35,355 bases of DNA from an uncultured Verrucomicrobiota bacterium (lineage in GTDB: Bacteria; Verrucomicrobiota; Verrucomicrobiia; Opitutales; Intestinicryptomonadaceae). The stretch lies in assembly GCA_949298545.1 (NCBI GenBank), contig CASFWX010000072.1, positions 1 to 35,355 on the forward strand. Reading direction: 5' to 3'. Positions 1 through 35,355 of this stretch are shown piece after piece. The notes below the pieces were generated by a model. It saw nothing but the letters and a program-made list of their open reading frames with translations, did not search any database and was not told the origin of the DNA. Each line of letters starts with the position of its first letter. Positions within the stretch are counted from its first letter, which is position 1. Both the position numbers and the translations under genes were made by a program.

Positions 1-65
1 CCGGGCGCGCCGAGCATTATAAGATTCGCCTTTTTCATATATTTATAAAAATTATCCGATTAAGT

Positions 66-2303
66 TTGAAAAGGCCGCGCAAATGGGCAAGCATTTTCGC
101 AATGAACGAGACAGGTTCCATATGCGGACTCTGGATAGATCCCGAAGGCAACGCCCGCATTTGCCTGGCGGACTCCGCCGGAGAGCGGACTTCGACATCG
201 GCTGTCTTTCAGCCTTTCCTGTGGACTAATTCCGAAGCAGACTTTTTTAACTACAAATGCCTGGCGGAAAGCCTGAAAAGTCCGGGCGTTCCACCCACCC
301 CGTTAAACCGCCTACTCAGCTTTCCGACAATATCGGACATGGAGGACTATTTTAAAAAGCGCGACAAGCGCCTGCCTGTCGAGCGCCTGTCCGTTCCGGA
401 AAACCAGTTTCTTCTCTCCCGCGGGCTGAGAATGTTTTCAGGCATGTCATTCGGGCAAATCCGGAGAATGCAGCTCGACATAGAGACGCTTTCAAGCGGA
501 AGCTTTCCCATGGCAAAACGGCGGGAGGACAGAATAATAGCAGTTGGAATATCTGGGACGGATGGGAAAAAGATAATAGAGATAGGGGACTTTAGCGACG
601 ATGCCGAACGCGCGCTGCTCGAAGAAACCTCCCGTGAAATTCTAAAGCGCGATCCCGATACTATTGAAGGGCACAACATATTCAATTTCGACCTTCCCTA
701 TATAGCCGAGCGCTGCAAACTGGTAGGAGCGAAAATGAATTGGGGGCGTTTCGGGGCGTCGGCAAAATTCCGCAAGAGCAGGCTTTCAATAGCCGAAAGG
801 ACTTTCGCCTACACGCGCTGCGACATTCCCGGACGCTCGATAATCGACACCCTCATACTCGTCCAGCTGCACGACCTCAGCGTTCGCGAAATGCCGTCTT
901 ACGGTCTGAAGGCCGCCGCAATTTACTTCGGGATAAGCGACGGAAAAAAGCGCACCTATCTTCCCGGATCCGAAATCGGAAACGCATTTCAGTCCGACAG
1001 AAAAAAATTCCGGGATTACCTCTCCGACGATCTCCGCGAAACCGAAGCGCTCGCAACAATGCTGCTGCCGTCCTTCGTCGCTCAGGTGAGAAATTTTCCG
1101 CTGACACTTCAGGAGTGCGTGCTTCGGGGAACGGGAATGAAAGTGGAAACGCTCTTTCTCGAAAAGTATTACGCCTCAAAAGCCGCCCTTCCGCTCCCCG
1201 AAAACGGAGAGTTTTTCGAGGGCGCGCTATCAGAAAGCTTTGAAACGGGCGTATTCAAAAATATCCTGCATTACGACGTCGCCTCACTCTATCCGAGCCT
1301 CATGCTCCTCATAGGTAAATGCCCGCGCAACGACTACCTGAAAGTCTTTCTCGAAGAACTCAAGCGCCTTCGCGAGTACAGGCTTAAGTATAAAACCCTC
1401 GCCCGACAGACCTCGGACCCATCGCTCGCCGCCGAATACGACGCAAGGCAAAAGAGCTTCAAAATCCTTATAAACTCGTTTTACGGCTATCTCGGCCTCT
1501 CCACCGCAAGCTTCGGCGACAGCCAGCTCGCAGCAGAAATTACAAAAAAAGGGCGCCTCCTCCTCTCCGAACTCATAGACAAATTCAGGTCTCTCGGCTG
1601 CAAAGTCCTCGAAGCGGACACCGACGGAATATACATATCCTCAGAGGAATGGTTCTCAAATAGTTCTCTCCTCTTGGAAAAAGTTTCCGAAATGCTTCCC
1701 GCCGGAGTGGATCTCGAATGCGACGGGCTGTATCCGGCAATGCTGTGCTATAAGGCGAAAAATTACGCCCTGCTCGAAAGCGAAGGCAAAATAATAATGC
1801 GCGGCTCGGCGCTGAGGAACCGCTCCACAGAACCGTTCCTAAGAACCCTAACAGAAACTCTCGTGCGCGACAGGCTGCTCGACCGCGACGCTGAAATTCC
1901 AAAGGAAATCGCCTCCTTGAAAGAAAAAATATCGCGCGGAACCGCCGACATACTCGATCTGGCAAAGAGCGAATTTATAAGCCGCTCTCCTGAACAGTAC
2001 GAGGAAGAGGTCGAGAAGACAGGCAAAGGAAGGCGCGCGGCAATGGAAGCTGCTCTGAAAATGTCTCCGCCGCCGCGCGCGGGCGACAAAGTCTCATACT
2101 ATATCGCGCGCGCGGACGGGAAAAAAACTGCCGATTGGAAACGCGCATTGCCCGTCGAGATGTACGACGCCTCCTCCGCCCCGTACGACGCCGCCTACTA
2201 TCTGAAAAAGATCGACGATTGGCTCGAGCGCTTCTCCGAATTATCCGGAAAGTCCTATATAAAAAATCCTGAGAGCGCCGTGCAGGGAGAATTGTTTTCT
2301 TGA
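66..2303 (+). CDS. polB: Family-B DNA polymerase with 3'-5' exonuclease (Pol II-like)
   Basis: Template-directed DNA synthesis with proofreading; bacterial family-B enzymes usually act in repair or replication restart rather than bulk replication. All family motifs are visible. Exo I is D138-I-E140, Exo II is around N204-D209 (FNFDLPY) and Exo III is Y318/D322. Polymerase motif A is D404-VASLYPS, motif B is K466..N470-SFYG, and motif C is D518-T519-D520. The catalytic residues are intact, and 745 aa is close to E. coli Pol II (783 aa). The protein ends in Q740-G-E-L-F-S, which resembles the beta-clamp-binding peptide at the C-terminus of E. coli Pol II. The frame opens with TTG at 66; an in-frame ATG at 102 (residue 13) is the alternative. 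Neither has a clear Shine-Dalgarno sequence, so the start is uncertain. The stop overlaps the longest possible hisD frame. Confidence 0.93.
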   Translation: MKRPRKWASIFAMNETGSICGLWIDPEGNARICLADSAGERTSTSAVFQPFLWTNSEADFFNYKCLAESLKSPGVPPTPLNRLLSFPTISDMEDYFKKRDKRLPVERLSVPENQFLLSRGLRMFSGMSFGQIRRMQLDIETLSSGSFPMAKRREDRIIAVGISGTDGKKIIEIGDFSDDAERALLEETSREILKRDPDTIEGHNIFNFDLPYIAERCKLVGAKMNWGRFGASAKFRKSRLSIAERTFAYTRCDIPGRSIIDTLILVQLHDLSVREMPSYGLKAAAIYFGISDGKKRTYLPGSEIGNAFQSDRKKFRDYLSDDLRETEALATMLLPSFVAQVRNFPLTLQECVLRGTGMKVETLFLEKYYASKAALPLPENGEFFEGALSESFETGVFKNILHYDVASLYPSLMLLIGKCPRNDYLKVFLEELKRLREYRLKYKTLARQTSDPSLAAEYDARQKSFKILINSFYGYLGLSTASFGDSQLAAEITKKGRLLLSELIDKFRSLGCKVLEADTDGIYISSEEWFSNSSLLLEKVSEMLPAGVDLECDGLYPAMLCYKAKNYALLESEGKIIMRGSALRNRSTEPFLRTLTETLVRDRLLDRDAEIPKEIASLKEKISRGTADILDLAKSEFISRSPEQYEEEVEKTGKGRRAAMEAALKMSPPPRAGDKVSYYIARADGKKTADWKRALPVEMYDASSAPYDAAYYLKKIDDWLERFSELSGKSYIKNPESAVQGELFS

Positions 2304-2335
2304 TTTCCTCCGATTTTTGGGCGAACTTTCCGAAG

Positions 2336-3628
2336 ATGAAAACATTGAATTTTAAAGCGCCGGGATTTTGGAAAAAACTTTCCTCACTGTGCTCGGCCGA
2401 AACCCGTTCGCCTGAAATATCGCAAACTGTGTCGCGCGTCATAGCCGACGTAAGAGCGCGCGGAGACTCCGCATTATTTGAATTGACAAAGAAATTCGAC
2501 GGCGCCGACATAGACAAAAAGAACATACGGGTCTCGCGCGTCGAAATTTCCCAAGCGCTGAAAAAAGTATCGCCGGCCGACAAAAAAATGATGCGTTCGG
2601 CAATAAGGTGCGTGAAAGAATACAACGCGCGCTCGAAGCCGAAAAATTGGAAATCGACAAATCCCCACGGGGCAATAGTCGGGGAAATTTTCTATCCCAT
2701 CAGGAGAGTCGGTCTTTACATTCCCGGTGGGAACGCCCCGCTAGTATCGACTGTCGCAATGACGGCAACGCTCGCAAAGATCGCCGGCTGCCCTGAAATT
2801 TGCGTGTGCACGCCTCCCTCAAAAGACGGAAGCGTAAATCCCTTCATTCTTTCAGCCCTCTCGATTCTCGGAATAGACGAGATTTATAAAGCGGGCGGCG
2901 CGCAGGCCATAGCCGCCATGGGCATAGGAACGCAAAGCATTCCCGCCGTCGACAAGCTGTTCGGCCCCGGAAACGCATTTGTGATAGAGGCTAAGAGACA
3001 GCTGTTCGGGGAAGTCGGCTGCGACCTCCTCCCGGGCCCGAGCGAAATAATGATAATAGCCGATTCAACAGCCCCGTCCGGATATGCCGCCGCCGATTTG
3101 CTCTCGCAAGCCGAACACGGAAGCGGCAGGGAGAGAATATTTATCGCCAGCACCTCCGGAAAGCTACTCTCGGAGCTTGAAAGCGAACTCAAAAAACAAG
3201 CCGAAAAACTTTCCAGACGGGAAAAGCTCCTGAAAATAATCGCCGACAGATGCGTGGCAGTATCCGTCCCGGACCTCGACTCCGCAGCGGAAATAGCCAA
3301 CTACATAGCGCCCGAACATATCGAACTGATGGTCGCAAATCCCGACTCTCTCGCCCCGAAGATCTCAACGTCGGGCGCCATACTGCTCGGCGCGAATAGC
3401 CCGACAGTACTCGGAGATTTTACCGCGGGTCCGAGCCATACCCTGCCCACTGGACGAACTGGCAGATTCTCTGGCGGGCTGCAAGTCGTCGATTTTATGC
3501 GCCGCAGCTCATATGTAAAATATTCTAAAAAATCAATAGTTGCCGCCAAACCCGCTGTAGAGGCGTTCTCGGCAATGGAAATGCTCGACGCCCACGCAAA
3601 CAGCCTTCTCCAAAGGCTACAAAAATAG
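2336..3628 (+). CDS. hisD: Histidinol dehydrogenase
   Basis: Catalyses the last two steps of histidine synthesis, the NAD-dependent four-electron oxidation of L-histidinol to L-histidine, in the cytoplasm. Family hallmarks are all present: the PGGNAPL segment, the GGAQAIAAMGIGT and DKLFGPGN segments, LLPGPSEI, the zinc-ligand stretch QAEHGSG, the catalytic pair in APEHIEL, LGDFTAGPSHTLPTG, and a late histidine in DAHANSL. I chose ATG 2336, which gives 430 aa (E. coli 434). The open frame extends back to a TTG at 2300 that overlaps the polB stop, but the extra 12 residues have no counterpart in the family. No other his genes are in the window, so hisD stands apart from a his operon. It lies between polB and a histidine kinase, 2 bp from the latter, suggesting one transcript. 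Confidence 0.96.
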   Translation: MKTLNFKAPGFWKKLSSLCSAETRSPEISQTVSRVIADVRARGDSALFELTKKFDGADIDKKNIRVSRVEISQALKKVSPADKKMMRSAIRCVKEYNARSKPKNWKSTNPHGAIVGEIFYPIRRVGLYIPGGNAPLVSTVAMTATLAKIAGCPEICVCTPPSKDGSVNPFILSALSILGIDEIYKAGGAQAIAAMGIGTQSIPAVDKLFGPGNAFVIEAKRQLFGEVGCDLLPGPSEIMIIADSTAPSGYAAADLLSQAEHGSGRERIFIASTSGKLLSELESELKKQAEKLSRREKLLKIIADRCVAVSVPDLDSAAEIANYIAPEHIELMVANPDSLAPKISTSGAILLGANSPTVLGDFTAGPSHTLPTGRTGRFSGGLQVVDFMRRSSYVKYSKKSIVAAKPAVEAFSAMEMLDAHANSLLQRLQK

Positions 3629-3630
3629 GC

Positions 3631-4761
3631 ATGTCGGACAGCATAAGAGACAGTTTCGCACGGCTTTTGCGAAAAAACAAGCGCCTCAAACGAGAATTGT
3701 CGCGCATAGAAACGCTGTTTAACGCAATGAAATCCGCCGTGTTAGTGGCGGACAGGGCCGGGCAAATCCAGTTCGCCAACAACTACGCATGCGAAATTTT
3801 CGGGATAGAGAATCCTCTGCCAAACATCAGGAAAATCCTTCCCGGAGTAGACAAGACGCTTGAAGAGCTCGACAGCGAAGACGACTTCTTCTCGCGCAGG
3901 GAATTTAAAATAGACTATCCCCAAGAGCGAATTCTCGGAGCGCAAATAGTTCCTTTCAACTTCAACGAGGAGGGCGGGGCCACTTACGCATTCATTATAA
4001 ACGACCTCACCGAAGACAAGCATATGGCGGAGGAGCGTATCGAGAACGAAAAGATGGATTCGCTCCTCGCGCTTGCCTCTGGAGTCGCGCACGAAATAGG
4101 GAACCCATTAAACTCAATAAATATACATCTCCAGCTCGCACGCAGAAGGCTCGCTAAGGTTTCCGAAAGCCTGTCAGAATCCTCCAGCGAAATTGCCGAA
4201 ATAGGAGATTCCATAAACGTATGTTCCGAGGAGGTCATGCGCCTAAACTCGATTGTCGAAAACTTTTTAAAAGCCTTGAGGCCGATGCGCCCAGACATCA
4301 AAGAGTGCGACCCAATGAAGCCGCTTGCCGAGACATTAAAGATTCTAAATGGCGAATTGGAGAATTTAAAAATCAGCGTAGTCGTGGACGTAGAAACTCT
4401 TCTTCCAAACGTCCTGGCGGACGCGAATATGCTAAAGCAGCTGTATTTTAATCTGATTAGGAATTCCATGGAGGCGATGTCGGTCGGCGGGCTAATAAAA
4501 ATCTCCGCCAAAGCGACCGATACAGACGTCAGGATATCATTTGCCGACAACGGCTGCGGGATAGACGAAGACGGCATGGCAAAGCTGTTTAAGCCCTACC
4601 ACACGACAAAGCCCAACGGGCACGGGCTCGGCATGACAATTATGCGCGGCATCGTGAGGGCGCACCACGGAACAATCGACGTGAGAAGCAAGCCCGGCAG
4701 GGGAACGACAATATCCATAAGCATTCCACGAAGCAACCCGCAGTTGAAACGCCTCTCTTAG
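3631..4761 (+). CDS. Soluble PAS-domain sensor histidine kinase (NtrB/AtoS-like), orphan
   Basis: A cytoplasmic two-component sensor kinase of 376 aa with no membrane segment. A short basic coiled-coil start (about 1-30) leads into a PAS domain (about 28-125; AVLVADRAGQIQFAN). The HisKA H-box is AHEIGNPLN, with the likely phosphorylated histidine at H154. The HATPase domain has N-box residues N274 and N278, a G1 box DNGCG at 306-310, HTTKPNGHGLG at 324-334 and a final GRGT. The single-helix H-box followed by 'HTTK..G.GLG' resembles NtrB-type kinases. ATG 3631 follows the hisD stop by 2 bp, so expression is probably coupled to hisD. No response regulator is encoded next to it, so the partner is elsewhere and the signal is unknown. 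The kinase assignment is firm; the pathway is not. Confidence 0.92.
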   Translation: MSDSIRDSFARLLRKNKRLKRELSRIETLFNAMKSAVLVADRAGQIQFANNYACEIFGIENPLPNIRKILPGVDKTLEELDSEDDFFSRREFKIDYPQERILGAQIVPFNFNEEGGATYAFIINDLTEDKHMAEERIENEKMDSLLALASGVAHEIGNPLNSINIHLQLARRRLAKVSESLSESSSEIAEIGDSINVCSEEVMRLNSIVENFLKALRPMRPDIKECDPMKPLAETLKILNGELENLKISVVVDVETLLPNVLADANMLKQLYFNLIRNSMEAMSVGGLIKISAKATDTDVRISFADNGCGIDEDGMAKLFKPYHTTKPNGHGLGMTIMRGIVRAHHGTIDVRSKPGRGTTISISIPRSNPQLKRLS

Positions 4762-4871
4762 CTCTGTTTGGCGCGCATATCGATTGCTCCTCCCATCGGC
4801 TTTTCGCAAAAAAGGGGGAAGCGAAAGCTCCATTTCCCAAGAGCCTCCGCGCCCCTTTCCATAGACGGCGC

Positions 4872-4907
4872 AAAAAAAAGGAGAACCGCTTTCGGTCCTC
4901 CCTTTTG
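4872..4907. terminator. Bidirectional terminator hairpin between convergent genes
   Basis: An imperfect hairpin with arms GGAG-A-ACCG (4880-4888) and CGGT-C-CTCC (4893-4901) is flanked by A8 on the left and CTTTT on the right. The flanks CGCAAAA and TTTTGCG can extend the stem. It sits between the histidine kinase (+) and mutB (-), which end facing each other, so it could stop transcription from both sides. Confidence 0.72.
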
Positions 4908-4919
4908 CGAAAATCTTCC

Positions 4920-7100
<2,181 letters not shown>

Positions 7101-7120
7101 CTTAAAAGTTTCCTTTCCCT

Positions 7121-9199
7121 TTATTTGATTACGCCGAGATCGGCCAACATCGATTTCAGGGTTTCGTAATTGTTGCTCTTTATGCTTATCGAGCCGTCCA
7201 TGCCGGCGGCCTTAAAGCCCTCCTCAAGCTCGGCGGCGGGAATGCCCGCCATATAAACCACCGATTCGGGAGCGATCTCCTTTATCGCTTTGGACACCGA
7301 CGGGACAAGCTCCGGATAGGTGTCGTCTGTCGAGCAAATCACGGCGTATTTCGCGCCGCTCTCCTTAAAGGCTTTTGCCGCGTCTTCGGCTGTCGCAAAC
7401 CCGTTGGGATAAACTACCTCGAATCCGCCCACTTCAAAGAATCCGCGAATAAAGTCCGCCCTTATCTTGTGCTGCACCAACGGACCCATTGTCGCGAGGA
7501 AGACCTTCGGGCCGTGCCCGTTTTTCTCCTTAAACTCGGCGCTCGCCTTGCGCAGCGCCTCGAAGTGCTCAACTGCCCTGCGGATCTCGAGAGGCTTGAC
7601 GCTCAAGCCGTCGGCACACTTGCAAACCGCCGACTGAAGCTCGGAAATTCCCGCTCCCTTCTCCGCCGCACTTACAAGCTCGGCTATTGCTTCGGCTCCG
7701 GCAGCGCCCTTCAAATCCACTCCGACGTCCGCGCGCTCGGAAGATACCACTTTCGAGCGCTCCTCGAACAATTCCGCGCACTTGCATTCGCCCTTGTCGA
7801 GAAGTTTTTCGGACATATTCGCGTAGTTGTTGGTGCCGACGACCGAACTTCTGCGGGTGTCGTAAAGCTTCTTCTTTGCCGCCGCCGTCTTGGCGATGGC
7901 GTCCTGCACAAATCCGCTTTCGAGAGCTTTCAGCATTCCGCCCTCGCTTTCGATTTTCACGAAGAACTCCCACGCCTTCGCCGCGAGCTCGCGGGTCAGG
8001 TTTTCAACGTAGTAAGAACCACCTGCCGGATCTATGACATCGGTAAGAGCGCATTCCTCCTGGAGGATAATCTGCTGGTTCCGGGCTATCCTCGACGAGA
8101 ACTCGTCAGGCTTGCGAATAATCTCGTCGAAAGCCCCGACCGTCATGGAATCGACGCCGCCTATGGCGCCTTCAAATGCCTCGGTGGCGGCGCGGAGAAT
8201 GTTGACGTAAGGATCGTAGACTGTCTTGTTGTAAATGGAGGTCCGCGCGCCGAGGCGAATCTTTTTCGATTCCTCGCTGCCGCCGAATTCCCCGATTATT
8301 TTTGCAAAGAGCATCTTTGCCGCGCGCAGCTTGGCGATTTCCATAAAGAAATTCGAGCCGAGCGAAACGCGGAAGCGGATCATCGACGCCGCTGCGTCTA
8401 TATCGAGCCCGCGCTCCATCATCGCCCTTATATAGGCAACCGCAGTGGCAAAAGCCGCCCCGAGCTCCTCCACAGCGCTCGCCCCGGCGGACGAGTACGC
8501 CATCGTATCAACGCCTATCGCCCCGAAATCGGGCATATTTTTTATGTTGTAAGAGCACAGGGCAAACATCTCGTTATAGGCGCAATCCAGAGAGCGCGAA
8601 AGCTTGCCGGTTTTTGCAAGAGTTCCCAGCGGATCGAAAAATATGCCGCCCTTGAGCTTCTTGCCCCTCTCAGCGGCGAATAAAATCGCCTCAATGCCGG
8701 CAGCCGCGCTTTCGACATACACATTTACAGGAACTGCCGACGTGTCGACGCCGGCAAGAGCCCTTTCAAAATCTTTCGCTGTAGATGCGGAAAGCCCGCC
8801 CGAAGCTACCTTTCCCTTCTCCGACTTGTCGGCATCAACCGCGTTCGCCGATGCGCAATCGAGAACTATTTCTACGGAATTTTGCCCCTTCGAGAGCGCG
8901 TCGATAAGGGACGCGTTGAATTTCTCCGGAAGGCCTTCGGCTATCTCCTGCGAGACTTTCCACGGAGAACCCTTGGCGCCCTCAGGCTTGGTTCCGCGAA
9001 CATAGTCGTCAAAACCGGGAAGGGACACGTCAAAATTCATGTCCGCCTGGCAATATATGGGCTTGAGAGTTATTCCCTCAGGCGTGTTCGTATACATCTT
9101 CTTTTCGAAGGGGGCGCCTTTCAGCAGTTTTACTGCTTCGGCCTTCCACTCTTCGTAAGTAGGCACTTTGAATTCGGTGAACAATTTTTCGTTTTTCAT
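7121..9199 (-). CDS. mutA: Methylmalonyl-CoA mutase small (non-catalytic) subunit
   Basis: Partner of MutB in the heterodimeric mutase. The protein (692 aa from ATG 9199) shares the barrel fold: ITLKPIY near the N-terminus, [19 protein letters not shown] and [12 protein letters not shown] later. It also has a B12-like C-terminal domain. In that domain the cobalt-ligand motif DxHxxG is absent; the matching segment reads [17 protein letters not shown]. This is expected for the non-catalytic subunit and separates it from MutB. The frame opens six codons earlier at TTG 9217, but ATG 9199 (MKNEKLF) matches the usual start better; neither has a good Shine-Dalgarno sequence. It is the first gene of the mutA-mutB operon. 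A possible promoter lies near 9329-9358. The lengthened, Ala/Lys-rich middle and linker make it somewhat longer than the classical subunit of about 640 aa. Confidence 0.95.
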
Positions 9200-9328
9200 C
9201 AGCTTATAAAAATGCAAATTTCAATTCCACCACGAACGCAAACTTAGTCAAGGCAATATCTTTCGCAAATCCAAGAATATCCCCGATTTTCCCAACTAAA
9301 AAATTAAGATTTTATATATGCCGACGAT

Positions 9329-9358
9329 ATTATAAAAAGTTAAAATCTCCCTTGGGAA
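9329..9358 (-). promoter_or_regulatory. Possible sigma70-type promoter of mutAB
   Basis: On the minus strand a perfect TATAAT (complement of 9329-9334) is preceded at 18 bp by TTCCCA (complement of 9353-9358), which matches 4 of 6 bases of the -35 consensus. The leader to the mutA ATG would be about 120 nt, and I see no cobalamin-riboswitch B12-box in it. Confidence 0.35.
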
Positions 9359-9386
9359 GCGTTGATCGGCAATCCGGCAACGCTTC
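9356..9386 (-). terminator. Hairpin directly after pncC
   Basis: Perfect 9-bp inverted repeat: GAAGCGTTG at 9356-9364 and CAACGCTTC at 9378-9386, with a 13-nt loop that can itself pair CGG with CCG. It begins a few bases past the pncC stop. On the minus strand it is followed by CCAAGGGAGATTTTAAC, so the U-run is displaced. It could be a weak terminator or a 3' stabilising stem, and it overlaps the -35 region proposed for mutA. Confidence 0.5.
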
Positions 9387-9389
9387 TCT

Positions 9390-9905
9390 TTATCTTTCGG
9401 CAAGAAGATTTAATGCGAACAAGGCTGCCAAAGCCCGGTTTTCATCTCTGGCAGCCGAAGGGTCGAGAGAAAGCCAAGCCGAACGGCTGCGTATATTATT
9501 GCCGATTCTAAACGCCGACGCGAAAAAAACTTTTCCAGCCAATTCGCTCGGCTTGGAATGCGGAACATTCGCGTCGAGAAAACCCGTAGTTGAAACCGCC
9601 GCATCTGCCCTGAAAAGTTTTAGGGCGCCCTCAGCCATCTCAAGCGCGCATTCCGGACTCTCTGCAAAGAAACTATCCAATGTATATTCCGACACTCCCA
9701 GGATATTCATCTTAGCTTCGTCGCAATAGGCCACCACCGACCCCAAGAAAACCGCGCTCGCCCCTTTCACCGACACGAGAGACGAAGCCACCAATCCGCC
9801 CGTGCAAGATTCCGCCGCGCATATTTTCTCCCCCAGCGCGGAATAAAGCGACAATATCCGCGCCGACGCCTTTTTAAGCTCTTCAAAGATTTTATCGTCA
9901 GCCAT
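9390..9905 (-). CDS. pncC: PncC / CinA C-terminal domain amidohydrolase (divergent)
   Basis: Stand-alone CinA-C domain. In characterised relatives it deamidates nicotinamide mononucleotide to nicotinate mononucleotide for NAD recycling. The 171-aa length fits (E. coli PncC 165). The signature AESCTGG holds the likely nucleophile S33, and VAYCDEAK supplies Y60 and K65. The helix ALEMAEGALKLFRAD and the strand AVSTTG follow the family order. The next segment is unusual: where relatives have a Gly-rich GPxGG loop before KPVG, this protein has FLDANVPHSKPSELAG, so activity or specificity may differ. Start ATG 9905 has no visible Shine-Dalgarno sequence. It lies alone between divergently read comM and the mut operon. 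Confidence 0.82.
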   Translation of the reverse strand: MADDKIFEELKKASARILSLYSALGEKICAAESCTGGLVASSLVSVKGASAVFLGSVVAYCDEAKMNILGVSEYTLDSFFAESPECALEMAEGALKLFRADAAVSTTGFLDANVPHSKPSELAGKVFFASAFRIGNNIRSRSAWLSLDPSAARDENRALAALFALNLLAER

Positions 9906-9980
9906 GGAAGCTCAGATTTTCACCGCGAAAAAAAATCGCTTCTCCACGTGTGAATGGCAAGTTTTTTATATTTGTTAAAC

Positions 9981-10014
9981 GCCTATTCACAGGCGCAAAA
10001 AAATAGGCTTTTTC
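9981..10014 (+). other. Inverted repeat in the pncC-comM intergenic region
   Basis: GCCTATT at 9981-9987 pairs with AATAGGC at 10002-10008 across a 14-nt loop, followed by TTTTTC on the + strand. A shorter alternative pairs CGCC (9980-9983) with GGCG (9992-9995). It lies upstream of both divergent genes, so it may be a leader structure or operator-like repeat rather than a terminator. Nothing identifies a regulator. Confidence 0.3.
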
Positions 10015-10157
10015 ACATCTCGATGGAAATTTAATTTTCCCCATTTCCGCATTATTGTATCCACAATAGCAAGACAATCCTCCCAAAGCCCTCCGGAGTT
10101 GCCGAAAAGCCGGATTTTATTCTTGCGCGCAGGCAAGTCCAAAATAAGGTTGTCTGC

Positions 10158-11693
10158 ATGTTGGCGAGATTGCATTCGGGAGCGCTTGTCGGAGTAAACG
10201 CTCTGCCGGTTGAAATAGAGGTAAACTCCGGCGAAAGGGGAGAACCGAAAGCGTTTATAGTTGGATTGCCGGACGCAGCTGTCAAAGAATCGCTCAATAG
10301 AGTTTCGTCGGCGCTTGCAAACAGCGGCTTTTCCATGCCGATGTCGAAGACAACCGTAAATCTCGCTCCCGGAGACCTGAAAAAAGAGGGACCAATTTAC
10401 GACTTGCCGATATCGCTGGGGATCATCGCCTCGACGAGCGGCATATCCGAATCAAAGCTTCAGGAATACATAATTGCCGGCGAACTCAGCCTGTCCGGGC
10501 AACTGCGAAATATTTGCGGCGGGGTATCCCTTGCCCTTCTTGCCAAAAGTTCCGGCAAAAAAGGTGTCATTCTTCCGCCGGAGTCGGCTTCTGAAGCCGC
10601 GCTCGTCGACGGAATAGAAGTTCTGTCTGCGCGCAACCTTGGCGAAATTGCGGCTTTTATGCAGGGAAAAGGCGAATTGGAAAAGACACTGCGCAAAGAC
10701 TCGCCATTTGCAAACGGAAGCTCTCTCGAATACGAAGCGGATTTTGCGGACGTAAAAGGGCAGTTTCAAACCCGACGGGCAGTAGAAGTGGCTGTCGCCG
10801 GCGGGCACAACCTCCTAATGGTCGGGCCTCCGGGATCCGGGAAAAGCATGATTGCAAAAAGAATCCCGTCGATAATGCCCGCCCCGTCTCCGGAGGAGTT
10901 TTTGGAAATACTTGGTATATATTCGGCCGCAGGGCTCTCGCAAAGGCTCGAAAACAAATGTTTTAAAAGGCCTTTCCGCTCCCCGCACCATTCCATCAGC
11001 CGCGTCGGGCTTTCAGGGGGAGGGCCGAATCCGAAGCCGGGCGAGATATCGCTCGCGCACAACGGCGTATTATTTCTCGATGAGCTTCCTGAATTCGGCG
11101 GCATACTCGACAACCTCAGACAGCCGATGGAGGACGGCAAACTTACAATTTCGCGCTCGGCGGGCAAAATAACCCTGCCCTGCCGCTTCATGCTGGTGGC
11201 GGCAATGAATCCTTGCAAATGCGGATACTACGGCGATTCCCGCCACAAATGCCGCTGCACTCCCCAACAGATAGCCGCCTACAGGAACCGCATATCGGGA
11301 CCTTTGCTCGACAGAATCGATATTCATGTTGAAACTCCAGCAATTTCCATTTCGGAAATCGGCGGAGCATCTCTCGGTGAACCATCGGCGGCAATCCGCG
11401 CGCGCGTGGAAGCCGCAAGGCAAATCCAATACGAGAGGTTCAATCTGTCAAAAAAATCCGCCAAGACAAACTCGGCAATGTCGAGCGCGCAAATCCGCAA
11501 ATACTGCCAGCTCTCCGCGGAACAAAATTCCCTTCTGTCCGCGGCGATGGAGGAACTCGGGCTTTCAGCGCGCGCGTGGGACAGAATCTTAAAAGTCTCG
11601 CGCACTATCGCCGATCTGGCGGGATCCGAAAATATAGAGGAATCCCATCTGCTTGAAGCAATAAACTACCGGTCGCTCGACAGGAGAATATGA
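10158..11693 (+). CDS. comM: ComM/YifB family AAA+ ATPase (Mg-chelatase-like)
   Basis: Family members such as ComM are hexameric helicases that promote branch migration during natural transformation; many non-competent bacteria also carry one. The protein is 511 aa, the usual size. The N-terminal Lon-protease-like domain starts [13 protein letters not shown] and contains [11 protein letters not shown] and [12 protein letters not shown]. The AAA+ core follows, with Walker A GPPGSGKS at 223-230 and Walker B VLFLDEL (D308, E309). A cysteine cluster NPCKCG...HKCRC (C353, C355, C365, C367) is of zinc-ribbon type, followed by [12 protein letters not shown] and a C-terminal Mg-chelatase-like helical domain. 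ATG 10158 has a plausible AAGG upstream. It is monocistronic, convergent with the receptor genes. I see no other competence genes. Confidence 0.94.
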
Positions 11694-11769
11694 TTTTTAC
11701 GCTCAAACAAATCCCGCCCCATCTGCGGATATTCATAGAATTTGAGCTCCCCGGTTGAGAGCGCTCCAA

Positions 11770-13995
11770 TCATAGTTTGAACAGGGAAACTTTTCTGCCG
11801 AGCATACTCGAGCTCTTTTTAAGTTCCGCGGCGAGAAATTTGACTCTGCCCAATTCCGAAAGATTGTTTTTCAACCCACCCTCCAGCTTTAAGACCGACT
11901 CCGAAATTTCCCTCATGTCACGGACGCCCGCGTCTATGGCTCCGGACAGGGCGAGCATTGCCGGGGCAAAACGCCCCGCGCGAAGCTCGACGGATTTTGC
12001 AATATCCGAAAGCTCCTCCATAGAGAGATACCCGTCTCTGGCGGCGGAATTGTATGCCGCCATTTCTGAGACTCCGTCGGAAGCGGCATTGCAAACGGCG
12101 GATATTCTATCCGCCGCCTCCATGGCCGCGTCGGCTGAACTTTTCGACAAAGCCGCTATTTCCGATGCATCTCCGCCGAAAGCTTCCGGATCTCCCCCGG
12201 GCACAACTTCGCCTTCGCCCCCCGCATCGGAAAGCGCGTTTAGCGACAAAATACCCGTGCGGGAACTCAAAGCGGCAAGTTCTTTCAATGAAGACGACAT
12301 TCTCTCTGCCCCTTCTGATATTATTGCCAATGCGCCTGCGGCGGAATCGGTGTCGGCAACTATGGATTTTGCGATTTTGTCGAGTGAAGCCAAGCGCCTC
12401 CGAGTTTCCGAAGCGGCTATCCCGACAGTACCGCTTTCGGCGCCTATTTCGCGAGCCGAAGCGGAAAGAAAATCGAGCCCTTTTTGCATGTCCGACGCGG
12501 CAGAAGATATTTCGGACAATGTTCGAATTCTATATTCCGCACCTCCCTCAAGCTCGGCGGCCGCGGAACTTATCTTCTCGGCGCGTTCCGCCAATTCCCT
12601 CGCCCCCCGGCCGACATGCCCGACAAAGGACGATACTTCCGCGGACATTTTCTTCATCGAAACCCCCAATTCGTAAATTTCGAGATTTACGACTCCCCCT
12701 GCCAGCACTCCCCTGTCGAGCTCGCAAAGCGACGCGGACAAGTTGAATTCCGCCGCGCAGTCGGCTGCTGAAGCGAGCTTTAGAATCATGTTTGCCCCTT
12801 TTCTCCCCGCCAAGACGGCGGCAAAACATGCGAATGCAAACATTGCCGCTCCGAGGGGGAGGAGCGTCATGGCAAACTTTTTAGTCTGTTTTTTTATATC
12901 ACCGTAAAAATTAGAGAAATCTTCCGGGCGCGCCACGCTTCCCACAACCACGCCCAACTCCGGCAAATATGCCGAGCTGACGACAAGCTTCTCCCCGTTT
13001 ATATCCGCCGAAAAAGTCCTCGCTCCGGACTCTCCCAAAGAGAAAGCTCTCAGCGAGACTTTAAGCAAAAGCTCCCTTTCTCCAGATTTTGCAACCGCGC
13101 CAGTTGAAGTCAAGATGTCCGATGCGCTACCGCCTCCGCCCATACCGGCCGCCCAAACGTAGCCCGTCTTTCCCGCCGCAAGTCCCGAAAAGTATTCGGA
13201 GATATCTGCAACAGACAAGTTTCTCCCATAACATGAAAGCGCTCCCACAACTTCTCCGGAAGCGTCAAATAGCGGTTCGAAGCACTCCGTGTACGGCTTC
13301 CCGGCGATTGATATGCCGCCGCTGTATGGCCTGCCGCCCAAAAGTGACTTTGAAATAGCTGCGTCTGTGTCTGAACCGTCGGAATCGATATATGAACCGG
13401 GCTCGCATCCGTTCCCCGCCCCGCGCAGGGTATCGAATATTTTTAGAAAGTCCCCCTCGGCTGAAGCGCGGATAAACACGGCAAATTCCAATCCGTATTC
13501 CGCCCGAATGCGCGCGACTGCAGGACCTATGCCGGTGTCCCCGAAAGTCTCGTCGCCCAAAGCCTCCCCGCCACTCCTATTGCCGGAAGCCGCCGCGGCG
13601 GAATTAAAAACGGGCGCTTGAAATTCGGCGCTTCCGAGTTTTAAAACCCCGACTTCGAACACTTTTTTTTCCATGCCGTCCACGCGCCTGACAGCCTCGA
13701 GCTTGCGGCGCTCGGGGGAAACGGAAACCGTTTTGAAAGCCGCCGCGGCGGAAAGCTCCTCGCGCCCCCCGCGAAACGCGTTTGCGCGCGCATTGACAGC
13801 CATTTCGCACGACTTTAAGGCGTTCTCGCATACCCCGCGCGATATTTTGGCGGCGAGAAAATCGAACTGCCCCTCCGAAACGCTTGATATCTCGCGGTTG
13901 GTTTTCCAGACGAGCAAAGCCATGACGGCTATGGGAAGCGCCGACACAACGACGGCAAAAAGCGCGAGCAGCCCGGTCAAAGAGAACTTCTTCAT
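11770..13995 (-). CDS. Cache-type chemoreceptor-like protein with strongly degenerate signalling domain
   Basis: Predicted inner-membrane receptor of 741 aa. TM1 is about residues 7-29, then a large periplasmic region (about 32-370) resembling a Cache sensor (FEPLFDASGEVVGALSCYGRNL at 239-260; LVVSSAYLPELGVVVGSV at 337-354), then TM2 at about 374-397. A long Ala/Ser/Glu helical region (about 440-735) has the heptad look of a chemoreceptor rod. At the expected hairpin tip only fragments of the consensus remain (RTGILSLNALSDAGGEG, about 579-595), followed by a Gly/Pro-rich break, so CheA/CheW contact is doubtful. There is no CheW-binding glycine hinge I can recognise. ATG 13995 overlaps the upstream receptor's stop by 4 bp (ATGA), so the two are translationally coupled and may form a pair. 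Ligand and output are unknown. Confidence 0.7.
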   Translation of the reverse strand: MKKFSLTGLLALFAVVVSALPIAVMALLVWKTNREISSVSEGQFDFLAAKISRGVCENALKSCEMAVNARANAFRGGREELSAAAAFKTVSVSPERRKLEAVRRVDGMEKKVFEVGVLKLGSAEFQAPVFNSAAAASGNRSGGEALGDETFGDTGIGPAVARIRAEYGLEFAVFIRASAEGDFLKIFDTLRGAGNGCEPGSYIDSDGSDTDAAISKSLLGGRPYSGGISIAGKPYTECFEPLFDASGEVVGALSCYGRNLSVADISEYFSGLAAGKTGYVWAAGMGGGGSASDILTSTGAVAKSGERELLLKVSLRAFSLGESGARTFSADINGEKLVVSSAYLPELGVVVGSVARPEDFSNFYGDIKKQTKKFAMTLLPLGAAMFAFACFAAVLAGRKGANMILKLASAADCAAEFNLSASLCELDRGVLAGGVVNLEIYELGVSMKKMSAEVSSFVGHVGRGARELAERAEKISSAAAELEGGAEYRIRTLSEISSAASDMQKGLDFLSASAREIGAESGTVGIAASETRRRLASLDKIAKSIVADTDSAAGALAIISEGAERMSSSLKELAALSSRTGILSLNALSDAGGEGEVVPGGDPEAFGGDASEIAALSKSSADAAMEAADRISAVCNAASDGVSEMAAYNSAARDGYLSMEELSDIAKSVELRAGRFAPAMLALSGAIDAGVRDMREISESVLKLEGGLKNNLSELGRVKFLAAELKKSSSMLGRKVSLFKL

Positions 13996-16190
13996 CCCGC
14001 CCCTCCCTTCGCCCGAAGCCCGGACACGTCAAAATGCGACGCTTCGGAAAGCAGCATTTCACCGGTTGAAACCAGATATTGCGTCTGCTCGGAAAAGAGC
14101 GATATTCCCCTGCGCGAGCGCGACGATTCGGCGGACATCTCGTCGAGCTTGCGCCCTACGAGTTTTGCCGAATCGGAAAGCTCCTCCACCGCCGAAGAAA
14201 TTCCCTTAAACCCGACAGCCATTTTTTCTGCCAAGCCCATTGCGTCTGAAAGAACCGGAGCGGCGCCCACAATCGCATTCGACCCGCCCCTCATGCGAAC
14301 CGCAATTTCGTCGACGCGCGCCAATCCGTCCTCCGCGGACTTTCTGAGGCGCCGCGCTACGCCCTCCGTCTCACGCGCAAGTTCGGTCGCCTCCGAAGCC
14401 AAATTCCTGACATGCTTCGACGTCACCGCAAAAGCTGCCCCGATATCCCCTGATTTCTCGGCTTCCAGCGAGGCGTTCATAGACAGGAGGTTCATTTTTA
14501 CTCCCGTTTCGTTTATGCGCGCGACTATGCCAGATATATCGTCCACGCTCGCGCTTATCTTCTCGAGGCGCTCGCCGAAATTTTCAGACGCCGAAAATAC
14601 GGCGTCGTAATTTTTCATAAGGCTTGAGAGTTTTTCCCCTCCGCCGGAACATAGGGAAACTATGGAATCGGCATTTTCGCCGGCTTCTGCGGCAGCTCTT
14701 GCGACAGCCTCCCCCGATGCGGAAACGAGGCGCCCGGCTCCCGACGCCCTCTCTATTGCCATCTCCTCTGAAGACGCCGCGGCGCCCATCTCAATGGCGG
14801 CATTTGAAAGCTTGGAAGCCCGGCGGGAAAGCCCGAGAGCCGTCCCCACCACCTCGCCAACCACATCGGAAAGCGCCAAAACCATTCTGCGCATGGATTC
14901 AGACAAAATCGCGAACTCAGCTATCGGAACTGCCGTCTCCAGCTTTTTAGACAGTTCCCCCGCCTCTCCCAGCCTTCCGGCAGCCTGCGCGATAGAAATG
15001 CGGGTGAGAAGTTTCAATGGGCGCGTCATCGCCGCCGACAGCACATACGCAAGCGAGAGACCGACTGCCGACGACAGCAACCCTATTAAAATTATCCGCA
15101 GCAAGAATGAGTTTGCGGATTCCTCCAAGAACGCCCCAGCTTCCGCAAATTCTGCTGGGTTGCAAACCGTTCCGATTATCCAGCCCCACGGCTCATAACG
15201 CGAGTAGCAAACTATTCTGTCTCCCCCGCCGAACGGAGCGGAAAATTTTTCAGATCGAATAGCGCCCGATTTCATTTCAGCATACGATGAAAGAGCCGAC
15301 ACCAAAAAGTTTCGGCGCGCCCCGACAGTGTCGTTGCTGACGACCATTCCGACAAGCGAGTCGTCCCTGGCAATTCTGATGCGCGGGATTGCCGGACAGG
15401 AATTGTCTATAACCCATGCGCTTCCGCTGCCGCCGACTTTCAATGTCTTGAGCCAGGATTCAAGGCGCCTGACTGTATCGCTTTTCTTTCCGAAGAACAG
15501 AGCCCCGACGAGCTCGCCCGCGCCGTTTTCAAGAGGGATATATGTTGCGGCCAACGAGTTGTCGCCGACATCGACTATCCCGGAAAAGTCCATTCCCCGC
15601 TCGAGATTTGATATTATTGAAGCTGCCCCGCGGGAGCGCCCCGCGCTCATCATCGTGCCGCACATTATTCCGACTTCGGGATTTTTTATCGTCGTTGCCA
15701 CGCGCAAAAGGGCCCGCTCGGCGGGCAAAAAAGCGAGTATTCCGAACTCGCATGCAAACTCGCTTTTCAAGGACTCGAGCATGCGTTCAATCCGTTCGTT
15801 TTCGGGCTTTCCGAATCTGAAATCCGCCGTTTCCCCCCCAAATGACAGGAGCCTGACTCCCACTTTCTTCATTTCCGAATCCGGAGCGCCCTGCTCCCTG
15901 ACGAGCCTGTCGGAAACGGCATTGGAGACGGTGACTTTCCCGAGCTTTCCAAGCCTATCGATAAAAGCCTTCTTCGCCTCCGCGCCGAAGAGGCCGTCGG
16001 TTTTTCTCACAACCTCGCAGGCGCGGACGATATCAGCCGTCGCCTGTTCCGCCACAATTCCCGCCGCAGAGGCAAAGCTGCCGGCGGCAGCCTTTTCGGC
16101 GTCTTCGCCGCCGATTGCTATAAAAAGCGACATTACCGCCACGGGTATTACCGTGACGACAGCAGCAAGCCCCAAGAGGCTTATTTTCAT
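13992..16190 (-). CDS. Cache-type methyl-accepting chemotaxis-like receptor
   Basis: Inner-membrane receptor of 732 aa from ATG 16190; TTG 16202 would add four residues. Numbering below uses the longer form. TM1 is about 6-29. The periplasmic region (about 35-360) has Cache features (SLAATYIPLENGAGELVGALF at 216-236; RYEPWGWIIGTV at 335-346). TM2 is about 366-391, followed by a HAMP-like linker that begins MTRPLKLLTRIS. The signalling rod holds a recognisable but altered hairpin tip: MNLLSMNASLEAEKSGD then AAFAVTSKHVRNLASEATE (about 570-607). The invariant EAARAGE..GRGFAVVA core is changed to EAEKSGD..GAAFAVT. The C-terminus has no NWETF-type tether. It is the first of two ATGA-overlapping genes encoding similar proteins. 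No che genes lie in the window. Confidence 0.78.
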   Translation of the reverse strand: MKISLLGLAAVVTVIPVAVMSLFIAIGGEDAEKAAAGSFASAAGIVAEQATADIVRACEVVRKTDGLFGAEAKKAFIDRLGKLGKVTVSNAVSDRLVREQGAPDSEMKKVGVRLLSFGGETADFRFGKPENERIERMLESLKSEFACEFGILAFLPAERALLRVATTIKNPEVGIMCGTMMSAGRSRGAASIISNLERGMDFSGIVDVGDNSLAATYIPLENGAGELVGALFFGKKSDTVRRLESWLKTLKVGGSGSAWVIDNSCPAIPRIRIARDDSLVGMVVSNDTVGARRNFLVSALSSYAEMKSGAIRSEKFSAPFGGGDRIVCYSRYEPWGWIIGTVCNPAEFAEAGAFLEESANSFLLRIILIGLLSSAVGLSLAYVLSAAMTRPLKLLTRISIAQAAGRLGEAGELSKKLETAVPIAEFAILSESMRRMVLALSDVVGEVVGTALGLSRRASKLSNAAIEMGAAASSEEMAIERASGAGRLVSASGEAVARAAAEAGENADSIVSLCSGGGEKLSSLMKNYDAVFSASENFGERLEKISASVDDISGIVARINETGVKMNLLSMNASLEAEKSGDIGAAFAVTSKHVRNLASEATELARETEGVARRLRKSAEDGLARVDEIAVRMRGGSNAIVGAAPVLSDAMGLAEKMAVGFKGISSAVEELSDSAKLVGRKLDEMSAESSRSRRGISLFSEQTQYLVSTGEMLLSEASHFDVSGLRAKGGAG

Positions 16191-16202
16191 TGACGCTTTC
16201 AA

Positions 16203-16370
16203 CGGAATTAAAACTTAAACACCCGCATGCCGCCTTTCCAGCTTATTTGTCCGCTAAAAAGAAATTTTAAGCTTCGGGCGCCTTTCGCCGAAAACCGAAA
16301 ATCCGCCCCTATTTACAGGCCCGAAGCCATACGCCTCAACCAAACAAATTTTGAATAGATCCGAACGAAA
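16203..16370 (-). other. Spacer with long-range inverted repeat between lipoprotein and receptor genes
   Basis: On the minus strand this 168-bp spacer follows the TPR lipoprotein and precedes the receptor operon. GCTTCGGGC (16271-16279) and GCCCGAAGC (16319-16327) form a perfect 9-bp inverted repeat enclosing 39 nt that contain further G/C-rich complementary pieces. On the minus strand the stem is followed by TTAAAATTTCTTTTT. It may end the hisS-lipoprotein transcript or form a leader of the receptor operon. No known riboswitch consensus is recognised. Confidence 0.4.
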
Positions 16371-17723
16371 CTATTTTTTTTCCGATTCGGAAAATCTGTC
16401 TAAAGCCGCATCGGCATCTATGTTCCCCATCTTTGAAAGCCCGGATAGCGCCTTTAAAAAACTGGCGCGGTTTGACGGCTTTCCCGCTCCGGAAAGATAT
16501 TTGTCAGCAAGCGCGCGGATAAACTCGCCAGCGAATATCCTCGTCCGCACATCTGAGTCGGGAGAAACCCCCTCCAGATAACGGATGCGAAACTCGTCGG
16601 CGCCGGGAATATGCAGCGCGGCGCGCTCCAACAGGTTCATAGAATATTCCTCGTTTCTAACCGCCGATATTTTCGCCAGCATTAGCAATAGGCCGACATC
16701 GTCTTTGCGATGGCGCAAGAGCCCCGTCAATACGGTCCTCGCCTTAAAGTAATTTTTATTTAATATCAGCGCGCGTGCGAAAAGCTCCGCCGATTTGTCA
16801 AAATACTCCCGCCCGCCGACGCCGTTGACGATGAACTTAATCATTTCCGATATTTCGGCGTTGCGGTCGTTTTCGAGGAAGAAGCTTCCCGCTTCGTAAT
16901 AGGCTTCGGGACCGACTCCAACCCTGGGGTCGACAAATTTAAAATACATGCCTGCCGCCTCGTCCAAATTTCCGCGCCGCGCCGCGCCGCGCGCGAGCAG
17001 CAAAGTCCTGGATACGCCCTCGGGAAGCGAGGCTGCGAACTTGTCTGCTTCGCCCGCGCGCCCGCTCAATACGAGAGCGTTAAAAAGATAGCTTTCAAGC
17101 TCGACACCATTTACGCCCTTCTTGAGAGCCTCTTCCGCAGCGGCGGCAGCGGCGGCATAATTCTCGGACTCAAAAAGCGCCTTTACCCGCTTTGAGAGCG
17201 CTTCGGCGCTATCCGGAGCAATTTCCAATACGGCGAGCAGAAATTTATCCGCCGCATCGTAGCGCTCGTCTTTCAGGCTATTTTCAAAGCCCTTGAACCC
17301 CAGCGCCTTTAAATTGCCGGCATCGCCCTCTCCGCCGAATTTTAATATCTCACTGCACAATTCGGAATACCTTGCAGGATCCAAGCGCCTGACTGCATTT
17401 TCAAGAAGGAAAAAACGCATGCCCCTTATCTCCGAATCCAAAGCCGATGCGGCATCTTGCGCGCCGAGAGATTTTAAAGATTCAAAACATTTTTGGGCAT
17501 TTTCGGTGTCGCCGTTTCTTACGAGAGCCGCTCCCAATTTTGATATGCCGTCAGCGGAAAGTTTTCCGGTTTTGAACTTCGGGAGATAGGCGCCAATTAC
17601 GGAATCGTTAATATCTGGATTGAGAACCGTTTCGGGCTGATCTCTCTCATTTGACGGCGAACATGCGCAAAATAAAAATGCCGCCGCAAGAAGCGATAGG
17701 GATCTGGCAATAAAACCCGCCAT
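16371..17723 (-). CDS. Putative outer-membrane/periplasmic TPR lipoprotein
   Basis: A 450-aa protein with a lipoprotein signal peptide: positively charged start, hydrophobic stretch LLAAAFLF, and a cysteine at C21 in the context FCAC (C19 is an alternative). The mature part is a run of helix-turn-helix pairs of tetratricopeptide type. Examples are AALVRNGDTENAQKCFESL near residue 65, LFESENYAAAAAAAEEAL near 190, GAARRGNLDEAAGMYFKF near 250, and ALILNKNYFKARTVLTGLL near 320. It probably acts as a protein-protein scaffold at the cell envelope; no catalytic motif is seen. ATG 17723 lies 3 bp after the hisS stop, so it is almost certainly co-transcribed with hisS. Partner and function are unknown. 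Confidence 0.75.
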   Translation of the reverse strand: MAGFIARSLSLLAAAFLFCACSPSNERDQPETVLNPDINDSVIGAYLPKFKTGKLSADGISKLGAALVRNGDTENAQKCFESLKSLGAQDAASALDSEIRGMRFFLLENAVRRLDPARYSELCSEILKFGGEGDAGNLKALGFKGFENSLKDERYDAADKFLLAVLEIAPDSAEALSKRVKALFESENYAAAAAAAEEALKKGVNGVELESYLFNALVLSGRAGEADKFAASLPEGVSRTLLLARGAARRGNLDEAAGMYFKFVDPRVGVGPEAYYEAGSFFLENDRNAEISEMIKFIVNGVGGREYFDKSAELFARALILNKNYFKARTVLTGLLRHRKDDVGLLLMLAKISAVRNEEYSMNLLERAALHIPGADEFRIRYLEGVSPDSDVRTRIFAGEFIRALADKYLSGAGKPSNRASFLKALSGLSKMGNIDADAALDRFSESEKK

Positions 17724-17726
17724 AGG

Positions 17727-19037
17727 CTAACGCAGGCGGGACGGGAGCTCCGAAAAGCCGCATTCAAACTCCTCGCCGCTTTTGAGGTTTTTTACTTTTG
17801 CCGCATTGCGGCCAAGCTCGTCTTGGGCTATGATAACGGCAAATTTCGCCTTCAAGGCGTCAGCCTGCCTGAACTGCTTTGCAAAAGACCCACTCTTGAA
17901 CGGATAATCGAGGCTGAACCCCGCCGAACGGAGAGCCGAAGCTATCTCCAGAGCCTTCGGGCGGACGTCTTCGGAACCTACCACCAAATATATGTCCGGA
18001 GAGGTATCCGCGCAAATTTTTTTACCGACGAGCTCAAGCAAATCCGACACCGTGACGTCGCCCATGCCGAAACCCACGGCGGGCATGTCCTGATAGCCCA
18101 GTTTGCCGACGAGAGCATCATAGCGCCCACCGCCCGCAAGCGCCCGACCCTTGCCCACCGATTGAAAAGCTTCGAATACAAATCCGGTATAATACGCCAG
18201 CCCGCGCACAATTCCCAAATCGGGCACGACAAAACCTCCGACGCCGAGCGCGTCGAGAGCCGATAAGAGCTCCCTCCAATCGGATACGCGGCGCTCGAGT
18301 TCGGCGCGGCAATCGGAATCGGCTTCCTTGAAAATATCAAGCATGCCGTCAATATCGCCAATGGACATGAAGCGCCTGATTTTATCCATCAGGACGGGCG
18401 CAAGCCCGCTGCCTCCATTCAAGGCTTCGGCAAGCATTTCTTCCATCGCTTCGGGAGGAACTTTTCCGAATTTGTCGACCGCCGAAAGGACCTGTATCGA
18501 ACGTCCATCGGGGACCCCGCACGCGTTCAAAAACAGCGACCAGAGCTTTCTGTCGCCAAGGCGTATCCTGAATTCGTCCCTTCCCAACCCGAGCGCCCTA
18601 AGCGACTCGACCGCCAGAGCGATTATCTCCGCGTCTGCCCCGACCGACTCCTCTCCGAGTATGTCGGCATTGTACTGAAAAAACGCGCGCAAACGCCCTT
18701 TCTGCTGGCGTTCGTAGCGGTAATTTTCGCCTATGGCGAACCACTTTACCGGCCTGCGCATTCCGCCGGCGCGCGCGCCCACCATGCGGGCGAGCGACGG
18801 AGTCATCTCCGGGCGGAGGGAAACGGCCCTCCCGCCTTTGTCCACAAATTCAAACAGCTGGGATTTTATCTCCTCGCCGCTCTTTTCAGTGAACAATTCC
18901 GTCTGTTCCAAAACCGGCGGCGAAAATTCCTCAAAGCCGAAAGACCGCGCCGTCCGGCGCCACCGCGCAAACATGTCCTCGCGTGCGGCGTAGTCGTCAG
19001 GATAAAACTCCCTGAAACCTGGCAGAGTTTTAAACAT
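17727..19037 (-). CDS. hisS: Histidyl-tRNA synthetase
   Basis: Class II aminoacyl-tRNA synthetase that charges tRNA-His; 436 aa from ATG 19037, a typical size. The N-terminus MFKTLPGFREFYPDD is canonical. Motif 2 spans RPEMTPSLARMV and ENYRYERQQKGRLRAFFQ. The histidine-specific loop reads RGLAYYTGFVFE, with Ala where E. coli has Asp (GLDYY); I recall the Ala form from plant organellar and cyanobacterial-type enzymes. Motif 3 is near AGGGRYDALVGKLG, followed by an anticodon-binding domain of about 90 aa. The open frame extends to 19082, but an AGAAGG Shine-Dalgarno sequence about 6 nt before ATG 19037 fixes the start. It sits in a probable operon: IHF-like gene, hisS, TPR lipoprotein. Confidence 0.97.
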   Translation of the reverse strand: MFKTLPGFREFYPDDYAAREDMFARWRRTARSFGFEEFSPPVLEQTELFTEKSGEEIKSQLFEFVDKGGRAVSLRPEMTPSLARMVGARAGGMRRPVKWFAIGENYRYERQQKGRLRAFFQYNADILGEESVGADAEIIALAVESLRALGLGRDEFRIRLGDRKLWSLFLNACGVPDGRSIQVLSAVDKFGKVPPEAMEEMLAEALNGGSGLAPVLMDKIRRFMSIGDIDGMLDIFKEADSDCRAELERRVSDWRELLSALDALGVGGFVVPDLGIVRGLAYYTGFVFEAFQSVGKGRALAGGGRYDALVGKLGYQDMPAVGFGMGDVTVSDLLELVGKKICADTSPDIYLVVGSEDVRPKALEIASALRSAGFSLDYPFKSGSFAKQFRQADALKAKFAVIIAQDELGRNAAKVKNLKSGEEFECGFSELPSRLR

Positions 19038-19091
19038 ATTCGGCCTTCTATTTCCCACGCGCCGAAAGGCGCGGAAAAACAATGAAAAAAT

Positions 19092-19445
19092 CTATTTGCG
19101 CGCGCGCGAAGCCTTGCTCTCCTCGACTATCGAAAGATCGAGCTTCTTGAGCGCCGCTTTGAGCTCTTTGCCCGCCTTAAACTTTACGATGGCTCGCTTG
19201 GGTATGACGACGTCGTGGTCGGGCTTGGTGGGATTGCGGCCGACGCGCGGCTTGCGCACCTGAACCTCGAGTACGCCAAAATTGCGCAACTCAACATTCC
19301 TGCCCTTTGAAAGCGATGAAGAAAGAATGTCGAGCGTGCGCTGGACGATATCCTTCACGTCGTTCTGGAGAATTGCGCCGCGGCGGCATTCCTCTTTTTC
19401 CTGGTAAATTTGCTGTACTATTTCCCTCTTTGTGAGATTTTGCAT
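19092..19445 (-). CDS. HU/IHF-family DNA-binding protein
   Basis: Small DNA-bending architectural protein of 117 aa. It starts MQNLTKREIVQQIYQE, followed by the dimerisation helices (VKDIVQRTLDILSSSLSKG), the family strand RNVELRNFGVLEV, and the DNA-contacting beta-arm VRKPRVGRNPTKPDHDV. That arm matches the IHF-like 'RxGRNPxT' tip with the conserved proline. The Lys/Arg-rich C-terminal tail (EESKASRARK) makes it somewhat longer than classical HU (about 90 aa). IHF-alpha-like and HU cannot be separated by eye. ATG 19445 has no Shine-Dalgarno sequence. It is divergent from the ClpX-like gene, with a 161-bp A/T-rich spacer that must hold both promoters, and it lies 54 bp before hisS. Confidence 0.92.
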   Translation of the reverse strand: MQNLTKREIVQQIYQEKEECRRGAILQNDVKDIVQRTLDILSSSLSKGRNVELRNFGVLEVQVRKPRVGRNPTKPDHDVVIPKRAIVKFKAGKELKAALKKLDLSIVEESKASRARK

Positions 19446-19606
19446 GGCTTGTATGTTTGAATAGTTTAAACGTTCGTTTTCTAGACTTTATTTTGGACAG
19501 CCGAAAGCCGCACAAGTTCCGCCTACAAAAAACGAATGTTTTGACGAAAGAAACTTGTATTCATTCCGTAAAAGTCAATAAAATTTACCGACGTATTTAA
19601 AATGTT

Positions 19607-21220
19607 ATGGATAAAAAAGACGACAGCGACAACGACAAAAAAAATTCCGAAAACCCGGAAAATACGCCCATCGAAAGCCTAAAAAAACAGCTTGAAAGCC
19701 TCTTCGGAGGCAGAGCCGTCAACTTTGAATTCGCCCCAAATTTCGATTCTCCCGAACCGGAGCGCAAAGACGAAAGACCCGAAGAGGATCCGGACGAAGC
19801 GTTGAAGCGAATACGCGAATTTTCTATGAAGCCGCGCGAAATACGCGACTATCTCAACCGTTTTGTCATAAAGCAGGAGGAAGCAAAAAAAGTGCTGTCT
19901 GTCGCCATATGCGACCATTACAACCACGTCCGGAGATGCATTGAAAATCCAGACTTGGCGGAAACCGAATACGGCAAGCAAAACATTCTCATATTGGGCC
20001 CGACCGGCGTCGGGAAAACCTACCTAATGCGAACCGCCGCTAAGCTCATAGGCGTGCCATTCGTCAAGGCCGACGCAACAAAATTCTCAGAAACCGGATA
20101 CGTCGGGGCGGACGTAGAGGATCTCGTGCGCGACCTCGTGAAAACCGCAAACGGAAATGTTGACCTCGCCCAATACGGCATAATCTACATCGACGAAATT
20201 GACAAGATAGCCGGCAGCGGCGGCGGCAACTCGCGCGACGTATCCGGGCGCGGAGTGCAAATAAACCTTCTGAAGCTAATGGAAGAGTCCACCGTGAACG
20301 TTGTCAGCCCGCAAGACATGATGGGACAGATGCAAATGGCTATGAGCATGCGCGGTGGAAAAAAGCCCAAGCGCACAATCAGCACCAGGCACATTCTCTT
20401 CATAGTCAGCGGGGCATTCGACAGGCTGTCCGAAAGCGTCGCAAAGCGGCTAAATAAAAACAGCATTGGATTCGCCTCAAACGCCGCGGAAAACTTGGAT
20501 TCGGACATTTCCGACAACCTGAAATTCGTGGAAACTTCCGACTTCATAAAATACGGATTTGAGGCCGAATTCATAGGGAGGCTGCCCGTGCGCGTCGCGT
20601 GCGAAGCGCTCAAGCCAGACGACCTGGCGGAAATTCTCGTCTCGTCGGAGGGGTCAATCCTCAAACAGTACCGCGAAGATTTTAGTGGATACGGCATAGA
20701 TTTCTCCATAACCCCGGAAGCAATCAAGAAAATAGCGGAACTCGCCCACAGGGAAAAAACCGGCGCGCGCGGGCTGATGACAATATTCGAACGCACACTC
20801 AGAGATTTTAAGTTCGAGCTTCCCTCTTCGGGGATACGAAATTTCGAAGTCAATACCGATATAGTAGACAATCCCAAAAACTCCCTCAAAAAGCTGCTCC
20901 TTGAAAATGGCGACCTAATAAAATCGGCTATGTTCGACGACATAGGGCGCTTCGTCGAACAGTTCAAAGCCGAGACCGGATACCTCCTCGAACTCGACGA
21001 TCCAGCAAAAGAAAAGCTTATGGAGCGCGCCCTCGAAAGCGACAGGAGCGTGTCGTCCGTCGCCTACGAAGTGTTCAAGGATTTCGAACACGGGCTTGCC
21101 ATAGTCTCGCGCAACACCGGCGAAAACCGCTTTCTTATCGGTAAAGACGCCGTAGAGTCTCCGGACAAATTCCTCTCCGAACTCGTTGTAAAATCATTTA
21201 AAAAGGAGATTTCAAAATGA
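19607..21220 (+). CDS. ClpX-like AAA+ unfoldase without zinc-binding domain
   Basis: ATP-dependent protein unfoldase related to ClpX; 537 aa against 424 in E. coli. The N-terminal Cys4 zinc domain of true ClpX is missing, replaced by an acidic, probably disordered leader (about 1-70). The AAA+ core is intact: Walker A GPTGVGKT 131-138, pore loop GYVG 164-167, Walker B IIYIDE 192-197, sensor-2 TGARGL 385-390. The IGF tripeptide that docks ClpX on ClpP is kept (287-289), so it could feed a protease. The loop that carries RKH in ClpX is replaced by a longer Met-rich insert (DMMGQMQMAMSMRGG, about 237-251). A C-terminal extension of about 105 residues (430-537) has no motif I know. Its last codons overlap ubiE (ATGA). 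It is distinct from housekeeping ClpX, which should be elsewhere. Confidence 0.88.
   Translation: MDKKDDSDNDKKNSENPENTPIESLKKQLESLFGGRAVNFEFAPNFDSPEPERKDERPEEDPDEALKRIREFSMKPREIRDYLNRFVIKQEEAKKVLSVAICDHYNHVRRCIENPDLAETEYGKQNILILGPTGVGKTYLMRTAAKLIGVPFVKADATKFSETGYVGADVEDLVRDLVKTANGNVDLAQYGIIYIDEIDKIAGSGGGNSRDVSGRGVQINLLKLMEESTVNVVSPQDMMGQMQMAMSMRGGKKPKRTISTRHILFIVSGAFDRLSESVAKRLNKNSIGFASNAAENLDSDISDNLKFVETSDFIKYGFEAEFIGRLPVRVACEALKPDDLAEILVSSEGSILKQYREDFSGYGIDFSITPEAIKKIAELAHREKTGARGLMTIFERTLRDFKFELPSSGIRNFEVNTDIVDNPKNSLKKLLLENGDLIKSAMFDDIGRFVEQFKAETGYLLELDDPAKEKLMERALESDRSVSSVAYEVFKDFEHGLAIVSRNTGENRFLIGKDAVESPDKFLSELVVKSFKKEISK
21205..21208 (+). promoter_or_regulatory. Strong ribosome-binding site for ubiE/menG inside the ClpX-like gene
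   Basis: GGAG inside AAAAAGGAGAT lies 8 bp before ATG 21217. It is one of the best Shine-Dalgarno matches in the window, and it is embedded in the last codons of the upstream gene, supporting the ATGA-overlap start of ubiE. Confidence 0.75.
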
Positions 21221-21939
21221 CTGATCCCAAAAGGCGGGATCCCAAAGAAGTCGCACAAATGTTCTCGCGGGTGGCGCCAAAGTACGACCTCATCAACCGC
21301 GCTATGTGCTTCGGCCTCGACTTGCGATGGCGAAAAATTCTCGCCGACGAACTGCTCGAAAACGCGCCAAATACTAAAGAGGCAAAATTCCTCGACCTCG
21401 CCTGCGGCAGCGGAGACGTGTGCATTGCTATAGCCAAACGCGCCCCGAACGCAGAAATAGTAGGCGTGGACTTCTGCAAAGACATGCTTGCGCGGGCCCG
21501 TGAAAAAGCCGGCAGGCTAAATCCGGCAAAAGCCCCAATATTCATCGAATCAGACTGTTCCGCGCTGCCGTTTCAGGGGGAAACTTTCGACGGAGTTTCT
21601 GTCGCGTTTGGTTTCAGAAATTTCGAAGACAGGCAAAAATGCCTTAAGGAGGCGGCGCGCGTTTTGAAGCCCGGCGGGAAATTCGCCATGCTCGAAGTGG
21701 CGAAAGCAGAGGGCATTTTCTCCATGCCCCAGAGAATTTTTATGTCGAAAGCCGTGCCATTAGTCGCCCGGCTGCTCGGCGGAACCAAATGCGATTACCA
21801 ATATTTGGCTGCCACAACCTTGGCATACCCGGCAAATGCGGAAATAAGGGAAATGTTCGGAGCGGCAGGATTTCGGGATTTCAAGAGAATATCTTTGGCG
21901 TTCGGCATGGTCGCTATAAGCTCGGGAGTGAAAAAATGA
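21217..21939 (+). CDS. ubiE: Demethylmenaquinone (UbiE/MenG) C-methyltransferase
   Basis: SAM-dependent methyltransferase for the last step of menaquinone (and ubiquinone) synthesis; in an anaerobe, menaquinone is the likely product. 240 aa, typical. The family start VAQMFSRVAPKYDLINRAM is followed by the GLDLRWRK segment. The SAM motif I is LDLACGSGDV, then VGVDFCKDML, the family signature VAFGFRNFEDRQKCLKEAARVLKPGG, and YQYLAATTLAYP near the C-terminus. The gene starts within the end of the ClpX-like gene (ATGA) and ends overlapping the RluA-type gene (ATGA), so it is tightly coupled on both sides. No other quinone genes are adjacent. In a menaquinone-only organism the symbol menG would be preferred. 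Confidence 0.94.
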   Translation: MTDPKRRDPKEVAQMFSRVAPKYDLINRAMCFGLDLRWRKILADELLENAPNTKEAKFLDLACGSGDVCIAIAKRAPNAEIVGVDFCKDMLARAREKAGRLNPAKAPIFIESDCSALPFQGETFDGVSVAFGFRNFEDRQKCLKEAARVLKPGGKFAMLEVAKAEGIFSMPQRIFMSKAVPLVARLLGGTKCDYQYLAATTLAYPANAEIREMFGAAGFRDFKRISLAFGMVAISSGVKK

Positions 21940-22751
21940 AATTCGGCAGAGGGAAAGACCGCCTGAAACCTGAAGATTGCGGGCTTGTCGATATGGACGA
22001 GTTCCCGTCGTGGATAATCTATGAGGACGAAAATTTTCTCGCGCTAAACAAGCCCGGCTGGCTGGTGTGCCACCCGTCGAAAAACGGACCGCTCTCAAGC
22101 CTGGCGGGAGCCGCGCGGGTATATTTGGGCACAAACTCTCTCCACCTGGTCAGCAGGTTGGACCGCGAGACGAGCGGAGTCGTCCTGATAGCGAAAAACG
22201 CCGCCGCCGCGAGCCGCGCACAGGGGGCTCTTGAATCAAAGAGGGAAATGGTGTCGAAAACCTACGCTGCCATATTGTGCGGGAAATTCGACGGAACAAT
22301 TACAATATCGCAACCGCTCTCCGACGACAGAGCATCGCTCGTATCGTCGCGCGTGTGCTGCGCGATCAGAAAGCCGAGCGCGAAAAGCGCGGTGTCGGTT
22401 TTCCGCTCCCTGTCACATTCGGGGGACGGGGGCGAACCATACACGCTCGCGGAGGTCAAAATATTGACGGGCAGAAAACATCAAATCCGCGCCCATGCCC
22501 ATTGGGCGGGCTATCCCGTCGCCGGAGACAAAATCTACGGCCCCGACGAAACCCTCTATCTCGATTTCGCAGAAAGCGGATTTACCGATGAAATGGGGAA
22601 AATCCTTCCGATTAGGCGCCACGCCCTGCACGCCTACAGGTACGATTTTTCAAGGGTTATCGAAGGGCTGTCGATAAGCGCCCCCCTGCAAAGCGACATG
22701 CTCGAATTTATGGATAAACATAAAATAATAAATTGCTTCCGCAATATTTAA
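21936..22751 (+). CDS. RluA-family RNA pseudouridine synthase
   Basis: Isomerises uridine to pseudouridine in rRNA or tRNA. The protein is 271 aa from ATG 21936. This start overlaps the ubiE stop by 4 bp and is preferred over the longer frame from 21789, whose first 49 residues lie inside ubiE in another frame and look non-coding. Family features are IIYEDENFLALNKPGWLVCHPS, the catalytic motif HLVSRLDRETSGVVLIAKN (the Asp in RLDRETSG is the nucleophile), KTYAAILCGKF, and the C-terminal GRKHQIRAHAHWAGYPVAGDKIYG. No S4 domain precedes the catalytic core, so it is more RluA/TruC-like than RluC/D-like; the target uridine cannot be read from the sequence. Confidence 0.94.
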   Translation: MKFGRGKDRLKPEDCGLVDMDEFPSWIIYEDENFLALNKPGWLVCHPSKNGPLSSLAGAARVYLGTNSLHLVSRLDRETSGVVLIAKNAAAASRAQGALESKREMVSKTYAAILCGKFDGTITISQPLSDDRASLVSSRVCCAIRKPSAKSAVSVFRSLSHSGDGGEPYTLAEVKILTGRKHQIRAHAHWAGYPVAGDKIYGPDETLYLDFAESGFTDEMGKILPIRRHALHAYRYDFSRVIEGLSISAPLQSDMLEFMDKHKIINCFRNI

Positions 22752-22768
22752 AGTATATCACACCGCCT

Positions 22769-23734
22769 ATGTTTAAACGGGAAAAAGAACTGATGCTTTT
22801 CGGCCTCGACACCGATCAATATTCATATAAAGGGGTCTGCCTTTTCCTTGCCATATATATCGGGGCGTCCGTCTTTGCTGCCATACTGACGCCTTTTGCC
22901 TACTGGATTGTCGAGTTTGTAAACGCGAACTGGCCGAGCGAAACTACGCGTTGGCTGCTCGGAAAGGACATCGACATCTATTACGACCGCCTGCGCTGGG
23001 CCCCTATCATCATAAGCCTGCCAATAATGATAAAAGAATGCGGCCTCGTATCTTTTAGGAAACTCGGGCTCCCCCTGAACGCGCGCGGCGCTAAAGTTTT
23101 TCTGCAATTTTTTCTTTCCGGCGTACTCATATCAGCTTTGCTTTATTCCCTTCAGTTCGCTTTCTGCAACGTATCTTTGAGGGAATCATTAAATAGTTCC
23201 CCATCGTCAATACTCGCGGCGGCTCTTTTCAGCTCTATCATACTCGCCCTGCTCGAGGAAACCGTGTTCCGCGGGCTGATATTCCGCTCTTTCTATACGG
23301 CTTTCGGAGCATTCTCCGGGCTTCTCTTCACATCGCTGTTTTTTGCCTATAAACACTTCAAAGTTCCGGACGCTGCATGGGATTATATCCCGAAAAACGT
23401 CGCGACCTGGGATACCGGCTGGCTCGTGGCGTGGTACGACACGATAGGCATATCGATTCAATTCAATCCCGTAACTTTCGCGAGCCTGACAATGTTCGGC
23501 GGAGTGTTGGCAATGTTGTATGTCAGAACGAAAACTCTTTGGTCGGCAGTAGGATTCCACGCCGGGCTGGTCTTCTCTATCATGACATACAGAAAATTCT
23601 TTCTAATAGGGAGCAGCCCGTATGAAAAATGGTTCGGCAACGCGGGAATGACAAACGGGTGCGCCGCCCTAATCCTGCTGTCGCTGATCTTCCTATTCCT
23701 GGTTTTCAAGCGGGAGCGAAATGCCGGAAATTAG
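22769..23734 (+). CDS. CPBP-family intramembrane metalloprotease (CAAX-protease-like)
   Basis: Polytopic membrane protein of 321 aa from ATG 22769, with about eight hydrophobic segments. It carries the ABI/CPBP motifs: EEtvFRG (E163, E164, R168 in this numbering), a second motif FFAYKHF with H196 (usual form FxxxH), and a later polar histidine H264 in LWSAVGFHAGLVF. These would bind the catalytic metal. Bacterial members process or mature membrane proteins and some give bacteriocin immunity; the substrate here is unknown. The frame extends to TTG 22733, overlapping the RluA-type gene, but ATG 22769 gives a sensible start. Its end overlaps the U32 gene by 14 bp. Confidence 0.87.
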   Translation: MFKREKELMLFGLDTDQYSYKGVCLFLAIYIGASVFAAILTPFAYWIVEFVNANWPSETTRWLLGKDIDIYYDRLRWAPIIISLPIMIKECGLVSFRKLGLPLNARGAKVFLQFFLSGVLISALLYSLQFAFCNVSLRESLNSSPSSILAAALFSSIILALLEETVFRGLIFRSFYTAFGAFSGLLFTSLFFAYKHFKVPDAAWDYIPKNVATWDTGWLVAWYDTIGISIQFNPVTFASLTMFGGVLAMLYVRTKTLWSAVGFHAGLVFSIMTYRKFFLIGSSPYEKWFGNAGMTNGCAALILLSLIFLFLVFKRERNAGN

Positions 23735-25586
23735 ACGCTTAGAGCTCCTCTCTCCGGCAAGAGATTCCGGCATAGCCAGAAGCGCCATACTGTGCGGGGC
23801 GGATTCCATTTATATCGGGCCTGCCCGGTTTGGCGCGCGGGCAGGCGCGGGAAATTCCGTAGACGACATTGCCGGCGTATGCGCATTCGCAAAAATATAC
23901 GGGGCCAAGGTGTACGCAACAGTGAACACGCTTCTGACCGATTCCGAACTCCCGCTTGCCGAAAAGCTTTTGTGGGAACTTTATGAAGCGGGCGTTTCCG
24001 CTTTTATAATACAGGACTTGGGAATTTTGAAACTCCGCCTTCCGCCCCTGCCCATTCACGCAAGCACACAATGCCATGTGGACACTCCAGACAAGGCGCG
24101 GTTCCTCGAAGCGTGCGGATTCGACACAATAGTGCTCGCCCGCGAACTCACTATCGATGAGATTTACGCCATAAGGAAGGCAGTCTCATGCAGGCTCGAA
24201 TGTTTTGTCCACGGAGCCTTATGCGCAAGCTTCAGCGGGCAATGCTACATGAGCCTCGCCCTGGGCGGCAGAAGCGGAAACCGCGGAGAGTGCGCGCAGC
24301 CATGCAGAATGAAATACGAACTCGTCGACGCGGACGGCGCGCAAGTCGCTCCTCCTGCGCATTACCTCAGCCTGAAAGACATGAACAGGATCGATTCGCT
24401 GGGCGAATTGATAGACGCAGGCGTGGACATCTTCAAGATAGAAGGCAGGCTGAAAGATTCCGCATATGTAAAAAATATCACCGCCGCGTATAGAAGCGCA
24501 TTGGATATTCAAATCTCAAGCCGCCCCAATGTCTCGCGCGCCTCCTTTGGGAAGAGCTCGATCCCCTTCGTCCCAAATCCCGGCAAAACATTCAACCGCG
24601 GTTATTGCGAAAGCCGCCTTCACGACGTCCGCGAGAAATGCGGATCCTTTTCCTCTCCCAAATCGCGCGGAGAATATCTCGGAACCATCAGAAAAAAACT
24701 TCGCAACGGATTTCTATTCGACAACGCTTCGCAAATATTTTCCAACAATGACGGGCTTCTCTTTGAATCCGGCGGAGATGTATCGGGAAGTTCAGTGTCC
24801 CGAATCGACGGGGACAGGGTATTCGTGGGCAAGCCCGGAGAAGCGACAAATATCCCGGAAAACGCCCAAGTATGGCGCAATAAGGACGTAAAATTCGAAG
24901 CAGATGCAGCGCATGAGGCAAAGCGTTTCCGTCCGGTTGAAATCGACGTGTCGCAGAAATCCGATTCCGTATGGATTTTTTTAATGCGTTTAACGGACTC
25001 GGATCCCGAAATATCTGCACAGGCGGAGTTCAAATCCTCCCAAATCGCCGAAAACCGCCAGAGCGAAGAGAAAAAAATTTTTTCCTGCCTGTCCAAGCTC
25101 GGAGACACCGCGTTTTTCGCATCAAATTCTTCCCCGCATTTTTCCGCTCCAAAACTTCCCCACATTAAATTCTCAGAATGCAACGCCCTGCGCCGCAAGC
25201 TTTCGGATTCGATAATCGCTTCCATTTTAAAAGAGAATCGAATCAGCCAAAGGCGCCGCCTCCCCCACAAAATTTCTTTCACATCTCCCCCCTTCCATGC
25301 GGACGCGCGCGCGAACGTCCTCAACGAGCTCGCTCGAAACCTTTATGCGGACATGGGATTTGAAATATCATCTTCCGCCCCTGAAAAATCTCCCGCGTCC
25401 TTTCCCAAAGACATTCCGGCAGCCGCAAGCCGGCATTGCGTGCTGAGGGAAATCGGCATGTGCAAAGCACAATGCCAGGCGTCAAAAAAATTCCGCGAAC
25501 CGCTCTATTTGAGGAATGGAGAAAAGAAGCTGCGCCTATCATTCGACTGCGCCAAATGCCAAATGAACATATTTGCCTGCCGATAA
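23721..25586 (+). CDS. U32-family protein, RlhA-like (23S rRNA hydroxylase-type)
   Basis: A 621-aa protein of the 'peptidase U32' family. Characterised members such as RlhA (YdcP) hydroxylate C2501 of 23S rRNA rather than act as proteases. The N-terminal barrel starts LELLSPARDSGIARSAI with the ADSIYIGPARFGAR segment. The family signature is complete: E-C-F-V-H-G-A-L-C..GQC.MS, followed by SGNRGECAQPCRMKYE. Its four cysteines suit an iron-sulfur cluster. FKIEGRLKD is also typical. The C-terminal part holds a U32-associated beta domain and two more Cys groups (CKAQC; CAKCQMNIFAC). Its length is close to RlhA (about 650 aa). The gene overlaps the CPBP gene by 14 bp in another frame. Assignment to RlhA rather than UbiU/V-type proteins rests on length. 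Confidence 0.88.
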   Translation: MPEIRRLELLSPARDSGIARSAILCGADSIYIGPARFGARAGAGNSVDDIAGVCAFAKIYGAKVYATVNTLLTDSELPLAEKLLWELYEAGVSAFIIQDLGILKLRLPPLPIHASTQCHVDTPDKARFLEACGFDTIVLARELTIDEIYAIRKAVSCRLECFVHGALCASFSGQCYMSLALGGRSGNRGECAQPCRMKYELVDADGAQVAPPAHYLSLKDMNRIDSLGELIDAGVDIFKIEGRLKDSAYVKNITAAYRSALDIQISSRPNVSRASFGKSSIPFVPNPGKTFNRGYCESRLHDVREKCGSFSSPKSRGEYLGTIRKKLRNGFLFDNASQIFSNNDGLLFESGGDVSGSSVSRIDGDRVFVGKPGEATNIPENAQVWRNKDVKFEADAAHEAKRFRPVEIDVSQKSDSVWIFLMRLTDSDPEISAQAEFKSSQIAENRQSEEKKIFSCLSKLGDTAFFASNSSPHFSAPKLPHIKFSECNALRRKLSDSIIASILKENRISQRRRLPHKISFTSPPFHADARANVLNELARNLYADMGFEISSSAPEKSPASFPKDIPAAASRHCVLREIGMCKAQCQASKKFREPLYLRNGEKKLRLSFDCAKCQMNIFACR

Positions 25587-25692
25587 AATCATCTTCCGGA
25601 CTCAAAGATAAAAAACATGCCGTGCGCAATCCCCACTTCCGCGCGTTTCAATATCGGGAACATAAGAACACGAAAAAATATCCCATAAAAAG

Positions 25693-25721
25693 TTGCCCAT
25701 TTTGAAAAAAAATCTTTAGAT
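25693..25721 (+). promoter_or_regulatory. Possible promoter of the BASS transporter gene
   Basis: TTGCCC at 25693-25698 and TTAGAT at 25716-25721 are separated by 17 bp. They lie 14-42 bp before the transporter ATG in a 148-bp A-rich spacer. Both boxes are imperfect. Confidence 0.35.
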
Positions 25722-25734
25722 TCTGAATTTTATC

Positions 25735-26703
25735 ATGTTTATAGCGCTTTTGTTTGCTTCCATCGGGCTGGCCTACTTGATTCCGTGGGTCGGAGCCGAC
25801 TATGAGCCATTCGGACTCGGGGACGTCGCCGCCTGGGGAGTAATGTTCATTTTCTTTTTTTACGGGCTCCGCCTGAGCCGCGAGAAGTTGAAAGCAGGTC
25901 TTGTCAATACGCGCCTGCATATGCTCGTGCACATTTCCACTTTCCTCCTTTTCCCCGTTTTACTGCTTGCCGTGATGAAGCTCTGCGGGGCGATGGACGG
26001 AGAGGGCGACGTGCACTATCTATGGATAGGGTCGTTTTTTCTGGCTACCCTGCCTTCGACTGTTTCAAGCTCAGTCGTAATGGTGTCTTTGGCCGGAGGG
26101 AACCTGCCGGCAGCCATATTTAACGCGAGCGTGTCGAGCCTGCTTGGAATATTTATAACGCCGCTGTGGATGAGCATATTTCTCGACAATATAGACGGCG
26201 CCCATGGGCTTGGAGATGTCGTGTTCAAACTGATTGTGCAGGTTTTAATTCCCGTATGCGCCGGCGCGGCATTGAATCCTAAGTACGGGGCTTTTGCCGA
26301 AAGGCATAAAAAGGCGCTGCGCAATTTTGACCAGACGATAATATTGCTTATAGTTTTCACTTCGTTTTGCGATTCTTTCGAAAAAAAGATGTTCTCTGGC
26401 TTCCCTCTGGTTGACATAGCAATTCTGTCGGCAAGCATGATAACTCTTTTCTTTGCAGTATATTTCATAATATACGCGCTTTGCCATCTGATGAAATTCA
26501 ACCGCGAGGATACAATAACGGCGCTTTTTTGCGGTTCAAAAAAGTCCCTTGTCCACGGAACCGTGATGAGCAACGTTCTCTTCAATAATCCCGCCGTAAT
26601 AGGCGTAATACTTTTGCCCACAATGCTTTATCACGCCTTTCAACTGCTTATAGTGTCCGTAATCGCAAAGGAGATGGGAAAGAACACAAAAAAACAAACT
26701 TAA
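25735..26703 (+). CDS. Bile acid:sodium symporter (BASS/SLC10A7-like) family transporter
   Basis: Membrane transporter of 322 aa with about nine to ten hydrophobic segments. Family features are FIFFFYGLRLSREKLK (TM2 end), the crossover-type segment FLATLPSTVSSSVVMVSLAGGN and AAIFNASVSSLLGIFITPLW, plus FCGSKKSLVHGT in the second half. The Ser/Thr-rich 'LPSTVSSS' and 'GSKKS' stretches are typical of the YfeH/SLC10A7 branch, whose substrates are poorly known and need not be bile acids. It has its own small upstream spacer and stands alone between the RlhA-like gene and rplM. Confidence 0.9.
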   Translation: MFIALLFASIGLAYLIPWVGADYEPFGLGDVAAWGVMFIFFFYGLRLSREKLKAGLVNTRLHMLVHISTFLLFPVLLLAVMKLCGAMDGEGDVHYLWIGSFFLATLPSTVSSSVVMVSLAGGNLPAAIFNASVSSLLGIFITPLWMSIFLDNIDGAHGLGDVVFKLIVQVLIPVCAGAALNPKYGAFAERHKKALRNFDQTIILLIVFTSFCDSFEKKMFSGFPLVDIAILSASMITLFFAVYFIIYALCHLMKFNREDTITALFCGSKKSLVHGTVMSNVLFNNPAVIGVILLPTMLYHAFQLLIVSVIAKEMGKNTKKQT

Positions 26704-26776
26704 ATTATTTTGCTTGCGGAAAAATAAAAGAGTCTCAATATCGACCCTTTAAATATAAAAAAACAGAAAAAAATTA

Positions 26777-26804
26777 TTGACGCCGAATGGACAAACCATA
26801 AGGT
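26777..26804 (+). promoter_or_regulatory. Possible promoter of rplM-rpsI
   Basis: TTGACG at 26777-26782 and TAAGGT at 26799-26804 with a 16-bp spacer, 21 bp upstream of the rplM ATG. The -35 box is good and the -10 box is weak. A transcript from here would have a leader of only about 10-15 nt with no Shine-Dalgarno sequence. Confidence 0.4.
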
Positions 26805-26825
26805 GTCGTGCTTTTCTTTAATTAG

Positions 26826-27254
26826 ATGAATACGACAATAGCCAAGAAAGAGGAAAAGGCTCAGTGGCATGTGGTTGACGCAGCCGACCAAGTGCTGGGA
26901 CGCCTCGCCGTGCAAATAGCCAACGTGCTCCGCGGCCGCAACAAGCCAATTTATACGCCCAACGTCGATTGCGGCGACCATGTAATCGTCGTCAACGCGG
27001 AAAAAGTGCGCGTGACGGGCAAAAAGGAAAACGAAAAGGAATATATGTTCTACTCCGGATTTGTCGGGGGCGAAAAATATGTGAAGCTTTCCGAATTTCG
27101 CGCGCGCAAGCCGGAGTATCTCATCGAGGCTGCAGTTCGCGGAATGTTGCCCAAGAACAAGCTCGCCAACGATATTTTCCGTAAACTTCACGTCTATGCG
27201 GGACCGGAACATCCCCATTCCGCGCAGCAACCCAAACCCCTTAAATTTCAATAG
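26826..27254 (+). CDS. rplM: 50S ribosomal protein L13
   Basis: Large-subunit protein L13, 142 aa, the normal size. Recognisable segments are WHVVDAADQVLGRLAVQIANVLRG, DCGDHVIVVNAEKVRVTGKK, FRARKPEYLIEAAVRGMLPKN and KLHVYAGPEHPHSAQQP. It is followed at 5 bp by rpsI, the classical L13-S9 pair. The upstream region TTCTTTAATTAG has no Shine-Dalgarno sequence. Confidence 0.98.
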   Translation: MNTTIAKKEEKAQWHVVDAADQVLGRLAVQIANVLRGRNKPIYTPNVDCGDHVIVVNAEKVRVTGKKENEKEYMFYSGFVGGEKYVKLSEFRARKPEYLIEAAVRGMLPKNKLANDIFRKLHVYAGPEHPHSAQQPKPLKFQ

Positions 27255-27259
27255 CCACC

Positions 27260-27655
27260 ATGAGCGATAAGGAAATTTTCGTATCCGTCGGACGCCGTAA
27301 AACCTCCGTTGCGCGCGCGCGCGTTGCAAAGGGAAGCGGCAAAATCATCGTCAACGACAAGCCCATCGCCGAATATTGCTGCACGGACCAGCTCGTTTCC
27401 ACAGCGCAACTGCCCTTGAGCATCACGGGCATGACAGGTTCCGTGGACGCCGACATCAAAGTTAGCGGAGGCGGCCAAGTCGGCCAGGCAGGCGCAATCA
27501 GCCACGCCCTTGCGCGCGCCCTCCAGAAAATGGACGAAAGCCTTAGAGCTCCCCTGAAAAAAGCCGGCCTCATTACGAGAGACCCGAGAGCCAAGGAGCG
27601 CAAAAAGTCCGGACAGCCCGGAGCTCGCAAGCGTTTCCAATTCTCGAAGCGTTAA
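27260..27655 (+). CDS. rpsI: 30S ribosomal protein S9
   Basis: Small-subunit protein S9, 131 aa. The family start VSVGRRKTSVARARV, the middle GGGQVGQAGAISHALARAL, and the basic C-terminus ending KKSGQPGARKRFQFSKR, which reaches the P-site tRNA, are all present. The 5-bp gap after rplM (CCACC) carries no Shine-Dalgarno sequence, so it probably relies on translational coupling. A strong terminator follows. Confidence 0.98.
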   Translation: MSDKEIFVSVGRRKTSVARARVAKGSGKIIVNDKPIAEYCCTDQLVSTAQLPLSITGMTGSVDADIKVSGGGQVGQAGAISHALARALQKMDESLRAPLKKAGLITRDPRAKERKKSGQPGARKRFQFSKR

Positions 27656-27726
27656 TCCTATATTTTCGAATATTTTTTATTCGCGAACGGATTTCCGCAG
27701 ATTACAGGGATATTTACCAAATTTGT

Positions 27727-27757
27727 TAAAACCGCACATTATGTGCGGTTTTTATTG
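27727..27757. terminator. Intrinsic terminator of rplM-rpsI, symmetric
   Basis: The near-perfect palindrome ACCGCACAT-T-ATGTGCGGT (27731-27749) is preceded by AAA and followed by TTTTTATTG, so the stem can reach 11-12 bp with a U-rich tail. A-rich sequence on the other side means it could also stop leftward transcription from guaA, though it is about 370 bp past the guaA stop. Confidence 0.85.
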
Positions 27758-27759
27758 TT

Positions 27760-28122
27760 TTATATGGCTGCTGCCATAAATCCGCAGCATCTGCTCGCTC
27801 AAAAAAAAGAATGGGGCAAGATAAACGAGCTAAGCTGCTTTGCAAAAAACATGGCAGCTGAGGCCGGCACACAAATTCCCGGGCAGTGTACGGCACACTA
27901 AAGCTGAATTTTCATATTTTTATCCGAAAATCCACTATTTTCCGCCATTGTGGGCGAGCAATTCCCCAAAAGACTACTGGAAACCCTATAAAACCTTCGA
28001 CTATTATTTCCTATCCCGCATTCCGAGCATATTCGATAGCTCTAAAAACCGGGCATTAAACCTTGCCGTGGCAACCTGCGAAAGGTCCCCTGGAAATGCG
28101 GGCTGAAATATCCCCTAACTTT
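27760..28122. other. Intergenic stretch without a recognised gene
   Basis: About 360 bp between the rpsI terminator and the convergent guaA. It holds a small hairpin TATGGC-TGCT-GCCATA (27763-27778) and a G/C-rich foldable block near 27860-27905. There, GCCGGCACAC can pair with GTGTACGGC, closed by AGCT segments on both sides, and CGGCACAC occurs twice. TTGCC-GT-GGCAA sits near 28063-28074. I find none of the landmarks of tmRNA, RNase P RNA or SRP RNA. The open frame at 27840-28106 has no protein-like features. It could be a small RNA or decayed sequence. Confidence 0.4.
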
Positions 28123-29667
28123 TTATTCCCACTCGATTGTTGCCGGAGGTTTGGAAGAAATATCCAGGCAAACGCGATTTACGCCTTTTACTTCGTTTAT
28201 AATGCGGTTGGAGATTTTTGCGAGCACTGCGTGTGGTATGTTTGCCCAATCGGCGGTCATTGCGTCCTGACTTTCCACAATGCGCAAAGCAATTACGTTG
28301 TCGTAAGTGCGCTCGTCCCCCATTACGCCGACAGTCTTGACCGGAAGGAAAACGGCAAAAGCCTGCCAAACATTGTAGTAAAGACCGCTCGAGCGCATTT
28401 CTTCCATTAGAACTGCGTCTGCCTCGCGAAGTATATCCAAGCGTTTCTTTGTAATGTCGCCCACAACTCTAACACCGAGGCCCGGTCCCGGGAACGGATG
28501 GCGCCACAAAACCTCCTTAGAAAGCCCGAGTTCTTTTCCAAGAGCGCGGACTTCGTCTTTAAAAAGTTCGCGCAAAGGCTCGAGCAGCTTCAGCTTCATT
28601 TTTTTCGGAAGCCCGCCGACATTGTGGTGGCTCTTTATGAGCGAAGCCGGGTTTCCCTTGATTGGAACGCTCTCTATGACGTCCGGATAGAGGGTTCCCT
28701 GCGCGAGGAAATCGACTTGCCCGATGGATTTTACAGCTTTGTCGAACACCTCTATGAATGTTTTACCGATAATCTTGCGCTTGCGTTCCGGATTAGTCAC
28801 GCCGCTGAGCTTAGAAAGGAAAAGTTTTTCTGCGCGCACGGTTTTCATGCGCATTTTAAAATTGTTCTTAAATAGATTCTCGACATGTACTCTTTCGTCT
28901 TTTCTAAGCAGACCGTTATCGACGAAAACGCAAGTTAGCTGGTCTCCGACAGCCTTATGAATAAGCGCAGCCGCCACGGAGGAATCGACTCCGCCACTGA
29001 GCCCGAGTATGACTTTTTTATCGCCTACTTTGGCGCGTATTTCCTCGACTGCGCGGTCTATGTAATTGGCCATCGTCCAGTCCCCCGTGCAACCGCAAAT
29101 ATTCCTGAGAAAATTCCTGATTATATCCATTCCGCGCGGGGTGTGGACAACCTCCGGATGGAACTGCATTCCATAAAAATTTCTCTTTGTATCCTCAACT
29201 ACCGCGAAATCGGAGTTTTCGGTAGTTCCCACCGCTTTAAAGCCATCGGGAAGCTTTTCGATTTTATCGCCGTGAGAATTCCAGACCTGCTGTGGCGAAT
29301 CGAGTCCGGCGAGAAGCCTCGAGGAGTTTTTTGAGAAAGACAGCTTTCCCAATCCGTATTCGCGCCTGGCAGATGAAACAACTTTCCCCCCGAGCATTTT
29401 TCCCATCAGCTGAAGTCCGTAGCATATGCCGAGCACGGGGACGCCCAAAGTGAAGATTTTAGGATCAGGTCGCGGCGAACCCTTCGACAAGACGCTTGCC
29501 GGCCCCCCCGATAGTATTATTCCGCAGACTCCCATTTTTTTCAGCGACGACGCGCTCGTGTCGAACGGTAGGATTTCCGAATATACGCTGCATTCGCGAA
29601 TGCGCCTGGCTATTACCTGGGTATACTGCGATCCGAAATCCAATACTACTATTTTCTGATGGTTCAT
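28123..29667 (-). CDS. guaA: GMP synthase (glutamine-hydrolysing)
   Basis: Converts XMP to GMP using glutamine and ATP, the last step of guanine nucleotide synthesis. 514 aa, standard. The N-terminal class-I glutamine amidotransferase domain has [18 protein letters not shown], nucleophile C82 in GICYGLQ, and H170/E172 in MQFHPEV. The ATP-pyrophosphatase domain has the P-loop GLSGGVDSS (222-230), then [24 protein letters not shown], and the dimerisation end [17 protein letters not shown], whose last E is the canonical C-terminus. ATG 29667 lies 25 bp after the small zinc-ribbon gene, so the two may be co-transcribed. No guaB is nearby. Confidence 0.98.
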
Positions 29668-29692
29668 GATTTATATTAATTTTCGCGTTCTA

Positions 29693-29917
29693 TTAGAATC
29701 TTAGTCTGGGGTTTTTATATCCGCACTTCGGGCAAACTCCGGTCTCCGAACCCTGAGGGGCCGCGTAAACGGAATCGCATCTGAGGCAATGAAATGTCGA
29801 AGTCCGCGCGAGCTTTTCATATGCACGCCTCTGCCTGCGCGACAATATCCACGCCGCCAAACCGCAAAGCGCGAGAGCGCACATCAGCACAAGTGCAAAA
29901 AACTCCGACAGATCCAT
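29693..29917 (-). CDS. Small membrane-anchored zinc-ribbon protein, unknown function
   Basis: A 74-aa protein I cannot assign to a named family. It has one hydrophobic segment (about residues 5-25), a basic stretch RRQRRAYEKL that would lie on the cytoplasmic side, and a rubredoxin/zinc-ribbon-like Cys pattern: C44-x2-C47 and C62-x2-C65. It sits between the alpha-operon terminator and guaA. Two CxxC pairs at normal spacing plus a clean TM segment make a real gene likely. A role in sensing or scaffolding at the membrane is only a guess. The start has no Shine-Dalgarno sequence. Confidence 0.7.
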   Translation of the reverse strand: MDLSEFFALVLMCALALCGLAAWILSRRQRRAYEKLARTSTFHCLRCDSVYAAPQGSETGVCPKCGYKNPRLRF

Positions 29918-29932
29918 AAATTACAGCTTATT

Positions 29933-29971
29933 AAAAAAAAAGAGCAGACGCGTCCGTAGCAGGCGGACGCG
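29933..29971 (-). terminator. Terminator of the alpha operon after rplQ
   Basis: Perfect 10-bp stem GACGCGTCCG (29945-29954) / CGGACGCGTC (29962-29971) with a 7-nt loop. On the minus strand it is followed by TGCTC and nine Ts. It lies about 30 bp past the rplQ stop and separates the ribosomal operon from the zinc-ribbon-guaA pair. Confidence 0.85.
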
Positions 29972-30004
29972 TCCGTTGATATTCTCAAAGAGCAAAGCGG
30001 CCGA

Positions 30005-30661
30005 TTATTTATCGTCCGCGGCTGCCTGCTTCTTGGCAGAAGCTTTTGAAGTGGCCTTCTTTGCGGCAGTCTTCTTGGCGGGCGCCTTTTTAGCGGGCTT
30101 CTTTTCCGCAGTTTCGGCGCCTTCGGCCTTGCCGGAATCGCTTTCCGAAGCGGGAGCGGCTGCGCCTGCATCTGCAGGGGCGGGCGAAGAAGCCGCGCCG
30201 TCCGAATTTGGCTTGGATTCCGAAGCGGGCTTTTTAGCAGCTTTTTTGGCGGGCTTGGCGGATTTTTTAAATCCTTCATCGTCCGCCTCGATAAGTTCGA
30301 CTATCGCCATGTCTGCGGCGTCCCCGACTCGCTTTACGAGCTTGTAAATCCTTATATATCCGCCGGGGCGGTTGACGAACTTTGAAACCTTTTCCGAGAA
30401 GAGGAGATGCACTGCCGTGACATCGCGAACTTTTGCGATGGCGAGGCGGCGCAAATGAAGCTTCTTGGCGGCATCGTCTGTAGCCGCGGCGTGTTTAGCC
30501 ATGGTTATGAGCTTTTCCGCGAATGGGCGGAGAGCCTTGGCGTACCCGAGCGTTGTCTGAATTCTATCGTGGCGAAAAAGAGCGGATGAGAGCGACGCCA
30601 TAATCGCCGCGCGGTGTTCCTTCTTGACGCCCAACTGGTGTCTATGTTTTCCGTGACGCAT
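30005..30661 (-). CDS. rplQ: 50S ribosomal protein L17 with long Ala/Lys/Pro tail
   Basis: The first 128 residues are a normal L17 (MRHGKHRHQLGVKKEHRAAI; LFRHDRIQTTLGYAKALRPFAEKLI; VNRPGGYIRIYKLVKRVGD). The protein then continues for about 88 more residues to 218 aa. The tail has three parts: basic (KKSAKPAKKAAKKPA), neutral Ala/Ser/Pro/Gly (about 145-180), and a histone H1-like PAKK/AAKK repeat part (about 182-213). It is low-complexity and probably disordered; it may contact RNA or DNA. The frame is open without interruption and stops 34 bp before the terminator stem, so the tail is not a frameshift artefact. It is last in the secY-rplQ operon, 16 bp after rpoA. Confidence 0.96.
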   Translation of the reverse strand: MRHGKHRHQLGVKKEHRAAIMASLSSALFRHDRIQTTLGYAKALRPFAEKLITMAKHAAATDDAAKKLHLRRLAIAKVRDVTAVHLLFSEKVSKFVNRPGGYIRIYKLVKRVGDAADMAIVELIEADDEGFKKSAKPAKKAAKKPASESKPNSDGAASSPAPADAGAAAPASESDSGKAEGAETAEKKPAKKAPAKKTAAKKATSKASAKKQAAADDK

Positions 30662-30677
30662 TTTGAATTATTCCAAA

Positions 30678-31676
30678 TTAAATAGTTATTGAATCTATCA
30701 GGCGCTCGTCTATCTTCATGCCGAGCGAAAGCCCGAGCTGTTCGAGTTTGCCCTTTATCTCGTTGAGCGATTTCTTGCCGAAATTGCGATATTTGAGCAT
30801 TTCCTGCTCCGATTTCATCGCGAGCTCGCCGACTGTGGTGATGTTGGCGTTGTTGAGGCAGTTCGCAGCGCGGACGCTCAACTCGATTTCGTTGACGCTC
30901 ATGTTGAGAAGCTTCCTGAGCCTGTTTTGCTCCTCGCTCACTTCCTTGCCGACCGTCTCGAACTCTATCTGCTCCTGGTTTACGGAGTCGAAAACATCAA
31001 TGTGGTGCTTGAGTATGACGGCCGCGTCCTTGAGGGCCTCATCGGGAGTTATGCGCCCGTCGGTCCAAATCTCGAGGGTTAACTTGTCAAAGTCGGTCAT
31101 CTGGCCGACGCGGGTGGCGTCAACAGAATACTTAACCAACTCTATGGGGCTGAAGAGCGAATCGACGGGAATTACGCCTATCGGCTGATCTTCGTATTTA
31201 TTCTCGTCGGCAGGGCGCCAGCCGCGCCCGTTGGAAATCTCGACTTCCGCCATAAACCTGCGCTTTGTATCGAGCGTGCAAATCACCTGTTCGGGATTCA
31301 CGATTGTAATGTCGGAATCGAGCTGTATGTCGGCGGCCGTCACCGTGCCCTCCTTCTCGACGTCTATCATTAAGCGCTTGTTCTCGCGAGAGGCGCTCTT
31401 GATTTTTATCTTCTTAAGATTTAAGACGATGTCGGTGACGTCTTCGACTATGCCGTCGACGCTTTGAAATTCGTGGTCCACGCCGTCTATCCTGATAGAG
31501 CTGATAGCCGCACCCTCGATCGAGCTGAGAAGAACGCGGCGGAGCGAATTGCCTATCGTATATCCGAAACCTGTTTCAAAGGGTTCGGCGACATACTTGG
31601 CGTAAGTAGCCGTCGCGCTGGCCTCGTCTTTCACGAGGCGCTTGGGGAGTTCGAACTTTCCGAGACGTTTTGCCAT
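30678..31676 (-). CDS. rpoA: RNA polymerase alpha subunit
   Basis: Alpha subunit, 332 aa. The N-terminal domain has the assembly motif EPFETGFGYTIGNSLRRVLLSSIEGAAISS. The C-terminal domain (about 255-325) has the DNA/activator-binding helix-hairpin-helix region with LSVRAANCLNNANITTVGELA and RNFGKKSLNEIKGKLEQLGLSLGM. The position between rpsD and rplQ is the classical bacterial alpha-operon order. ATG 31676 has a good GGAG about 7 nt upstream, in contrast to several neighbours. Confidence 0.98.
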   Translation of the reverse strand: MAKRLGKFELPKRLVKDEASATATYAKYVAEPFETGFGYTIGNSLRRVLLSSIEGAAISSIRIDGVDHEFQSVDGIVEDVTDIVLNLKKIKIKSASRENKRLMIDVEKEGTVTAADIQLDSDITIVNPEQVICTLDTKRRFMAEVEISNGRGWRPADENKYEDQPIGVIPVDSLFSPIELVKYSVDATRVGQMTDFDKLTLEIWTDGRITPDEALKDAAVILKHHIDVFDSVNQEQIEFETVGKEVSEEQNRLRKLLNMSVNEIELSVRAANCLNNANITTVGELAMKSEQEMLKYRNFGKKSLNEIKGKLEQLGLSLGMKIDERLIDSITI

Positions 31677-31705
31677 AGTATTCTCCGTTTCTAGATGTTC
31701 TTGGT

Positions 31706-32314
31706 TTAGCGGGAATAGAATTCGACGATCAGCTGTTCGTTTATCGTCTTATCCATTTCGTCGCGGATTGGAAGACGGCTGATAGTTCCGCGAAAAGCGT
31801 CGTCTACGCGTTCTATCCACGCCGGAGGCGTGCGCAGCTGGGACTCGTCGAGAGACCTCTGGGCGAGCTGGCGCGAGGACGTGCGGTCGCGAACTTCGAC
31901 CACGTCTCCGGGCTTGCACTCGAAACTTGGTATGTCGACTTTCTTGCCGTTTACCTGTATGTGGCCGTGGGTGACAAACTGGCGCGCCGCCTTGCGGGTT
32001 CTCGCGAATCCGAGAAGATATACCACATTGTCGAGGCGGGTCTCGAGCATCTGCATAAAGATTTCGCCGGTCACGCCGCGCCTTTTCTTGGCGCGCTGGA
32101 ATGTCAGGCGGAATTGTTTTTCGGCGAGGCCGTACATGAAGCGGAGCTTCTGTTTTTCGTTCAAGCCCAAGGAATACTCCGTCACGCGGCGGCGGAGATG
32201 CGGGCCGTGCTGGCCGGGAATATAGGGCTTCTTCTGCATGGCTTTGCTCTCCGGGAAAAGCGGCATGCCGAAGCGGCGGTTAATTCTGGTTGTCGGACCT
32301 GTATAGCGGGACAT
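31706..32314 (-). CDS. rpsD: 30S ribosomal protein S4 (zinc-free form)
   Basis: Primary 16S rRNA-binding assembly protein, 202 aa. It begins [16 protein letters not shown] and has [13 protein letters not shown], then the S4 RNA-binding domain ([36 protein letters not shown]). The N-terminal four-cysteine zinc site seen in some S4 proteins is absent, so this is the C-minus form. In other bacteria S4 represses its operon; no such leader pseudoknot could be recognised here. ATG 32314 has GGAG about 11 nt upstream. Confidence 0.98.
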
Positions 32315-32339
32315 TGTAAAATTCTCCGGTTAAAACTTC

Positions 32340-32858
32340 TTATACGCGGCGGCGCTTGGGAGCGCGGCAGCCGTTATGGGGAACGGGCGTGACGTCGGAT
32401 ATCGACGTGACGACGAATCCGAGAGCCTGGAGGGAGCGTATAGCCGAATCGCGCCCCATGCCTGGACCTTTTACGTTCACCGACACTTCTTTCATGCCGT
32501 GGCTCATTGCTACCTTGCCGGCGTCCTGGGTTACCACCTGCGCCGCATAGGCAGTGCTCTTGCGCGAACCCCTGAAATTCATCTTGCCGGCGCTCGACCA
32601 GCTGATGACATTGCCTTGCGGATCCGTAAACGAAACCTTTGTGTTGTTGAACGTGGCGTTGATATGGCACACGCCCGTATGAACGTTCTTGCTGCCCTTC
32701 GCCCTGCGAACCTTTATTTCGCCGATATTGTCGGAAAGCAAATCGCTCGCCGACGGGGAGGAGGGTTTAGGCGCCTCGGCTGCCTGTTGCACTTCGGGGG
32801 CGGAAGCTGTCTTTTCGACTTCGGCCGCACCGTCCTGTTTCTTTTGTTCTTCGCTCAT
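32340..32858 (-). CDS. rpsK: 30S ribosomal protein S11 with N-terminal extension
   Basis: S11 of the 30S platform, 172 aa against the usual 129. The core begins near residue 49 ([24 protein letters not shown]) and ends in the canonical [18 protein letters not shown]. It contains [13 protein letters not shown] and [18 protein letters not shown]. The first 45 or so residues are an acidic, Ala/Pro/Ser-rich leader ([16 protein letters not shown]..). No in-frame ATG lies between this leader and the core, so the extension is probably translated unless a non-ATG start is used. The start lacks a Shine-Dalgarno sequence (TTTTTTAAAATATG). It lies 11 bp after rpsM. Confidence 0.96.
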
Positions 32859-32869
32859 ATTTTAAAAAA

Positions 32870-33250
32870 CTACTTGTCCTTCTTGCTTACAACGCCGACG
32901 GTTTTGCGGACGCCCTTGCGCGTGCGGGCATTCGTGCTCGTGCGCTGGCCGCGCACGGGAAGCCCCTTCATGTGGCGAATCCCGCGATAGCTTTTTATTG
33001 CGGTAAGGCGCTTGATGTTGCCTATCACCTCGCGGCGCAAATCCCCTTCGAGCCTGTACTGGTGCGACGCAACCGAGTTCATGATTTTGTTTATCATTTC
33101 CTCGTCGAGTTCCGATGCGCGCATTTCCGCGGGTATCTTGCATTCCGCGCAGATGATCTTGGCGCGCGTCGGCCCTATACCGTAGATGTATTGAAGCGCA
33201 TATTCTACGCGCTTGTTATTAGGTATGTCTACTCCGAGTAATCGTGGCAT
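32870..33250 (-). CDS. rpsM: 30S ribosomal protein S13
   Basis: S13 of the 30S head, contacting the P-site tRNA and the 50S bridge; 126 aa. Recognisable segments are MPRLLGVDIPNNKRVEYALQYIYGIG, LRREVIGNIKRLTAIKSYRGIRHM, and the basic tail GLPVRGQRTSTNARTRKGVRKT. It directly follows map with a 64-bp spacer in which infA and rpmJ, often found here, are absent. Confidence 0.98.
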   Translation of the reverse strand: MPRLLGVDIPNNKRVEYALQYIYGIGPTRAKIICAECKIPAEMRASELDEEMINKIMNSVASHQYRLEGDLRREVIGNIKRLTAIKSYRGIRHMKGLPVRGQRTSTNARTRKGVRKTVGVVSKKDK

Positions 33251-33314
33251 ATTTTTTCCGTTGTTAAAAAAGATTATTTATAATGACTGTTTTTTTCTTT
33301 TTGGAAAGTTTTTT

Positions 33315-34121
33315 TTAATGAATTTTACCGGCCGAATAAATCCCAAGCTCCTCGTCGGAAAGCGGAAGCGTCAGAATTTCAGGACCGTCTTTTGTAACGA
33401 GCACCGTGTGTTCTATATGGCAGCTCGGCAACCCGTCGGCTGTGCGAACTGTCCAACCATCGGGTTCGACAACAATCTCACTGCTCCCGAGCGTTATCAT
33501 CGGTTCTATCGCAAGGGTCATTCCGGCGCGGAGCTTAGCTCCTGTGCCCGCAATCCCGTAATTGGGAATCTGCGGATCCTCGTGCATTTCACGCCCGACA
33601 CCATGCCCGGTGAACTCCTCGACTATCCCGTAGCCGCCGGCTTCCACCACGCTTTGAACGGCCGCCGATATGTCTCCGACCCTGCCGCCTTCCACCGCCG
33701 CGGCTATGCCCGCGTGAAGGGCTTTGTCGGTGCAATCAACCAACGCTTTAACTTCGGGTGCGCAATCGCCTATTATCACAGTGCGGGTATTGTCCCCGAC
33801 AAAACCGTTCCAAACGACGCTTACGTCCATGCTGACGATATCTCCCTTCTTGAGAATCCTGTCAGCTCTGCCTATCCCGTGAATGACTTCGTCGTTTACG
33901 GACACGCAAACATATCCAGGGTACCTCAATTTACCGCACCTGTAATGGTAGCAAGCGCTGCGGCAGGAGAGTTCCTCCATGTATTTCTTGGCCGCCAGAT
34001 CTATATCCAGGGTCGACACCCCTTCCCGCGCAAAGCGGCAAAGCCTGTCGAGCACTGTGGCGGCAATCGCGCACGCGCCCCGCATTATTTTTAAGTCCCT
34101 GTCTGATTTTATAGGTATCAT
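33315..34121 (-). CDS. map: Methionine aminopeptidase, type I
   Basis: Removes N-terminal methionine from nascent proteins; 268 aa. The five metal ligands are visible: D99 (VSMDVSVVWNG), D110 (VGDNTRT), H173 (TGHGVGREMHE), E206 (LAIEPM) and E237 (CHIEHTV). The substrate-side H81 is in DEVIHGIG. There is no SH3-like or zinc-finger extension, so it is a class Ia enzyme. It lies between secY and rpsM, with a 120-bp structured spacer after secY and no adk. Confidence 0.97.
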   Translation of the reverse strand: MIPIKSDRDLKIMRGACAIAATVLDRLCRFAREGVSTLDIDLAAKKYMEELSCRSACYHYRCGKLRYPGYVCVSVNDEVIHGIGRADRILKKGDIVSMDVSVVWNGFVGDNTRTVIIGDCAPEVKALVDCTDKALHAGIAAAVEGGRVGDISAAVQSVVEAGGYGIVEEFTGHGVGREMHEDPQIPNYGIAGTGAKLRAGMTLAIEPMITLGSSEIVVEPDGWTVRTADGLPSCHIEHTVLVTKDGPEILTLPLSDEELGIYSAGKIH

Positions 34122-34159
34122 AAAAGGAGCGCTTCAGTATTTGTTGCCTTTATTTTAAA

Positions 34160-34238
34160 GAACGAAATGCAACTGGCGTCGCAATCCCGCTTTGCGGAAC
34201 TTTTTTAGAAAAGCTCCGCAACCGCCTCGGCGGCTGCG
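34160..34238 (-). other. Structured secY-map spacer: terminator-like hairpins
   Basis: On the minus strand, right after the secY stop, a 10-bp stem with one G-U pair (34217-34238; loop GA) is followed by GAGCTTTTCT, a terminator-like U-run. A second stem of about 11 bp, GCGGAGCTTTT / AAAAGTTCCGC, uses that U-run as its 5' arm and shares GCG with the first stem. A third small stem, TCCGC-AAA-GCGGGA, overlaps its 3' arm. The overlapping stems could be an attenuator between secY and map, or a processing site. Confidence 0.5.
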
Positions 34239-34241
34239 AGA

Positions 34242-35355
34242 CTACGCCCATTTGCGTAAGACCCAAGCTGCAAGTCCGATTGCAAAAATCAGCAAAAGCG
34301 GCGTCCACAGGGCCCAAAGGTTTTTGATTTCGCGCGTGTCGAGCATCTGACGCGTTTGGCCGACGCTCCTTCCGCGTATGCGCCCCTTCTTCAGGAACCC
34401 GTCGTAGTGGCGCTGCAAAAGATATGTTTCTATCTGACGCATCGTATCTAGAGATACGCCCACCGCAATGAGGGCTCCCGTGCCGCCAAAGAAATTGGCG
34501 ATTTTCAAAGGAATGCCCCACGATGTCATCAGAATATTGGGGATCACTGCTATAACCACCAAAAAGATTGCTCCGGCAAAGGTCAACCTCGTCATTACAT
34601 AGTCGAGAAACTTAGCGGTTGGCTCCCCGGGACGAACTCCTGGAATATAGCCTCCATTGCGCTTTAGCTCGTCGGAAATTTGAAGGGGCTTGAACATTAT
34701 CGAAACCCAAAAATAGCTGAAGGCGAATACGAGCGCACCGTAGATTACGCTGTACCACGATATGCTAAACTGACCTAAAATTTGCTGGGGGAAAAGCAGC
34801 AGCGCGCTCGCGAATATGATCGGCATAACTCCGGCGTAATTGACCTTCAACGGCAAATACGAAGTCTGCCCGCCGAGAACCCTGCGCCCGACAACCCTCT
34901 TTGCGTACTGGACGGGAATTTTGCGGACGGCTTGGAGAACCATAATGATGGAGGCTGTGACAACCACCAAAAACACCAGCATCATTATCGCCTGGGGCGC
35001 GCCTATTGCAGCTTCAGCTCCGGCGGCGCGGTTAAAGATAAGCTCGTAAGCCTGCGAACAGGCCCCTGGCAGAGTGTCTATAATGCCGACGGTTATTATT
35101 ATCGAGACGCCGTTGCCTATTCCGCGCTGGGTTATCTGCTCGCCTAGCCAAGTCAGTATCATGCAGCCTGTCGTCATCAGAACGACGCTCACTATGAAAA
35201 ACACCGCGAGGTTTCCGGCTATTATTATCGAGCCGAACTCCTCCTTGTTAAAGCCCATGAATATTGTCTCCGGACTGTACACGAGCGCATAAGTTATCAT
35301 AACCGCCTGAATCACGGATATGACTATTGTAAGATAGCGCGTATACTGGGCTATC
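34242..35355 (-). CDS. secY: Preprotein translocase SecY (5' end beyond window)
   Basis: Channel subunit of the Sec translocon, partial: 371 codons are visible and the frame runs open to the window's right edge. At the edge it reads IAQYTRYLTIVISVIQA, matching the QYTRY segment near residue 110 of E. coli SecY, so about 105 N-terminal residues are missing. Visible parts include LTWLGEQITQRGIGNGVSIII, NRAAGAE, KRVVGRRVLGGQTSYLPLKVNYAGVMPIIFASALL, NGGYIPGVRPGEPTAKFLDYVMTRLTFAGAIF and GVSLDTMRQIETYLLQRHYDGF. A final TM segment and a short charged tail follow. It is the first gene of the visible alpha-operon segment, and rplO is expected upstream. Any Met near 35315 (GTG) is internal and not the start. 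Confidence 0.97.
   Translation of the reverse strand, partial: IAQYTRYLTIVISVIQAVMITYALVYSPETIFMGFNKEEFGSIIIAGNLAVFFIVSVVLMTTGCMILTWLGEQITQRGIGNGVSIIITVGIIDTLPGACSQAYELIFNRAAGAEAAIGAPQAIMMLVFLVVVTASIIMVLQAVRKIPVQYAKRVVGRRVLGGQTSYLPLKVNYAGVMPIIFASALLLFPQQILGQFSISWYSVIYGALVFAFSYFWVSIMFKPLQISDELKRNGGYIPGVRPGEPTAKFLDYVMTRLTFAGAIFLVVIAVIPNILMTSWGIPLKIANFFGGTGALIAVGVSLDTMRQIETYLLQRHYDGFLKKGRIRGRSVGQTRQMLDTREIKNLWALWTPLLLIFAIGLAAWVLRKWA

Follow-up and report, generated by a model that had tools for sequence, protein, structure and literature searches.

Bacterial chemoreceptors are normally regarded as homodimers. Few stretches of bacterial signalling proteins are better conserved than the tip of these receptors. 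One study is reportedly titled after dimer signalling with a single cytoplasmic domain. Engineered dimers of Tsr tolerate a ligand-site lesion in one subunit and can still signal, whereas a one-sided tip lesion, I377P, blocks function (PMC4692393). A different fate of a chemoreceptor is represented by Tls, which occurs in E. coli B2 strains; it is a shortened part of Trg and sequesters FlhDC (PMC12623472). For the chemosensory pathways of alternative function, CheR-TPR proteins are given as typical in PMC3447774, and FrzE is tabulated with Hpt, ATPase, CheW, and receiver domains, the homodimeric domain being unmatched in that table (PMC3945109). Among the matches listed from the open-licence literature, we found no natural chemoreceptor heterodimer with one degenerate tip.

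The DNA analysed here (the window) is a stretch of 35,355 nucleotides from an uncultured bacterium of the phylum Verrucomicrobiota, family Intestinicryptomonadaceae (GCA_949298545.1, contig CASFWX010000072.1). The genome that carries the window, G000, is a 112-contig assembly of 92% completeness, so the absence of a single gene from it is not proof. The family comprised 19 genomes (G000 to G018).

The overlapping receptor genes and their tips

Two paralogous Cache chemoreceptors, A and B, are encoded by adjacent genes of the window. Their features are the following, with M denoting a third receptor of the same genome.

13992 to 16190, minus strand: gene A, a Cache_3-Cache_2 chemoreceptor with an MCPsignal domain (732 aa from the ATG at 16190; orthologues in 10 relatives)
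11770 to 13995, minus strand: gene B, a paralogous Cache chemoreceptor with a degenerate signalling tip (741 aa from its ATG; orthologues in 10 relatives)
13992 to 13995, minus strand: ATGA overlap of the stop of A and the start of B, 4 nt (a 4-nt overlap in nine of 10 relatives, a 1-nt gap in G010)
14133 to 14573, minus strand: MCPsignal domain of A (above the cut-off, with 72.7 bits when the protein was scanned and 77.7 bits when the genome was searched)
11887 to 12342, minus strand: sub-threshold MCPsignal match of B (Pfam, 19.6 bits)
15138 to 15713, minus strand: Cache_3-Cache_2 match of A (Pfam)
13120 to 13530, minus strand: Cache_3-Cache_2 match of B (Pfam)
14415 to 14477, minus strand: hairpin tip of A, NASLEAEKSGDIGAAFAVTSK (of 20 tip-core columns without variation among 10 relatives, seven differ in this sequence)
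12172 to 12240, minus strand: degenerate tip of B, NALSDAGGEGEVVPGGDPEAFGG (Gly/Pro-rich, five residues longer than the tips of A and M)

An earlier note on this DNA had described two similar receptor genes that overlap by ATGA, the first with an altered but recognisable tip and the second with nearly all of its tip lost and a Gly/Pro-rich break in its place. The coordinates and the 4-nt overlap were verified, and the profile search with Cache and MCPsignal models that the note had advised bore out the rest: A reaches 72.7 bits against the curated Pfam cut-off for MCPsignal (PF00015) of 34.6 bits, B stays at 19.6 bits, and both have a Cache_3-Cache_2 domain (PF17201; 69.4 bits for A and 42.7 bits for B, both above the cut-off). 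An alternative start of A, the TTG at 16202, is possible. We infer that A and B are translationally coupled via the ATGA overlap. For HAMP, Pfam listed no match in A or B at E values up to 10, a range in which the filters drop weak matches, and one B orthologue gave 14.6 bits, below the cut-off. In a comparison with solved structures, the signalling domain of A matched chemoreceptors (best E value 4.2e-13), among them 2ch7, a T. maritima-type MCP. The signalling domain of B matched no chemoreceptor up to an E value of 1, and only the sensor of B found matches, which were weak. A scan of named genomes returned distant receptors only, the best row being a Riflebacteria MAG with 22% identity.

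In this species, the tip of A reads NASLEAEKSGDIGAAFAVT, altered and still recognisable. A compensating (double) frameshift was rejected as the cause of the B tip, because the other two forward frames, read over 195 bases, contain no chemoreceptor motif and both contain stops. The codon signal of B is 0.27 bits per codon in frame, compared to -0.545 and -0.385 in the two alternative forward frames and -0.161, 0.110, and -0.625 in the reverse frames, and is similar to that of HisS (0.317) and peptidase U32 (0.229). Along the gene it amounts to 0.25-0.26 at the tip and is lowest, at 0.04-0.13, in the sensor. AlphaFold models of low confidence, built from two-row alignments (mean pLDDT 58.6 and 59.9), have an 11-residue helix break with pLDDT under 50 at the tip of B; in A, the hairpin is interrupted over five residues, and pLDDT at its turn is likewise below 50. 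The Gly/Pro loop at the tip of B is probably flexible.

Elsewhere in the window, genes for a family B DNA polymerase, a histidinol dehydrogenase, and a PAS histidine kinase are closely packed in one run (66-4761). Tandem methylmalonyl-CoA mutase genes occupy 4920-9217, the second of which (7121-9217) has a sub-threshold B12-binding match and perhaps encodes a small subunit, and a 209-aa ORF at 26700-27329 has no Pfam match and may be no gene.

Chemosensory genes of this genome and its relatives

That no che genes lie nearby, as the earlier note had stated, holds for the window but not for the genome. Whole-genome searches of G000 identified two MCPsignal matches, gene A and receptor M on contig C41, which with B makes three receptor genes found, and two CheW-domain matches, both on C41. 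On this contig, M, CheW, and CheA-REC form a cluster in which every gene overlaps the next (L003:2459-7841). The CheA-REC has Pfam matches to Hpt, HATPase_c, CheW, and Response_reg, and PF02895 is not matched. Its His, N, G1, and G2 motifs and the receiver Asp are kept in 11 of 11 aligned genomes (G000 and 10 relatives), and the frames of M, CheA, A, and B are full length in G000. A first Hpt-like stretch of CheA is without its His in all 11 aligned genomes, and the second keeps it.

The genome check for cheA, cheW, and flagella recommended in the earlier note was thus positive for CheW and CheA-REC and negative for FliG_C, which was found in none of the 13 genus genomes searched (G011 among them is unsearchable, and G013 was left out). 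Neither CheR (PF01739) nor CheB (PF01339) had a match in the genome search of G000, so adaptation by receptor methylation would hardly be possible there. A PilT-family ATPase is present in G000 and also in G002, G008, and G012, all three of which are without a CheW match; in G009, a PilT-family match (C17:9675-10676) contains an internal TAG. The searches for CheR, CheB, FliG, and PilT left out G013 to G018. We propose that the chemosensory system of G000 is a reduced relative of the Wsp/Frz-type 'alternative function' pathways.

Matches to B were obtained in 28 of the 88 genomes searched, G000 included. Within the family, a B-type match, MCPsignal, and CheW co-occur in the same 11 of 19 genomes and the other eight are without all three (G011 being unsearchable), where the occurrence of MCPsignal rests on per-genome tallies and the co-occurrence with CheW on few independent losses. 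G011 is a one-contig record that yielded no candidates in nine of nine relatives searches, including that for rpoA, and is seemingly unsearchable or misplaced. Two different rpoA copies are found in G012 (L071 and L078), one of them outside the rest of the genus, and this is possibly a mixed assembly. When the pair was looked for in related genomes, as had also been suggested, A and B proved to be adjacent and on the same strand in all 10 relatives examined. A ComM gene is near the pair in G003, G007, G010, and G013, and in this window.

The che clusters differ in their gene content. That of G014 has the order M, CheW, CheR, CheW, CheA-REC, CheB (the first CheW, CheR, and CheB were Pfam-checked, the second CheW and CheA come from the relatives searches), the cluster of G016 resembles it by position and length only, and G001 keeps CheR and CheB. 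Two CheW-like genes and no CheR in the cluster are found in G004 (a CheW-like gene below the cut-off), G009, and G013, and the two CheW-domain matches of G000, G003, G005, G007, and G010 correspond to one CheW gene besides CheA. The che gene set may have been lost in an order across the family. For CheR, the TPR match exceeded the cut-off in G083 alone; those of G014 and G001 fell short of it. In G027 and in four genomes that belong to a different family of the order (G037, G055, G069, and G083), overlapping X- and M-type receptors are located in the CheA run, and both of their tips are ordinary in five of five checked.

The earlier note had also considered an output other than CheA, which the results do not support. 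Although the A-B pair is located away from the che cluster in the family genomes examined, the tip of B in this species is like no known partner site, and Tls provides an example of a chemoreceptor fragment whose output is a different one (PMC12623472), G000 has its own CheW and CheA-REC with intact motifs, and each of the 11 family genomes with CheW has a match to B, as opposed to none of the eight without. The tip of A is moreover as conserved as that of M in the relatives, and receptors sit in the CheA run in related families. In our estimation, signalling of the pair to a target other than CheA is very improbable.

Constraint on the tips and drift of the receptors

Identity and parsimony steps were determined for those relatives that have the pair, eight of the genus or 10 of the family, with G000 excluded unless stated, over the columns present in A of G000, so that the 5-residue insert of B is uncounted. 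Across the 30 tip-core columns, identity in the 28 genus pairs is 85.6% for A, 84.9% for M, and 57.3% for B. A exceeds B in every one of these pairs, and in 44 of 45 once the sister genus is added. The corresponding sensor identities are 33.7% (A), 51.7% (M), and 36.9% (B), with A above B in 11 of 28 pairs. Counted on one fixed topology for the 10 relatives, the tip core required 22 parsimony steps in A, 21 in M, and 65 in B, and the sensor 1360, 845, and 1275, respectively. Chi-square comparison of the tip with the rest gave p = 1.3e-5 for B versus A and p = 4.8e-4 for B versus M, with columns taken as independent. In the 10 relatives, 12 of the 30 tip-core columns are invariant in A and not in B, and the opposite case does not occur (0/30). 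The helix after the tip has a mean entropy of 1.49 in B, 1.07 in A, and 1.52 in M (eight genus relatives). Mere fast evolution of B was rejected as an explanation for the divergence of its tip, as the whole signalling domain of M is equally diverged (41.6% identity vs. 42.9% for B, eight genus relatives) with a conserved tip, and the sensor of B does not evolve faster than that of A.

Individual residues are given here at positions 390, 391, 393, 398, 402, and 404 in Tsr numbering. Position 398 is Val in A of all 11 genomes, in M of 10, and in B of one, and both turn glycines, 390 and 393, are present in 11/11 A and 4/11 B sequences (G001, G007, G014, and G016). Arg404 is absent in 8/11 B and 11/11 M sequences, and Glu391 in 10/11 M sequences. 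As M, a member of the CheA cluster, departs at 391 and 404, departures in the tip are not peculiar to B. At position 402, exactly one of A and B has Glu in 11 of 11 genomes; it is B that has it within the genus and A within the sister genus, and as few as one or two switches in evolution may account for this pattern. The coiled-coil arms of A, B, and M have no indels in the scored stretches of all 11 genomes, and arms matched in this way would permit an A:B dimer and do no more than that.

A and B may instead form independent homodimers, with B having another coupling partner or binding CheW weakly and the operon only setting the amounts. With 47.8 to 93.8 bits, each of the 10 B orthologues lies above the MCPsignal cut-off; the B tip in the relatives is therefore relaxed and not gone, and its complete loss is a property of this species. 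This observation, the two ordinary tips in the X/M pairs of related families (five of five), and the position of M in the CheA cluster despite its departures at 391 and 404 all agree with separate homodimers. However, Val398 and mostly the turn glycines are lost in B and kept in A, and in the five of 11 family genomes that have one CheW gene besides CheA (listed above), no spare coupling protein is seen. We thus regard this arrangement as unlikely.

Tree support is 100/100 for A and B together, 92/90 for B, and 80/48 for A, whose clade is weak, and the G000 rows are flagged in the tree as long or of unusual composition. In the simplest scenario, A and B would have arisen by a single duplication that preceded the split of the two genera. 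Judging from these alignments, the asymmetry between the two tips is older than this species.

In G000, the receptor branches are 1.5 (A), 2.09 (B), and 1.22 (M) long, and the housekeeping branch of four proteins is 0.13, with values of mostly 0.02-0.12 in the genus relatives, 0.15 in G002, and 0.16 for the second G012 copy. Species-wide fast evolution accounts only partly for the length of the receptor branches. Of the columns that are otherwise invariant, G000 has changed seven of 20 in the tip core of A, three of 17 in the sensor of A, and three of 17 in the tip core of M. Because A and M drift as well, the entire chemosensory system is undergoing either remodelling or decay. Decay is the strongest competing explanation, given that all three receptors evolve fast in this species: the whole system would be in the course of being lost, with B nearly dead, A and M drifting, and the tip functionless. 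Such late decay would be in line with receptor branches of this length next to the housekeeping value, with the changes at invariant columns of A in the tip as compared to the sensor, with the missing CheR and CheB matches in G000, with the thinner clusters in several relatives, and with the eight of 19 family genomes in which CheW and MCPsignal were not found (one of them, G011, unsearchable). Yet none of the three receptor frames is truncated, nor is CheA, the catalytic motifs of CheA are intact, the overall coding signal of A and B is normal, and the difference between their tips predates this species. We consider late decay a possible, if rather doubtful, explanation.

A proposed role for B and comparison with known systems

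To our mind there is an even chance that B, with its relaxed tip, partners A in heterodimers or mixed trimers, and that A couples to CheW/CheA. A heterodimer or mixed trimer with A as the contact fits because the arms are equal, the genes overlap, and the relaxation of the tip is one-sided; the paralogy of A and B, their co-occurrence with CheW, and a B sensor as conserved as that of A are further observations on which this proposal builds. The asymmetric receptor complex suggested in the earlier note is thereby upheld as an asymmetric pair in evolutionary terms (B tip relaxed, A tip conserved, genes adjacent in 10 of 10 relatives), whereas the physical pairing of A and B is what we infer.

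In the proposed mechanism, A and B, stemming from an old duplication, would serve the single CheW/CheA-REC system on C41. B would be inserted beside A, either within A:B heterodimers or in mixed trimers that contain B dimers, and ligand binding at either Cache sensor would move the coiled coil. Docking of CheW/CheA would be left to the tips of A and M only, the contact through B having presumably been lost, and the B tip, furthest gone in this species, would probably have turned into a flexible Gly/Pro loop. A stronger and distinctly tentative version would regard the pair as a natural obligate heterodimer, in which A takes the outer, CheA/CheW-binding place and B an inner or idle one with its tip free to decay. 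The pattern of one Glu at position 402 is a hint toward a heterodimer with such split work. A conserved pair with one drifting tip would offer a natural test of the number of working tips that a dimer or trimer requires, a question so far studied with engineered receptors, and the range within the family, from a cluster with CheR and CheB to no CheW found, is useful for studying the order in which signalling arrays are disassembled.

With the membrane-bound methyl-accepting chemotaxis proteins, the receptors described here share the Cache sensor, the helical hairpin, and, in A, the MCPsignal domain; they differ in the lost tip of B, the conserved tandem pair in which one tip is relaxed, and the lack of CheR and CheB matches in G000. 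The cluster of G014 has the gene order of the Wsp system of Pseudomonas (wspA-F), whereas G000 keeps only MCP, CheW, and CheA-REC. Membership in Wsp was rejected, as GGDEF (PF00990) had no match in 15 of 15 family genomes searched (G000 and 14 relatives, the unsearchable G011 among them), and therefore no WspR-like output is seen. The C41 CheA has the same domain make-up as FrzE of the Frz system of Myxococcus and likewise no PF02895 match (PMC3945109). As in the engineered Tsr dimers (PMC4692393), the subunits of one dimer would hold different places, but those dimers were engineered, and the lesions tolerated were at the ligand site and not at the tip. Tls (PMC12623472) is likewise derived from a chemoreceptor and has left standard signalling, while here full-length Cache receptors are encoded together with a CheA in the same genome.
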